NCBI GenBank assembly: GCA_024761205.1
Contig: JAMASS010000010.1
Coordinates: forward strand, 62,001-126,000
DNA length: 64,000 nucleotides
Direction of reading: 5' to 3'
DNA from: Limisphaerales bacterium
GTDB lineage: Bacteria; Verrucomicrobiota; Verrucomicrobiia; Limisphaerales; AAA164-E04
Shown here: piece by piece, positions 1 to 64,000 of the stretch
Layout: each line of letters begins with the position of its first letter
Numbering within the stretch: the first letter of the stretch is position 1
The notes under the pieces: model-generated
Told to the model about the DNA's origin: nothing
The model's database searches: none
The model's input: the letters and a program-made list of their open reading frames with translations, nothing else
Made by a program: the position numbers and the translations under genes

Positions 1-604
1 CGCGGGCAATGTAGTGCGGTGATTTTTCACCGCTTTCCCCACGCTCAAGACTTCCAATGCTCCACAGAATGTACAACCTTCTCGAATCAGCCTCTCGTCG
101 TCAAATGTGGCACTTGGTATTCGGGAGGTGTTGATGGGGAATCAAGGTTCAAAGTTTAATTTGCCGAATCTGTCATCGATAGATTTTCTCAACTTGGTTT
201 TCATTTGTCAGCTGGGAGTAACCGATCAAGGGATCATTCCGCCTGTTCCCAATGATGATGCGGCATAGAAATGAAGCTCACAGTAAGATGAGTGTGAGAA
301 AAATGAGCCCGTAGAAGTTTTATGACCTTTTGAATTGCATCCTTGCCGGGCTCAAATTCTGCTGCTGGTTAGTAAGTGACTACAGCCCTTATGCGGGTTT
401 AGTCGCAATCGAAGGCGGAAACTTTGATGCTTCCGTAGGCAATCCGCAGGGTATTCTTGTCGCTATACCGAGCGGGTGATTGAGTGAGTGGGAACCAAAT
501 CGCCGGTTGGCGCTTGTAGTATTTCTGAAGACTCTAAGACCGTTAACCTTTAGGACCGGGCTGGTTAGCGTAATGTCGTCTTGACGTGTTCGCCATGTCG
601 TTAT
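1..604. other. Intergenic, no gene recognised
   Basis: No open frame here has recognisable protein character, and neither strand shows an RNA gene. The stretch lies downstream of the minus-strand sulfite-oxidase-like gene, so it could contain decayed sequence, but I cannot assign any. Confidence 0.5.
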
Positions 605-1285
605 TCACGGTGACTTCGATTCGGCGAACCGATCATCACTCCAAGGATCGGCCGTGTTGGAGTACCCTCTCAATTCCCAGAAGCCCAGAATGTCACGATC
701 CAAGAAAACGATCTCCCGAATGAATTTGGCGCCTTTCCAAGCGTAACGTTTGGGAATAATCACTCGCGCCGGCCCCCCGTGCTTCTTGGTCAATCGCCGG
801 CCATTCCACGAGTGCGCGATCAACACATCCTCATCCAAACAGGTTTGAACCGGGTTATTTGTTGAATAACCGTCATGGCTCTTGAAAAAAATATGTTTGG
901 CCTCGGGTTTTGGTTTCACCAGCTCCGCGATCGTGAAAAAAGCAACTCCCTGCCACTCCATTTCGAACTGACTCCAAGTCGTGACACAATGAAAATCACT
1001 GACATCCGTAAACTGCGGCAAATCCATAAAATCCGCCCAACTCAACTTCACAGGATTCTCCACGTGCCCGTGAATATGGAGCGTCCACGCCTCCAACGGC
1101 ACTTCGGGATGCAATCCTATATCCAGCACCGGAAAGTCTTTCACCTCGTGCTGCCCCGGTGGGAGCCGCCCGCCGACAGCTTTGCGATCCAACTTCTTGC
1201 CAGCCATTTTCTGCACCCAGCGCTCCTTGCGAGCGATGTAGTCTTGATTCACATGACCGAAGCTACCCTTCGGGATCAAGGGCAT
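605..1285 (-). CDS. Sulfite oxidase-like molybdopterin oxidoreductase
   Basis: A 226-residue protein of the soluble, stand-alone branch of the sulfite oxidase/YedY superfamily (COG2041 type). These enzymes carry a mononuclear molybdenum-molybdopterin cofactor. The predicted Mo-ligating cysteine is visible in DFHCVTTWS, about residue 100, after the usual WADFMDLP segment. The C-terminal half keeps the GGPARVIIPKRYAWKG and LGFWELRGYSNTADPW blocks typical of the family. There is no signal peptide or Tat motif and no adjacent YedZ-type haem partner, so a cytoplasmic enzyme with unknown electron acceptor is likely. Length is normal for this subgroup. The ATG at 1285 is the first in frame before the conserved N-terminal region. 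Family assignment is firm; the substrate is unknown. Confidence 0.88.
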   Translation of the reverse strand: MPLIPKGSFGHVNQDYIARKERWVQKMAGKKLDRKAVGGRLPPGQHEVKDFPVLDIGLHPEVPLEAWTLHIHGHVENPVKLSWADFMDLPQFTDVSDFHCVTTWSQFEMEWQGVAFFTIAELVKPKPEAKHIFFKSHDGYSTNNPVQTCLDEDVLIAHSWNGRRLTKKHGGPARVIIPKRYAWKGAKFIREIVFLDRDILGFWELRGYSNTADPWSDDRFAESKSP

Positions 1286-1383
1286 AAAGGATTTTGCCGT
1301 TCTCTCCCGGCAAATTCATCGGAATACCAGGGATATGGGCGTTCAAGACCGGCGCAAATACAGAGCACCAAGAGAACACCCAT
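1276..1383 (-). CDS. Possible small secreted peptide ORF
   Basis: A 35-codon frame starts at the ATG at 1383 with a hydrophobic head (MGVLLVLCICAG) and ends inside the first codons of the sulfite-oxidase-like gene, overlapping it by about ten bases. The overlap would allow translational coupling. It could equally be a remnant of a decayed upstream gene or chance. No homology is recognised. Confidence 0.2.
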   Translation of the reverse strand: MGVLLVLCICAGLERPYPWYSDEFAGRERQNPLCP

Positions 1384-1834
1384 TCCCTTCAACGCACATT
1401 TTAGCTATCGTGTCTTCCAACTTTTGGCGATGACGCACAAAAAACACTAGTGAAGCGCCCATTCCAAGACCAACTGGAAATCATCTGGCACTCGGCGGGG
1501 TCTGGGATTCCTGACCGTCAGTCAACCGTTTCGCAATCCTCACGACACGATTGGTGACCAGATTGACGCAACCCCCACAAACAGAAACCAGCGGCTTTAC
1601 CCCCAATGCCTTGACAAAAGTCAAGCTCCCTTCTGGAACTCGCCGGTGTCTATGGCGGATCTGTTCGCCGAGATGCAGCAAGAGTAGTTACACGCGCTCA
1701 TCGACGCCTCGCTTGAGGTCGGTGGGGAGGACACGCGTCATTCCCGACAAAAAACCTCAACTCAAAATAATCCACTGGCGTGTGCGTCATTGTGTGGACT
1801 GAGGGGCAACAACGCCATTTCGGTCAAGGACCGC
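1384..1834. other. Intergenic, no gene recognised
   Basis: Several short frames exist on both strands but none has a domain, signal peptide or plausible ribosome-binding site that I can support. The segment separates two minus-strand genes. Confidence 0.45.
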
Positions 1835-1865
1835 AAAAAGGGGCGGTCTCTTTTGAGATCGCCCC
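1835..1865 (-). terminator. Rho-independent terminator after the PEP-CTERM gene
   Basis: GGGGCGATCTC and GAGACCGCCCC (minus-strand reading) form an 11-pair stem with one G-U pair around an AAAA loop, followed by a run of five T. It sits about 40 bases beyond the stop codon of the minus-strand PEP-CTERM gene at 1906. Confidence 0.8.
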
Positions 1866-1905
1866 GTGATTGGTGGGGATATGTTTAGTGCGGGGGAGAA
1901 ACCGC

Positions 1906-2697
1906 TTAGGCGCCTGTTTGCCGCTCTTGTTGACGGCATCGATGCCAAAGGGCGAAGGCTCCCAAGCCCAAGGCAAGGAAGAGCGCATACTCCGAGGGCT
2001 CCGGCACCACCGCCGCCGTGTCGGCGATCATTCTAAACTGAAGAGGAGGAAGAGCGGGGTCAGGATTCTTCCAATCAGACGTTTGCTCATCAACACCGAA
2101 TGACCTGTCGCCAATCGACCACCCAAACTCCCTAACGTCCTCATCCGGTGAATTTGCCAACCCCACAACGAAAGAATTCCCTCCCCCTGCGTCAAAAGAC
2201 TTATACGCCAGCCAATAGGAGGAACCCGGTTGCAGGAAAACCTCGGTGCCTTCGCGCGGCATGAAGTCATAGTTTCCCGCTAGCTGTGGGTCCTGCGAGG
2301 TCAAAGGAGCAAACAAGTCTCCGGGGGAGCCACTGGAATCGCTTAGAATACTGGCCTCCAAACTGCTGATTGAACCCTCGGCATCCCCAAAGGGCACCGT
2401 GATCGTACCTAGCGTCCAGATGTTGTGGTCAGCCCGGCCAATAATCGAGCCGACGGTGAACCGTGTGGCTAGCCCCTTGCCTAGGTTCTGGTTAATGCGC
2501 GGTTGTTCCAGGTTGCTGATGACGTTGGTGAAGCTGTTGGCGGTGGCGGCAGGTTGGAGGGCAAGGGCGGTCAGGAGGGTGACGAGGGTGAGTTTGAGCC
2601 CTTGGTCCGTCCGCCGAGGACGGTCTGCCACTGGGTGATAGACTCGGTGGGGGATACCCCCCGTGCACGTGGTGAATACTTCGAGTTTAGGTTTCAT
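1906..2697 (-). CDS. PEP-CTERM anchored secreted protein, choice-of-anchor R type
   Basis: A predicted exported surface protein. The C-terminus has the sorting signal: VVPEPS, a hydrophobic segment (YALFLALGLGAFAL) and a basic tail (WHRCRQQER), the substrate pattern for exosortase/archaeosortase-type processing. The body resembles the choice-of-anchor R domain (WTLGTITV, SILSDSSGSPGDL, LQPGSSYWLAY), usually found in extracellular matrix-associated proteins. The N-terminal hydrophobic signal (TLVTLLTALALQPAATA) starts about 34 residues after the chosen ATG at 2697, giving an unusually long basic pre-signal region. An upstream in-frame start at 2796 would lengthen this further and is less likely. 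No exosortase gene is in the window. A terminator follows at 1835-1865. Confidence 0.8.
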   Translation of the reverse strand: MKPKLEVFTTCTGGIPHRVYHPVADRPRRTDQGLKLTLVTLLTALALQPAATANSFTNVISNLEQPRINQNLGKGLATRFTVGSIIGRADHNIWTLGTITVPFGDAEGSISSLEASILSDSSGSPGDLFAPLTSQDPQLAGNYDFMPREGTEVFLQPGSSYWLAYKSFDAGGGNSFVVGLANSPDEDVREFGWSIGDRSFGVDEQTSDWKNPDPALPPLQFRMIADTAAVVPEPSEYALFLALGLGAFALWHRCRQQERQTGA

Positions 2698-3339
2698 CAT
2701 CTCTGCAGTTAAACGATTAGAATCCGATCTATTCCCATTGAGCCCTCGGGAGCGGAATCTGTCAAGGAGGAAACGTGATTTTTTCGGTTGAAGCATTGGA
2801 ATTCTTGGTTGTGGGGAAAGCGGTGAAAAAGATCACAGCACTTCAGGACGTTGCCGCGTTATCCGGAACCGATGAAATGCCGCTAGGTTTCGCCCGCCAT
2901 CTGGCTTCCCGACCGCAAGGGTTGATGGATTGGAGCATCAGGTCATCGGTTCGGGCCATTTAATAATTCGAGGCATCTAGGCCAATGCTCTCAGAGATGG
3001 CTACATTGGCACGCGGTCTCAACCCGTGATGGGATTCTCGTGGATTTGAAACGGTATCCGTATTCGGCCCTTCCTTGAAACACAACTCGAAATGATCACC
3101 CTTAATGCTGTCCGGTGAGATGATCGCCACCAGTGATTTTTTGGGGGACGGTTCAGGCTTTAGACGCTCTTGGAAATACTTATCAGACTGATCAAATTCG
3201 GGGGCCCCAATTACGCTGAGGCGCGATGAAATCGGCCATTTTGATCAGAAATCAGCTGCGTATATTCGAAAACGGAGCCTCCCGCCTTCGAGAGTCGCGC
3301 CACCTTGGGAGGCGAGCGGCGAGATGACAACCGATTCCG
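2698..3339. other. Intergenic, no gene recognised
   Basis: No frame longer than about 60 codons and no recognisable protein fragment. Part of it may be the eroded 5' end of the plus-strand propeller pseudogene that follows. Confidence 0.4.
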
Positions 3340-4492
3340 TTGCAGTCGCGCCCGTGGTCAGTATTTTCTTGTTTGGATTACGGAGAACTTTGGGGGCAGG
3401 CGGACTTTGGTCAAGCAGTGAAAATCGACGTCTTTAATCGGCAACCATATCTTGCCCAATTCAATTCTGTAGGGAGGTCGATGACGGATGCATCGTCGCA
3501 GCTTCGATTGGCCCTAGAGTGATTCGCTCTGCCTTAGTTGAGGAGAAGAACAGATACTGCCGGAAGTCAGTGCGAACATCTCGCTGTTTTCTCGCCTCAA
3601 TGGGGAAACTGGAATCATTCAGTGGGCGCGTCGGCTTTCCGGCTCCGAGAGTTTCCGACACGCGGCGTTTGAACTGGACAGCAAAGGCGGCGCCTATTTC
3701 GCAGGCACATTCTCTGGTTCGACGGCGTTTGAGGGCTCGACCCTTAAAAGCGCGGGCGGTCAAGACACTTTCCGGCCGGAGCCGAACCCAAAGGGAGGGT
3801 TCACGTTCGTGATTCGTATCGGCGGCGGAGACGAGATAGTGACCGGACTGAGCGTTGATGGCCACGGTTCGGCTTGTATCGCAGGAAAAATGGTCGGAGC
3901 GATGGACCTTCGGTTCATTCGAGATTCACCTGGCTCCAAAAGACAACCGATCCATTATTCGCTTGAGTCCTGCTGGTTCCTTAGAGTGCTTGCTGCCGAA
4001 TTGTCGCAACCCTTTGGGGATGGGGGGAGATGCAACGATCTCTTCGGTAATAGCGTGACCCTCGTACAAGACAGTCAGTTAACCGACGCGGAATCCAAGC
4101 TGCTCAGTGGCATCGACGAACCAGACGTCTTGAGAATCGCTCGAATGAAGTCAAACGGTGAGTCGTTGTGGAGCGTCGCCATCATCGCAGAATCGCTACA
4201 ATTCTTATCAAGTGAAGCCCTCGCTGTGGATCGGCTAGGCAAAACTCTGCTGACGATCGATTCAAAATCCGTCGTCTTGCCGAACACCAGACCTCATCCA
4301 GAACCGGCGGACATTCGAGAGATTAGCCTTGTCCGATTCATGCCTTCGGAACAAGGCGCTATTTCTCTAGTGTTCGACGCATTTTTTTCGGATGCCAGCG
4401 AGTCGCATGGGGAAACTCGCTCGAAGTGGAGGTGCGTGCTGACGGCCTCGGCGATGTTGAAAGCCTTTGGTTCAAAGATGGTCAATTGCTAA
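3340..4492 (+). pseudogene. Decayed secreted beta-propeller repeat protein (SBBP-like)
   Basis: Fragments of a repeat protein lie in two frames. Around 3340-3525 one frame reads WGQADFGQAVKIDV and YLAQFNS. From about 3541 another frame runs without a stop to 4492 and includes GETGIIQWARRLSGSES, KGGAYFAGTFSGSTAF and DEIVTGLSVDGHGSACIAG. These are the alternating 'trajectory plus value' units of seven-bladed beta-propeller (SBBP) type repeats, normally in large secreted proteins. There is no start codon with signal peptide, the frame breaks near 3535, and repeat periodicity is lost towards the 3' end. I infer a frameshifted, 5'-truncated pseudogene. A 227-codon frame from 3809 could still be translated but would have no export signal. 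Confidence 0.6.
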
Positions 4493-4509
4493 CCCGGATT
4501 TCTCGCCAA
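4489..4509 (+). repeat. 21-base repeat, copy 1 (inverted partner at 34298)
   Basis: The 21 bases beginning CTAACCCGGATTTC are identical, in inverted orientation, to 34298-34318. Matching stops at both edges. It overlaps the end of the propeller pseudogene. It may be a leftover terminal sequence of a mobile element; no transposase is attached. Confidence 0.7.
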
Positions 4510-4625
4510 TAGAGATGATCGCCATGGCCATTGGGGATTTGGGGAAAGGCCATGCGGCTTTGTCCGCGTAAGTGACTTTTTCGTCGTGCGAGGCAATAGC
4601 CATCTAGCGGTCGCTTCTCGCCCTG

Positions 4626-5350
4626 TCATTTACATACCACTGCATTGATGAAATAAGGAAGAACACTGTGGGCAGGCCTTGGCCGGACGCCAAGCGGCGG
4701 ATAAAAGAGCCCGGTGGTGCTGAAGGGGGGGCGGAAAGGACTCACCGTCTTGGTAGCCGGACTCTTTTTGAGATGATTAATGGTTTTGCTTAGGTGATCG
4801 ACGATCAGAAGATCACCGTTTGGGATGTTGCGAAAACCTGCGATTGCCAACATGGTGTCTGCGAGTTTGCGGTGCCATGTCAGCTGTTGTTCATCGTGTT
4901 TGACAGCCCAAATTCGGACGGTCGAGTAATCGCCATAGATTAGCCCCCATCCGGTTCCGGCCAACGACTGCCGCGGATAGACGACACCGCCAGTGAGGGA
5001 TCGAAATTCTGAATGGGAATGTTCAATCGTTGGTGTCACATGTGGGGTAGGATCGAGTTGCCGATTCGGATAAGACGGATAGCTGCCCTTAAACACACTC
5101 CAACCATAGTGCTTGCCGTGGCCAATCAGTGGGCCGCCTCCCGGAGGGCTTGACTGTTGTTGCCGATCCAGATTTGGCCGCTCTCGAAGTCGCCCCTCCA
5201 TCCGCCAAGGGATTGCAGAGTCCGCAGGCCAAGAGTTCTGGTCGGGCATCGGGCTGGAGCAGAAAGGGGTTGTCTGGGACCCGGAGCGGGAGCGGTTGAT
5301 CGGCTTCGGCTCTCTATTTTCCTGGCCGTATGGCGGGCGGTTCCCAATTC
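4626..5350 (-). pseudogene. Decayed PQQ-type sugar (sorbosone) dehydrogenase
   Basis: The minus strand carries the C-terminal part of a glucose/sorbosone dehydrogenase-like beta-propeller common in Planctomycetes-Verrucomicrobia secreted proteins: GQIWIGNNSQ (one frame), then HYGWSVFKGSYPSYPN, TIEHSHSEFRSLTGG, GLIYGDYSTVRIW, ELLIVDH-like and TGLFYPPLG (another frame). The frame changes near 5140-5180, the N-terminal propeller blades are absent, and the 3' end stops at PYFINA, where family members continue into a further domain. Its upstream edge runs into the 3' end of the prepilin-like gene. Identification is good; the gene is clearly non-functional. Confidence 0.8.
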
Positions 5351-6111
5351 TTATGCCAGAAGAGGCTCCAGAGTCGCTCGAGTTTGACCGATTCGACGTG
5401 ATTGTCGGCAAAAGAGATATTAATCACGCCGGGGAGGGTATCCTTGGGATCGAAATTCGTGACAGCGGCGGCTCGACTGGCGGCATGGCGGGGGATGGTG
5501 AACCGCACCATGGCACCTTGGAACTTGTCGCCATTGAAAAGATTCTTCGCTGGCAGATTGGTTTCCTTAGGCCAGGCGTCGACCCAGATGGAATCGCCAA
5601 AAAAGGGTGTTAAGGTGGGATGGCGAATATCGGATTCCGTCTTATAAAAATTTCTTTCACTGCCGCCATATGGGCTCTTGGTATAGAGATAGCCGTTGAG
5701 GGCGTAGCTGCCTTGGAACCTGTTGGTAGCGACACCGGCAACGAGCCATGCTCGTATTATCGTCCCATGAGGGGAGTCATCATTTTTGAGGGCCTGTTCG
5801 GACCGCTTTGGTGCGGTGGGGCAGAAGCGGACTTCATTGATCGCCGCATATTGATTCATTAGTTGCACCATCCACAGATTGGGCCATGGTTCGTAGTGCA
5901 CGGCTTTGCCGGTGTCGCTGAGATACATGTAGTTTGAGAGCCCGATCTGTTTGAGGTTGCCGACGCATTTGATTGATCGAGCTTTGGCTTTAGCTTTGGA
6001 GAGTGCCGGCAGGAGCATCCCGGCCAGGATTGCGATAATCGCGATAACCACCAGGAGTTCGATGAGCGTAAAGGCGAGACTTGCGGCTGTTTTCGATGTT
6101 TCCTTGATCAT
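5314..6111 (-). CDS. Prepilin-like protein with N-terminal methylation motif
   Basis: A 265-residue type II pseudopilin-like protein of the kind expanded in Verrucomicrobia, Lentisphaerae and Planctomycetes. The class III signal is visible ([21 protein letters not shown]): a short leader, cleavage before the conserved Phe, Glu at +5 and a hydrophobic helix. It is followed by the usual [19 protein letters not shown] and YLSDTG segments. Near the C-terminus [13 protein letters not shown] matches the 'H-X9-DG'-like tail of these proteins. The protein should be processed by a prepilin peptidase and act in a pilus or secretion pseudopilus, or as a surface protein, but its exact role is unknown. 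It appears intact. No peptidase or secretion genes are nearby. Confidence 0.85.
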
Positions 6112-6312
6112 ACTCTACTTGGAGCTTGCTCTCTCAAAGCCATTGGCTCAAGCCGCTTTTTCGTCGTCACGTCTTTCCGTGAGCACCACGCAGCACCTGG
6201 CAGGTTTTTCTGAATCGTTCCAGAGCGGCAGGAACTCCAGGGACGCGAATCATCTTCCGACACTGTTGATGCTCCGCTCCAAATCCAGCGTCAGCTGATT
6301 ACCGCGTTCTTC

Positions 6313-6342
6313 AAAAATAGAAAGAGAAACATTTCTATTTTT
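6313..6342. terminator. A/T-rich hairpin between prepilin and metH genes
   Basis: AAAAATAGAAA and TTTCTATTTTT form a perfect 11-pair stem around an 8-base loop, with A and T runs at the ends. It lies just past the metH stop, between two minus-strand genes. It could terminate metH or sit in the prepilin promoter region. The flanking 6112-6404 region contains no gene. Confidence 0.45.
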
Positions 6343-6404
6343 AGTAACCTCTTCTGTCGGGGTTTTTTTTCAAAAATCGCCCGCTTCGTGCATCCGTGCC
6401 GGAT

Positions 6405-9400
6405 TTAGGGGGTGTAATTCAGGTTCGGCGCCAGCCATCGTTCTGTGTCGGCGACCGATTGTTTTTTGCGTTCCGCATAGTCGATCACCTGGTCTTTGTT
6501 GATTTTGCCGACAGCAAAGTATTTCGACGATGGATGGGAGAAATACCAGCCACTGACGCTGCTTGCGGGCCACATGGCGCAGGATTCGGTGAGACGAATA
6601 CCGATGGATTCTTCCACCTTGAGGAGGTCCCAGAGAATTCGCTTTTCTGTGTGGTCTGGGCAGGCCGGATAACCGGGCGCTGGACGGATGCCTTGGTACC
6701 TTTCGTGTATGAGGTCCTCGGCAGAGAGGTCTTCTGTCTTTCCAAAACCCCAGTTTTTTCGAGCCCGAGCGTGAAGGAGTTCTGCCAGCGCCTCGGCGAG
6801 CCGGTCTGCGATTGCTTTCACCATGATGGAATTGTAGTCATCATGGTCGGTTTCGAATCGAGCGCAGAGGGCATCGACGCCGTGGCCGACTGTGACGGCG
6901 AAAGCACCGAGGTAATCCTCAAGGTGGGAGGCGCGGGGAGCCACGAAGTCGGCTAAGGCATAGTTGGGCTTCCCGTCGCTTTTGTCCTGCTGCTGCCTCA
7001 GAGTGTGGAAAATGGCGAGGGTTGCATTTCGATTTCCTTTGTTACATACGTAAAGGTCGTCTCCAAGGCTGGTTGCGGGGAAAAACCCGTAGACTGCCTT
7101 GGGGGAAAGGAGCTTGTTTTCGACAATCTCGCGGAGCAATGTTTGGGCATCGTCGAAGAGTTCCGTCGCCTTAGGGCCGAGCTTAGGGTCGCTTAAAATT
7201 AAGGGATAGCGCCCCCGCAGTTCCCAGGCGTGGAAGAAAGGCGACCAATCGATGAATTCAACAATCTGGTTGAGGGCGATGTCTTTGATCACTTGGCGGC
7301 CCAGGGTCTCGGGTTTGGGTGGTTGGTATTGGTCCCAGTGACCATTGGCCTTGTTTTCACGAGCCGCCTTAATTGAGAGGAGTGGTTTACGCTGCTTTTC
7401 AGCATGTTGATCTCTCAATGAGTTTTGTTGTTGTTGGTTTTGTTTGATGAATTCTCCCTTTTGGTCTGGGTTGAGGAGAGCGCTCGCGGTGGTTACCGCT
7501 TTTGAGGCGTCGATGACGTGGACGGTTGGGGCGCCGTAGTGAGGCGCGATTTTAACGGCAGTATGGGCTTTGCTGGTGGTGGCGCCTCCGATCAAGAGAG
7601 GTGTTTCGAGATTAAGGCACTGCATCTCCCTCGCTACGTGGGTCATTTCTTCGAGAGAGGGGGTGATGAGGCCACTAAGGCCAATGATATCCACCTGTCG
7701 GTCCTTCGCTTCCTGCAGAATTTTTTCGCAGGGCGTCATGATGCCCAAATCAACGATTTCGTAGTTGTTGCAGCCGAGAACAACTCCGACGATGTTTTTT
7801 CCGATGTCGTGAACATCCCCTTTGACCGTGGCCAGGAGGATTTTTCCGGCTGTACGGTTAATCAGAGCCTGCTTTTCCTTTTCCATGAATGGAAGGAGGT
7901 AAGCAACTGCTTTCTTCATGACACGAGCGCTCTTGACGACCTGGGGGAGGAACATCTTGCCAGAGCCGAAAAGGTCGCCGACGACATTCATGCCGTCCAT
8001 GAGCGGTCCTTCGATAATGTGCAGCGGTTTCTCGTATGATTGGCGGGCTTCCTCGACATCGGCTTCGATGTAGTCGGCAATCCCTTTGATGAGTGAGTGC
8101 GTCAAGCGTTCTTCTACCGAAGATTGCCGCCATTCATCGGACTTGATTTTGGTTTTGGAGTCGGATTTGACAGAATCTGCAAACTCAATGAGGCGGTCGG
8201 TGGCGTCGGGACGCCGATTCAGCAGCACATCTTCGACGAGTTCGAGCAGGTTCGTGGGGATGTCTTCGTAGACCGCGAGTTGTCCGGCGTTGACGATTCC
8301 CATGTCTAGTCCGGCCTGAATGGCATGGTAGAGAAAGGCCGAATGCATGGCCTCGCGAACGACGTTGTTGCCGCGGAAGGAGAACGAGATATTGCTCACC
8401 CCGCCACTCACTTTCGCATGGGGAAGGTTCTCTTTGATCCAGCGAGTCGTTTTAATGAAGTCGACGGCGTAATTGTTGTGTTCCTCGATTCCCGTGGCCA
8501 CGGTGAGAATGTTGGGATCGAAGATGATGTCATGGGCTGGAAAGCTGGCTTTATCGGTCAACAGTCGATAGGACCGTTCACAGATCGTTATGCGGCGGTC
8601 GCAAGAGTCTGCCTGCCCCTGTTCATCAAAGGCCATGACAATGACGGCGGCACCGTGTTGGCGGATCTTTTTCGCTTGTTCTAGGAATTGTTCTTCTCCT
8701 TCCTTGAGACTGATCGAATTCACCACGGCTTTGCCTTGGACGCACTTCAGCCCGGCTTCCAAGACCGACCATTGGGAGCTGTCGATCATGATCGGCACTC
8801 GGGCGATATCGGGTTCCGAGGCGATCAGATTCAGAAACTTAGTCATTGCGGCTTCGGAATCCAACATGCCCTCATCCATGTTGACGTCGATGATTTGAGC
8901 ACCGTTTTCAACTTGTTGGCGAGCGACCTTCAGGGCGTTTTCGTATCGGTCGTTGAGAATCAGTTTTGCGAAGTGCGGTGAACCGGTCACGTTGGTGCGT
9001 TCTCCAATGTTCGTGAAATTCGCTTCCGGGGTGATTCGGAGGCAGTCGAGGCCGCTGAGGCGGAGGTCCGCGTTGGCTTGGGGCAACTCGCGGGGAGGGA
9101 TGTCCTTCACGGCTTTGGCGATGGCGGCGATGTGATCGGGTGTCGTACCGCAGCACCCTCCGACCAGATTCAGCCAACCATTCTGCGCCCAATCTTGAAG
9201 CTGCGGCGCAAAGGTCTCGGCCGTCTCAGGAAACCCAGTGGGCAGGAGCGGATTGGGCAGCCCGGCGTTGGGGTAGCAACTCACCGGAAGGGGAGTGATC
9301 GTGGATAGTTCTTCGATCAGGGGGCGCATCTCTTTGGGGCCGAGAGCACAGTTTATGCCGATGCTCAGCAGAGGGACGTGTTCGAGGGATGTGACGAATG

Positions 9401-10106
9401 CTTCGACGGTCTGACCGGTGACTCCGCGGTTGCTTCCGGCTTGGATAAATGTAACCGACGCCATGACCGGGAGCCGCTGACCCGTTTCGGCAAAGAGCTG
9501 TTCGATGGCAAAGAACGCCGCTTTGGCGTTGAGCGTGTCAAATATGGTTTCGACGATGAGGATATCCGCTCCCCCGTCAACTAGCCCGCGGGCTTGATCA
9601 TAATAGGCTTGGACTAACTCATCGTAGGTGACTCTCTTGAGGCCGGGATTGTTGACGTCGGTTGAGATGGAGGCGGTTTTCGTGGTCGGCCCCATGGCGC
9701 CGGCAGTAAAGCATTGACGCTCAGGCTGGTTCTTGAGGCACTGGGTGATGGCGTTCCGTGCTGCAGCCGCACCGGCTTTGGCTAGTTCATAAGCCAATTC
9801 CGGCATGTCATAGTCTGCCAGCGAGATTGCTTGAGCGTTGAAAGTATTGGTTTCAATAATGTCCGCACCGGCTTCGAGATATTCGAGGTGGATTTTGCTG
9901 ATGGTATCGGGGTGGGTCAGGTTTAAGACGTCATTGTTTCCCGTTAAGTCCTTTTTCCAATCCCGGAACCGTTCGCCCCGGAATTGAGCTTCGGTAAGCT
10001 TTTGGCGCTGGATCATTGTCCCCATTGCGCCGTCGATCACTAGGATCCGGTCTTTTAGGAGATCGCGAAGTTGTTGGCTTCGGTCTGTTGTCGTCTTAGC
10101 TCCCAT
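6405..10106 (-). CDS. metH: Cobalamin-dependent methionine synthase
   Basis: A 1233-residue full-length MetH that methylates homocysteine from 5-methyltetrahydrofolate using bound cobalamin. All four modules are present in order. The homocysteine-binding barrel comes first ([12 protein letters not shown] near the start, zinc cysteines in INCALGP and [10 protein letters not shown]). The pterin-binding barrel follows ([24 protein letters not shown]). The cobalamin cap and Rossmann domain contain the axial histidine in [13 protein letters not shown]. The C-terminal AdoMet reactivation domain carries [15 protein letters not shown]. Frame is clean throughout. The ATG at 10106 immediately precedes the usual basic N-terminal segment. 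The upstream region has a strong palindrome at 10196-10221 but no cobalamin riboswitch. It stands alone, not in an operon, yet shares the window with sulfate assimilation and the SAM-riboswitch thrC/moaD/NIL operon. Confidence 0.97.
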
Positions 10107-10195
10107 TAGTGGGTTATAGGATGTCTTCTTCCGGCTTCGCTCAAGCCCATCCGCGACTATGCTATGCTCAATCCGTGGAAAAACAATTTAAAATT

Positions 10196-10221
10196 ATCAT
10201 ATCAAGATATGATGATATGAT
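10196..10221 (-). promoter_or_regulatory. Palindromic operator candidate upstream of metH
   Basis: ATCATATC, two bases, then GATATGAT twice: a perfect 8-base inverted repeat followed by a direct extra half-site, about 90 bases ahead of the metH start. AT-rich palindromes at this place are typical of the ArsR-type S-adenosylhomocysteine-responsive regulators (SahR/SamR) of methionine genes in other phyla. Assignment to that regulator here is inference. Confidence 0.5.
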
Positions 10222-10244
10222 AAATTATAACCGGCGTACGGCTT

Positions 10245-11330
10245 AGTCGTCAATGTTTTGGAGGTTTGAGATGGCGATTATGAGGTTGATGACGAGTCTG
10301 TAGAGTTTGGGGTGCAATCTCAGTGCCGTAACGGTCGGATTGCCCTCGAGGGCGAAGCTCACGATTGAGGTCGGCGAGCAGTCTAATGGACTCCGAGCAT
10401 GAAGGCTGGGACGAGCTCCGCAAGCATGTCAAACTTCATATGGAGGAGTCGAACTAGCGTTGGCTTTTGCTTCGAGGCTGTTCGGGTAAACGGCGAGGCT
10501 TGCGGTGGGGGGTGACGATGAAGGAGGAACAGTATTTGCCCAGACAAGTCAGCTGAGCTTCCGAGGCGAGGGGATTGAGGTAGGGGTGGTAGATGTCCTT
10601 AGTGTCCATCGAGCTAAGGGTGGAAAGACAGGAGTCCGCCGTCGACATGAGACCGCCAAGAATAGCGGCGAATAGGATTCACCAGCCAATACCCAAAGGT
10701 GGATACTGGTGGAATCTCCCGACAGAGGATGGTCAGAATGCGATTGGATTGGGTGCTGTCGAGATTCGGTATGTGGACAGCGCTAACAACGTCCGCCATG
10801 ACGGCAACTAGTGCCGTAGTGAGGGGGGGAGAAACATCATGATTGCCAGACTTTTCCGTAACGTGGCTTTCTGATCGTGCTGCGTAGATTCGTTGGATCG
10901 CTTGCGGGTAGCAAGAAACGCCGAGACTGAAGAGAATAATGTAGCTGATCCAGTGTCGGGTCGCTGCCGAGGCAGACGGATGTATTTTGTCGAGGGTCGG
11001 ATGAATCACCCGCGGAAAGCTTTAGAATGGTCTTCAATAGATTGCCGTAGACGTCAAAGACGAGGAAAATCCGGATGGGGAATCCGGCCATGAGGAGACT
11101 CTGGAGGGCATCCGTCCAAGCGACCGCGCGAAACCCTGCCGAGATTTTCATAAACGAGGGTCACCGTCATCAGGGACAAAACGCCGGCAACGAAAGCGGT
11201 ATTCAAGAGCAAGTCGGTGAGCTCTTGTAAGGCGCGTCCCATCGTGATCAACTGTGCCAGCAGATAGTTGCTGAGCGCTGCGATAGAGGGAAAATAATGG
11301 CTAAGACGCTAGGGCCGAAGGGGAGACTCA
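10245..11330 (-). pseudogene. Decayed sodium/solute symporter (SSS family)
   Basis: Successive minus-strand fragments in different frames line up as the C-terminal half of one SSS transporter: NTAFVAGVLSLMTVTLVYENLG (11054-11251), GFRAVAWTDALQSLLMAG (from 11150), HWISYIILFSLGVSCYPQAIQR-type helix (10840-11009), then MSTADSCLSTLSSM followed by ASEAQLTCLGKY (10454-10680) and a last helix near 10250-10330. These are well-known symporter signatures. At least three frameshifts separate them and no start or complete N-terminal half is visible; remnants may extend to about 11560. The preferred substrate cannot be told. It is a pseudogene. Confidence 0.85.
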
Positions 11331-11683
11331 TCCATTAGGGGAAGCATTGAGGCACTTTCGGATGGCCCAGCGAGTGTTGGGTAACTAGGCTGTGAAGCTG
11401 GATATGGTCAATGGGCTTCCAGGGGTGAAGGCCACCCACGGCGGCAACTCGGCGATTGTGGCCTCCGAATCGCGGGGCCAATACTAGGGAGCGGAAACAC
11501 CGAAGAGAACGAGATAGCAGACCCACATGCGTCAGTTGATGAACACGTTTTTCTTCCGACTCAGGGGATTGGTATGCTTTGCGATGCGATATTATGCCTT
11601 CGTGCTTTGGGATAAAGGGGAATCTCGGGATGATGTGTGTTTTCCATTTCCATTCGCCCATAATGGGGCATGCTCTGACGCTT
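11331..11683. other. No intact gene; possible 5' symporter debris
   Basis: The minus strand keeps a hydrophobic run (WVCYLVLFG) near 11500 that could belong to the N-terminal half of the decayed symporter, but nothing here is diagnostic. The promoter of the downstream plus-strand hydrolase gene must also lie in this stretch. Confidence 0.3.
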
Positions 11684-12616
11684 ATGATTACGAAGAAAAG
11701 AGATGAAATCCTTGATTGGAGGCAGATCACAATTCGTTGGGGGATCGCAAACTTGGTATTAACCGGATTCGTCGCCTCCTTGGTGATCGGGGTTATGGCC
11801 GCCGAGAGTGATCGTGAGCCGGCCATTAAGGTGATGAGTTTTAACATTCGCTACGGCGGAGCGGATGATGGTGAGAATAGTTGGCCCAAGCGGGACTATT
11901 TGGTTTTGGAAACTATCAAAATGTTCGACCCGGATCTGTTGGGGGCACAGGAGGTCCTCAACTTTCAGGCTGATTTTCTGAAGGAAAACCTCAGTGGTTA
12001 TGGCTTTCACGGTGTGGGGCGAAACGATGGTGTGGCGGAAGGGGAGTTTGTGCCGATTTTTTATCGGCTTGACCGCTTTGAGTTGGTCGATTCCGGGCAT
12101 TTCTGGCTGAGTGAAAGTCCAAACGCACCGGGCAGCAAAAGCTGGGACAGTTCGCTCGCGAGAATGCTCTCGTGGGTGATTCTTCGGGACCGAGAAGGAA
12201 ATGGCAATCCCTTTGTGTTTGCCAACACCCATTTTGATCATCACGGTGCCCGGGCGCGATTGGAGTCTGCGAAGATGATTCGGCAACGAGCCGAGTCGAT
12301 TGAGGGGGAAGTTCCGGTGATTATCGTCGGTGATTTCAATACTAGCGAAGAGGGTGCTCCTTATGCGGCGTTGGTGAATGCTGAAGGATTCGATGGCCCG
12401 CCGTTTGTGGATTCGTACCGGGTCATCTATCCCGAAAAGAGCTCACAGGAAAGTTCCATGTCTGGGTGGCGCGGCCGGCGCGAAGGGCGCCGCATTGATT
12501 GGATCATTCACTCACCGAAGTTTGTGACCCTCAATGCTGCGATCAACTACACCAACGAAGCCGGTCGATATCCGTCCGATCACTATCCGGTTCAAGCCAT
12601 CCTGCGTCGCCGATGA
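11684..12616 (+). CDS. Endonuclease/exonuclease/phosphatase family hydrolase
   Basis: A 310-residue EEP-fold metal-dependent hydrolase. The core motifs are visible: KVMSFNIRYGG at the first strand, the metal-binding Glu in LLGAQEV, NTHFDHHG, the metal site VIIVGDFNTSE, RIDWIIHSP and the C-terminal catalytic SDHYPV. The N-terminus from the ATG at 11684 carries a hydrophobic segment (LVLTGFVASLVIGVMA) consistent with a signal peptide, so the enzyme is probably exported, as many Bacteroidetes and Verrucomicrobia relatives are. In-frame starts at 11579 and later are less likely because they add a tail before the signal. Substrate could be a phosphodiester or sugar phosphate. The next gene, a decayed amidohydrolase, overlaps its stop codon by ATGA. 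Confidence 0.85.
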   Translation: MITKKRDEILDWRQITIRWGIANLVLTGFVASLVIGVMAAESDREPAIKVMSFNIRYGGADDGENSWPKRDYLVLETIKMFDPDLLGAQEVLNFQADFLKENLSGYGFHGVGRNDGVAEGEFVPIFYRLDRFELVDSGHFWLSESPNAPGSKSWDSSLARMLSWVILRDREGNGNPFVFANTHFDHHGARARLESAKMIRQRAESIEGEVPVIIVGDFNTSEEGAPYAALVNAEGFDGPPFVDSYRVIYPEKSSQESSMSGWRGRREGRRIDWIIHSPKFVTLNAAINYTNEAGRYPSDHYPVQAILRRR

Positions 12617-13532
12617 CGAAGTGCTGTCTTGGTAGTCTGACCGTCATTGCTTCCGGTTTCGTGTCGCTCCTGAGTGGGGACGAACGGGCCGATCTCCTCT
12701 TTCACGGAGGACGGGTTGTCACGGCGGATTCGGTGATCGAAGTGAAGATGCCTCGTCCGGCGAACCAACGGGCATTGTGCGGGAGGGGCTGGGGCGGTGT
12801 GCTCACGATCCCTCGCGAAGGGCGGTGTCCGTCAGTTCAAGATCATTGATCGGTTGCGCTTGCTTTTTGCCGATTACAACTCAGCTGGTATTACCAGCAT
12901 CGTGGATCGAAATGCCTCCTTGGAAACGGCTCGGACCTATCAAAAGCTGTTTGATCAGGGCGAACTCACGCTACGCATCGCGATGTCACGGAGCGTCAGC
13001 AATCGGGGGACCTTGCTGGCACAAGGCTTAACATGACACATGCAACTTCATTGGTGGATATGCAATCCGCGTGGTTGCATCTGGACGCTGCCACCCTGAC
13101 CAAGCAGCTTGGGGAAGAACGAATGCGACAGTTTCAACCGATGCGGCAGCTGCTGGGTGCCAGCATGTGTGTGGATAGAGGGGAGGGAGCGATCACATAT
13201 AGAAGCTTGGATCGCTTCGTTCGATCAATCCATACAACCCATTTTTAGGAATGTGGATTGCGGTGGCCCGGACAACGCGTGGTCTTGATCAACCGACTCA
13301 CCCGGAGAACGGAATTCGGATCAGCGAAGCGTTGCGGATGTATCCCTCGAGTCAATGCCCATCTCTTGTTCTAGGAAAGTGAGCCGACATCGTCATCTTG
13401 GATCGCAACTTTTTGGAGTGTTCAGTGGATGAGATTCCGGATGTGCAGGTGTTGCGGACGTATGTCGAGGGTGGGAAGTCTATCGCCGGGGGGCGATTAA
13501 GAATACCGACTGGGAAGTCGGGTAACTATTGA
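12613..13532 (+). pseudogene. Decayed amidohydrolase (YtcJ-like, Amidohydro_3)
   Basis: The start overlaps the preceding stop (ATGA) and begins with a signal-like helix and ADLLFHGGRVVTAD, the standard opening of YtcJ/amidohydrolase 3 proteins. Then GGVRQFKIIDRLR and DYNSAGITSIVDRN appear in a second frame. A C-terminal piece in a third (THPENGIRISEALRMY, ADIVILDRNFLECS, VEGGKSIAGG) matches the closing region of the same family, with a stop codon just before ADIVILD. About half of the normal 550-residue length is deleted and the metal-binding core is missing. This is a certain pseudogene; the family call is good. Confidence 0.82.
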
Positions 13533-13768
13533 GGTGAGCGGGGACCCGGAAAGGTGAAAGAGGTGGAGCAGCACCACACTCCAGGACACTATTCGCGTGT
13601 GCGGTTACACGCCGAATGACCGTCAGTTTAGACCTCAGCGATGCTTCGTCGATTTGGATTATTGGTGATGGAGCGATTTCGCCGAAAAGGGTCGCTTCCT
13701 CGGTCATTATCGCTTAAAGCGTGTCGAATTCCTTGATCTTCATTCTGGGCTCGCCTTAAATCCGTTGC

Positions 13769-14581
13769 GTGTCGACGCATGTCATCGCGGTTGCTAATCA
13801 GAAGGGCGGTGTAGGGAAGACCACCACGACGGTAAATTTGGCGGCTTGTTTGGCGGCGATCGAGAGGCGGGTTCTCTTAATTGACGTCGACTCCCAGGCC
13901 AATGCGACGAGTGGCCTGGGGGTGGAGAAGAAGAAGGGGGGCAGCGTTTATCGTCCCCTGCTTGGCGAAGGGACTTTAGAGGAGAAGATTGTTTCAACCG
14001 ATTTTGAGAACTTGGATTTGATCCCTTCGGAGGTAGACCTTTGTGGAGCGGAGGTGGAGCTCGCTCAGATTCAGAACCGGTTGTTTCGTTTGCGAGAAGG
14101 GGTGCGGGGAATCGCCGGTTCCGGTCGTTACGATGTCATCCTCCTCGATTGCCCACCGTCGCTTGCAATTATCACTCTGAACGCCTTTGTGGCAGCCGAT
14201 TGGTTGGTGGTGCCCTTGCAGTGTGAGTATTACGCGCTAGAAGGGATTGCGATGTTGACGCGAGTGGTGGATCAACTGAAGGGAGCTAGAGCGAGCAACG
14301 ATCTCGAGTTGCTCGGGGTACTTATGACGATGTTTGATGCGCGAACGCGTCTGGCTCATCAGGTCGTGGGCGACGTCCGCGAATTTTTCCATGAGAAGGT
14401 GTTTGAAACCATTATTCCACGAACGGTCCGACTCGCGGAGGCGCCCAGTCACGGCAAGCCGGTGATTCATTATGATCCTTACAGTGCCGGTGCCGCAGCT
14501 TATCAGGTCCTCGCCCAGGAAGTGGTTTCCCGATTGAAACTGACCGCGCCCGAAGAACTGAAAGATTCTGTTTCTTCCTAG
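13769..14581 (+). CDS. parA: ParA/Soj-type partition ATPase
   Basis: A 270-residue deviant-Walker ATPase. It has KGGVGKTTTTVNLA (deviant Walker A with signature lysine), LLIDVDSQANAT (A') and DVILLDCPPSL (Walker B), as in chromosomal ParA/Soj. Members bind nucleoid DNA as ATP dimers and position ParB-parS or other cargo. Start is the GTG at 13769; no ATG is available before the first motif. Normally parB follows, but here the next gene is an S1 peptidase, so ParB must be elsewhere or this is an orphan ParA used for another cargo. Frame is intact. The preceding 240 bases contain no gene I can identify. Confidence 0.92.
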   Translation: MSTHVIAVANQKGGVGKTTTTVNLAACLAAIERRVLLIDVDSQANATSGLGVEKKKGGSVYRPLLGEGTLEEKIVSTDFENLDLIPSEVDLCGAEVELAQIQNRLFRLREGVRGIAGSGRYDVILLDCPPSLAIITLNAFVAADWLVVPLQCEYYALEGIAMLTRVVDQLKGARASNDLELLGVLMTMFDARTRLAHQVVGDVREFFHEKVFETIIPRTVRLAEAPSHGKPVIHYDPYSAGAAAYQVLAQEVVSRLKLTAPEELKDSVSS

Positions 14582-14695
14582 GTGATTGTGGGATAAGTTG
14601 TTTGCCGAACAGCACTGTCTGTCAGCTAGGGTCCGGTTTTAGCTTGTAAAGAGGTCGTTCACTCCTGTTCGTCGGGACACATTGAGGGAGTTGAT

Positions 14696-15841
14696 TTGGA
14701 GAATCGGCAGATATTTCCTGCAACCTTTCATCGCGTTCGTGCCTTGGGGGTGATGTGTGCGTTGTTGGCGGTGTGGGTGATTCCGATGAGTGTGGAAGCG
14801 GTAATTTTCTTGGGCACCGACGATCCCGATCACAACACCACTGCGCCGGATGGTGAATTGGCCGGAAGTGGCTGGCAGTATTTGGGGAAGTGGGGGGTGT
14901 TTCTTGGCACGGTCATTGGGCCGCATCACTTTATTACCGCCCGCCATGTTGGCGGGACGATTGGTGAGGCTTTCCACTACCATGGGAAGCGGTATGTCGC
15001 CACCGCCTACTATGAAGTCGGTTCAGCGGATCTGCGCATTTGGGAAGTATGTGAACTGTTTCCCGAACCTTACGCACCGCTTTACCCATCAGGCGATGAG
15101 GAGGGCAAAAAGCTCGTCGTCTTTGGTCGAGGAACCCGGCGCGGTGAGGAGGTCTGGCTGGACACCCGTCAAGGGCGTGAACATCGGGGATGGTTGCTCG
15201 GTGGCTCTGATAATCGCTGGCGTTGGGGAGAGAATATTGTGACGACCATCAAGGATATTTCCGAGTCCGACGAAGAGTTTTTGCCGGGCGAACTGCAATA
15301 CTTGGTGGCGGACTTTGACCGGGATGGCGATGCCGATGAGGCGCATCTTTCGGCGGGGGACTCCGGAGGTGCGGTGTTCATCAAGTCCGAAGGAAGGTGG
15401 GCCCTTGCCGGTGTCAATTTTGGGACCGAGGGACCGTTTAATACGATCCCGGACGGAGATGGTTTTTTTGGGGCGCTGTTTGATGTTGGGGGGTTCTATG
15501 TTGAACATAATGATGAGTGGGTTTATCTGCGCGATCGACAGAAAGATATCGCCAGCGCCTTCTTTGCCACCCGGATTTCCAACTATCTGGATGGGATTCA
15601 AGATGTGCTCAACGGGGTTGCTGAACCCGAGGCGCGGCAACCGGCGGTGTGGTTCTCGAGAGAGCTCGGCGGGCAGTATGAGCCTGAGGTTAATCAAGAA
15701 ACGAGGGAGTCTTCGCAGACCATTGTACTGCCGCTTGGAGAGGGGATGCGATTTTATCGATTGGTCGGGTGTGTGGAGTATGTAGTCGAAGATTTCACCC
15801 TTCAGGGGGAGACTCTGATCTTACACTATCGTTTGCGGTGA
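14696..15841 (+). CDS. Secreted trypsin-like serine protease (S1 family)
   Basis: A 381-residue protein with an N-terminal hydrophobic signal (VMCALLAVWVIPMSVEA) and a chymotrypsin-fold domain. The triad is readable: His84 in ITARHVGG, Asp112 in GSADLRIW, Ser223 in SAGDSGGAVF. It begins with a TTG at 14696 placed about 8 bases after GAGGGAG. A Met at residue 20 is the next choice but would shorten the signal. The acidic stretch DRDGDADE before the serine may bind calcium. The last 70 residues (from about 310) resemble the carboxy-terminal strand-rich tails of secreted Verrucomicrobia proteins. No disulfide pattern is obvious. Target unknown. Confidence 0.85.
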   Translation: MENRQIFPATFHRVRALGVMCALLAVWVIPMSVEAVIFLGTDDPDHNTTAPDGELAGSGWQYLGKWGVFLGTVIGPHHFITARHVGGTIGEAFHYHGKRYVATAYYEVGSADLRIWEVCELFPEPYAPLYPSGDEEGKKLVVFGRGTRRGEEVWLDTRQGREHRGWLLGGSDNRWRWGENIVTTIKDISESDEEFLPGELQYLVADFDRDGDADEAHLSAGDSGGAVFIKSEGRWALAGVNFGTEGPFNTIPDGDGFFGALFDVGGFYVEHNDEWVYLRDRQKDIASAFFATRISNYLDGIQDVLNGVAEPEARQPAVWFSRELGGQYEPEVNQETRESSQTIVLPLGEGMRFYRLVGCVEYVVEDFTLQGETLILHYRLR

Positions 15842-15970
15842 TCGAAGAGGTGCTCTATCAGATAATCCTGGCTACTATGCTCGCCTCTGGCGGCCATTGC
15901 CGCCGAATAGGATGATTTTCAATGTCAAGGAATCTTGATATTCTGTTTTTCATGGTGAAGGGATTACTAC

Positions 15971-16414
15971 ATGACATGGAAATGTTTGCCGGAATCGAAT
16001 CGACCCAGACCTTACCCCTTCTGGGCCGATATTAAGTTAAATGCGTGGGCAATTGTGGCTGTAGTGCTGGCTTTGCCGAATCACTTTGTGTCGTTCAGTG
16101 GGTTTGAGGGAACGGTAGCGCTGTTACGGGCCCTGCTGACTGTGCTCCCCGTATTCCCGACAATTCTTTGGTTGCGCAGTCTGAAACGCTGGATGGATTC
16201 GTTGGACGAGTTACAGCGGCGAATTCAGCTAGAGGCGGGCCTGGGTGCTCTGGCATGGACTTGCCTGCTTGTGACCATTGTGAGTCTCCTAAGATCGTCT
16301 AGTTTGTTGGTTGATACGCGGTTTGAGCAGGGTCTGGGCTGGGAGGGAACGTTTGCGTCCCTCGTTTTCGGTTATTTGTTGTCTTGTCTGGTCGTGAATT
16401 GTCGTTACCGTTGA
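15971..16414 (+). CDS. Small four-helix membrane protein paired with HTH regulator
   Basis: A 147-residue protein with four predicted membrane helices: about residues 24-45 (NAWAIVAVVLALPNHFVSF), 48-68, 90-108 and 125-143. A polar linker (KRWMDSLDELQRRIQLEAG) lies between helices 2 and 3; this D-E-L-x-R-I-x-x-E-A pattern recurs in small membrane proteins encoded next to YozG-like regulators. No enzymatic motif. Its stop (TGA) overlaps the TTG start of the regulator gene (TTGA), so the two are translationally coupled. The promoter is probably in 15905-15965, after a GC hairpin at 15889-15904. Function unknown. Confidence 0.75.
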   Translation: MTWKCLPESNRPRPYPFWADIKLNAWAIVAVVLALPNHFVSFSGFEGTVALLRALLTVLPVFPTILWLRSLKRWMDSLDELQRRIQLEAGLGALAWTCLLVTIVSLLRSSSLLVDTRFEQGLGWEGTFASLVFGYLLSCLVVNCRYR

Positions 16415-16617
16415 AAAATCGATTACGGAAATTTCGGGGAGACCTCGGTTGGTCACAGGCTGATTTGGCGGAGCGTTTGGGTGTGTCACGTCAAACCGTC
16501 AATGCTATTGAGACCGGAAAGTATGATCCTAGTCTCCCGCTGGCGTTTCGGATCAGCAGGGTTTTCGAGCAGTCCATTGAGTCACTGTTTTCACTGCCCG
16601 AGAGCGAAGATCAGTAG
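16411..16617 (+). CDS. YozG-like HTH transcriptional regulator (XRE/Cro)
   Basis: A 68-residue single-domain regulator. LKNRLRKFRGDLGWSQ, ADLAERLGVSRQTVN, AIETGKYDPSL and LAFRISRVFEQ are the classic segments of the short HTH_3 regulators such as YozG, which consist of only the DNA-binding domain. The TTG at 16411 gives the canonical length; a TTG at 16384 would add nine residues. Being coupled to a four-helix membrane protein, it may respond to the state of that partner or simply repress the pair. Autoregulation is inferred from gene order and not seen directly. Confidence 0.88.
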   Translation: MKNRLRKFRGDLGWSQADLAERLGVSRQTVNAIETGKYDPSLPLAFRISRVFEQSIESLFSLPESEDQ

Positions 16618-17019
16618 ATCAGCGGCGATTCGAAGGCTTGTTGAGGAGGGACCGATGGGTTGGATTCTGTCCTACCAGGAGATATGTTGAATCCGTTAAT
16701 CCAGGTTGTGAGTGACGTTTTTTTCTTAGAGTCGGCCTTCTCAGTCGGTCCTCCAACGGTTCAAGTTTGGGGTGGCTAAAAGTTGCCATGTTGATCAGTG
16801 AGCGAGCCAAATCGAGGCTCACTTTTCTCGGTTTTTATTTGTAGCGCGGCTCAAGCAACAATCATTCGGTTCATTTTCTTGTCCCGTTTGCCTAATAAGA
16901 AGTGCCGATATACCGCGAATATTGGGGTCAATCTGGTGATATGTTTGAGATTCATCATTTTGATGAATCATTTGTTGCTTCCGGTTTCCTGCTCGGTCCC
17001 ACATTTACTCAGGGAACAG
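16618..17019. other. Intergenic, no gene recognised
   Basis: AT-richer sequence without a supported reading frame. It may include the lost 5' region of the FGE-like pseudogene. Confidence 0.4.
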
Positions 17020-17737
17020 AAAGGATCTGGGTATGGCACGATTACAGGGCAGGGTAATGGTCAGGGGGGACGAGAACACGGGCAGCGTTGTAACCAACTT
17101 CCAAGGGGGGCGGGATATTAATAACCCGACACATCGACAGGAGATTGCTGATTTCTGGGGTGTGCTGGGGTGTGAACTACCTAGATAAGGATTAACGGCT
17201 TGTGAGATCATTAATGTGAATTGGTCGGAGGCAGACGCATTTTGCCAATGGCTCACGCAGCGGGAACGCAGGCGTCAATTGCTAAAGCCGGAGCAGCAGT
17301 ATCGCCTTCCGCGAGATACGGAATGGAGTGTGGCGGTCACGGAGCCGGTGTTGCTGTCGGACGATGCCGAAGCGGGCGCAGTCCGTTATCCTTGGGGGTT
17401 GTGGCCGCCGAAAGGACCCGTGGGCAACTACGAACGAATCCTTGATGGTGAAGGTAAGGAGATCAAGGTGATGCGGGATCCCTTCGATGCTTTGGCTCCG
17501 GCGGGTTCTTTTCCGGCGAACTGGTTTGGTGTGTTTAATTTGGGCGGCAATGTCTGGGAGTGGTGCGAGAGCCCCGAAGGAGATCATCCGGATGGCCGTG
17601 TCATTCGTGGGGGTTCGTGGAAAGAGACGGATCTCGCCCGAACGGCGAGTGAATTCTCGGAGACGATTGAATCCGCTGGCCAGCGGGATGATTTGGGGTT
17701 TCGTGTGGTTTTGGCGCTCGGGATGGATTCGCAATAG
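17020..17737 (+). pseudogene. Decayed formylglycine-enzyme-like protein (FGE-sulfatase domain)
   Basis: The last 175 codons (from about 17190) are an intact C-terminal half of an FGE-sulfatase domain: NWSEADAFCQWLT, YRLPRDTEWSVA, YPWGLWPP, FGVFNLGGNVWEWCES, RVIRGGSWKE and LGFRVVLA. Upstream, only scattered fragments in other frames remain ([17 protein letters not shown]-like at 17100-17160), with stop codons between them and no start or signal peptide. In Verrucomicrobia such proteins are either sulfatase activators or structural relatives with other roles. A GTG at 17215 could start a truncated product, but it would lack the N-terminal half of the fold. Pseudogene status is clear. Confidence 0.85.
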
Positions 17738-18029
17738 TTACCAGGGTTGGATGAGTGCTTTACTCGAAAAATCCAGGACCTGGATCACCCATTCCAAGTG
17801 TCTGGTGAGCGGACTTGTTCTGGTGGAACAAGAGCAGGTGTCCATCAGGCGAACCCAGCGATTTTTTTATTTTTGGGGTCATGGTCAGGCAGAGCTTCGT
17901 GCACAACCGTTGATTCGTCCGACCCTCGGCACTGGCCTGAACCAGTCTGACTCTCGGATCGAGCTTGCTCATTCTGGCTCTTGGTGTAAGTTCCAGCAGT
18001 CACTTCAGCCATCCCTGGAATGGGTGCAA
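17738..18029. other. Probably eroded 5' part of the BrkB pseudogene
   Basis: No domain is readable in any frame. By position this should hold the N-terminal half of the BrkB/YihY gene whose C-terminal part starts at about 18030. Confidence 0.3.
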
Positions 18030-18345
18030 AACATTCGAGGAATTAGCTTCGATGGTGGTCTTTTTGATCTCATGTCTGCTTTATTCCATCGCCTACTCGG
18101 TTTTATACAAAGTCATACCCAAGATATAGGTTTTAGTGAGAGTGACGGCAATCGGCTGCCGGATCGTTGAGTTTCTCCTACAGGCGAACAATAAACTGAG
18201 GTTTCTTTATATCTCGAACATAACGGCAGCCGATAAGATTTATGGGAGTTTGGGGGTGGCGCCTATCTTGTTACTTGGACTGTACATGAGTTGGATCATC
18301 CTTCTGTTCGGGGCTCGGGTCGCTTATGCGTTTCAGAATCGTTGA
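18030..18345 (+). pseudogene. YihY/BrkB-family membrane protein remnant with in-frame stop
   Basis: One frame gives MVVFLISCLLYSIAYSV, LYKVIPKI, a TAG stop at 18127-18129, then VLVRVTAIGC, LYISNITAADKIYGSL and LLLGLYMSWIILLFGARVAY. The second part is the highly characteristic C-terminal signature of the BrkB/YihY (formerly 'RNase BN') family of inner-membrane proteins, in the same frame as the first part. A single nonsense codon therefore interrupts an otherwise aligned helix series. The N-terminal half cannot be recognised upstream. Function of the intact family is unclear. Confidence 0.8.
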
Positions 18346-18504
18346 TCCTATATTCAAGAGAAACAGACGGATCGAGTACATTAATTCAGGGTCAGAAAAG
18401 GCGCAGGCTTCTTAAGTGGTCAATCTCCGATTTTATTAGAGGTAAAATCCTTTGGAGAAGTGTATTATTCAGCCTTATAGCCTAACTTAATGATACTGAG
18501 TCAA

Positions 18505-19020
18505 TCATTCACGAGTTTCCGGTGAAAGGGAGGAATGAAACTCAAGTGCTGCATTGTGGCGAACGTGATCAAAGAAGACTTCGGCGACTATGTATCCCAC
18601 ACAGTCGGGTGATCCACAGCGGCACGGATGTTCGCGGTAATTTTCCAGGTCATAGCCGTAGTTGATCGTGAGTTCTTCGTCAACTGGTATCGATTGCAGG
18701 CTGTAAATCCAGATCACGTCAACGACTTGGCGAGTTTCACAATTGGGTTGGCAACTGTGATTCAAGTATCTCGGAAGATTCTCTGGGATGCTGCCGTCAA
18801 CATCGGTTTCGTCATTAAGACAAAAAATGTAAGTGTTTCCATCCCTTAGCCGTTGAGCGGAAACCTCCTTGGCGATTGGCTCGCCAATATACTGGGCAAT
18901 CGGTGTCTCGGCAGGAATGGTCTTGCGAGCGAATCCTCCGAGATTATGAATGGGGGAGGGCGCAATGGTGAGCCATTCGTTCTGTTTGATCGGAACGTCA
19001 CTAGGAATGCTTGATGACAT
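18505..19020 (-). CDS. SET-domain protein lysine methyltransferase
   Basis: A 171-residue single SET domain. It has the first SET motif (GGFARKTIPAETPI), the catalytic NHSCQPNCE (pseudoknot Asn-His-Ser), ELTINYGYDLE with the terminal tyrosine, and a post-SET zinc motif CRCGSPDCVG. All elements needed for AdoMet-dependent lysine methylation are present. Similar short SET proteins occur in Chlamydiae (NUE-like) and other PVC bacteria. Substrate may be a bacterial protein such as an HU/histone-like factor; an HU-like protein with a lysine-rich tail is encoded at 22664. The start ATG at 19020 fits the domain edge; an upstream start at 19098 adds unrelated residues. It is encoded about 40 bases downstream of the EndoIII-like gene on the same strand. 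Confidence 0.88.
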   Translation of the reverse strand: MSSSIPSDVPIKQNEWLTIAPSPIHNLGGFARKTIPAETPIAQYIGEPIAKEVSAQRLRDGNTYIFCLNDETDVDGSIPENLPRYLNHSCQPNCETRQVVDVIWIYSLQSIPVDEELTINYGYDLENYREHPCRCGSPDCVGYIVAEVFFDHVRHNAALEFHSSLSPETRE

Positions 19021-19060
19021 GGCTTGCCGGACGGTGTAATGCCGATAAATCGGTTTTTGT

Positions 19061-19759
19061 TCAAGCACGTGGCTGAGGGTCAGAATAAGGCTGACCATCC
19101 GAGGGGAGAAGACTTTTTAGCGGGCACAAGTCGCAGCGGGGATTCCCTGGGCGGCAGTAGTCTTTGCCGATATTCACCAGTTGAGCATGGTAGTCCTGCC
19201 AGTAGTCCAGTCGTCTTGAGTTCGGAACGTGGTTCAAAGATGTTTCGCAGAGACGCTTGATTTCGTCATAGCTAGCCCGGCCGCTAACCCAGCGGTGTCG
19301 GGTGAATATGCGTTTTGTGTAGGCGTCGACGACAAAGCTGGCGTGATTGCCAGCATAGAGGAGGATGCTGTCTGCAGTTTCCGGACCGATCCCTTTCACG
19401 GTCAAAAGCTCGTCACGGACGGCTTGCGTCTTTTGTTGAAAAAGGGAATCTAACGAACCGGCGTGGCGGGTCATTACTTGGCTGGCGAATGCTTTGAGCC
19501 GTTTGGCCTTAACATTGTAATAGCCGGCCGGTCGAATCATGTTTGCCAGCGAATTGTGCGACAAGCGGGCGACTGTGTGGAGGTCGAGGGCCTGCCCTTG
19601 CCTCAAGTTTTCAATCGCTCGTTCGACATTTTGCCAGTTGGTGTTTTGAGTGAGTATGGTGCCGACACAGATTTCGAACGGCGTCTCACCGGGCCACCAG
19701 TGGTGGTGCCTGAAATGGTTGAACATCAGTTGGTAAGCGGCTGTGAGTGGGGGAGGCAT
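19061..19759 (-). CDS. nth: Endonuclease III-like DNA glycosylase
   Basis: A 232-residue HhH-GPD superfamily protein for excision of oxidised or alkylated bases. The helix-hairpin-helix with catalytic lysine (LLTVKGIGPETADSIL) and catalytic aspartate (FVVDAYTKRIFTRH) are present. The iron-sulfur loop reads DYCRPGNPRCDLCPLKSLL: three cysteines match C-x6-C-x2-C, but the expected fourth cysteine is a leucine. The cluster may be absent or ligated differently. The N-terminal part (PFEICVGTILTQNTNW) is standard. ATG at 19759 (MPPPLTAAYQ) gives the best domain edge; a longer frame from 19891 adds a low-complexity basic tail. Closest to the 'endonuclease III domain-containing' (Mja-type) branch. Confidence 0.85.
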   Translation of the reverse strand: MPPPLTAAYQLMFNHFRHHHWWPGETPFEICVGTILTQNTNWQNVERAIENLRQGQALDLHTVARLSHNSLANMIRPAGYYNVKAKRLKAFASQVMTRHAGSLDSLFQQKTQAVRDELLTVKGIGPETADSILLYAGNHASFVVDAYTKRIFTRHRWVSGRASYDEIKRLCETSLNHVPNSRRLDYWQDYHAQLVNIGKDYCRPGNPRCDLCPLKSLLPSDGQPYSDPQPRA

Positions 19760-20315
19760 CAATAGAGAATGGTTGCCAGCAGCGTTAGAGCCAAGTGCCG
19801 GAGTTCTTTGGAGGTTTCTCCTCGGTCGGCTGAGCGGCGGTTTTGAAAAACTGTGGGCCGGCGATTGGATCGATGGGAACTCGTTACTCACCTCCAGTTA
19901 GGGTGGCGTCTGGTAGCGGAATCCAATTTAGTTTGGTGTTGCGGGTATTCGTGGCAAGTTTTCATGAAAGATATTCGAATTCTGAGCCGTCGGCGACGAT
20001 CACGGCGATGCGAGAGGTCCCATTGACGCTGATGGCGAGATTGTTTTCACAGCGGATGATATGGTTAACTGATCGTCCCATAAATTGTCACCGAGTAGAA
20101 CCAAAAAGATTTATTCGGTTATGTCTTGCCCTCTGGATAAACCAAGATTTTGGCCACGGATAATCCGAAGAGCACGGATGTTTCTGTCATCTGTGGTTGC
20201 AAATTTCGGAATGAAGCGAGATGCGTTCTCCTCATTTCTGGCCGGCAAGGCCGCAACTATTTAAGTTGACATTCGGGAACTTTCAGATCAATTTATCCGA
20301 ATCCGTTGATATGAC
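19760..20315. other. Divergent intergenic region, no gene recognised
   Basis: Lies between the start of the minus-strand EndoIII gene and the plus-strand SAM-riboswitch operon. No coding frame is convincing. It should contain the promoter of the riboswitch transcript. Confidence 0.5.
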
Positions 20316-20446
20316 GGTCTCATAGAGAGTGGCGGAGGGACTGGCCCGAAGATGCCACGGCAACCGGTTAGGGTACCGTGCTCTGATGTCCAGGTGCCAA
20401 ATCCAGCTTAAACCAGTAGTATCTGGCGGTTTGGGAAGATGAGAAC
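20316..20446 (+). promoter_or_regulatory. SAM-I (S-box) riboswitch
   Basis: The conserved S-box blocks occur in order: a P1 arm TCTCAT, then GAGTGGCGGAGGGA, CTGGCCCGA, GGCAACCGG, GGTGCCAAATCCAGC and the closing AGATGAGA that pairs with the P1 arm. These form the four-way junction that binds S-adenosylmethionine. The aptamer ends about 90 bases before the ATG of the threonine-synthase-like gene at 20533. No clear T-rich terminator follows, so control could be by a weak hairpin near 20444-20480 or at translation. Placing this aptamer ahead of a ThrC-like gene implies that the operon serves methionine or SAM supply. Confidence 0.92.
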
Positions 20447-20532
20447 AGGCGCAACTGTATGTGGGCTCTTTTCCTTTTCCAGGGCGAGAGACTTTTTGTT
20501 TTCCCGGCCATTTCGCAGCGATATTTGACGAT

Positions 20533-21789
20533 ATGAGTGACGAAAATGGATTCATGAAGGCCTTGAAGTGTCGCGAGTGCGGCCGCGAATACCCGCTTGA
20601 GGCAAAGCATGTGTGCGAATTTGACTTCGGCCCTCTTGAGGTGGCCTATGATTACGATCGAATTCGATCGGTTTTGACTCGCGATCAGATTGCAGCGCGG
20701 CCGCACAGTATGTGGCGCTACCGTGAGCTCCTCCCAGTAGCCCAGGAGCCGACGGCGGGTTGTGAGGTCGGATTCACCCCGCTAATCAAGGCCGATCGAT
20801 TGGCCAAGCGGTTGGGTATCCGAGAGTTGTGGGTCAAGAATGATACGGTTAACTATCCGACCCTTTCGTTCAAAGATCGAGTCGTCAGTGTCGCTTTGAG
20901 TCGATCGCGGGAGTTGGGTTTCAAGACTGTTGCGTGCGCCTCGACCGGGAACTTGGCGAACTCCGTGGCGGCCAATGCTGCTTCGGCGGGACTGGACGCC
21001 TACGTGTTCATTCCGGCCGATCTTGAGCAAGGGAAGGTGGTAAACTCTTTGGTTTACAGGCCTCAGGTGATTGGGATTCATGGGCATTATGATGAGGTGA
21101 ATCGCCTTTGCGCCGAAATTGCCGGTAAGTATGGGTGGGCTTTTGTGAATGTGAACATGCGACCCTACTATGCTGAGGGGTCGAAGAGCATGGGGTTTGA
21201 GATTGTGGAGCAGCTGGAGTGGCAGGTGCCGCAGCACACTGTGATTCCTATGGCGTCGGGGTCGTTGTTAACGAAAATTCATAAGAGTTATCAGGAACTG
21301 AGCAAGCTCGGTTTGGTGGATGCGTCGGGTTGGCGGATTCATGGGGCTCAAGCGACAGGCTGCTCGCCGATTTCCTCGGCTCAGAAGTCGGGCCTCGATT
21401 TTTTCAAACCGGTGAAGCCGGATACGATCGCCAAATCGTTGGCGATCGGAACTCCTGCGGATGGATTTTACGCCTTGCGCGTGATGAAGGATTCCCAAGG
21501 GTCGGCGGAAGATGTTTCCGACGATGAAATTCGGGAAGGGATTCGCTTGCTAGCGGAATGTGAAGGCATTTTTGCGGAGACGGCCGGGGGGGTTACGGTG
21601 GGCGTGGTGAAGAAACTCATTGCCAGCGGCAAGATTCCGGCGGAAGATTCTGCGGTTCTTTGTGTTACTGGACACGGGCTCAAGACTTTGGACGCTGTCC
21701 AAGGTCATGTTGGTAAAATCCGTGAGATTAAACCGAGTTTGCGCGAGTTTGAGTCGGTGATTGCGGAAGATGGGAAGATCGCCCACTAG
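20533..21789 (+). CDS. thrC: Threonine synthase-like PLP enzyme under SAM riboswitch
   Basis: A 418-residue fold-type II PLP enzyme most like the ThrC branch that uses O-phosphohomoserine. An N-terminal zinc-ribbon-like segment (CRECGREY, with a further Cys28) precedes the catalytic domain. The PLP lysine is K114 in LSFKDR, preceded by WVKNDT. Phosphate-binding ASTGNLANSVA and C-terminal ETAGGVTVGV and TGHGLKTLD are standard. The start is the ATG at 20533; an ATG at 20554 is also possible. Bases before 20533 belong to the riboswitch leader. Its neighbours are a ubiquitin-like sulfur carrier and a NIL protein, and expression is SAM-controlled, so the enzyme may condense O-phosphohomoserine with protein thiocarboxylate to make homocysteine, instead of, or as well as, making threonine. 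That role is inference. Confidence 0.87.
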   Translation: MSDENGFMKALKCRECGREYPLEAKHVCEFDFGPLEVAYDYDRIRSVLTRDQIAARPHSMWRYRELLPVAQEPTAGCEVGFTPLIKADRLAKRLGIRELWVKNDTVNYPTLSFKDRVVSVALSRSRELGFKTVACASTGNLANSVAANAASAGLDAYVFIPADLEQGKVVNSLVYRPQVIGIHGHYDEVNRLCAEIAGKYGWAFVNVNMRPYYAEGSKSMGFEIVEQLEWQVPQHTVIPMASGSLLTKIHKSYQELSKLGLVDASGWRIHGAQATGCSPISSAQKSGLDFFKPVKPDTIAKSLAIGTPADGFYALRVMKDSQGSAEDVSDDEIREGIRLLAECEGIFAETAGGVTVGVVKKLIASGKIPAEDSAVLCVTGHGLKTLDAVQGHVGKIREIKPSLREFESVIAEDGKIAH

Positions 21790-21818
21790 GATGGATAAGC
21801 TGAGAGAAGAGTTCATTT

Positions 21819-22094
21819 ATGGCAGTTCAAGTTAGAATCCCCACCCCTCTACGCAAGTTGACGAATGAGGCTGAGGTTGTCGAGGTAGAGGCCACGACGA
21901 TTGGCGCCGCCATCAAGGCCCTGCAAGCGCAGTACCCCGGTATTGAGCAGCGTTTGGTGGATGAATCCGGCGAGGTGCGGCGTTTCGTCAATGTCTACGT
22001 CAATGAAGAGGATATTCGGTTTCTTCAAAACCGAGAAACCCCACTGAAAGATGGTGACGAGGTTAGCATCATCCCGGCGATTGCAGGCGGTTAA
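21819..22094 (+). CDS. MoaD/ThiS-family ubiquitin-like sulfur carrier
   Basis: A 91-residue beta-grasp protein ending in the exposed Gly-Gly (PAIAGG) that MoaD, ThiS, CysO and HcyS carriers use for adenylation and thiocarboxylate formation. The core LRKLTNEAEVVEVEA, INPxx-like mid-segment FVNVYVNEEDIRF and PLKDGDEVSIIPAIAGG are typical of MoaD/CysO. It begins 29 bases after the ThrC-like stop and ends 17 bases before the NIL gene, so it is clearly co-transcribed under the SAM riboswitch. No molybdopterin or thiamine genes adjoin it. Context suggests delivery of sulfur to the ThrC-like enzyme, by analogy with CysO-CysM of mycobacteria and HcyS of Wolinella. The activating E1-like enzyme is not in this window. 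Confidence 0.9.
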   Translation: MAVQVRIPTPLRKLTNEAEVVEVEATTIGAAIKALQAQYPGIEQRLVDESGEVRRFVNVYVNEEDIRFLQNRETPLKDGDEVSIIPAIAGG

Positions 22095-22111
22095 ATCCGG
22101 AGCCTGAAAAA

Positions 22112-22423
22112 ATGACAACCACTCCTACTCGCAAGCGAACGGCAAAGAAAGCGCCGAAGAAAAGAGTGAAAAAACCCGCCACGGAGCAGTTTCGGCTTTG
22201 GTTAATGTATCCTCCGAAGCTGATCACGACCCCAGTAATTTGGCAGGTTGGGACCAAGTTCAATCTCATACCGAACGTACGGCAGGCGAGCGTGACGGAC
22301 GAGATAGGGGTCGTGTGCTTGGAGCTATCCGGGCTTCGTAAGGATATGAAGGCAGCGGTCAAGTGGTTGGAGAAGCTGGGCGTCAGCGTTGAGCCGGTCG
22401 AGATCAACGTGATTGAAAGCTGA
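22112..22423 (+). CDS. NIL-domain protein
   Basis: A 103-residue protein: about 22 basic residues (TPTRKRTAKKAPKKRVKK) and then an ACT-like NIL domain (FRLWLMYPPKLITTPVIWQVG, NLIPNVRQASVTDEIGVV, AVKWLEKLGVSVEPVEI). NIL domains occur at the C-terminus of the methionine importer ATPase MetN, where they bind methionine, and in NIL-ferredoxin proteins that take part in sulfide-to-homocysteine conversion in methanogens and anaerobes. As the third gene of a SAM-riboswitch operon it could sense methionine or assist sulfur transfer. No ferredoxin cysteines are present in this copy, so a redox role is unlikely. Confidence 0.88.
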   Translation: MTTTPTRKRTAKKAPKKRVKKPATEQFRLWLMYPPKLITTPVIWQVGTKFNLIPNVRQASVTDEIGVVCLELSGLRKDMKAAVKWLEKLGVSVEPVEINVIES

Positions 22424-22663
22424 CAAACTTGGCTTAACGATGTTCCAGTGTTGGCGTGCGCGGTACTGCAACGCTGCAGGTGGCTCGTCCTGCGTGAATG
22501 GATGCTGTTAAAAGCTGCTGGTGGTTTTGCGGTATCCGTTTTCCAGTTTGTATTATAAGCATATATTATTTGCGGCTATCAACGCTTGACTAGCCTGTTA
22601 GGGCCCGTCATGATTTAGAGAGGTGTCCCCCACTAGAGTGGTAAATCGAAGCATCTTTGTAGT

Positions 22664-23020
22664 ATGACGAAGCGCGACTTGGTAATTCGTATCTGCAATG
22701 AGACGAAGCTAAAACCGCAAGTTGTGCAGAAAGTTGTGCAGAAGACCTTGGATCACATTTGCGATGCCGTGATAGAGGGAAAGACCGTTGAACTCCGGAA
22801 TTTTGGCGTTTTTGGAGTCAAAAGACGAAAGCCGCGGGTGGGGCGCAATCCGAACGCACCGGAGACGGATGTCAAAATTCCGGAACGGTCTATCGTCAAG
22901 TTCAAGCCGGGTAAGGAGATGCGCGAAGGTCTCCGTCGTTTGGATGAGAAGAACAAAGAGAAGACCAGAAAGGAGATGGGCAAAGGCGTCCTTCGTTCGA
23001 CTCCCGAGGACTTGGAGTAG
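22664..23020 (+). CDS. HU/IHF-family DNA-binding protein with extended tail
   Basis: A 118-residue nucleoid protein of the HU/IHF family. Helical arm residues TKRDLVIRICNETKLK, then the beta arm FGVFGVKRRKPRVGRNP and APETDVKIPERSIVKFKPG are canonical, including the Asn-Pro hairpin tip that kinks DNA. Family members normally end after the KFKPGKEM helix at about 90-95 residues; this one continues with a charged KNKEKTRKEMGKG tail of about 25 residues. The tail could add non-specific DNA contacts or be a substrate for modification. It lies between the NIL gene and hisS on the same strand with about 240 and 100 base gaps, so it is probably separately transcribed. Confidence 0.9.
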   Translation: MTKRDLVIRICNETKLKPQVVQKVVQKTLDHICDAVIEGKTVELRNFGVFGVKRRKPRVGRNPNAPETDVKIPERSIVKFKPGKEMREGLRRLDEKNKEKTRKEMGKGVLRSTPEDLE

Positions 23021-23120
23021 GAGCGTCTTCCGTTCATTTGACGTCGAGGTTGGGAGTTCTAATCATTTGGACTGGCTTCAGCATGGGGAGGGACATCAAT
23101 TTCTGTCTCGTTGAGTTTTT

Positions 23121-24392
23121 ATGGAACGTTTACCTGGATTTCGAGACTTCTTTCCCCGTCCGTTACCTCAGAAGAATCAGTGGGAGTTTGAGGCGCGTTT
23201 GCATCTCTTCGCTGCCTGGCGTCGCGTGTTGGCGGTTTACGGGTTTAAGGAGTATGACGGTCCTCCTGTGGAGCCCTTGGAGCTGTTTACCAAGAAAAGC
23301 GGACGGGAGATCGTAGGACAACTTTACAATTTTGACGATAAGGGCGGTCGGGCTGTGGCATTGCGCCCAGAGATGACCCCAACCTTAGCGCGGATGGTTG
23401 CCACCCACGAGCGGCAATACAAGAAACCGATCAAATGGTTTTCGATCCCGCAGCTTTTCCGATATGAGCGACAGCAAAAAGGGCGCTTGCGGGAGCATTT
23501 CCAGTTGAATGCGGACATCGTCGGAGAGGCCGGTGTTGAGGCGGATGCCGAGTTGATCGCGCTGTTGATTGATGTTTTGAGGGCGCTGGGCTTAGGCTCG
23601 GACGATTTTGTGATCCATTTGAGCAGCCGGGAAGCATGGCAGGCGTTTTTCCGAGAGCACGGGGGCAGTGGCACCGACGAATATGAGTTCTTCCAGATCG
23701 TTGACAAGCTGGAGCGGACTCCAGAAGAAACGGCGGCGGTTAAGCTGGACAAGATAGGTGTGCCGCTGGAAGCGGTCAGGCGGTTTATCACTGAGGGGGA
23801 ACTGACCTCGCAACTCAAGATCGTTTTGAAGAACCTCCGGGCTCGAGGGATCGATCAGTTTGTCAAGATCGACTACGGTGTCATCCGTGGCTTGGCCTAC
23901 TATACGGGGATTGTGTTTGAGGCATTTGACCGGAGAGGTGAATTTCGAGCCATTGCTGGCGGCGGGCGTTATGACAAGCTGGTCGAATTGATTTCGGACG
24001 CAAAGACGGATCTGCCAGCACTCGGCTTTGGCATGGGGGATGTCGTTCTTCTCGAGTTGCTGCGATCTCGGGATCTGTTGCCGAAGGGGGCTTCCTCTGT
24101 CGATGTCTATTGCTTGATCGAAGATGAAGCGCTGCGGTCGGATTCCTTGAATCTGATACAGGGACTCCGTGATGCAGGTTTTCGCGTGGATTACAGTTTG
24201 GTCGCTCTGAAATCGAATAAGCAGTTTTGCCAAGCAATGGATATGGGGGCTTCCTTTACGGCGACCCTGGTGCCGGGGGAGCAGCTGACTGTGCGACTCA
24301 AAAGCCTCGCAGATCGAAAGGAAGAAACGGTCGCAGTAGTCGATTGCGTGGCTGTGCTGAAGCGTCGCCTTGCGGAATCCCACGGTGACTAA
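23121..24392 (+). CDS. hisS: Histidine-tRNA ligase
   Basis: A 423-residue class II aminoacyl-tRNA synthetase charging tRNA-His. The order is MERLPGFRDFFP at the N-terminus, class II motif 2 (IPQLFRYERQQKG, EHFQLNADI), the histidine-A region GLAYYTGIVFEAF and motif 3 (AIAGGGRYDKL, PALGFGMGD). The C-terminal anticodon-binding domain begins near residue 325. Length and frame are normal. ATG at 23121 follows a weak ribosome-binding site. The HAD-phosphatase gene follows after about 24 bases. Confidence 0.96.
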   Translation: MERLPGFRDFFPRPLPQKNQWEFEARLHLFAAWRRVLAVYGFKEYDGPPVEPLELFTKKSGREIVGQLYNFDDKGGRAVALRPEMTPTLARMVATHERQYKKPIKWFSIPQLFRYERQQKGRLREHFQLNADIVGEAGVEADAELIALLIDVLRALGLGSDDFVIHLSSREAWQAFFREHGGSGTDEYEFFQIVDKLERTPEETAAVKLDKIGVPLEAVRRFITEGELTSQLKIVLKNLRARGIDQFVKIDYGVIRGLAYYTGIVFEAFDRRGEFRAIAGGGRYDKLVELISDAKTDLPALGFGMGDVVLLELLRSRDLLPKGASSVDVYCLIEDEALRSDSLNLIQGLRDAGFRVDYSLVALKSNKQFCQAMDMGASFTATLVPGEQLTVRLKSLADRKEETVAVVDCVAVLKRRLAESHGD

Positions 24393-24416
24393 ACCAAAAG
24401 GGCCCCTTCAATTCTC

Positions 24417-25073
24417 TTGAACCATCCTGCTGCCGTTCTTTTCGATCTTGATGGGACCCTCCTGGATACTTTGGAGGAGATTGCCACCACAGCGAATGCT
24501 GTCTTAGATCGGCACGGCTATAGTGGTCACAAAATCGAGGCGTATCGCTACTTTATTGGCGGTGGTGTTGGCCGTCTTGTGGAGCGGATTTTGCCCGAGG
24601 GATGTCGTTCCAATGAGCAGGTCCGACAATTCACGCAGGAACTCGCCGACGAATATGAGCGCCGGTCGGATTTATTGACAAAGATCTACCCAGGGATACC
24701 GGAGCTCCTGACGGCTTTGGAAGATCTGGAGATCGACAAGGCCATTCTATCGAACAAGCCTCATCATCTGACCCTTAGTTGCGTTAGCCGATTCTTGTCT
24801 GCATGGCGGTTTCATTTGGTTTTGGGCCAAAAGGCGGGAATTCCTCGAAAGCCAGATCCTGCCGGTGCACTGAAGGTTGCCGAAGATCTGGGGCTACCAG
24901 CGACCTCTGTTCTATACGTGGGCGATACGGATGTTGACATGACGACAGCCCGGGCTGCTGGGATGACATCCGTGGGTGTGCTTTGGGGGTTCCGATCTCG
25001 GGAGGAACTCGTGGCGCATCATGCGGATTTCATTGTTGAGGCTCCGGACGAGATTCTCTCGTTTTTGAATTGA
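24417..25073 (+). CDS. gph: HAD phosphatase, phosphoglycolate phosphatase-like
   Basis: A 218-residue HAD subfamily IA hydrolase. Motif I is LFDLDGTLLDT (nucleophile and acid/base aspartates), motif II is AILSNKPHH, motif III is the lysine in GIPRKPDPAG and motif IV is YVGDTDVDM. The helical cap follows motif I, as in phosphoglycolate phosphatases. A TTG start at 24417 is used because no ATG precedes motif I. It follows hisS closely and is probably in the same transcript. The substrate is not certain from sequence. Confidence 0.88.
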   Translation: MNHPAAVLFDLDGTLLDTLEEIATTANAVLDRHGYSGHKIEAYRYFIGGGVGRLVERILPEGCRSNEQVRQFTQELADEYERRSDLLTKIYPGIPELLTALEDLEIDKAILSNKPHHLTLSCVSRFLSAWRFHLVLGQKAGIPRKPDPAGALKVAEDLGLPATSVLYVGDTDVDMTTARAAGMTSVGVLWGFRSREELVAHHADFIVEAPDEILSFLN

Positions 25074-26209
25074 TGCCCTCTGGTCGGTGTTCCGCACTAT
25101 GAGGGTTGCTTGTCCGTTGTAGGGCAACTGGCGCTGATATCACACCCTATGCCAATCACATCCGTTTGTCTGAGGCTAGGGCGCAGTTCAATTTTTGGAA
25201 AGCGATGATTTGGAATGGGGTAGGAAAAGGGTATCCCGGCGACTGTTTTCAGCGCCAGCGCTCCTGCGGCAAGGGGCGGCTTGCCAGCGGAGTGCGAGGA
25301 GGCGTCCCCAGTGCCCGCTTGGAGGAAGTTCGGTCGGGTTCGCGCTTTTTCGAGCGAGGGCACCCCATTCAGGGCCGATGAGCGGCGCTTCGGCGGCTTT
25401 CGGTTGCACTCGACGCTCAAGGGTATTGCCGCCGAAACGCTTGCCCATCCTTTCGCCATTCGCCTTCCAGCCGCCCCAAGGGATACTTTCACTGGGGGCC
25501 GCCAAACCCTGTTTCAGCAAGCAGGATTCCCCCCTCCTCGGCTTGGCCCTTCTTGCGGAGGGAGGACGCCGTCTGAAATCTTGGAGGCCCCGTGATGCTC
25601 CTTGAATCAATCGCATGGACCTTCTACGTATCGCATTGATTGGCCCCAGCCACACGCGGCGCCATGTCACCTTCCCCTTTTTGAACCACGGTAGAAGGAG
25701 ATTATTCCACAAAAGGTGAGGCAAGTGGAATGACAGAAGGTTTCGGCCTGGGGACTATTGAATGCCTGACGGCTTCCGGGCCAAAACCAATTACAAAGAA
25801 GCGATCAACGATTCTCAATACTAGGGAGTCTCGGAACCAGCACAGCGGTGGCAGATTGCCGGCACCCAGACGCTGCCATGCTAGGTTTTTGAGGCGTCGC
25901 TAGCGTGCCGGCGATTTTGTGCTTTGAGCCTGAACACCGGATACTGGTTCAGAAGTTCCTGAGTAAAACAGCCGAGGTTCAATTCTCAATCTTGAGAATT
26001 GAGGGTTGATGTCTTTGAAGAACCATAAGGTATTGGGGATGCTGGTTTTTGGGGTTTGAACAGGAGGGAACAGAGTTAGCGGAGTCCGGAACAAAAAAAT
26101 CTCCCTTCTTTCCTATTCAAACCTTTTTCTTCCTGTTTTTGTTGGCTGGAGAAAATCTTGATTGCCAATGAGTCTTTCCCACGGCAAGTTTAGCCGTTGC
26201 AAAGGTGAT
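25074..26209. other. Non-coding stretch with a GC-rich block, unassigned
   Basis: The interval 25240-25600 is visibly richer in G and C than the surroundings and open in several frames on both strands at once, which usually means composition rather than coding. No domain is recognisable in any of these frames. 25600-26209 contains nothing I can identify. The AT/GC break suggests inserted or strongly decayed sequence before the tRNA gene. Confidence 0.4.
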
Positions 26210-26287
26210 CGGGGCGTAGCGTAGTTTGGCTAGCGCGCGTGGATCGGGACCACGAGGTCGGGAGTTCGAATCTCCCCGCCCCGACCA
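26210..26287 (+). tRNA. tRNA-Pro (anticodon CGG)
   Basis: A complete cloverleaf with the CCA end encoded. The acceptor CGGGGCG pairs with CGCCCCG. The anticodon stem CGTGG/CCACG encloses loop ATCGGGA with anticodon CGG at 26245-26247. The variable loop is AGGTC, and the T stem GGGAG/CTCCC surrounds TTCGAAT. It marks the left edge of the pseudogene-rich 26.3-32.5 kb stretch. Confidence 0.97.
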
Positions 26288-26399
26288 TTGCTGACGAGGA
26301 TGCCGTGGTATCTTTTTCTCGCTGATTCCAATATCCCCGCAGGCTGGCGGTGGTTTTCCGTTGATAGATGTCTCATCCACTGAACAGTTTTTGCGTGGT

Positions 26400-26650
26400 T
26401 TTAGTGGAGCCGACACTTCTGGAAAACACCGAGGCGATTATTCCTGCAATGCACATTTAGGGCGCTGAATTTGTGATTGATCAATCCGATTATCGAAGTG
26501 CCGCCGCAGGGCACGCCACGGCAAATTCTCAGGCAGTGCTGGAAGCGGCCCGGCCGTTCTTGACCTTGGAGGATGCGGTATCGGAGGCGCATTTCGTGAT
26601 CGGCACGACGGCTCGTCAGAGAGATCACCTACGGCTCCAACATTACTAAG
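26400..26650 (+). pseudogene. tRNA/rRNA methyltransferase (TrmJ/SpoU-like) remnant
   Basis: The plus-strand frame reads VLVEPTLLENTEAI, then a TAG stop, then EFVIDQSDYRSAAAG, ANSQAVLEAARPFLTLEDA and HFVIGTTARQRDH. These are the N-terminal blocks of SPOUT-class TrmJ-like 2'-O-methyltransferases, including 'P-x-N-I-G' (here altered) and the GTTAR element. The rest of the protein, including the AdoMet knot, is missing. It is a short, stop-interrupted relic just after a tRNA gene. Confidence 0.72.
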
Positions 26651-26747
26651 ACTTCGAGAAGAACCCGCAGAGGCAAGGAATGTTGTAAGATATCTTGCTG
26701 ATAAGCCAACACCAATTCTTCCGTATAATATCCTTGAATCACCAAGG

Positions 26748-27128
26748 GTGACAAAACCTGAGCCGCCGGCTTACAGGGAGAGCAAGATTGAACAGTTCAG
26801 GAAATGGAAGGCGCAGATGGATGCTGAGTTTGAGAAACATGGCAAGCCACACACACCTGAACCTCCTGCGCCCCCTGTGGTGCAACCACCGACAAGTAAG
26901 ATTGATGCTCAAACGTACCGCAAGAGGGTTTCGGAGTCTACGGCAGGGACTAGAAACGGAATGACTGAAGAAGAAGTATACGAGTTACAGATGGAATCGC
27001 TACGAATAGAAGAGAACCGTTACCTGAAGAGGATGAACCTTGCTCTGTGGATTCCACTCTTTTTTACCGGTGCCTCTTTTATAATATTTGTTTTCGGGTT
27101 AATCCTGTTAGCCTTTGTAGCAATATGA
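26748..27128 (+). CDS. Small proline-rich protein with C-terminal membrane helix
   Basis: A 126-residue protein from a GTG at 26748. The N-terminal half is charged and proline-rich (PHTPEPPAPPVVQPP). A predicted amphipathic segment (VYELQMESLRIEENRYLKR) leads to one hydrophobic helix, FFTGASFIIFVFGLILLAFV, at the C-terminus, so it is tail-anchored or single-pass. The same frame is open further upstream without a start. Base composition is more AT-rich than the core genes, and a degenerate tandem copy follows at 27133. No family is recognised; acquisition by transfer is likely but not proven. Confidence 0.5.
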   Translation: MTKPEPPAYRESKIEQFRKWKAQMDAEFEKHGKPHTPEPPAPPVVQPPTSKIDAQTYRKRVSESTAGTRNGMTEEEVYELQMESLRIEENRYLKRMNLALWIPLFFTGASFIIFVFGLILLAFVAI

Positions 27129-27132
27129 ATTA

Positions 27133-27265
27133 ATACTTTGAAATCCAAAAAGAGCATTCCCAAATGGAAAAGAACGAGTATCTGAAGCGTATTTCAATAG
27201 CACTATGGATATAATGTGTGTTGATCATACTGAACTTTATTTTTCTATTGGTATTGGACTTTTGA
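27133..27265 (+). pseudogene. Degenerate tandem copy of the small membrane protein
   Basis: The frame YFEIQKEHSQMEKNEYLKR, ISIALWI, TAA, CVLIILNFIFLLVLDF lines up with the C-terminal third of the preceding gene (YELQMESLRIEENRYLKR, MNLALWI and the membrane helix). One in-frame TAA replaces the next codon after ALWI. It is a duplicated 3' end that has decayed. Confidence 0.65.
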
Positions 27266-27387
27266 CAACTACCGGATTCTGAACAGACAACACGAAAGGA
27301 AAAGACAATGAGCATTAAACCAAGGACGTTATTGATTATAAGACGGCTTGCAGATTTCTGATGTGAGCAGACTAGCCCTTCCAGTGA

Positions 27388-28620
27388 GTGTGGGCAAAGC
27401 CTCGAAACCGGCAGAAGGGCTGTGAAGTGCAAGTCTTTGGAGGTATTGCGTATGTGGCCACTGACTCAGCCGGTTTACAGATTTTTCGAGTGCCTCAGAA
27501 TCGCTTATCTCAAATACTAGTATTGGGACGGTCTGACTTGGTGGCGATCACAGAGTCCTCGCTGAATCTTCCAGCCACCAGCAGTAGGGGATTGCCCGTG
27601 GCCTATTTGGTGGTTTTTGGTCCGGCTCAGATTGAAAACGACGATCTGATTCGACTGGCTTTGGTGTAGTGACGATCCGTGCTGAACAAGCCGGGAGCGA
27701 TTATTTTCTGCCGTTTGATCAAGAATGGGCCTTGACCCCTGGTCCTCGTGTCCCTATCCCGATTGGGTTGGATCGAGCAGGTGAGATTGAGCTTAACGTG
27801 TCCACATTTGGAGTGAGTTACAGCATCCAACGGCGCGACAGCCTAGCCGGTGGCGTTTGAGAGCCGCTTGCGATGTTCACGGGCACGGAAAACTCTGGAC
27901 ATAGGCGGGTGGTCCCATGACCTCGCCTGAGATGTATGTATCGGGTGATCGTTGAGCTGTCCGATAGTGATTGAACTTTTGTCGATCTCGGCACTGTTTT
28001 TTGAGGTTGGGAACAGGGGGCAACAAAGGAATCGGAAAGTTTTTGATTTGGTTCCCGTGTTTTTAAGGAGGACCGGTGAGCCGCTCGCTATTTGAATATG
28101 CGGCAGGTGTCAAATTATAGTCAAAGTATTAACACCCTGAGTTGGGCGTTGCCAAACGTTGATTCCGATTTGTTGCTCAACCAGATCTACAGGTTGGAGG
28201 TGGAGGCGAGTAGTGGATTGCCGGTCACATTCAAAGTGAAGCGTGGTCCTGCGTTATTGAGGAGGGCTCCGCACGGTGACCAATCAGCATGGTGGTGGTG
28301 CTTACTCAACAAGCGGGCGGTCGTGTCTATAGGCCTGCATCAGCTATTCAAGGCGGTGTTGAGAAGAGTCGATTGAGGTGGCTATTCACTAGCGGTGGCA
28401 GCGTCGGAGAGCTGGAGATTCTTGATGTGCAAGCAATAGGCGATCTCCTCTACCTGGTGGCTGGCGAGGTTGGCTTTGAGAGATTGAACGTCAAGGATCC
28501 CCGCAATCCGTGACGCGTCGGCGTTGGACTGGACGAAACCGCTTGTCGGAGACTTCATGTCACGGACCGCCTCGCCTATCTGGTGATTATTAATGTGACG
28601 CTATTGCTCTAGCTAGGTTG
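27388..28620 (+). pseudogene. Decayed LVIVD-repeat / Ig-like secreted protein
   Basis: Fragments in several frames belong to one repeat protein. VQVFGGIAYVATDSAGLQIF and later VQAIGDLLYLVAGEVGFERLNV and DRLAYLVIINV are LVIVD-type propeller repeats. GLPVAYLVVFGPAQI, TIRAEQAGSDYF, ASSGLPVTFKVKRGPALL and RVYRPASAIQ are the bacterial Ig-like 'G-L-P-V, G-P-A, Q-A-G' blocks that occur with them. Frame changes and stops occur near 27470, 27670, 28300 and 28510. No signal peptide is seen. The intact protein would be a large extracellular protein of unknown role. Confidence 0.6.
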
Positions 28621-29870
28621 TAGGTTAAAAGGTTTATTCAACGATTTTTAGTTTTAATAAATCCGGCATAGAACATGCCTTATAATAGGTATAACGTAGT
28701 TGTATATTAATATTATAAAAGTAATGCTAATCAAAATTCTAGTTCTAAGTAACTTGGTGCGAAAGCTGATTATCTACTCGTAATTAAAGTTAGTAGCTTT
28801 AAGAAATATATCAGTTAATACAATAAACACACGATAAGGAATGCAGATAGTGCGGAGTGTTATTTGTATTTTTGGTTGAACGAGAGCGCGACTGAAGTCA
28901 GTCGCCAGATTGTCGCTTGCAGAAAGTAAGTCCTCCATTGGCCTCCTTGGAGCCGTGAGCGTTGGTGGTTCCGAACGCATCGGGTGATGCTGCTTCTTGT
29001 GAAAGTTGATTCATTGGGCTTGAGCCGGGGATTGACAGGGCCTTGAGATAAGGGTTCTGCGCGGTTTTATCGTGAGGAGCTTCCCGCCGCCGACTTGTTT
29101 TTGGAGATTGCCCGCCCGGGAGACCGCTTTAACAGTGCTCGTGCTCACTCAGCCCGCGTTCTGGCGCCATGATGAAGCCATCCGAAGTAACGGAACGCCG
29201 CATTCCCAAAGCGCCCGACTCTCCGCTGACCCCTTCAGTGTCCGCCGCGAACAGGCAAAGAGCATCGGCTAGCTTTTCCTTGGATGGGAGCGCATCCATC
29301 TTCTCAACCGATCAGGAAAAAGCCTTCGCACCAATCCCGTTAAAGCGTCTTTTCCCAAAATATTTTGATGGCGCAAATGGCCAGAGCCGCCGTTTGCTCA
29401 GCGATTTTCTTTTTGCTCTTGAGGAAGATGAAATACTGATGCGGCTCTTGGACTCTCAAGCTCATCAAGGGATCTTTTGAAATGCTCGCTCCACTGGCGA
29501 ACGGCGTTTCAGTATGGCTTTTGCCCTGGCCGATAAGAAGCCGGATGAGGCCTTCGGCCAGTGAATTAAGAATGGGATAGGGCGGTGATTTTTTGTAATT
29601 ATACTGAATCCGTCAATGGTTTTTGAATGAAGGGGCGGGCTCGCCTCTCTTCATTATGACCCTCAACTCGACTGTGTATCACGCCAATTTTCAAAAACAC
29701 GCCGCTGTAGTAACTTTGTTCAACAGTTGATTGCAGAAGCACCTATCTGGTCTGGTTTGAAATAGAAATGATCGACTACCGAAGGCAGCATCGGCAATCT
29801 CAGTCCTATGATTCGGATCCGGCGCAAAGGAAACCGCTGTAACAGAGTTTTCGGCATCCACAACCCGTTT
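28621..29870. other. AT-rich island followed by unrecognised sequence
   Basis: 28621-28880 is markedly AT-rich and has no coding frame. From 29040 to 29500 several frames are open (for example one ending DEILMRLLDSQAHQGIF), but none carries a motif I know and they switch frame, so this is probably another decayed gene. Confidence 0.35.
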
Positions 29871-30467
29871 ATGAGCTTCTCTCCGAATCCCCGCTTACCT
29901 GCCCATTGGAAAACCGTTTTGTTGGTGACAACAATCTGCTGCGGTCGCGCTGCGGGAGCTGACTTGTCCGACCCTGCTTTGCATGGATCCGGCTGGGGCA
30001 GCAGGAACCATTTTTGAATTTTAAGATCAACGATGTCCACTATGCCTCAGAACAGTGGGTTGCTGTAGGCGAGACGGGGCGCCTTTTGGCCTCTGCCGAT
30101 GGCCAATCTTGAGAGGCGACGGAATCGATTCAGTAAATCCGTTCCGTTGCGTTCGCCGATGATCAGTGGACCGGCGTCGAGACACGGCGGCTCGTCACGT
30201 CAGAGGATGGTATTAATTGGCTTGATCAAGATATTCTCCTGAGATTTGATCCGAGTTCACACTTTTCAAAGTTATTCCCGGCCATTCAGGACCGTCATTA
30301 CCGCAACGATTGACCGGACCTCCAATATGATTTGCCTCACTTGGTCTGATGACCAAAATCATCTCATTTTAGAATCGGTTGTTGAGATTGACGGATGTTG
30401 GACTCAGTTGAGTGAATTGCTGAGTTCAACTTCCAAATTCAGCGTATCACGGTTAGCGGACGGCTAA
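29871..30467 (+). pseudogene. Decayed secreted YCF48/BNR-like repeat protein
   Basis: An N-terminal signal-like helix (HWKTVLLVTTICCG) starts from ATG 29871. After a frame change near 30000 come INDVHYASEQWVAVGETG, RLLASADGQS, a stop, RSVAFADDQWTGVETRR, LVTSEDGINW, and a closing strand segment (ICLTWSDDQNHLILES). 'Needed-to-check, value, in-use' units of this type are found in BNR/YCF48-like propellers of secreted Verrucomicrobia proteins. Most repeats are gone and two in-frame stops are present. The upstream 40 bases contain no usable ribosome-binding site. Confidence 0.6.
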
Positions 30468-31375
30468 TAAGGTTCAACCAGGTGGGGTTTGGCGCATCAC
30501 CCGAAATCTGAGCGACGTTATTTGATCTGCGACTAATGAAAACACCGAGAGGCGATGGTTCTTCAGACGCGGGAGTATGATGGATACCAGGAGATTTCTA
30601 TCCAGCCCTAACACTTCAAGCTGAGCGGGGAGTTTTTCCTGATCCGGATGCCCTGCAAATTCATTGTGGCGCAGTTGTAAGACTTGAAGGACTCGAGTTG
30701 TGCGGATCGGCGAACATAACTTGTTCTGCTGATGTTGACTTGATTAGTGGCGTTACTGGTCCGAATTTGGGAAGGGCCAGGCTTTGAACTGGCAATGCCG
30801 GCTGAGGGTGGAAGGAGGGGAACGGGATCACCTGTTCCGATGTGTAGGAACACCGGCTCCGGTGGGGAGATGCCAACGGCTTCATCTAGATTATCTATGA
30901 AGGCGATCTGGACTGTTGCAAATCCATCTTGTCTACCGGGGCCCCAAAGAGAGTTGCAGAAGAATTCTTTCGGAAAAAAGGGGCTCAATTCGTCGGCGAT
31001 GGTTCAAAAGGGTCTCTGAAAAATGGGTGTGGGCTCTTCGATGTTAGTTTCATCAGCCATTTGAAGCTGAGCACGAAATGTAGTTGTCAGGGACCTATCG
31101 GCGCCTCGACTTGCGATTTCATCATGGATGAATCATTGCAGATACGGAGAGGTCTAGCAGCCTCTACTTTGTCAGAGGAAGGTCCTCCTACGAAAAGGCC
31201 AACAAGAAGCCGAAACAGCGATTCTTCATGCTGATTCCGGTAGTGGTGATTGTACCGGCAGTGTTTCAGGTGCCTCGTATTGCGCCAACCAAAGACAAGG
31301 TTGAAGCGCAAATGATAGAAACCGGACCTTTTTGTCCGATGAATAGTTACGCGTGTGGGTTGCGAATTGTTATTC
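30468..31375. other. No gene recognised; probably decayed coding sequence
   Basis: Moderately long frames occur on both strands (30608-30988 minus, 30929-31234 plus) without domain character. A hydrophobic run (MLIPVVVIVPAVFQV) at 31228 on the plus strand resembles a signal or membrane helix but leads nowhere. Treated as degenerate. Confidence 0.35.
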
Positions 31376-32480
31376 TCAGGCGACTCTGGGCATTTGGAAA
31401 AGTCCGTTGCCGTGTGGCTCCTGGCGTGGCTCACAAATGTGGCGACCTTGAGTTCGAGGGCATCGCCTTTTGCCTTGGCAGGTCGCTATTGATGGCGGCA
31501 TGGACGCGCGCCTGATGGAAATAGAGATGAAACTGCTCAATCTCTCGTTGGCGGCCGCGCGAGTTCCAGAAAAAGAGATGCTTGCCTTGAATCGTCCCGA
31601 TGAGCTGTTCGACAAACGGCTGAGCCATTGGGATGAAAGACATCGATGAAAACGGAGCCATTTCGAAAGCCTTCAATAGCCTTGGCTTATTAGACGAAAC
31701 GATGGAGCAGGTCATTGTCCAAACTCAATCTGGCTGGCGCGGTTTTGTTGCTTGTGATTTCCGTAAACATCCTGTCCAAACCGCTGCCATGCGCCGTGAT
31801 TGGTTGGGTCGAGCAGCCAATGACTCTGCGGGAGAGATACATTAACGCTCATGCCCCCGGTAGGACTCCAGCAGGATCGACTCTGTTTTAAGGCGCTTCA
31901 AGCTCCAGAGGTCTGTCTTTGGAATGGCTGAAGAATGCCAGCTCAGAGGGATCGCCGGAATCAGTCTTGGGTTTGTAGTGTCTGGCGAGGATTCGCCGGA
32001 CGATATACGGATGCAATTCGATGTCGAAGGTCAAGGGTATCTGCTGGACAATATGAGGGCATCCACACAGTGGATTACGGAGATTAAATCCAATGGCGGC
32101 AGCAATGATCTCAGTGTCTAGGCCTTTCGGTCCTGGTTTTTTCCTACTGCCTGAGGAGAATAGAAGCCGGGATTGCTGGCGTGTGAGAAAGTCACGAAGC
32201 TGGAAAAGTGTGGACGGTCGGAAGACAATGGCCGACCGAGAAAATCTGCGAACAGACAAGAATAGAGACCAGAAGGCGAGCAGGAGCCGGTGGAGGGCAG
32301 AGACGGAAGGAGCTTGCTTTCACTTGCGATTCAAGAGGAGCAGTTGGTGTTTGAGTAGAAGGTTCTGGACTATGGGCGCTTTCGGGCCGTTCTTGCCGCA
32401 GAGCAGTGTCAGGCAGTGAAGGATTTGCGCGCGCAGCGGAAACAGCACGTTCAATTTGGGAGGATTTGTAGTAGTGGTGC
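31376..32480 (-). mobile_element. Decayed insertion sequence with DDE integrase-core transposase
   Basis: Minus-strand pieces align as one transposase. NLLLKHQLLLLNRK lies near 32350. FRPSTLFQLRDFLTRQ, KKPGPKGLDTEIIAA, CGCPHIVQQI and LHPYIVRRILARHYKP lie at 31900-32260. MSFIPMAQPFVEQLIGTI, FFWNSRGRQREIEQF and HLYFHQARVHAAI at 31430-31715 are the last third of an rve/DDE integrase core, including the E/Q-x-x-I-G-T-I region. Frames change repeatedly and the central catalytic Asp region is not readable. Terminal repeats were not identified. The copy is inactive. Family is IS3- or IS481-like; the exact group is uncertain. Confidence 0.75.
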
Positions 32481-32526
32481 AATGCCGCCGGGAGCATCCA
32501 CGAATAAGAATTCGCGACCCACAGGC

Positions 32527-32615
32527 TGGTGCCGGTGGTCGGACTCGAACCGACACGAGGTTTAACCCTCCCGGGATTTTAAGTCCCGTGCGTCTGCCAA
32601 TTTCGCCACACCGGC
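32527..32615 (-). tRNA. tRNA-Leu (anticodon UAA)
   Basis: A complete class II tRNA on the minus strand, CCA encoded. The acceptor GCCGGTG pairs with CACCGGC. Anticodon stem CGGGA/TCCCG encloses CTTAAAA with anticodon TAA. A long variable arm (GGGAGGGTTAAACCTC) precedes the T arm GTCGG/CCGAC with TTCGAGT. It lies just beyond the decayed IS. Confidence 0.97.
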
Positions 32616-33439
32616 GTGGTTGCGGGCGATGGTCAGGTAATCCTTGCCGCAGCGAAGTTTGAGGAAGCTATCAGAGAGCCGGCGCGGAACGCAAGCTGTC
32701 AGTTGATGATTTGAACAAGAGGGAACCAAGGTTTGTGAGATTCATTCAACGGATGAGGTGTTTTATCTGGCATTCGGCTTTTGGCGAATCGGAGAATTTC
32801 CGGAAAGGCGCTCGAAGACGTTGCTGCCAGCGCCTTGGTTTGCTAAGGCTGTCTCTAGTAAAACCTTCCTGAAGGGATCTTCATGCCGGTGGGTTGATAG
32901 TAGAGTGTCAGGTCAGTATCGGAGCGAGTCCAGCCATTAGTCAGTTGCTTGGGTTCGAAACTCAGGTGCTCCTCGATATCCTCCGGCGGCATCAACGGGG
33001 CTTCTGGTGGTTCGCCTGCTTGGCGGGTAATAGCTCGGAAGCCAAGGCTGGGCGCCTCGACGGTTTACGGAATCTCCTGGCGCAGGAAAGGTATCCTCGA
33101 ATATTTCTTGCGTGCTGGTGGTGAAGGATCACCCTAGGGAGGTGCATAGGCAATTGAGCAATTCATCGGTCGCGTTGTTACGGACCGCGCTCAGGAGTCT
33201 TCTAAGGCCTAAGGCCCAAAGGAGATCGCCGACGTCTTGTAGCTGATCTCCTTCAATCACATCCAAACCGATGTCCGGAAATTTTGCGATTAAATCGGGA
33301 TTGCTTGTGGGCGATAGGAGGAGCATTGAAAGTGGCGACAAGGTGTTTCCAAAGAGTCCTAGTCATCTGGCCACGTGACCACGGTTTGTCCTTCCGCCTC
33401 AAAGCCTTTCAATGTCGACGAAAGAAACACGCAAAACCG
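32616..33439. other. No gene recognised
   Basis: Several frames of about 60-75 codons occur, but none carries a motif. By position, following the tRNA and IS debris, this is probably more eroded accessory sequence. Confidence 0.4.
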
Positions 33440-34000
33440 CGAATTTGGTGCTATCAGGGCTTCTCGTCCTCGTCATTCACATTGTGACAGTGGAGGCAGT
33501 TTCGCGTCGCCTTGCCTGTGTCTCCGGCTTCTTTGAAGTGTTGGTCGAAGTTGGGATTCGTGGTTGAAGATGATGCGTAAGTGTTTGGCGAAAGGGCAGT
33601 CGCCGAGGGGGGGCTCATCACTAAAACTAGTGAAGGCCATAGCAGATCTAGTGTTGAGACGATGCAAACGCGGTCAGATCATGAAACTGCCCTGATGCTC
33701 CTGGTGGCAGCGAGCGCAATCGACCTGGGAGAGGCACCTTTGGTGGACCAGGTATTGGCTGCTCGCATTAATTTCATCTTCAGCCCAGCGTTGGATTGTG
33801 GAGCTTCGCTGGACTTCTCCTGGCAAGGGCAACCGAAACGGCCGACGCCATGGGGTTGCATTGCAGCGATGCTACGGAAAGAGGCCGATCCGATGAGCGA
33901 GGGGGACGGGATTTTGAAAGCGGGGTGTGGCGCGATGAGTGAGGGAGCCGCAGCCACGGAGCGAGGCGAAGAATGGTTTCTCAGCGGCTGGCTCAGATAG
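33440..34000 (-). pseudogene. Probable multihaem c-type cytochrome remnant
   Basis: In minus-strand frames, two haem-attachment motifs are readable: CARCHQEH (about 33705) and NCLHCHN (about 33485), with PPLGDCPFAKHLRIIFNH and HFKEAGDTGKATRN between them in a different frame. This spacing and style fits a periplasmic multihaem cytochrome c. The pieces lie in three frames, a TGA follows the first CxxCH block, and no signal peptide or start is evident. Identification rests only on the two CxxCH motifs and surrounding charge pattern. Confidence 0.5.
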
Positions 34001-34422
34001 GACCATGAGGGGCTGGAGAGCATCCCTCCGGGGTGCCCTCAACAATCGCTGGGGGCGGATCCATTGCCCCTTAGCTCGGATATTCTTGTCAATAGAGGTG
34101 GCTTCCATGATGCGGCCGAGATTTTGAGGGCTCCTCGAGGATGGGGCGGCGGCAGGCGGCTTAAGCCACTGCTCGCCCGCTGAGGCCGCAAGGCTCATTT
34201 CTTGGGTGCGCGATCAAAGCCCCCTGTCCAAGGCGCTGGGGGTGGTTGGCTAAACCGTCTGCAAATCGGCTGACTCCCTGCCGTTGGACAATCTTTGTTG
34301 GCGAGAAATCCGGGTTAGGGGATTCTACAATCGCCTGCTTTTGAGAGTGGTTGGCTGAGGGTGGATTGATCTTTTCATTGTCAGCGCACTTGCCAGTGGT
34401 AGATGACAGCAGATATGTCTCG
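34001..34422. other. Intergenic, GC-rich, no gene recognised
   Basis: Open in more than one frame because of composition but without protein character. It contains the second copy of the 21-base repeat at 34298-34318. The CNNM gene ends at 34423. Confidence 0.4.
34298..34318 (-). repeat. 21-base repeat, copy 2 (inverted partner at 4489)
   Basis: Identical in inverted orientation to 4489-4509 over 21 bases. The flanks differ completely. It lies next to a stretch of debris, consistent with a leftover end of a mobile element present more than once in the genome. Confidence 0.7.
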
Positions 34423-35790
34423 TCAAGAGCTCTTGATGTCACCCGCCTTGGCCTCGGCTTCGGCGACTTGTGGCATTGGGATCGCCAATATCTTGTCGAT
34501 TCGGTGGCGATCCATGTCGACGACTTCGAATCGGTAGCCCTCGTGTTGGAAGTTGTCGCCTTCAGTCGGAATCCGGCCAAAGAGCGAGAGGGCGAATCCT
34601 CCAACGCTGTGGTAGTCATTGATGGTCTCGTTTGGCAGGTTCTTTAATTGTAGAAGATCCTTAAAGTCGTCGACCTCCATCATTGCCTCGATCAGGTAAG
34701 ATCCATCGTCGCGTTTGATATAGAGGTCTTTGTGTTTCTCTTCTTCCGATGGGATGTCGCCGACGATGGCTTCCAAGACGTCGATGAGGGTCACCAAGCC
34801 GGTTACACTACCGAATTCGTCGGTCACCAAAGCGGTGTGTTTGCCGGATTGTTTGAAAGCTTCGAGTAGTTTCACGGCGACCATTGTTTCGGGTACAATC
34901 AGGGGGGGCACCGCAAGGTTTCGTAGATTTGTCTTGATACCGGCCGATATATTCGCCCACATCGCCTTAACGGAAACCATGCCGATGACGTTATCGCGAT
35001 TCTCAGAGTAGAGCGGGAAGTAGGAGTAATTGCTGGTGACAATCTTCCTCCAATTGACATTTTCTTCTTCGTCGGCATCAAGCCAGACGATTTTCGGGCG
35101 CGGGGTCATGAGGTTGTCGACCCGCTCTTCGTCGAGTCTCATCACTCCTTCAACCATCCCGATTTCGGCGTGGTGAAAAACACCCGCATGGGATCCTTGT
35201 TCGACCATGACTTGGACCTCTTCGCGGGTAATGGTGGGGTCTTCAGATCTTTTTACGCCGATCAAGTCTAGAAGCGAATCGGTCACCCAGCTGATGATTT
35301 GTACGAATGGAGAGACTAGTTTCCCAAGTCGGCTGATCGGTTCGGCAATCATCATGGAGGTCTTTTCCGGGGCGTGGAGTGCTAGGCGCTTGGGTACGAT
35401 TTCCCCCAACACCAGGGTTGCAAAAGCGATAAAAGCGACTACCAATGCCAACGCGATCTGGCTGCTGAAGTCGGCGATCCAGGGAATCTTGGCCAAACTG
35501 GGGGTGAGTTTGTTGGCGATAGTAGCACCGCCGAAGGCGCCTGCCAGTATCCCGATTATCGTGATGCCGAATTGGACGGTGGACAGGAAGTGGTTGGGGG
35601 TTTCCACCAGCTCAAGCACTTTTTTGGCGCGTTTGTTGCCACTTTGAGCAAGGTATTTCAGCTTTGGCTTCCGAGAGGAAACGACCGCCATTTCCGCCAT
35701 GGCAAACATTCCGTTTCCTAGGATGAGAGCAAAGACGATGATGAGTTCAAGACCGATCGCAGACACATAGTCGTCTTTCATGTCAGTCAT
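34423..35790 (-). CDS. CNNM/CorC-type (TlyC family) membrane protein
   Basis: A 455-residue 'hemolysin-family' protein. The N-terminal DUF21/CNNM region has three to four membrane helices (LELIIVFALILGNGMFAMAEMA, FGITIIGILAGAFGGA, ALVVAFIAFATLVLGEIVPKR). Two CBS domains follow (MTPRPKIVWLDADE; LLEAFKQSGKHTALVTDEFG). The CorC_HlyC domain (RDDGSYLIEAMMEVDDF, VGGFALSLFGRIP) closes the protein. Relatives export Mg2+ or Co2+, or support membrane integrity; the hemolysin name is historical. The start ATG overlaps the end of trpF by 8 bases, so it is the last gene of the cysH-cysC-cysD-cysN-trpF operon. Intact. Confidence 0.92.
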   Translation of the reverse strand: MTDMKDDYVSAIGLELIIVFALILGNGMFAMAEMAVVSSRKPKLKYLAQSGNKRAKKVLELVETPNHFLSTVQFGITIIGILAGAFGGATIANKLTPSLAKIPWIADFSSQIALALVVAFIAFATLVLGEIVPKRLALHAPEKTSMMIAEPISRLGKLVSPFVQIISWVTDSLLDLIGVKRSEDPTITREEVQVMVEQGSHAGVFHHAEIGMVEGVMRLDEERVDNLMTPRPKIVWLDADEEENVNWRKIVTSNYSYFPLYSENRDNVIGMVSVKAMWANISAGIKTNLRNLAVPPLIVPETMVAVKLLEAFKQSGKHTALVTDEFGSVTGLVTLIDVLEAIVGDIPSEEEKHKDLYIKRDDGSYLIEAMMEVDDFKDLLQLKNLPNETINDYHSVGGFALSLFGRIPTEGDNFQHEGYRFEVVDMDRHRIDKILAIPMPQVAEAEAKAGDIKSS

Positions 35791-36463
35791 GCGTTGCGGA
35801 GGTTGATTCTTGCTTGGTGGGTAGGGACGGTGCCATCAGTTCTGCTGCTGCCGTTCGGGTGGCTAGTAGGAATTGTTTCATTTTCTCGGCATTCTTCAAC
35901 CCAGGCTGATCCTCGACCCCGGAAGAGACGTCCACTGCGTAGGGCTGGGTTGTTTTCACGCAGGCTGCTACATTTTCGGAATTCAAACCGCCGGCGACAA
36001 AGAAGGGGCGTTCCAGTGGTGAGGCTTGTTGAATCCAATCCCAGTTGAACCGAGAGCCAGTGCCGCCGCGTTGATCTGGTTCGTAACTGTCGAAGAGCCA
36101 GGCGTCAGTAGCGAAGTTCCGGGCTGTGGTCACCGTTTCGGGGCTCTTGAGGCGGAAGGCTTTGATGACTTTACCGGGGATGGCTTCGCAGAACTCTGGC
36201 GTTTCATCGCCGTGGAGTTGGATCACGTCGAGCTCACAGGTCTCTTTGACCTGCATGATCTGTTCGATGCTCTCATTGACAAAGATACCCACTCTGCTGA
36301 CGAGTGGTGGCAGTGTGCGGATGATTTGATGAGCTCGCTGGGGGGTGGTGTATCGTTTGCTCTTTGGGTAGAACATGAACCCGAGGGCATCGACTCCGGA
36401 GCGCACTGCGGCGAGGGCATCGGCTTCCCGGGTGATTCCACAGATTTTGGTCCGGACGGTCAT
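35783..36463 (-). CDS. trpF: Phosphoribosylanthranilate isomerase
   Basis: A 226-residue (beta/alpha)8 isomerase for the third step of tryptophan synthesis. Active-site cysteine is in RTKICGIT, the acid aspartate in LFDSYEPDQRGGTGSRFNW, and the phosphate-binding GGLNSENV and DVSSGVED close the barrel. ATG at 36463 gives the exact canonical start; an ATG at 36493 lies inside cysN and is unlikely. It begins about 8 bases after the cysN stop, which places a tryptophan gene inside a sulfate-assimilation transcript. trpG is 25 kb away, so trp genes are scattered. Confidence 0.95.
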   Translation of the reverse strand: MTVRTKICGITREADALAAVRSGVDALGFMFYPKSKRYTTPQRAHQIIRTLPPLVSRVGIFVNESIEQIMQVKETCELDVIQLHGDETPEFCEAIPGKVIKAFRLKSPETVTTARNFATDAWLFDSYEPDQRGGTGSRFNWDWIQQASPLERPFFVAGGLNSENVAACVKTTQPYAVDVSSGVEDQPGLKNAEKMKQFLLATRTAAAELMAPSLPTKQESTSATHD

Positions 36464-36470
36464 TTTCAAG

Positions 36471-37742
36471 CTACACCACCATGCCTGCGGCAACGGTGGC
36501 GTGGGTCTGTTCGTCGATTAGGATGAGGCTGCCGGTCGCCCGATTTTTGGTGTACGGATCCACAAAGAGAGGAGCGGAGGACCGAATGGATATCCGCGCA
36601 ATGTCGTTTAATCCGACCTCGGTATTATCCTCGATTTTGTGGAGGGTGTTGACGTCAACCAGGTATTTCACTTCTTTGATCATACACTTGGTTTCCTTGG
36701 TGGTGGATCGAAGAATGTACTTGCGGCTGGTTTGGAGTTTTGCGGTCTCGGAGAACCAGCAGATCATGCTTTCGATGTCTTGAGTGACCTGTGGGGGGTT
36801 GTTTTGCTTAACGATCATATCTCCGCGACTGATATCGGTCTCGTCCTCCAAAGTCAGTGCCACAGACATCGGTGCAAACGCTTCATCAATTGTGTCACCC
36901 ATGGTGTGGATGCCTTGGATGCGAGATCTAAATCCGGAGGGGAGAATGGTCACTTCGTCACCGTTTTTGAAAACCCCGCTGGCCACGCGTCCGGCAAATC
37001 TGCGAATATCGTGATGTTCCTGACTCTGTGGTCGAATCACCCATTGAACCGGGAAGCGGGCGTCGATGTGATTGTACTCATTGCCAATGTAGACGCTCTC
37101 CAGGGTGTAGAGCAAGGTGCCGCCCTGATACCAAGGCATGGCCGTGGACTTTTTGACGATGTTATCGCCGTGGAGGGCGCTGATGGGAATGAAATCGATG
37201 TGCGGCACAGACAGTCGCGATGAGAATTCTTTGTAATCCTTCATGATGTTGAGGAACATGTCTTCTTGGTAGGCGACTAAGTCCATTTTGTTTACTGCGA
37301 CGATGATATGCTGGATCTGGAGCAGAGACGCAATAAAGGAATGGCGGCAGGTTTGCTCGATTACACCTTTGCGGACGTCGATCAAGATGATCGCGAGATT
37401 CGCCGTCGAAGCGCCGGTCACCATATTCCGGGTATACTGAATATGTCCCGGCGTGTCCGCGATGATGAATTTTCTGCGCGGGGTGGCGAAGTAGCGGTAG
37501 GCTACGTCGATGGTTATCCCCTGTTCGCGTTCGGCCCGGAGTCCGTCGGTGAGTAGAGCTAGATTCACAATCTCGTCCCCGCGTTGTTTGCTCGATTGTT
37601 CAACTGCCTCCAATTGATCTTCGAAAATGGACTTGCTGTCGTAGAGCAGGCGGCCGATGAGTGTGCTCTTCCCGTCATCGACGCTGCCCGCGGTGGTGAA
37701 CCGCAGCAGGTCCATGTCGAGATGTCCTTTGGTATCGCTCAT
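36471..37742 (-). CDS. cysN: Sulfate adenylyltransferase large subunit (GTPase)
   Basis: A 423-residue elongation-factor-like GTPase that couples GTP hydrolysis to APS formation with CysD. P-loop AGSVDDGKSTLIGRL, switch II DTPGH, NKMDLV and the beta-barrel domains are intact. It lacks a fused C-terminal APS-kinase domain, consistent with a separate cysC. The start ATG at 37742 follows cysD closely (18-base gap). Confidence 0.96.
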   Translation of the reverse strand: MSDTKGHLDMDLLRFTTAGSVDDGKSTLIGRLLYDSKSIFEDQLEAVEQSSKQRGDEIVNLALLTDGLRAEREQGITIDVAYRYFATPRRKFIIADTPGHIQYTRNMVTGASTANLAIILIDVRKGVIEQTCRHSFIASLLQIQHIIVAVNKMDLVAYQEDMFLNIMKDYKEFSSRLSVPHIDFIPISALHGDNIVKKSTAMPWYQGGTLLYTLESVYIGNEYNHIDARFPVQWVIRPQSQEHHDIRRFAGRVASGVFKNGDEVTILPSGFRSRIQGIHTMGDTIDEAFAPMSVALTLEDETDISRGDMIVKQNNPPQVTQDIESMICWFSETAKLQTSRKYILRSTTKETKCMIKEVKYLVDVNTLHKIEDNTEVGLNDIARISIRSSAPLFVDPYTKNRATGSLILIDEQTHATVAAGMVV

Positions 37743-37760
37743 TTGGGTTCTCAGTCTAGG

Positions 37761-38666
37761 CTAAAAGTAACCATCCTTTTTACGATCTTCCATGGCCGTT
37801 TCGGATCGCTTGTCGTCGGCTCGTCCCCCCCGTTCGGTTATCCGGGCCGAGGCGACTTCGTCAATAATATCGTCAATTGAGTTCGCTGCTGATTTTACCG
37901 CACCGGTGCAGGTCATGTCGCCGACGGTTCGAAATCGGACGGTGGTTTTCTCGACGGATTCATTGGCTCCGACGGTGATATAGTCCGACAGAGCTAGGAG
38001 CATGCCGTTGCGATTCACTACTTCTCGTTCGTGAGTAAAGTAAATCGTGGGCAGACCCAAGTTCTCGAGTTTGATGTACTGCCAGATGTCCATTTCCGTC
38101 CAATTGCTCAGGGGGAAAACCCGAAAGTGTTCGCCCATTGCCATCTTGCCATTGAAGATATTCCAGAGTTCCGGGCGTTGATTCTTGGGGTCCCATTGGC
38201 CGAACTCATTTCGATGGGAGAAAAACCGTTCTTTAGCACGGGTTTTTTCTTCATCGCGCCGGGCGCCACCGAGCGCAGCCGTGAATTGAAACTCCTCCAG
38301 GGTATCCAGCAGCGTGACGGTTTGGAGCGCATTGCGCGAGGGATTGGCACCTTTCTCTTCGGCGGCGTGGCCTTTATCAATGGAATCTTGGACCATTCGC
38401 ACGATCAGCCGACTCTTGGTCTTCTCAACTAGCTGATCGCGAAACTCCAACGTTTCGGGGAAGTTGTGTCCCGTATCCACGTGAAGCAGCGGAAAGGGAA
38501 GCTTTGCCGGATGGAAGGCCTTTTGGGCCAGGCGCAGTAGTGTGATGGAGTCTTTGCCTCCCGAAAATAACAGAACCGGCTTGGTAAATTGGGCAGCGAC
38601 CTCACGGATTATGAAAATGGCTTCCGCCTCCAGGGCCTTGAGATGGGACAAGGTGTAGCTATGCAT
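37761..38666 (-). CDS. cysD: Sulfate adenylyltransferase small subunit
   Basis: A 301-residue PP-loop ATP-pyrophosphatase that makes APS with CysN. The PP-loop is LLFSGGKDSITLLRL, and LHVDTGHNFPET and GGARRDEEKTRAKER are family signatures. The C-terminal DKRSETAMEDRKKDGYF is the expected ending. ATG at 38666 starts the standard MHSYTLSHLKALE; an in-frame start at 38780 would overlap cysC and is not used. Confidence 0.96.
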   Translation of the reverse strand: MHSYTLSHLKALEAEAIFIIREVAAQFTKPVLLFSGGKDSITLLRLAQKAFHPAKLPFPLLHVDTGHNFPETLEFRDQLVEKTKSRLIVRMVQDSIDKGHAAEEKGANPSRNALQTVTLLDTLEEFQFTAALGGARRDEEKTRAKERFFSHRNEFGQWDPKNQRPELWNIFNGKMAMGEHFRVFPLSNWTEMDIWQYIKLENLGLPTIYFTHEREVVNRNGMLLALSDYITVGANESVEKTTVRFRTVGDMTCTGAVKSAANSIDDIIDEVASARITERGGRADDKRSETAMEDRKKDGYF

Positions 38667-38670
38667 CGTT

Positions 38671-39291
38671 TTACAGACTGAAACGGGTGCGGGGAAAGAC
38701 GGCGCAGTAGAGCTTGCGAACAGAGTCTTCTGGGAGCTCTTGATCGGTATGGATGGTGATTTCGGATGGATGTTTTTCATCAGGGTCTTCGAAGGAGGAA
38801 TCTTTGCCGGTAAACTGGGAAAGATTTCCTGATTTCGCCTTGGCGTAGAGCCCCTTCACATCGCGTTTCTCACAGGTTTCGTAACTACACGAGACATGGA
38901 CTTCCATATAATCACTAGCACCTATGATCTGGCGTGCCATCTGCCTCAGCTCCAGCTTGGGCGTAATGAAGGAGACGATGGTAACGATGCCAATACCGAT
39001 GTGGAGCTTGGCAACTTCGGCGATGCGGCGGATGTTCTCTTTACGATCTTCATCTGAGAACCCTAGGTTCTTATTGAGACCGGTTCGGATGTTGTCCCCG
39101 TCCAAAAGTTGAGTCAGCACACCTTGTTCGTGGAGCTTGGTTTCCAAGCCGACAGCAATGGTGGATTTACCGGATCCAGAGAGGCCGTATAGCCAAACCA
39201 CCAAGCCGTGTTGGTTGACCAAAGACTCCTTTCGTTCCCGAGGCAGCATGTGCTGAAACATGGGACGAATGTTCGACTTGGCTGCGTTCAT
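38671..39291 (-). CDS. cysC: Adenylylsulfate (APS) kinase
   Basis: A 206-residue kinase making PAPS from APS. P-loop GLSGSGKSTIAVGLE, DGDNIRTGLNKNLGFS and the lid FITPKLELRQMAR are clear. Its ATG at 39291 shares one base with the cysH stop, so the two are translationally coupled. A separate CysC together with PAPS-type CysH shows that sulfate is reduced through PAPS. Confidence 0.95.
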   Translation of the reverse strand: MNAAKSNIRPMFQHMLPRERKESLVNQHGLVVWLYGLSGSGKSTIAVGLETKLHEQGVLTQLLDGDNIRTGLNKNLGFSDEDRKENIRRIAEVAKLHIGIGIVTIVSFITPKLELRQMARQIIGASDYMEVHVSCSYETCEKRDVKGLYAKAKSGNLSQFTGKDSSFEDPDEKHPSEITIHTDQELPEDSVRKLYCAVFPRTRFSL

Positions 39292-40016
39292 CAAATGCTG
39301 AAGTCCGTATTGACTCCTTCGTGGAGACCGCATTCGCGTCTCAGACCGAAGAAGCGTGCATCTTCCTCTAACATGCCGGCTTCGACGCGTTGGGTGGTGT
39401 GAACATCGCCGATCGACAGATAATTCTGATACCAAAGGGGATGGTAAGGAAGATCATGTTTCTTTAAATAGTAGAAGACATCTCGATCTGTCCAATCGAT
39501 GATGGGATGAATTTTGACACAGTCGCCGTCCTGAGTGAGTACTGGGATGGCTTCGCGGGATTTACTTTGAGCCCGGCGAATGCCAGCAATCCATCCGGTA
39601 GCCTGAAGCTCGGCTAAGGCGCGTTTCATGGGCTCGACCTTGTTCAGTTGATTGTAACGTCGAATCCCATCACCCCCTTGCTCCCAGAGATTTCCGTAGC
39701 GGGCTTCTTGCCAGGCGGGACTCAAGTGAGATCGATACACCCTCAAGTTCAGGCTGAGCTGTTTCGTGAGCTCATCGATAAACCGGTAGGTTTCGGGGAA
39801 CAAGTAGCCCGTGTCGATCAAGACCACTGGTACATCCGGTTTCAGCGTCGTCACCATATGCAGACAAACCGCCGCCTGTGCGCCGAAGCTGGATGACAGG
39901 ATGAGTCCCTCTCCAAACTGATCAATTGCCCAAGCGACGCGCTCCTGAGGTTTCAACGCCTCAAGTCGTCGGCTTTGCGATACTGAGTCTAGGGCAGTAT
40001 TGGCTGCCGATTCCAT
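39291..40016 (-). CDS. cysH: Phosphoadenylyl-sulfate reductase
   Basis: A 241-residue thioredoxin-dependent reductase converting PAPS to sulfite. ATP-pyrophosphatase-like fold: [39 protein letters not shown], and the C-terminal catalytic RRECGLHEG. The two cysteine pairs that hold an iron-sulfur cluster in APS reductases are absent, so the PAPS type is favoured and agrees with the cysC gene next door. First gene of a six-gene operon; the upstream region 40090-40150 holds AT-rich promoter-like sequence. Confidence 0.95.
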
Positions 40017-40117
40017 TGTTTTTATCTGCGATTCGCGAAGCAGGAAACGCTAATGAACTTGCATCTGTGACGTCGATCGACCGAATTGCATCAAACCACC
40101 TCGGATTCTACCTAAAC

Positions 40118-40130
40118 ATAAGTAACTTAT
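40118..40130. promoter_or_regulatory. Palindrome in the cysH promoter region
   Basis: ATAAGT-A-ACTTAT, a 13-base palindrome with only the centre base unpaired, sits in the AT-rich segment about 100 bases upstream of cysH, overlapping a TATATAA-like element. Position and symmetry suit an operator for the cys operon (Rrf2- or LysR-type). The regulator is not known. Confidence 0.4.
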
Positions 40131-40189
40131 ATAAAATAGTAATGTATCGGTTTTGGTTGCCTGTCAACTGTCAAATCAGCTCCTGGCTC

Positions 40190-40809
40190 TAGTAGTCCTG
40201 ATTCAAAGCAGTGAGATGAGGCGGAGACTCCCTTGAGCCGCCGTCTCGCAACGCGGGACAGCTTCCGGATTCGGGCAAGACATCCCGACTGTGCCAACCA
40301 TCCTCCACGGCCCAGAGAGGGCCGGGGGCTCGCGAGGCGCGGCATGGGGCTCCCCTTGGCTTGACGAATTTGGGGCGCCTGCTCCGGCCGCTTGCCTTCC
40401 CCCTGAAGCCGCGCTTGCCAATTCCGAACGTGGCTTCCTCGCCTCCGATCGCCAAGGGCCAATGATGAAAATTAACAGCACTTCCTCGACAACGGCAAGC
40501 CCCGGCGCTCCCGCCGGTTCGGCCCTCGCCATCAAGACCCAACACCCCTTGGAAAAATCTCATCGACCAATCGCCACATCAAGGACCTCAATCTCGGTCT
40601 CGCGCCGGCCGCCGAGTGCGGCGTTGGGGCGCACGAGAGCGCTCAACGGATCCAATGAAACTCTCCAGAGCCCCAAAGCCTCTCTGGTAACACGCTCAAC
40701 CCCGGCCACGTCATGAAGCCTCGTTCAAATTGATCGCTCGACAGACCAGCTCAGGGTTTGCCCACCATGGGGCAATCTCGCCCGTCTCAATGAGCGTTCG
40801 GCGTTAGTT
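40190..40809. other. GC-rich block without recognisable gene
   Basis: 40200-40720 is distinctly GC-rich and open in three or more frames on both strands, again the sign of composition rather than coding. It contains a run of Ser/Arg/Pro codons in one frame but no motif. It separates the cys operon promoter from the 3' end of the SNF2 pseudogene. A similar block lies at 25240-25600, but the two do not align by eye. Confidence 0.4.
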
Positions 40810-42815
40810 TTAGAGCAAGAACTGAAAATCTTGCAAGGTGAGGGCTTGGGAAAACTTTTCATCGCCGAGGATATCTTCAATGAGTGCCTGCTTGGAAGTT
40901 TGCCCGATGCAGTGGGTGCAATCGATGCCTGTGCTTCAACGGGGGATTCCACCAAGGATCAAAGAAGACAACATAATTGGCTGCGGTGAGATTGAGGTCA
41001 GGTCCGTCGTCTTTGAGAGAGACAGAAACACGCCCGGTTCGGATGCATGCTGAAACTTATCAATCCGTTCACCGTGATTTTCGGTGCTGACCGCAAGGAT
41101 TCAGGTGCGGAGATTGTTGTCTGCAGTTTTTTTCCAAGATGCGGATCAATTCGACGAACTGTGAGAAAATCAGCACTTCCTCGCCTTCTTCCATAATGGT
41201 TTCCAGCAGTTCGAGGAGGGTGGTGATCTTGGTGGATTTGGCGCGTGAGGTTTTGTGAAACAGACTGCGGGTGGCAGCAGACCTGCCGAGCTGCAGCAGG
41301 GAAGTCAGGAAGTTAAATCTCAGCTTGTTGAGTTGTCTCTGTGTTTTAGCTTTGAGCAGCATTTGTTGCGCTCGTTTCAGTTCGGCGTCGTAGAGTGTTC
41401 CTTGGGCGCCTTCCATTTCACAGTGGATATCATCTTCTTTCGGGAAGGGCCTTGGCTGCTTGGCTTTTGGTTCGTCGAATGAGAAAGGGGCGGACTTGGG
41501 AAAATAGGCGCAGTCGCGCCAGCGGATACTTCTTGCTGTCGTAGAGTTTTCCGAATTGCGTTCGGTTGTCCAGGACTCCTAGCATTGGCGGACGCCATGA
41601 GATTTCAAAGGTTCAAGGCGTCGCCGATCGATCTCAATTGGTTGTAGTTGATGACATGGAGATGTGCGGAATCCGTTGCGTTCGGGAGTTCGTTGAGTTG
41701 GTAAGCTGTTCAGATATGGATCGATAGTTTGGGCGCATTTCTCGGATTCCGTCTGCCAGTTATCCATGATGCCTTAGGATAAACCGCGAGGATCAGCGCT
41801 GGTTTTGGCTTTTCTTGTTGGCGTCGTCAGACAAGCCACACTAAGGTCTGCAAGGTTTTGCCGAGCCCCATGTTATCGGCAAGAATGTCGCCAAATCGAT
41901 TGCTCGAGAGGTAGGAGAGAAAAGTGATAGCCCTCTACTTGGCGCGGCCTCATGGTTGTCTGGATGCTCCTCGGTTGTGCGGGCTTGACCTGAGTTCGGC
42001 TATCTTCGGCTCGCCGTTGGACTGGCTGGGCCTGATCGTCTTGGTAGTAGCCGGTCGTTGCGGGGTTGGCCGCTGCAGCGCGTGGAATCGCTGGGGCTCC
42101 TTGGTTCTTTGGTATTGAGTCCTCGTTGTGCAAAGTCCATGTCCTCGTCATTGCTGACGATCATATTCGAGCCGCCGCCAACTTTTCTTTGTTCTCCGAG
42201 ATGCACCCGTTTCCTGTGAGAAGCCATAGCAGCAGGTTGATCTCTTCTGGGGTCAAAGTGATGTCGCTGACATTCAACATCACTTTGAGATCAAACCAGC
42301 CATGCTAGGATTCCTTCACTTATAGCCGCATGCGTTCCGCAATCAAGCAGTCTCGAAAGGCCTCAAGTTTTCCCTTTGAGGAATACGCCGATACTTTTGG
42401 GTAGAGCCTTCAACTAGGTAGAAAAGACTTCGAGGAAATTGTGCGAGAGGGAGGCGGTGAACGCGTTTGTACGGTTCGAGCGTGGTGTTGAGTCGGTCGA
42501 GTAATCGGTTGGCGAGTTGAAGTTTTGAGTCGTCAAACTTAAGCTTCTTTTTCACTCGCCGTTGTGCTGTGGTCCGCAGTCACCGGAATAGGAATTCGAA
42601 GGTGTTGTCCAGTTGGTTGAGTTCTTCGGTGATCAGCTTTTGGTGAGGGGCTTCAACACCGGCCAGCAAGCGGCGCGAAATCAGATGCCTCGTTTTCGCA
42701 CCACTCGAGAGTCGCGCTGTCCCTGCTGAAACGGAGTTGGAGGCTTTGATTCTGAGGCAGGTCGATCGGCAAGCTGTCAATGTCGGTCGGCAGATTGGAT
42801 CCCGTGAAAACCTGG
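40810..42815 (-). pseudogene. Decayed SNF2-family helicase
   Basis: The minus strand reads through most of a SNF2-like DNA translocase in shifting frames. An N-terminal part (QLRFSRDSATLEWCEN) and KKKLKFDDSKLQLANRLLDR come first. Helicase motif I follows in RPYQVEGYHFLSYLS and DILADNMGLGKTLQTL. The helicase C-terminal part reads LLELLETIMEEGEEVLIFSQFVELI; next is [15 protein letters not shown]; the final LTLQDFQFLL stop is at 40810. Frameshifts and deletions separate these pieces, and motifs II-III are only partly visible. Its N-terminal bases overlap the tail of the redoxin frame. Pseudogene status is certain. Confidence 0.87.
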
Positions 42816-45132
42816 GTCTACCTGCCAATAATTTTGCTAGTTCGACTGATTTGGGCTGGGCCAGGAGACGTTTCGATTCGTTCAGGATGAAATCGATGTC
42901 GGTGAAAGGTTCGTAGTTGATATCCAGCCAGCGGACGAGGCCGTCGCCGTCAATAAGGTAAGTGCCATGTAAGGGTGTCTTTTCAAAATCGTCAAAGGCG
43001 CGGTAGTCTTTGAAGACGTCGAGAGCGTCGTTTGAGAGGAGGGGGAAGGAGAGTTTGCCTAGGAGCTTGCTCTTGGTGAGCGAGACTTCAAGTTCGGCTA
43101 GGGCTTCAGTGCTGATGGCAGCGACAGCAATGTCCTGCTCGGCGAAATCATCGATTCGCAGGGCGATGATGTTGAGCTGCTCCACGCAATGGGCGCAGCC
43201 GTAACCCAGATAGAAGACGAGGAGTAATGGCTTGCCTTTGTAGTCGGCGAGGCTTCGATACTCGCCCTGAGCAGTTTTGAGTTTCCACTCGGGTGCGGTC
43301 CAAGGGTGCCATCGGAAGGGCCCCAGGCTGGTGAGTTCCGGTCGGTCGCCAACATCAGGAGGGGTTTGGTAGGAGCGCTGCCAGTTGGTTTCGATCCCGA
43401 GATCGGGTGCCAGCTTTGTAATTCTTCGGAAGATGGGTATGTCGAGATCGATGTGGCCGGAGATCTCCTGCAGCTCTTGAAAGGTCAGTGTGGCGTCCTC
43501 GAGTTTGCCGGTGGCGTGAAAGATTTCGATGGCGGTCGCCATGGTCTGCACTTGGTTGGTATCCGATTCCTTGGCTTTGGCAATGATCTCGATGGCTTTA
43601 TCAGTGTTGCCTAGTCGAAGGTGAAGGCGTGCCAAGCGGTCAGGGGGAATCCGTTTGGTTTTGGCCAAGAGTTCTTTGGCTGATTCGGGACGGGCTTCCA
43701 GGATCGAGATGTAAGTGTCGAGTTCGGCGAGGGCCGCGCGGATATCATCATCAATCGAGCTGTTGTATTTCAGCGTGGCTTCTGCCGCCTCCCGGGGTTG
43801 TTTCTTGTCCTCCTTGGTCTTTGTTTCGGCTTCGTCAGCGGCGTCGAGATGTTCTGAGCGCTTTTTCTGCAGCAGGGTCTCAAGAGGTTCCTTGGCGGCA
43901 TTGATTGCGGCGATGTCTTTGCTGTGGTAGGCAGCGAGGCCGAGAGCGAGTTGTCGTTGAATTTGGTCGTAATCGACATCGGTGGGCTCAAGGTAGACTG
44001 TGTTCGCAAGCTCAACGAGTTCGTTCCACAGATTGTAACGCACTAGGGTTTCCATCAGGCGCCTGCGACCGTAGGAGGCACTGCGACCTCGCTGCGTGAC
44101 AAGGTTGTATTTCGGGTGCCGGGGCAGTTCGATCATGTTTTTTGCGAGCTCGATGGCGTCGTGAACCCGACCGAGGTGATTGAGGTTGCGAATCAACCAT
44201 TCGTTGTTGTGAGCGAAGTTGTGAATCTGATCGGGCAGGATACGGTCGCGCATCATGTGGGCGTGATCGACGCGAGCCGAGGCTTCCTGTTGCCAGGCGG
44301 CGTCGGCATAGCGGTGGAGGTGTGAGAATATGTGGCCGGGCATGTGCCACATGTGCGCGATACCGGGGGCACTCTGGCCGCAGCGGACGGCGGAAGCAAG
44401 GGCGCGTTCCGGTTTTTCGCGATCCCAGAGATGAATGCGGTAGTGATGTGCTGGGTGCATGGGATTGACGTCGAAAACTTGTTGAATGAGCGAGCTGACG
44501 GCCTGATGTGAAGCGATGGGATGATGGCGTTTGTTCTGATAGATCGTCACGGCAAGAAAGGCTTTGGCTTCGATGTCGTCCGGGTATTGATAGACGATTT
44601 CTTCGAGATCGCGGATTAGTTTTCGGCTGCGTTTCTTGGCGGGCTTTTCTGTGCCGAGATAGAAATGTTCCAGGCTTTCGATCCAAAGTTTTTCGCGCGG
44701 GGATACGGTGTCCTTGCGATCGACCGCTTTTTGTATGAAGTCTTTGGCTCGGTCGCGGTTATTGATGTTGGCCATGGCCATGCCCCAGTAGGCCATGGCG
44801 CAGTCGGGTTCAAGGGCGGCGATGTGGCGAAAGGTGCGTTCGGCTTCGAGGTACCAGAATCCGTGCAGCTGGCCGATGCCTTGATCGAAGAACTGTTGGA
44901 TATGGTGCGAGATGGTGGTAATGGGAAAATGCACGTCGCCGGTGGTGCCCATGAAGTAAGCGGCTTGTCGGGGCCCTTCGTTGAAGGCTTCACCGTGGGC
45001 GGAGTGGCCCTCGAGGAATTTGTCGGGGGGGGCGTCTGGGGGCGAAGAATCCGTTTCATTCTCGGCAGCGAGTCCTTGAAGATGTAGTGCAAGGATTGGG
45101 AGAAGGATGAGCCAGAGGGGTGTTGATTTCAT
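42580..45132 (-). CDS. TPR protein with C-terminal redoxin domain; tail read through
   Basis: A large exported protein: signal peptide from ATG 45132 (STPLWLILLPILALHLQGLAA), a helical TPR-like region with many His/Trp pairs (HHYRIHLWDREKPERAL, HMWHMPGHIFSHLHRY, DQIHNFAHNNEW) to about residue 600, then an AhpC/TSA-redoxin domain (GPFRWHPWTAP, LLLVFYLGYGCAHCVEQL with CAHC pair, TYLIDGDGLVRWL). It probably handles peroxide or thiols at the cell surface in a PVC-specific setting. The natural protein should end near 42850 (KRLLAQPKS); the last ~89 codons continue into the decayed SNF2 gene, so the original stop has been lost. Otherwise intact. Confidence 0.8.
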   Translation of the reverse strand: MKSTPLWLILLPILALHLQGLAAENETDSSPPDAPPDKFLEGHSAHGEAFNEGPRQAAYFMGTTGDVHFPITTISHHIQQFFDQGIGQLHGFWYLEAERTFRHIAALEPDCAMAYWGMAMANINNRDRAKDFIQKAVDRKDTVSPREKLWIESLEHFYLGTEKPAKKRSRKLIRDLEEIVYQYPDDIEAKAFLAVTIYQNKRHHPIASHQAVSSLIQQVFDVNPMHPAHHYRIHLWDREKPERALASAVRCGQSAPGIAHMWHMPGHIFSHLHRYADAAWQQEASARVDHAHMMRDRILPDQIHNFAHNNEWLIRNLNHLGRVHDAIELAKNMIELPRHPKYNLVTQRGRSASYGRRRLMETLVRYNLWNELVELANTVYLEPTDVDYDQIQRQLALGLAAYHSKDIAAINAAKEPLETLLQKKRSEHLDAADEAETKTKEDKKQPREAAEATLKYNSSIDDDIRAALAELDTYISILEARPESAKELLAKTKRIPPDRLARLHLRLGNTDKAIEIIAKAKESDTNQVQTMATAIEIFHATGKLEDATLTFQELQEISGHIDLDIPIFRRITKLAPDLGIETNWQRSYQTPPDVGDRPELTSLGPFRWHPWTAPEWKLKTAQGEYRSLADYKGKPLLLVFYLGYGCAHCVEQLNIIALRIDDFAEQDIAVAAISTEALAELEVSLTKSKLLGKLSFPLLSNDALDVFKDYRAFDDFEKTPLHGTYLIDGDGLVRWLDINYEPFTDIDFILNESKRLLAQPKSVELAKLLAGRPRFSRDPICRPTLTACRSTCLRIKASNSVSAGTARLSSGAKTRHLISRRLLAGVEAPHQKLITEELNQLDNTFEFLFR

Positions 45133-45224
45133 TGAATGATCCAAAGGAGCGGTTCCTAGTCTAAATGATCGGTAGACAGGGAAACAAGTTACACTTTTGG
45201 CGGGGGGCGAAAAAGGTGGGGCGC

Positions 45225-47370
45225 TTAGTGATTGAAAAGGAATTCTTTGGTGTTGATGAGGGCTCAGATGATGTCTTCGTAGGCCATGCGGGTTGGGTCC
45301 TTGGGTTTTTCTTTTTTTCACCTTCCTTTTTTGCAGGAGTGACGGCAGCTGTCAGCTGTTTGCGATTTAGATACTCGAGTGCAATGTTGAGCTTCGTCAG
45401 CCGTCGGATAGCGGCTGAACGCCGTGAGGTAGAGCTCGCTGATTTTCTCTTCATCGGAGCGGCCTTTGTCCTGGACTAGTCGCGCGGCCATGCCGGTATC
45501 AGCGGCGAGTTTCTCTTGGATGTCTTTCGAGTTTAGGAGATGCAGGCTCTGTGCCAGGCTGGCATCTTGGGAGCGTTCGTATTCGCAGGAGCTGGAGGAG
45601 TCCAGACGGCCAAAGACTGTGAGGAAATAGTTGCTGTTGTTGAAACTGTTGTCCGGGAGTTCAATAGCTTTGGTGCCCGAAGGGAGGCCGTTGAGGGTGA
45701 CTTCAGCCTCCAGTAATTCGTGGATGGAATCGTAGAGGGCCTCGGCCATGAGTCGTTTGGGATAGTAGCGGGAGAAATGTTGTTTATCGACGCCGTTGTG
45801 TTTGTTGGGGATAGCGCTGAGTTGGTAGATCTGCGATTGGCAGATCGTGCGAATAAGTTCTTTGAGATCGTAGCCGGATTCGACGAAATGGGCGGCGAGA
45901 GCGTCCAACAACTCCGGATGGGTCGGGGGATTCGTTGCGCGCATGTCATCTTCCGGATCGACGATTCCCTGACCGAAGAAATGTTTCCAATAGCGGTTAA
46001 CCAGTGATTTCGCAAAGAAAGGATTGTCATTATTGGTCATCTAGCGAACTAGTTCGAAGCGAGGATCGGAGATGGGGTGCACGGTGACCGGTCCGACACC
46101 AAGGCCGGCGGGTTTCGCATGTTTGTCGGTCTTGATGTTCTTGGTTTGGGCCTTACCGGGTTTGTGGAAGATGATGTCTTCACCGGGGCTCGTTCCCGCG
46201 GCTCGACCGACTCGCGAGAAGAACGCCGCGAGGCTGTAGTAGTTGTGTTGACTCCATTTTTCAAAGGGATGATGGTGACACTGAGCACACTGGAGTCGAA
46301 CGCCGAGGAAGAGTTGGGCAGTGTCTTCGACTTGTTCGTTGAGTTCCTTGACTTGGCGATATCAAGCGACGGGTGGGTTGTCTGCTATATCCCCTGAGGC
46401 CGTGAGGATTGAACTGACGAAATCATTGTAAGGGAGATTGTTCTGCATGCTTTCGCGGATCCAATCGTGAAACATGTAAGTGCCCCGTTTGTCAGTGTTG
46501 CGGGTTTGCTGGTTCCGCAAAAGCGCACTCCACTTGTTGGCGAATAGGGCGCTGTAGCCGGGATCATCAAGCATCTTGTCCGCCCATTTGGCGCGTTTGT
46601 TTGGGTCGGCGTTGCGGAGGAACTCTTTGGCTTCACGGCTGGTGGGCAGTCGCCCCGCTATGTCTAGGGTGGAGCGGCGAAGGAAGGTGGCGTCGTCCGT
46701 TATCTCAGATGGCGGTATGCCGACGGCTTCTAATTTATTGAAGACGAGCTCATCGATGAAGTTGTTCGTGGGGGGTAAGTCGGTGACGGGAGCGCCAAGT
46801 GGCACCGTAGCGCGGAAGACCGTGACTTGCGCTTGGTAGCGGACCATGACGGCAACTTCGCCCGGTTGTTCATGGAGTCGGATATGGCCGGCTTCGGTGA
46901 CCTCTGGCATCTCCTTGACGTTGGCTTCAAACAGGGCGCTGCGGGTGACGTCCTCACGACTTCCGTCGGAGTAGTGGGCAATCACGGTCAGCTGTTGGGT
47001 GCCGCCCATTTTCATGAGGTGTCGTTTGGGGAAAATTTCAATGGACTTGACGACCGGGTGGCTGGGATCGCCGGAGGGCATCCCTTGTTGGATCCAACGC
47101 TTGATCAAGTCGTAGTCGACCGAATCTTTCTCTAATCGCTTGCCTCCGCCATAGGGGACATCGGCGACGGCTTTGCGTAGTAAGAGGCTGTGATTCCGGT
47201 GCAGAGGGGAAGAGACGTCGGCCGCGGGATTCGAGGACGAGATGTTCGTAGTCTTCCGTGGGTTCAAAGCCGAGCAGTGAAAGGCGGAAACCGTTTTGTC
47301 CGTTGGACTTGCCGTGGCCACCGCACCGTTACAGCCGGTTTTGGTAAAGATGGGGACGATTTGATTAGCA
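45225..47370 (-). pseudogene. Decayed DUF1549/DUF1553 (PSD1) protein
   Basis: A Planctomycetes/Verrucomicrobia surface protein with DUF1549 (NFIDELVFNKLEAVGIPP, FLRRSTLDIAGRLPT, KWSALLRNQQ), a spacer and DUF1553 (FFAKSLVNRYWKHFFGQGIV, ELLDALAAHFVESGYDLK, RRLMAEALYDSIHELL-like, SLHLLNSKDIQEKL). Upstream, the cytochrome-type CxxCH is deleted (FTKTGCNG followed by a frame break). The middle around 46050-46360 is in another frame. The 3' end reads TRMAYEDII, TGA where family members have Trp, then ALINTKEFLFNH and a stop at 45225. At least two frameshifts, a 5' deletion and one Trp-to-stop change show that it is dead. Gene order next to a DUF1501 gene is the normal PVC pairing. Confidence 0.92.
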
Positions 47371-47403
47371 AAGCTGATAGGTGGTTGCAGTCATCCGGTG
47401 TTG

Positions 47404-48668
47404 TCAACTTCCACGACGCCTTCCGGAGAGGCGCTGTAGGTGACTTGGATGGGTAAAGTCTTGGACGGTGGCCTTGTTCACATTGAGCCCGACATTATGA
47501 TAAATGGTGGCGAGGATTTCTTGAAAGTGGACGGGGCGCTCGTCAACTTCGCCTTCCAGCCGATCTGTTGAGCCGATAGCTTGTCCCGTTCTCATACCTC
47601 CTCCGGAAAGGAGGGCGCAGGAAGCTCTGGGCCAGTGGTCTCTCCCTGCGTTGGCGTTGATAGTGGGGGTTCGACCAAACTCTCCCCAAACGACGACGGA
47701 TATATCTTTGTCGAGACCGCGTTCGTAAATGTCGGTCACTAGGGCATAGACGCCTTGATCCACCATCGGCAAATCCTCGCGGCAGAGTTTGAAATTGTTG
47801 CCGTGATAATCCCAGAAGCCGGAGGCCACCGTAACGCAGCGAATGCCGGCCTCAACCAAACGTCGGGCGATCAGAAACTGTTCAAGAATTCGAGGAGCCG
47901 TGTCTCCGCGGATGGCTTGGTCGTCTTTCCCGTAGCGTTCGATGGTGTGGACACTTTCCTTCTGGTAGTCCAGCACCTCCACGAGCCGACTAGACGTGAG
48001 TATCCCGAATGCCTGTTGGTTGAGGGCGTCCAGTCCTTCCATAGCACCGCTGGAGTCCATCTCGCGCCGAAAACGGTCGAAGTTAGCTAATAATTGGTGT
48101 CGGTCGTTAAGCCGGTCGAGCGTCACGCCGTTGAGGGTCATGTCATCTTTACCGAAACCGTTCGGTTGAAAGGGAGCATGTGCCGGTCCCAGGAATCCGG
48201 GTTTGCCGGGATTAGCCCAATGCATTTCACCCATCTTGGGAGCAAGGCCAATGAATTGTGGCATTTCTTTAGTGACTGGATCGTGAAGCTTGGAGAGCAC
48301 CGCGCTCATGGATGGCCAGCCACCACGGGTGGCTGGGGCCGGCGGAGGGAGCTGGTCATGCATTGGTAGGCGTCGTGATCCCGTCAGCACCGACAAGGGA
48401 CCGAATGATCGCCAAGCGATCCATCATTTTGGCCATTTTAGGAAAGAGTTCGCAGATATGGATACCGGGAATCTTGGTGGGAATCGGTTTGAACTCACCA
48501 CGGATTTCCGAGGGGGCTTCCATCTTCAAATCGAACATGTCCTGATGCGGCGGTCCCCCGGGAAGAAAGATCAGAATGACCGCCCAATCCGAGCCCGCCG
48601 ATTTTCAGAAAGTTCCGGCGAGAAACGCCGGCGCAAAACCGTGATGTTTGTCCGGATATCGTCAGCAT
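47404..48668 (-). pseudogene. Decayed DUF1501 (Tat-exported) protein
   Basis: Start at ATG 48668 with a Tat-type signal ([15 protein letters not shown]) that breaks frame near 48575; then a second frame ([33 protein letters not shown]) until about 48360; then a third (PQFIGLAPKMGE, HAPFQPNGFGKDD, EQFLIARRLVEAGIRCVTV, DKDISVVVWGEFGRTP, RDHWPRASCALLSGGG) to 47404. All are standard DUF1501 segments, which pair with DUF1549/1553 proteins in PVC bacteria. Two frameshifts are needed to read it; the stop at 47404 is at about the normal place. No start codon exists to translate the long third frame with an export signal. Confidence 0.9.
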
Positions 48669-48765
48669 AATCGTTCTAGCTAGAATGTTCTCCGAGAGGG
48701 AAGCGGTTTCCCTGGAAATTCTCCGAAACCGCCTGTCAAGCGCGTAATCAGCCTCCGACGGAACC

Positions 48766-48795
48766 AAAAAGGCCAAACCCCGAAAGGCTTGGCCT
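48766..48795 (-). terminator. Rho-independent terminator of the minus-strand two-gene cassette
   Basis: On the minus strand AGGCCAA pairs with TTGGCCT around a 15-base loop, followed by TTTTTGG. It lies about 35 bases past the stop at 48832, so it ends the transcript of the cassette at 48832-50822. Confidence 0.72.
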
Positions 48796-48831
48796 GAGGG
48801 AGGGGATGGTTTGTTTTGCCCGCCCTTCGCC

Positions 48832-49623
48832 CTAGCGAACCAGCAGGGGGTCGCCGGGTTGCAGCATTTCCTCATACTTTGAATGCCCGACGATGATGTG
48901 GTGCTTGAGGACGTCCTCGGCAGGGATTTCGTTGAGCAATCGCTCCCGAATGGCTATGGCTTCCTCAATTGAAATCACGTATTTCGTCTTGCCATCCAGC
49001 CCTTTTCTCGTCCTAAGACACCCAATGAAAGATTCCAATATGCCTTCCTTTTCTTCTCCCCAGGGCTGATTCGCTTGCGGCACAGGATAGGGCTGACCGT
49101 CCACCCGATGATACCAGATAAGATGCGTGAATAGCCGCCCCCAGATATAGGGGTCTTCCTCCAGCCCGGATGCCGAAAGGATGGCGTGCATCTTCTCGAA
49201 CTCCGGCGAGTAACGCTCTTTCTCGCAATCGTGGTAGAAGTAACTCAGAAAGCTATGCCTCTCCAACAGCCGCCACATCTCCCGATTGGCCGGAGTGCGC
49301 TCCTGTTTTTTCCTGTGATGAACATCATAGACTTCGGGATCGTAGGTGATCGTCGGATGGGGGGTCGGCTTGAAGGGAAAGTTGGCAATCCATTCCTGCC
49401 GGCTTTCCCAATACGCTGTTTCCTCCGCTTCCTGCTTGGCTTCCTGCCGTTTTCGCTGGGCCCGCATCCAGCGGGAGGCGTCGGAATCGGGCGTTTCCGG
49501 CTTCGCCTTGGCAACGGGCGGCGGGGCGGTTTCTTCAATGGCCGGGCGGCTGCCGAAAACAAGCAGCAGCGCAATGAGCACCACGCCCGCCAGCCCGGCA
49601 TAAAGGTAAGGATTCGTTTTCAT
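48832..49623 (-). CDS. Cassette copy 1, second gene: membrane-anchored protein of unknown family
   Basis: A 263-residue protein with one N-terminal membrane helix (YLYAGLAGVVLIALLLVFGS) directly after Met, then a Pro/Ala-rich linker and a helical, very charged periplasmic or extracellular part (RAQRKRQEAKQEAEETAYWESRQ; LERHSFLSYFYHDCEKERYS). No catalytic motif or known domain is visible. The first two cysteines (FYHDCEKE, FIGCLRT) could form a disulfide. The gene starts 20 bases after the gene at 49644, with CGAGGC just ahead of its start, matching the spacing in the second cassette (58009 to 58029). Base use is more GC-rich than the core genes. Homology with the second gene of cassette 2 is not obvious, only shared layout: tail-to-tail order, anchor and coiled charged region. 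Confidence 0.7.
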   Translation of the reverse strand: MKTNPYLYAGLAGVVLIALLLVFGSRPAIEETAPPPVAKAKPETPDSDASRWMRAQRKRQEAKQEAEETAYWESRQEWIANFPFKPTPHPTITYDPEVYDVHHRKKQERTPANREMWRLLERHSFLSYFYHDCEKERYSPEFEKMHAILSASGLEEDPYIWGRLFTHLIWYHRVDGQPYPVPQANQPWGEEKEGILESFIGCLRTRKGLDGKTKYVISIEEAIAIRERLLNEIPAEDVLKHHIIVGHSKYEEMLQPGDPLLVR

Positions 49624-49643
49624 ATCACCGAGCGATGCCTCGT

Positions 49644-50822
49644 TTATTCTCTGTCAGGGTAGCTCTTCGTCTCCTTCACGACAAGTGTTGTGTATTCCCT
49701 GCATTGTGGAGCCAGTTGCTGCCGGGGCACCTGGATTAACTCGCCAGGTCCAAAGATATAGTCGTATCCCGGCGCTGGCACCATATCATGTCTCGGAGGG
49801 AAAATCCCCCAGGGTCCCCGACGCTTATGATTGCAATCTCGCTGAGTGATCGTTTCCACCCAGCGATCCACGCCGCCCGAGACCCAGGGCCTCTTAACGA
49901 TTACTTCGTTGTCGTCCACGAGATCGAGCGTTATTGAGTCTGGCTGATGGCAGTCCAGTTGGACGTATCTCTCATAGTGTTCGATTGTTCCCCTCACCGT
50001 CCCGACCGAGCGTATCCCATGGGCCGCTTTCGCTTTACTGTACTTATATAGTACGGTGTAGGTGGCCGGCTGCCGGAGCATGGGATGGACAACTGCGCTG
50101 GATTGCTTATAGTCGGATTCAAGGATGAAATCACCCACCTCCCATTCATCGGTTCGGTGGTACAGAAGCGTGCCGAGCTCCAATTCGTCATCATCGTACC
50201 ACTCCCGCACGTAGGCGATGGCTTCCTTCGCATCGAAAGGGTCGGAACTGCTGCCATACCAGTAGAATTGGTAAGGATAAAACGGCTCCCCCTCCCAGGT
50301 GATCTCGTATTGCTTAATCCAGCCTGAGAAGTTCGCGGCCTTCAACTCTGATAGGTAGTCGCTGATGCCTGATGAGCTGCCTCGTGAGGAGTGGCTGTAT
50401 TGACGCTTGACCGGGTCGTCCACTTCATGCCCTTGGGAGACGCTTAAGGATTCGCTACTCGGGGCGTAATCATCAAATACCCCTGGGTAATTCATCCGGT
50501 TTCGTTGGTAGCTTGCGCTCGTCCAGAAGATGCCAAGGGGATAGGCTGAAGTCTTGTGCTGACGCGGGTCTGGGATGTTGTTGCGCCTGAGAAAGGCATC
50601 CACCGTTTCATTGAAGATACGGCTGAAGATGTTGCCAATAGTCTGTTCCTTGAATTGCAGGGCAAGTGCCCCTGCCACTGCCTGCAGCCATGACTGAGCC
50701 CGAGAAGGCCCGGCCGTGAAGAACAGTCCGGCGAGTAATGCGGCCGCAAGAAGGCCGCAGGTGATGGTTTTCAGCCCGGCGGTGAACCGAATTCCGTTTT
50801 GTTTGAGAATGTTCTTTTTCAT
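49644..50822 (-). CDS. Cassette copy 1, first gene: secreted protein of unknown family
   Basis: A 392-residue predicted secreted protein. It starts KKNILKQNGIRFT, a 22-residue N-terminal region before a hydrophobic signal (GLLAAALLAGLFFTAGPSRAQS) with an A-QS type cleavage site. The same pattern (RRNIVELNKTRFA ... SAQAQS) begins the first gene of cassette 2, so the two N-terminal regions are homologous. The mature part is rich in Tyr, Trp and Asp (PFYPYQFYWYGSSSDPFD, DEWEVGDFILESDY), without a domain I can name. ATG at 50822 was preferred to 50888 because it starts the conserved motif and keeps the leader non-coding. A conserved structured leader precedes it (50912-51049). Confidence 0.75.
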   Translation of the reverse strand: MKKNILKQNGIRFTAGLKTITCGLLAAALLAGLFFTAGPSRAQSWLQAVAGALALQFKEQTIGNIFSRIFNETVDAFLRRNNIPDPRQHKTSAYPLGIFWTSASYQRNRMNYPGVFDDYAPSSESLSVSQGHEVDDPVKRQYSHSSRGSSSGISDYLSELKAANFSGWIKQYEITWEGEPFYPYQFYWYGSSSDPFDAKEAIAYVREWYDDDELELGTLLYHRTDEWEVGDFILESDYKQSSAVVHPMLRQPATYTVLYKYSKAKAAHGIRSVGTVRGTIEHYERYVQLDCHQPDSITLDLVDDNEVIVKRPWVSGGVDRWVETITQRDCNHKRRGPWGIFPPRHDMVPAPGYDYIFGPGELIQVPRQQLAPQCREYTTLVVKETKSYPDRE

Positions 50823-50911
50823 GCTTTCTGTGTTAACTGCACATTCGCATTTGATTGTTAAACGGCTCGGCGGGAAACAGGGCATCACGCAATGTCCATC
50901 GCCAGGCCATT

Positions 50912-51049
50912 GCTAACAAACAACAGTGAAAGACTGAAGAAGCCCACTTATTTGCCCTAACGCCGAAGGGATCAATCTTCGGCGTCGTTTACGGGCTATT
51001 CTTATTCAGTGAGTGACCCGACAAACGAGTTTCACTGTTATTTGTTAGC
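50912..51049 (-). promoter_or_regulatory. Structured leader element, copy 1
   Basis: A 138-base element between nhaC and the cassette genes. Its ends GCTAACAAACAACAGTGAAA (read on plus) and TTTCACTGTTATTTGTTAGC pair over 20 bases with one mismatch. Inside is a hairpin with stem CGCCGAAG/CTTCGGCG, further supported by GCCC/GGGC. It lies 90 bases before the first gene of the cassette. Conserved unpaired blocks (TCGGGTCACTC, GAATAAG and CTTCAGTCTTTCACTG in gene orientation) recur in the element at 57033. No T-run follows, so it is not a terminator. Confidence 0.75.
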
Positions 51050-51164
51050 GGGAGTGAGCCTACTGAAGGAACGAGGAAGGGGTCAAGGGCAAATCGTCAT
51101 TTTCCGCATTTTTTCTTGCCGCCTGAGGCGAGGCCAAGCGGGGCCGGAAAGCGGTCAAAAAACG

Positions 51165-52658
51165 CTATTCACCGGTGTTGTTGCCGCGTTGTATCGGTTC
51201 AGTAGGGGCATTTGTGGGGGCCGGCGGGGGGGTATGCGGTTTAATCGAGGGTTGGCGTTTGGCTATCGTCCAGCCGGTGTAGGCCAGGGTGATGGCGATG
51301 AGCGGGGTGAGCAGATTCAGAAAACAATAAGGGAGGTAAGCGAATGTCGCGACGGTAAGCGTTTGCGACATGAACGCACCGCAGGTGTTCCAGGCAACCA
51401 AGGGCGAAGTCAGCGTGCCGGCATCTTCCAGGGTGCGAGAGAGGTTTTTGGCGCACAGCCCCTTCTGTTCGTAGGCCTCGCGGTACATACGTCCGGGGAC
51501 GATGATCGAAAGGTATTGATCCGAGGCCACGATGTTCATGCCGATGCAGGTGCTGATGGTGGCGGTAACGAGAGAGCCGGTGGATCGCGCCACCTTGAGA
51601 ATCGACTCTGCGATGACGCGAAGGAATCCACAGCGCTCCATCACACCGCCGAAGGTGAGCGAGCAGAGGATGAGCGAGACCGTGTCCATCATGGAACCGA
51701 GTCCGCCGCGCGCGAGCAATTCGTTGACTGTGGTGTTTCCAGTCTCGGCTGTGTAGCCCGATTGAGCGACGTCGAGAATTGCGACTAGTGAGGTTTCTTG
51801 AAATCCCAAGGCCAACAGGGCACCCAGGAGAGCAGCACCGAGAAGCACCGGCAAGGCTGGGAGCTTCAAGACGACCATCAACACGATCAGTAGCGGCGGC
51901 AGGAGAAGCAGAAGATTCAAGTTGAAGGAGGTCTTCAATGTCGAGAGGATCGCTTCGATCTCTTCGATCGCTTCGCTGCTTGATTGGCCTTCAAATCCGC
52001 GGAAGCCAAGGGCTGCGTAGAGGACAAGCGCGATTACCAGGGCCGGTATCGTGGTATAAAGCATGTGGCGGATATGTTCAAAGATCTCGGAACCTGCGAC
52101 GGCGGGCGCCAGGTTCGTTGAATCTGAGAATGGTGACATCTTGTCTCCAAAATAGGACCCGGAAATGATGGCTCCGGCCGCCATCGATGGCGGGACGCCC
52201 AGTCCTTGACCCACCCCGATCAGGGCGATGCCGACGGTACCGGCCGTGACCCAGGAGCTGCCCGTAGCGAGAGAGACGACACAGCAGACAAGACAGCTTA
52301 CTACAAGGAAGATGCTCGGATGTAGTGCTTGGAGCCCGTAGTAAATCATGAGCGGGACAATCCCGCTGGCAACCCAGGTGCCGATCATGATGCCGATCAC
52401 ACAAAGGATGAGGATGGCTTTCATGCCGACAGAAATACCATCCACGATTCCGGTCTCCATGTCCTTCCAGGAGTAACCCAAAGTCAGGCCTACAAGCGCT
52501 GCCACGGCAGCGCCCAGAATAAGAGGAATGTGGGGCGCCCAGTCAGAGCCTCCATGCAGAAGGGCGTTGCCACCGATGAAGGCGATGAGGGCGATGACCG
52601 GGATTAGTCCGTGACGGAGTTTGGGCTGCTTAGGCGAGAGCGTAGGCGTTTGGGACAT
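51165..52658 (-). CDS. nhaC: NhaC-family Na+/H+ antiporter
   Basis: A 497-residue transporter with about a dozen membrane helices (LIPVIALIAFIGGNALL, HIPLILGAAVAALVGLTLGY, KAILILCVIGIMIGTWVASG). Family signatures SGIVPLMIYYG, ATGSSWVTAGTVGIALIGVG, FGDKMSPFSDSTNLAPAVAG and LEDAGTLTSPLVAWNTCGAF (NhaC/malate-lactate antiporter blocks) are all present. It exchanges Na+ for H+ or, in some members, organic acids. ATG at 52658 is the best start; an ATG 33 bases upstream adds an unlikely tail. Its 3' end lies 116 bases from the structured leader of cassette 1. Confidence 0.93.
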   Translation of the reverse strand: MSQTPTLSPKQPKLRHGLIPVIALIAFIGGNALLHGGSDWAPHIPLILGAAVAALVGLTLGYSWKDMETGIVDGISVGMKAILILCVIGIMIGTWVASGIVPLMIYYGLQALHPSIFLVVSCLVCCVVSLATGSSWVTAGTVGIALIGVGQGLGVPPSMAAGAIISGSYFGDKMSPFSDSTNLAPAVAGSEIFEHIRHMLYTTIPALVIALVLYAALGFRGFEGQSSSEAIEEIEAILSTLKTSFNLNLLLLLPPLLIVLMVVLKLPALPVLLGAALLGALLALGFQETSLVAILDVAQSGYTAETGNTTVNELLARGGLGSMMDTVSLILCSLTFGGVMERCGFLRVIAESILKVARSTGSLVTATISTCIGMNIVASDQYLSIIVPGRMYREAYEQKGLCAKNLSRTLEDAGTLTSPLVAWNTCGAFMSQTLTVATFAYLPYCFLNLLTPLIAITLAYTGWTIAKRQPSIKPHTPPPAPTNAPTEPIQRGNNTGE

Positions 52659-52819
52659 TGCGGTTTCTAGCAGACCAAGGATTGAGGGCATCTCGCAAGG
52701 AAATTGCTTTTGCGAAACCGCGAAGCGTTGGCGATGAAGGCGGTTGGACGGAGTCTCGCCTCACCGTTTCTCTACAGAGGACTTTTGTGATCAGGTGTCA
52801 GTGTCGTTCCTCAGGCAAA

Positions 52820-54044
52820 TGTTGCATAGACGATCAGCGGGCCGTTCGCGTATGTCGGATTGCACTAAGTCTTGCCGCAGACTTGCAGTCGGCCCTGTTC
52901 AATGAAGCGGGCGGGATTTGCGTCGAACAAGACCCATTCTCCAGTATCTGTGAGGGCCAGAATCTTATCATCCAGCGTGATGAATGATGCATGGGCCTTT
53001 TATTGGCGACGGTGAAGATTTAGCCCTTTTGGGGATTGTTGTTGTTTGCCGGTGGCGATGTGGAAGCAAATAAAAGTCCTTCTGGAGTCCCAGCCGGTAG
53101 AGATAGTTGCCGATGCGAACGAGACTGGAAAAGTTGATCGCGTTTTCGGTGCTGCGCCAAGCGTGGTTTTGTGTGGTGGGGTGCTCGATTGCACCCTCGT
53201 TGTAATCCCTTTTCGACTGACAAGATGGCTGCGAAGGCGTTGTCACGTGGCGGACGAATGGAGCTGAGATTGGAACTCACCAATAAAAAATTGGACATTC
53301 TCCGGATTCAAACTTGGGAGTCCTTTTACGGTGTAGCAGAAAAGTTGATCTGTATTGCCGACCGTGGCGCGAATTGGTGGGGTATAATCCGCCATATCAT
53401 TTTGTGACTTCCAAGTGAGTTCGCCGGTGAGTTTGTCAAGGCAGACTACACTTGCCTCCGGTGCAGGCGTACGACGGTTGCTGCTGATGAGGGGCGAACC
53501 ATTGTTGCCGTGGCGAGCGGCGCCTTGAATGTTGGCCTTCTCATCCACTAAAACCGCGCTAAAACCGTCCGTATAGTTGCGTTTCCAGAGCACCTTTCCG
53601 TCCTTGGCGTCCCAAACACTTGAGTTGGCTGCGACAGGAGACGGCGTAAGACCTGATCGCCATCGACTTGCGGGGTGTTGCGTGTTCCGGGTGAGCTCTG
53701 GCAATCTTTGAAGGCTTGATCGATCGATTGGCTCGAGACGATCTGGTGAGATTCTAAATCAATGGCATGGAGCGTTTCGTTTTTGTTTTTGATTATCAAA
53801 GAGATAGGCGCGGTTTGCTGCGAGCGACGGCCGGTGAAGCAAACCCTCCAAGAGCTGCGACTTTGAGAACGACCTCAGGATTGTCCATTGAGGCATTTGG
53901 GACGGTTTCCGAGTTCGGTAGATGTCCGTCCCCGTTGAGAGCGCGCCGGCGTGGCCAGCCACCCGCTGCTGGCGAGCAGGTAATTGTGGCGACGAAAAAC
54001 CACTCTACGGCTCGGATTGGAAAGAGCGTGCCGGAGCATCGCAT
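52820..54044 (-). pseudogene. Decayed PQQ-type quinoprotein (beta-propeller)
   Basis: Starts with a signal-like segment and LNGDGHLPNSETVP (about 54030). Later pieces are in other frames: WDAKDGKVLWKRNY, GSPLISSNRRTPAPEASVVCLDKLTGELTWKSQN (53243-53704) and finally ITLDDKILALTDTGEWVLF, GKT, a TAG stop, CNPTYANGPLIVYA at about 52830-52980. In intact family members the stop position is Trp (GKTWC-P), so a Trp-to-stop change is visible. A frame break near 53650 and missing repeats confirm that the gene is dead. Relatives are secreted outer-membrane or periplasmic PQQ proteins in PVC bacteria. Confidence 0.85.
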
Positions 54045-54074
54045 GACTAGCGGAGATTGACTTAGTTCAGCCCG

Positions 54075-55778
54075 CTATTTTTCAGAAAGGCTTCTTTGGC
54101 GAATGTTGAGGAATTCGTTGCCTAGGCGCCATGTGGGCCAGGTCTCTTCATGGCCGATGCGGTAGATGACCCGCCCTAGCAGCCTTAGATCCTCGACCGC
54201 TCCGGCAAGATTCCAATCATCTTTAATTTCATCGGAGACTTTGTGGTAGTCGTTGTTGCGATATTCCGCTCGTTTGCGGGGGCCATAGGTGCTGGCGCGT
54301 CCCAGGTATTCAGTGCCGGGGTTGAGGAACAGTGCCGGAACACCTTTCTTGGCGAATTGGAAATGATCAGACCGATAGTAATAGCCTTTCTCGGCTTCGG
54401 GATCGCCCTTGACGGTTCGCTTCTGCGTCTTCGCGGCTTGCTCGACTATGGTGTCGAGACTCGACGCTCCGTAGCCGATCACCACGATGTCACGGGTGGG
54501 GCCCCATTGATTCAGTCCGTCGACATTGATGTTAGCCACGGTTTGGTTCATCGGCACGAAGGGATTTTCGGCGTAGTATTTGGCTCCCAGGAGGCCTTGT
54601 TCTTCTGCTGTGGTGGCCAGGAAGAGAATTGAGCGGGCGAGAGGACGACGCATACCGGCGAACATTTCCGCAAGCTCGAGCAGACCGGCGACGCCGGTGG
54701 CGTTGTCTAAGGCGCCGTTGAAGATTTGGTCGCCCTTCAGCTTCTTGTTGATGCCGATATGATCCCAATGCGCTGTGATAATGATGTGTTGGTCACGTCG
54801 GTAGCTTTTCGAACCTTCGATCTTGGCGATGACGTTTTTCGAGGTGATCTCTCTGATCTTGTTTTTGAGTTTGAATGAAACTTTAGCGCGAAGTGGAATC
54901 GGTGCGAAGTCGGGGCCGAGGGCGCGTTGTTTGAGTTCATCAAAGTCAAAGCCAAGTTCGTCAAACATCGACCGAGCACGTTCGTAACTGAACCACGAGG
55001 CAACGGGGACATCATGGTTGCTTCCGTTGGGTGATGGCTTGAGGGTGAAGTTTTCTCGTCCCCAACTGTTGATGACCACAAAGTAAGGGTAACCTGCGGG
55101 ACCGGTTTCGTGAACGAGTATGACCGCTGCCGCACCCTTCTTGGCCGCCATTTCGAGTTTGTAGGTCCAGCGCCCGTAGTAGGTCATTTCCTTCCCTTTG
55201 AAGTAACGGAGATCCAAGCGTGAGGGATCGCCCGGATGGGGTATTTGGGGATCGTTGACCAGCATGACAAGGGTGTGCCCCTTGAGGTTGGCTCCTTTGT
55301 AGTCGTCCCATCGGTATTCCGGCGCCTCCACGCCATAGCCGACAAAGATCAGGTTGCTATCCTTCACGGTCACTTCCGGGTTAGGATGGCTTGTCCAGGC
55401 GACATAGTCTTGTGGATAGGTGATTTCTTGTTTCTTGTCGCCGAGAACCAAATGAGCCGAACTCTCCGATTCGATGCCAACCATCGGGACCTCTTGGATG
55501 TAGGTGCCGTTGGGGTTGCCTGGTTCGAGGCCGAAGCGCATGAACTGGCCAATCAGGTACTCGACGGTCAAATCCTCACCCACTCCTCCGGGACCACGGC
55601 CTTCGTAGGCGTCGGATGCGAGAATCTCAATGTGTTCGAGCAGGTTTTCGCTGGTGATGCTGTTCAGTGCGGCGCCGAGGTTTTTGAATTGAGCTTGCTG
55701 TGCCTGAAGCGAGTTGGTGGGAAGGCAGTTGATCAACGCCAGGACGCAGGTGACTGAAACGGCTGTGGTTATTTTCAT
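54075..55778 (-). CDS. M28-family metallopeptidase with PA domain
   Basis: A 567-residue secreted aminopeptidase-like protein. Signal peptide (TAVSVTCVLALINCLPTNSLQA), then an N-terminal helical segment, a PA domain (YGVEAPEYRWDDYKG, LKGHTLVMLVNDP) and the catalytic M28 domain. Zinc ligands are visible: HWDHIG, FNGALDNATG, the catalytic Glu and a ligand in ATTAEEQG, NINVDGLN and YHKVSDE. All five zinc positions and the catalytic residue are intact, so it should be active as an aminopeptidase or carboxypeptidase on exported peptides. Start ATG at 55778 fits the signal. A few bases separate it from the decayed quinoprotein. Confidence 0.93.
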   Translation of the reverse strand: MKITTAVSVTCVLALINCLPTNSLQAQQAQFKNLGAALNSITSENLLEHIEILASDAYEGRGPGGVGEDLTVEYLIGQFMRFGLEPGNPNGTYIQEVPMVGIESESSAHLVLGDKKQEITYPQDYVAWTSHPNPEVTVKDSNLIFVGYGVEAPEYRWDDYKGANLKGHTLVMLVNDPQIPHPGDPSRLDLRYFKGKEMTYYGRWTYKLEMAAKKGAAAVILVHETGPAGYPYFVVINSWGRENFTLKPSPNGSNHDVPVASWFSYERARSMFDELGFDFDELKQRALGPDFAPIPLRAKVSFKLKNKIREITSKNVIAKIEGSKSYRRDQHIIITAHWDHIGINKKLKGDQIFNGALDNATGVAGLLELAEMFAGMRRPLARSILFLATTAEEQGLLGAKYYAENPFVPMNQTVANINVDGLNQWGPTRDIVVIGYGASSLDTIVEQAAKTQKRTVKGDPEAEKGYYYRSDHFQFAKKGVPALFLNPGTEYLGRASTYGPRKRAEYRNNDYHKVSDEIKDDWNLAGAVEDLRLLGRVIYRIGHEETWPTWRLGNEFLNIRQRSLSEK

Positions 55779-55925
55779 CTTAGGGCCAAGGTAAAGCCTA
55801 AAGGTGAGCGTTCTGCAAGCTCATTCTCCGTAGGTGAGGGCTGGCGGGAATCTCAGATTTAGGCAAATCGCCGGATAATTCTATGGTTGAATCCGTGCTC
55901 GGCTTCTTGGTAGGAATGCTACGGA

Positions 55926-56777
55926 ATGTTACGACGGCAAATCTTAAGCATCTCCATGGTGGGAAACGACCGAAGCGGGGCGGTTGCGGCGGCGACTAAG
56001 TTCCTGTTCGAGATGGGCGCCAATATTGAAGCGCTTGAAGAACAGGTCACGCGTGGACAGTTTAGTATGACCATTCAAGCCTCTTGGAAGAGGACTGAAT
56101 GGAAGCCCGGTCCGGTCAAGGAGGGGCTCAATCGTCTGGGGGTGGAATTGGGTATGGACATTCGTTTCAAGCAACATGGTCGCGGGGAGCCTCAACGATT
56201 CGCGATCTTTGGTTCCAAGGAGGAGCATGCCTTGCGTGGACTTTTGGAAGCGGCGGCCAAGCAGGAAATTAAGGCGCTTCCGGTGGTGGTGATCTCAAAC
56301 CATGGCAAACTGCGGCCGATTGCGAGGCGCGCTCAGCTCCCGTTTCAGGAGGTCGATTGGGGCCAGCGGAAGGAGGCTGAGATAAAAATACTCCAACTGA
56401 CTAAGGAGTTTGAAGTAGATTTTGTTGTGTTGGCGCGGTTTATGAAAGTTCTGTCGCCTCAGTTCGTTTGGCATTTCAAGAACAAAATCATCAATATCCA
56501 CCCTTCGCTGCTGCCCAGTTTTCCCGGGCCGCAGGCCTATCGCCAGGCGTATGAGCATGGGGTCAAGATTGCCGGGGTTACGGCGCACTTTGTCAACATG
56601 CACTTGGACGGGGGACCGATTATCGCCCAGAGTAGCTTTGAGGTGAAACGGGGCATGACCTTAAAAGAAATTGTTCGCACGGGGCAAGAGTTGGAGATCA
56701 GAACCCTGATCAAGGCGGTGAAGCTGTATCTGAATCGGCGGCTGGATGTGCATTGGGGAAAGGTGAAGGAGATATAG
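55926..56777 (+). CDS. purU: Formyltetrahydrofolate deformylase
   Basis: A 283-residue PurU-like enzyme. The N-terminal ACT domain (ILSISMVGNDRSGAVAA, LFEMGANIEALEEQV) is followed by a formyl-transferase fold with VVISNHGKLRPIARR, the catalytic FVVLARFMKVLSPQFV, NIHPSLLPSFPGPQAY and VNMHLDGGPII (catalytic Asn, His and Asp set). PurU hydrolyses formyl-THF to free formate and THF and so supplies formate for PurT. The ACT domain distinguishes it from PurN. Intact. Confidence 0.93.
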   Translation: MLRRQILSISMVGNDRSGAVAAATKFLFEMGANIEALEEQVTRGQFSMTIQASWKRTEWKPGPVKEGLNRLGVELGMDIRFKQHGRGEPQRFAIFGSKEEHALRGLLEAAAKQEIKALPVVVISNHGKLRPIARRAQLPFQEVDWGQRKEAEIKILQLTKEFEVDFVVLARFMKVLSPQFVWHFKNKIINIHPSLLPSFPGPQAYRQAYEHGVKIAGVTAHFVNMHLDGGPIIAQSSFEVKRGMTLKEIVRTGQELEIRTLIKAVKLYLNRRLDVHWGKVKEI

Positions 56778-57032
56778 AAAGAGCGCGAAAAGGATGCCAA
56801 AAAATAGACGGGAACCGTTCGCTCCGCATCATCAAGCAAGAGAGAACCAACCCCACCGACGATTGGCCGTTTTTGACCACTTTCCCCTGTCTGCCGACAG
56901 GGAGGCGCCTCCAAATCTTCCCTTCTGAGCCGATACTCCACCGGTGAACGGCTGTTTTTGGCGCCTTCCCGGCCGCACAAAAAAATCGTAAAAAAGGCTT
57001 GCCGTGATTCCGTCATCTGATAATTTCCGCCC

Positions 57033-57174
57033 TGCAATTTATTCCATAGAGCCCCGACCATCGGGTTACTCGCGAATACAAAAGTTTCGTCACAGCGTCG
57101 GGAGAGTCCTTCTCCCGGCAGTGGCGGAACGAATAAGCGGGAAACTCTTCAGTGCTTTACTGGAATAAATTGCA
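57033..57174 (+). promoter_or_regulatory. Structured leader element, copy 2
   Basis: A 142-base element upstream of cassette 2. Ends TGCAATTTATTCCA and TGGAATAAATTGCA pair perfectly (14 bp). Inside, GTTTCGTCAC pairs with GTGGCGGAAC (with G-U pairs), and CGGGAGA with TCTCCCG. Unpaired or weakly paired blocks ATCGGGTTACTC, GAATA, GAATAAGCGGG and CTTCAGTGCTTTACTG align with the element at 50912. The outer and inner stems of the two copies have different bases but both pair, which is covariation. The homology continues to the first gene at 57251. Confidence 0.75.
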
Positions 57175-57250
57175 AACGGCCCGGTGTGGTTGCGTTTGCA
57201 GTCGCTTTGCCGGGAACGCAACAATCCGAAGAGACAAACAGTCAAAGATT

Positions 57251-58009
57251 ATGAGACGAAATATCGTTGAACTGAACAAAACCCGGTTTGCAGGCTTTTT
57301 GGCGAGCCTGTCCATCATCAAGAATCACCCCAAAACAGCGACAACGGGATTCGGTCTCGTTGCCCTCGTCACAGCCTTGATGTTCTGGCCGCCGTCAAGC
57401 GGGTCGGCGCAGGCGCAATCGTATCCCAAGCCGTCCATTGAATGGATCGGATCGCATTCGCAAGAAGACTATTTTTGCGAAGATAATCTCCTTGGGACGT
57501 GCGTGGATTGGGATATTCGGAGCTCATACGTCGAAACAGTGTACTCGCCAAGAGTTTCTCATCGCGGGAAGGTTAAAACGGTTACTTACTATCCCGACTA
57601 CTGGGTGAAAGCATATCGCTTCAGGACAATGACGCAGATTCACATAGAGCGACGGGACGGCACCTCTTATGTCAACGTCTATACGGATGAGAAGCGCCAT
57701 TACATACCGGCTGGCCTTTTCGCCTCTGCGCCCCGTTGCAAAGGAAAGCTTACCTGGACGGATAAGGGTTCGTGGGGTTGGTCGAAGGTCATTGAAAAGA
57801 ACAGTCCTAAACTTGTCGTGACCTCTAGCCCCAATCAACGGGGAAGCGTGAAATGGGACATAGTCTTCAACTATACCAAAGAGAACGGCAACCGCGGCAC
57901 TTGCAGCAAGAGTATCACCTTGTCCCCGAACCAATACTGGGTTGTCTATCCTTGCAAACCTTGGTTTAGCCGTGTCTGCTATGACAATGTGTTGATTCAT
58001 CGGCACTGA
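57251..58009 (+). CDS. Cassette copy 2, first gene: secreted protein of unknown family
   Basis: A 252-residue predicted secreted protein, the counterpart of the gene at 49644. It opens with RRNIVELNKTRFA, the motif M-[KR]-[KR]-N-I-x3-N-x2-R-F shared with cassette 1, then a signal-like hydrophobic segment (GFGLVALVTALMFWPPSSG) and SAQAQS. The mature part has several Cys (FCEDNLLGTCVDW; RCKGKL; NRGTCSKS; YPCKPWFSRVCYD) and tyrosine-rich strands, suggesting disulfides outside the cytoplasm. No known domain. It follows the structured leader by 76 bases and precedes the second gene by 19 bases. Confidence 0.75.
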   Translation: MRRNIVELNKTRFAGFLASLSIIKNHPKTATTGFGLVALVTALMFWPPSSGSAQAQSYPKPSIEWIGSHSQEDYFCEDNLLGTCVDWDIRSSYVETVYSPRVSHRGKVKTVTYYPDYWVKAYRFRTMTQIHIERRDGTSYVNVYTDEKRHYIPAGLFASAPRCKGKLTWTDKGSWGWSKVIEKNSPKLVVTSSPNQRGSVKWDIVFNYTKENGNRGTCSKSITLSPNQYWVVYPCKPWFSRVCYDNVLIHRH

Positions 58010-58028
58010 TTCCAACCGAGGCTGAACA

Positions 58029-59135
58029 ATGAAGAAGAAAACTGTTTTGATTGCGGCGGCGGCATTCGCAGCGGCGGCGCTTTTCTGGTTCATTCCGTGG
58101 CAAGATCCCGGAAGCGTCGGACCGGAGCGCCCCCTGCCCGAACACGGTGGAGCTGCGGAAACCGCCCCGACCGGGGCGGGCGAAGCGAACCGGAAAACTC
58201 AGGGAACGGCCGTTTTCGACTTGTCGAAGAAGGCGCATTACTACGACCCGGAAACGACGATGGACTCCATTCATAAACTGGCCTGGGTGCTGGAGCCGTT
58301 TCATCCCACGCCGCAGGAGTTTCAGCATATCGCCCGGTATCTGACCGGGATTCAGGAAGTGAAAAAGAGGATCAGCGAGGATGCTTTCTTCACGCCGGCG
58401 GGACGCCGGCAATTTGGCCGGGAAGTGGACAAGCTGGAAGCCGCTTTGCGCAAGCAGCTGGGCAGGGAGCGTTATGAGCGGTATGAATATACCACGGAAA
58501 CCCCGGGCGCCCACAAGACGGGTTACTCCGAGGCCTGGCGTCTGGCCACCGCCAACGGTCTGGACGAGGAACGCGCCGAAGACCTGCGGGCGCTGGCGAC
58601 CGAATACCATCGTGTGCTTCGCGGCACGGAGATCGACGGGAGGACGGAGATTGAGGGATGGGAGCGATGGGAACCTCCGGAAGACGAGTGGGCAATCCAT
58701 GCCTCATTCATGGAACGCATCCGGCAGGAGTTCGGCGAGCCGGTGCTGGCCGACATTATGGCGAGTGAAGGCAGCTCTGGCTTGTTCCCTGATTTGGGTG
58801 GCGGGTATCTTCCCGAGGATTCCTACAAGACGATCTGGAACGACCCGGCGACCAAACAGCGCATGGAGGACATCTACGGCGTAAAGGCTACCATCATCGG
58901 CCCCGATTCGAGTCCGGAGGAACTTCGAGAGGCGGAGGAACAGCACAGGGAACTGGAGCGGCTCATGGAAAAGGAAGATCAATATCGGCGCTTGCTGTGG
59001 GAGGAACGGGAGGCATTATTGGAGCAGCGGCTGCGGGAAGAGCAACAACAATCAGCTTCAACCATGCAATCGGATGAAGCTGAGCAAGCCATTGATATGC
59101 TGCGAAATCCTTTGAACGCCGACGCTGCCGACTAG
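58029..59135 (+). CDS. Cassette copy 2, second gene: membrane-anchored protein of unknown family
   Basis: A 368-residue protein with a short N-terminal membrane helix (TVLIAAAAFAAAALFWFIP), a Pro/Gly linker, and a largely helical, charged extracytoplasmic part with tandem-like blocks and a long coiled segment near the end (EELREAEEQHRELERLMEKED, LWEEREALLEQRLREEQQQS). Codon third positions are strongly G/C, unlike the neighbouring genes. It begins 19 bases after the preceding stop with CCGAGGCTG before the ATG. No catalytic motif. By position it corresponds to the gene at 48832, but sequence similarity is weak. Confidence 0.7.
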   Translation: MKKKTVLIAAAAFAAAALFWFIPWQDPGSVGPERPLPEHGGAAETAPTGAGEANRKTQGTAVFDLSKKAHYYDPETTMDSIHKLAWVLEPFHPTPQEFQHIARYLTGIQEVKKRISEDAFFTPAGRRQFGREVDKLEAALRKQLGRERYERYEYTTETPGAHKTGYSEAWRLATANGLDEERAEDLRALATEYHRVLRGTEIDGRTEIEGWERWEPPEDEWAIHASFMERIRQEFGEPVLADIMASEGSSGLFPDLGGGYLPEDSYKTIWNDPATKQRMEDIYGVKATIIGPDSSPEELREAEEQHRELERLMEKEDQYRRLLWEEREALLEQRLREEQQQSASTMQSDEAEQAIDMLRNPLNADAAD

Positions 59136-59285
59136 CGCAACGCTATTGCTTAATCCCCGGGCAAGGTGTTTTTCTCGGGTTGACTGTCTGGGGCGCTTTG
59201 CCGGGGGGCTTGGTTTTTTGTGACTCAAAGGCGCGGAGTAATCACGGGTGTTCCCGAGGTTTCTGGCGTTCCTTTTCTTCCTTGA

Positions 59286-60824
<1,539 letters not shown>

Positions 60825-60862
60825 CGATCGGTTTTACGCAATCAAACGGCAAAATCTAAAGG

Positions 60863-61273
60863 ATGGCCAAGACGCTTCGATTAGAGATCGTGACTCCGGA
60901 GGCGAAGACTTACTCGGAGGAAGTGGGAATGGTGAACCTTCCCGGTTTGGAGGGGGACATGGGCGTCTATCCCGACCACGTGCCGTTGATGACTCAGATT
61001 GCGGCCGGAGAGATTGGGGTGGTCCAAGGCGGGAAACAGCAGTTTCTGGCTGTTGGAGAGGGATTTGTTGAAATTACCGGAGCCAAGGTTGCCCTCTTGA
61101 CCGACATGGCAATCAAAGCCGCCGATATCGACGAGCAAGCTGCTGAGGAAGCGCGTAAGCGTGCCGAAGCCCGCTTGCAGGAGAAGCTGTCTGACGGAGA
61201 ATTGGCGTCAGTCAATGCGGCGCTGATGCACTCATTGGCGCAGTTGAAAGTCAAACGGCGGAAACGGCCCTAG
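60863..61273 (+). CDS. atpC: F1F0 ATP synthase subunit epsilon
   Basis: A 136-residue epsilon subunit. N-terminal beta domain (KTLRLEIVTPEAKTYS, EVGMVNLPGLEGDMGVYPDH) and C-terminal helical hairpin (EQAAEEARKRAEARLQEK) are canonical. It starts 38 bases after atpD and is followed by a terminator at 61309. Two-gene atpDC operon, as found in some other bacteria with split atp loci. Confidence 0.95.
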   Translation: MAKTLRLEIVTPEAKTYSEEVGMVNLPGLEGDMGVYPDHVPLMTQIAAGEIGVVQGGKQQFLAVGEGFVEITGAKVALLTDMAIKAADIDEQAAEEARKRAEARLQEKLSDGELASVNAALMHSLAQLKVKRRKRP

Positions 61274-61308
61274 GGTTTTCTTCAGAGTTTCAATTCTCGA
61301 GCTTCTGA

Positions 61309-61337
61309 CTGCCTCAAAATTAAGGCGGTTTTTATTT
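61309..61337 (+). terminator. Rho-independent terminator of atpDC
   Basis: CTGCCT and AGGCGG (one G-U pair) enclose an 8-base loop and are followed by TTTTTATTTT. It is placed 35 bases past the atpC stop and before the convergent trpG gene. Confidence 0.72.
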
Positions 61338-61450
61338 TGTCGGGATGAAACCAAGGGAGTGAGCCTGTAGTGGCGGCTGTCTCAGCCGAAATTCCCCTTT
61401 CCTGACTATTGCGCTGTGCTCGCACAGTTTGCGGTTAGACTGCGAAGCGC

Positions 61451-62014
61451 TCAATTCAGGCTCAGAAAATTCTTGAGGAGATCCTTGCCGTATTCAGTGA
61501 GAATGCTTTCGGGATGGAATTGAACGCCCCAGATGGGGTATTCGCGGTGTCTGAGACCCATGATCTCGCTTTCCTCGGTTTCCGCGGTGATTTCCAAACA
61601 ATCCGGCAGGCTTTTGCGATCCACCACCAGGGAATGGTAACGGGTGGCGGTAAAGGGATTGGGGATGCCTTGAAAGAGGTCTTCGCCGTTGTGTTTCACC
61701 GGTGATGTTTTGCCGTGCATCATGCGGTAATTGACCTCGACTCTGGCGGTAAATGTGTGTGCGATACACTGATGGCCGAGACACACGCCCAAGATGGGTA
61801 GTTCATCTGCATAAGCTTTAATGATCTCATTCGATTGACCGGCTTCGTTTGGTGTGCATGGTCCTGGCGAGATGAGAATTCGTGTGGGGTTGAGTTCCCG
61901 AACTTTATCGACATTAATCTCGTCGTTGCGGACGACGGTCATCACGGTCTTCATCTCCCCCAGGTATTGGACGAGGTTGTAAGTGAATGAATCGTAGTTA
62001 TCGACCACCAGCAT
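61451..62014 (-). CDS. trpG: Anthranilate/aminodeoxychorismate synthase glutamine amidotransferase
   Basis: A 187-residue class I glutaminase ([24 protein letters not shown], the nucleophile in GVCLGHQC and the HPES triad end in WGVQFHPES). It supplies ammonia to TrpE and possibly also to PabB, since bacteria often use one protein for both. The second Met (62014) is taken as the start; the first (62017) is also possible. No trpE is adjacent. Confidence 0.93.
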
Positions 62015-62097
62015 CATAGGCGACGGATAACATGTTATGCAGGTTTCCGAGAATTGAAAACGAGCAAATGTATTCGGCTCCTCCTAGGAATCGAGAC

Positions 62098-62919
62098 CTA
62101 CTGAACTGCCTTGCGAATGGCGAGCAGCTGGCGCAGGAGTTTGAGCATATCGCGAAGCGGAATCATGCTGGGCCCGTCGCTTTGGGTTTTTTCAGGGTCT
62201 GGATGGGTTTCGATGAAAACCCCGTCCGCCCCGGAGGCAACGGCTGCCTTTGCCAGTGTTGGGGCGAATTCGCGTTGTCCACTGGATCGGTCCCCGCCTG
62301 CTCCGGGAAGTTGAACCGAGTGGGTGGCGTCAAATACTACTGGGCAACCCAACTGTTTCATGATCGGAATGGATCTCATATCGGCGACGAGGTTGTTGTA
62401 ACCGAAAGAGGTGCCGCGTTCTGTGAGGAGGATCTGCCGGTTTCCAAAGCCAGCAAGTTTATTGACGACGTTTTTCATCTCTCCCGGTGAAGCGAACTGC
62501 CCCTTCTTGATATTGACGATCTTTCCGGTTTCTGCGGCTGCTTGGAGAAGATCGGTCTGCCGGGAAAGGAAAGCCGGTATCTGGAGGACATCGACCACGG
62601 CGCCTGCGGTCACGGCTTCGGCCTCGGTATGAACGTCCGTGAGTAACGGGACACCTTGTTTTGATCTGACATTTTCGAGAATCTTGAGGCCCTTTTCCAA
62701 CCCGGGACCGCGAAATGATTTCGACGAGGAGCGATTTGCTTTGTCGTAGCTAGCCTTGAACAGATAGTGAATCCCCAGCCGACGGCAGGTTCGTCTGAGA
62801 GAGGTGGCGATCTCCTGGCAGAGGCTTTCGCTTTCGATGACACAGGGGCCGGCAATCAGAAAGAATTGAGAGCGTTTTCTCAGAGATGACCAAAGGGTGT
62901 TCGAACGACGTTGTGGCAT
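62098..62919 (-). CDS. kdsA: 3-deoxy-8-phosphooctulonate synthase
   Basis: A 273-residue KDO-8-phosphate synthase of the aldolase-barrel family for lipopolysaccharide synthesis. FLIAGPCVIESE, FKASYDKANRSS, FRGPGLEKGL, LLTDVHTE, PAFLSRQTDLL, GNRQILLTERG, VVFDATHSVQLPG and FIETHPDPEKTQSDGP are canonical. ATG at 62919 gives the usual N-terminus; a frame open to 63120 adds 67 unrelated residues. Shows that the organism makes KDO-containing LPS, so it is Gram-negative. Confidence 0.95.
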   Translation of the reverse strand: MPQRRSNTLWSSLRKRSQFFLIAGPCVIESESLCQEIATSLRRTCRRLGIHYLFKASYDKANRSSSKSFRGPGLEKGLKILENVRSKQGVPLLTDVHTEAEAVTAGAVVDVLQIPAFLSRQTDLLQAAAETGKIVNIKKGQFASPGEMKNVVNKLAGFGNRQILLTERGTSFGYNNLVADMRSIPIMKQLGCPVVFDATHSVQLPGAGGDRSSGQREFAPTLAKAAVASGADGVFIETHPDPEKTQSDGPSMIPLRDMLKLLRQLLAIRKAVQ

Positions 62920-63733
62920 GCGCTCACTGATACTGAGTTTTTGAGCGATTAGCGACGTTTTCTTGGTGAGGTTCACTAGGGCGGTGAGTATCTGGAGTTT
63001 TGCTTTGTGGCTGCTTGGCGCCCGAGCAAAGAAAATTGTTGAGGCCTGGAATCGGCAGAGTTCTCGCTCTCTAGCACTGAGAGCGGTAATTTTGAGATGT
63101 CCTATTGGGTTGGCGTTCATCCTTTCGCCTCAAGGCTGTAAGATCACACAAGATTGTTCTCGAGATGAATGGCATCGACTTGTCGTGGTTTTGTGGCAGC
63201 CCTCTTGCCGGTGGTGCAGGAGGCGGAGACTGAGCGGGTGGCGGCCATGCTTCAGTTTCGGGCCTAGTTTTTATCGTGCGGACCAGAAGTTCGGAACGTT
63301 TCAAGAGCGCCACGCGATTGTCATTGCCGCTTATAGAGACCGATTTGGACAGAGGTTGTGGAACCACGCTTGGCGTCATCAAGGACGTTTGCACTGGGTT
63401 CGGATGGCTGGCGACGGTGTGCCATGGGAGGAATTGGTTTTGGCCAGCAGGGGTTAAGAAAACTCTGATTTAATTCCGGGACTTTGCTGTTTTCAGTGAT
63501 TTTTTCAGAGAATAAATCGAGTTTCCGATTATTAATCAAAATTTCCTTAACTTGAGAAAATCAGGGAAATGACACTTTTTCGGCTAGATTTGCAAGAGCA
63601 CTGTTGATTCGTTGCTAAATTGGTTTGAAATTAACCGAAACTTGGGAATCATATGGCTTCGGCTTCAATTTGGGCGTGAGGTGTTCCCAGCAAAGCGCGA
63701 AACTTAGAGGGAGAGATTCATAGATCGAACGAA
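62920..63733. other. Intergenic region, no gene recognised
   Basis: Open frames on the plus strand (for example 63276-63473) end in stretches without domain character and are not supported. The last 200 bases before 63734 are AT-rich and probably contain the promoter of the lipoprotein gene; GAGGGAGAG at 63707-63715 lies about 20 bases before its start. Confidence 0.4.
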
Positions 63734-64000
63734 ATGATGAAACAGTTACGAAACAAAAGCCTTAAAAGCGTTGGTGTTTCTGTTTTGGGCGTCCTGGTTT
63801 TGTCCGGGTGTGCACAACAACAGAATGCTGACTACACCCCAGCAACAGCCAGGACCCAAACGGCTCTTGAACCCGTTCAATCGGTGCCTATGACCACTGG
63901 TGCGGGTTTCGGTCCTTCGCACACCACCGTGGATTATGGTGGCGTACCTCATATCAAAGGATCGATGTCCTTTCCGACAGGGTTTCGCGGGCACGATGGC
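63734..64000 (+). CDS. Outer-membrane or periplasmic lipoprotein, partial
   Basis: Runs off the window end; 89 codons are visible from ATG 63734. The N-terminus has two Met, a basic stretch (KQLRNKSLK), a hydrophobic core and a lipobox with Cys (LVLSGC), then a Gln/Thr-rich mature part (AQQQNADYTPATARTQTA). Typical of short exported lipoproteins; the rest of the protein and its family cannot be told. Confidence 0.8.
   Translation, partial: MMKQLRNKSLKSVGVSVLGVLVLSGCAQQQNADYTPATARTQTALEPVQSVPMTTGAGFGPSHTTVDYGGVPHIKGSMSFPTGFRGHDG

Follow-up and report, generated by a model that had tools for sequence, protein, structure and literature searches.

A covarying 5′ leader RNA, distantly related to sRNA-Xcc1 and proposed to control translation of the gene behind it, in a Limisphaerales bacterium

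Two structured elements on opposite strands each precede a two-gene cassette in the 64,000-nucleotide stretch of a Limisphaerales bacterium genome analysed here (contig JAMASS010000010.1, positions 62,001–126,000; the window), which raises the question of what such elements do. A preliminary description held that they share short motifs, that their stems differ in sequence while pairing in both, and that they could be a new cis-regulatory RNA or a DNA hairpin used in cassette movement. We found both elements at the places described, and a full covariance model (R2) gave their extents (Table 1). The shared motifs are real, in that the two elements align with each other, and the stems are indeed unlike in sequence and yet paired in each. 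Folding of both copies is far above that of shuffles (z scores in Table 1), and chance likeness, which would have refuted the description, is excluded because the genome contains 53 R2 matches. An Rfam scan of the window at gathering and permissive thresholds found no family for the leader element; the scan also placed a SAM riboswitch (RF00162, 70.9 bits) at 20317–20445 on the plus strand. Pfam returned no match for either gene of cassette 1 (gene 1 queried as 49644–50810) or for gene 1 of cassette 2, and gave no function for the window proteins.

Table 1 Coordinates of the two leader elements, their parts and the genes behind them
Feature	Position in window	Strand	Basis
Leader RNA element, copy 1, whole	50900–51049	−	R2 124.6 bits at G000:C2:112900-113049; fold z −7.1
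P1 5′ arm, copy 1	51030–51049	−	20 bp with 50912–50931
Pseudoknot 5′ strand GUCGGGU, copy 1	51016–51022	−	98% of cells paired in 28 copies, GC/AU covariation
P2 5′ strand CUCACU, copy 1	51008–51013	−	Covarying helix
P2 3′ strand AGUGGG, copy 1	50943–50948	−	Covarying helix
P1 3′ arm, copy 1 (proposed anti-RBS strand)	50912–50931	−	Pairs with 5′ arm; RBS complementarity not significant for copy 1 alone
Pseudoknot 3′ strand GCCUGGC, copy 1	50901–50907	−	Covariation analyses
Leader RNA element, copy 2, whole	57034–57186	+	R2 69.7 bits at G000:C2:119034-119186; fold z −7.2
P1 5′ arm, copy 2	57034–57052	+	Pairs with 57154–57173
Pseudoknot 5′ strand AUCGGGU, copy 2	57060–57066	+	Pairing over copies
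P1 3′ arm, copy 2 (proposed anti-RBS strand)	57154–57173	+	Pairs with 5′ arm; RBS complementarity not significant for copy 2 alone
Pseudoknot 3′ strand GCCCGGU, copy 2	57179–57185	+	Pairing over copies
Gene 1, cassette 1: N-terminal signal/anchor protein	49644–50822	−	ORF listing; start 77 nt after element
Gene 2, cassette 1: protein with N-terminal hydrophobic segment	48832–49623	−	ORF listing
Gene 1, cassette 2: N-terminal signal/anchor protein	57251–58009	+	Start 64 nt after element
Gene 2, cassette 2: protein with N-terminal hydrophobic segment	58029–59135	+	ORF listing

The copies have one fold. An outer stem, P1, encloses an inner arm, P2, which has a conserved internal loop (GAAUACAAYAG / GAAUARG) and is followed by P3 and P4, and a 7-bp pseudoknot crosses P1. 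The sequence of P1 is unlike in nearly every copy and complementary inside each: over 33 copies, the duplex between arms of the same copy averages −23.6 kcal/mol, compared with −10.8 kcal/mol for arms from different copies. The pseudoknot joins [GA]UCGGG[UC] inside P1 to [GA]CCCG[GA][CU] directly 3′ of P1, and its outermost pair over 28 copies is GC in 19, AU in 8 and GU in 1. The preliminary description had missed this helix (GUCGGGU/GCCCGGC, the second strand lying just 3′ of the outer stem), as well as how many copies there are and that in relatives the 3′ arm is complementary to the ribosome-binding site (RBS). When a covariance model and a search for covarying pairs were applied, as that description had proposed, further copies kept the pairing: among 13 divergent copies 92% of cells pair and 22 pairs are changed on both sides, with a covariation score of 0.547 as against 0.237±0.017 for shuffled copies and about 0.1 for slid partners. 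Across 94 copies from many organisms, double changes occur at 34 of 38 pairs (score 0.656 versus 0.198); this alignment was fitted to the model and is hence biased towards it. The earlier inference that the structure is selected, with pairing kept while bases change, is borne out. Separately, the P1 arms of two leaders (L016, G000:C14:50194-50348; L014, G000:C17:10487-10640) come from different copies and pair poorly, as if leaders recombine.

The count of 53 copies comes from R2, which was built from 13 divergent copies and applied at E<1e-3; an earlier core model (R1), built from near-identical copies, had listed 36 in the genome. A search of the phylum, also proposed at the outset, gave no significant match in 38 close relatives, among them three from its own genus, or in a 388-genome phylum sample, where stricter filters were used and weak copies could be missed. 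Scanning public genomes for a 24-base pattern yielded 96 stretches, where we estimate from information content that about 7 would be expected by chance, and R2 matched 79 of the 80 public genome loci tested, a few of them partially or weakly. The public loci come from many phyla, and 34 public genomes carry 1–11 copies each. Sphingomonadaceae genomes gave weaker matches (40–56 bits with model R3), and none of three viral contigs containing the pattern was confirmed by the models.

The place of the element relative to genes is constant. A start codon follows it at a median distance of 41 nt in 63 public loci and 60 nt in 34 copies from the window's genome, and the encoded protein has an N-terminal hydrophobic segment by a Kyte–Doolittle rule in 48 of the 63 and 23 of the 34, respectively. 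Start codons were chosen by rule; because the hydrophobicity rule also guided that choice, these fractions are upper-side estimates. The element is a 5′ leader, usually ahead of genes for exported proteins. The suggested association with the same gene pair held in part: a leader with an exported first gene is common, but the mature parts of the proteins are very diverse. At one locus (L010, 7500–9700), the first codons of a gene that we take to be DUF58-like in the absence of a domain search (MAREGKSVLGQQ) occur twice, flanking a cassette gene, and the DUF58-like gene seems shortened. Another locus (L013, G000:C34:618000-632000) contains a run of related genes (..AFYDPPSRRMKAA..) separated by remnants of the DUF58-like gene.

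These observations bear on whether the element acts as DNA or as RNA. A hairpin or recombination site for cassette movement, attC-like or transposon-like, would suit copies that are dispersed and present across phyla, and the mismatched-arm leaders on contigs C14 and C17 look recombinant. Integron attC sites are likewise imperfect palindromes with strand-specific folding and are associated with cassettes. However, the sense strand of P1 contains 69 G·U pairs and 8 A·C mismatches, an excess that is expected of RNA; orientation and start-codon distance are consistent; and relatives show complementarity to the RBS. Unlike attC, the element stands ahead of a gene and has RNA-type covariation. The conserved attC boxes were not seen in the arms, as judged by eye and without a systematic integrase search: the copy 2 arms GCAATTT/AAATTGC lack the AAC/GTT of R″ (RYYYAAC) and R′ (GTTRRRY). 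We found no positive evidence for a DNA hairpin moving cassettes and give this reading almost no credence. The cis-regulatory RNA that the preliminary description offered as its other option is supported by the covariation, the constant 5′-leader place, the G·U bias and the RBS complementarity in relatives.

We measured that complementarity with gapped local alignments, controlled by permutation and by comparison windows, which replaced a noisy first test that used an ungapped score over 110 nt. Public loci show complementarity between the P1 3′ arm and the RBS of the gene that it precedes (z=11.4 at −24..0). This signal falls to nothing outside about −36..+24, and no significant 3′-arm signal was seen in windows starting from −72 to −48 or from +12 onward. 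The P1 5′ arm in these loci resembles the RBS region (z=6.4). In the window's genome the 3′-arm signal over 34 usable copies is weak (z=2.6, p=0.006 at −24..0); some individual copies, among them L033 and L024, show it clearly, and likeness of the 5′ arm to the RBS did not reach significance in this genome. Neither window copy taken singly gave a significant match (shuffles were at least as good in fractions of 0.11 and 0.46). RBS pairing in the window's own genome is the weakest link in our argument. The p-values do not come from a pre-set test, because several related tests followed a by-eye sighting in some loci; the main safeguard is provided by the window and cross-locus controls. P1 could merely protect the mRNA 5′ end or slow decay, the RBS match in relatives being a separate matter. 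The weak signal in the window's genome would fit this, but the strong, position-specific signal in public loci and phages would not, and we consider it quite improbable.

The element resembles sRNA-Xcc1 (RF02221) in its closing or pseudoknot stem (7–9 bp), its P2, its AAUACAAYA...GGGAAUA internal loop and its place ahead of a gene. Comparison of the alignments revealed the same core order (stem strand, P2, AAUACAA loop, GAAUA loop, closing strand), and the Rfam model begins at the element's pseudoknot 5′ strand and ends just past its 3′ strand. The window copies differ in carrying a long copy-specific P1 that adjoins the core, whereas sRNA-Xcc1 copies of phages and plasmids have an upstream matching strand 63–109 nt before the core. 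The genes differ as well, with exported proteins behind the element and antirepressors or symE behind sRNA-Xcc1; symE lies downstream in Xanthomonas integrons (PMC12444791). RF02221 does not match the window copies even at E<=5, and its gathering threshold of 53 bits is not met; Sphingomonadaceae copies reach 26–43 bits, below that threshold. Because there is no match to the window copies, homology rests on intermediates. Judged by sequence, the family is distant kin of sRNA-Xcc1 through these intermediates and is not a member by the Rfam threshold. The element is a previously unrecognised RNA leader family, although the word new needs a qualifier because of this distant relationship.

Ten phage and plasmid loci with full RF02221 matches (65–86 bits) showed complementarity to the RBS (z=5.6, p<5e-5) and an upstream RBS copy (z=6.6, p<5e-5), and a control within the coding sequence showed no complementarity. 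The gene behind is of antirepressor type (Ant, KilA-N, BRO, Rha) in seven of the ten and hypothetical in three. Complementarity of the 3′ arm, or of the strand equivalent to it, to the RBS on the same mRNA is found in public loci and in phage and plasmid relatives alike. At L212–L217, 60–110 nt upstream of the RF02221 core, an RBS-like copy lies beside a GC hairpin and then a T run, a possible attenuator in the versions from phages. As annotated, sRNA-Xcc1 is a free trans-acting sRNA for which the neighbouring gene would be irrelevant, and in Xanthomonas it was seen as a discrete RNA some 100 nt long; the mapped RNA is 88 nt, about the length of the Rfam model (PMC2996969). Against extending this annotation to the family, in relatives the variable strand is a better match to the neighbouring gene's RBS than to the RBSs of other loci, and we regard a free trans-acting sRNA as very improbable.

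A riboswitch would also be a cis-acting leader: its conserved core would bind a small molecule or second messenger, stabilise P1 and the pseudoknot and free the RBS. The P1 3′ strand could serve as the switching strand, the unpaired loop letters are conserved, and the regulated genes are diverse. The proposed exchange between P1 and Shine–Dalgarno (SD) strands is like that of translational riboswitches with an anti-SD strand in P1. Unlike these, the element has no known ligand or aptamer family and no Rfam riboswitch match. We have no ligand evidence, and antirepressor genes of phages, which the relatives control, are known to be subject to antisense regulation without a ligand. We consider a riboswitch unlikely.

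The relatives share with C4 of phages P1 and P7 (RF01695) the succession of an upstream copy of the RBS region (a1b1 in C4), a structured RNA with an antisense strand, and then the RBS. The C4-like features that we detected are the antisense strand against the own RBS, at the z scores given above for public and phage or plasmid loci, and the upstream RBS copy. The fold of C4 is different from that of the element, and RF01695 gave no match in any Rfam scan made. RNase P processes C4, whose b′ loop covers the RBS (PMC5320573). The enzyme also cleaves pseudoknot substrates within loop 1 when these are followed by RCCA (PMC12710915). Because the 7-bp stem with RCC resembles a tRNA acceptor end, we infer that RNase P could remove the 5′ arm. 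RCC follows the pseudoknot stem in 52 of 76 public loci; because it does so in only 10 of 46 copies from the window's genome, such processing may not apply there.

We think it likely, without expression data, that the element is a cis-acting structured 5′ leader RNA for translational control of the downstream gene, and that it is divergent kin of sRNA-Xcc1 and works like C4. Because a strand complementary to the RBS of the leader's own gene is present in most relatives, each leader probably works as a stand-alone switch for silencing the gene it precedes. We infer that the P1 3′ arm would exchange partners: pairing with the 5′ arm, an RBS look-alike, would leave the RBS free, and pairing with the RBS would block translation. 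Removal of the 5′ arm by RNase P may fix the gene in its silent state or set free an antisense RNA. The family has multiplied in the window's genome to 53 leaders of lineage-specific, mostly exported proteins. If this is true, sRNA-Xcc1, filed as a trans-acting sRNA, joins C4-type self-antisense control, and a phage-style switch has been redeployed for exported proteins, at as many as 53 loci, in symbionts of many phyla. It would offer a testable handle on how symbionts control exported proteins, and a natural modular design in which the core stays constant and exchangeable arms can be written to fit a given RBS.

The public records are mostly metagenome-assembled genomes (MAGs) whose bin codes we take to be those of sponge studies; this reading of habitat rests on record titles, with no tested statistic. 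One sponge MAG study covered seven sponge species and 25 phyla (PMC8163846). Our literature search found no sponge-linked structured RNA leader. As a tentative idea, which we doubt somewhat more than we believe, marine sponge symbionts of unrelated phyla may share a single self-silencing leader that spread horizontally, was tailored at each gene to the RBS of an exported protein, perhaps answers a common host signal, and expanded to 53 loci in the window's lineage.

Individual copies in the window's genome show further features. One 5′-truncated leader (L043, G000:C11:37255-37342) lies directly after what appears to be a tRNA gene's 3′ end (..TTCGAGTCCCTCATCGCCCACCA), which may mark the junction of an island. 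Additionally, two leaders on contigs C55 and C75 (L026 and L027) are near-identical together with the start of the gene behind them, which may reflect a recent duplication or an assembly split.
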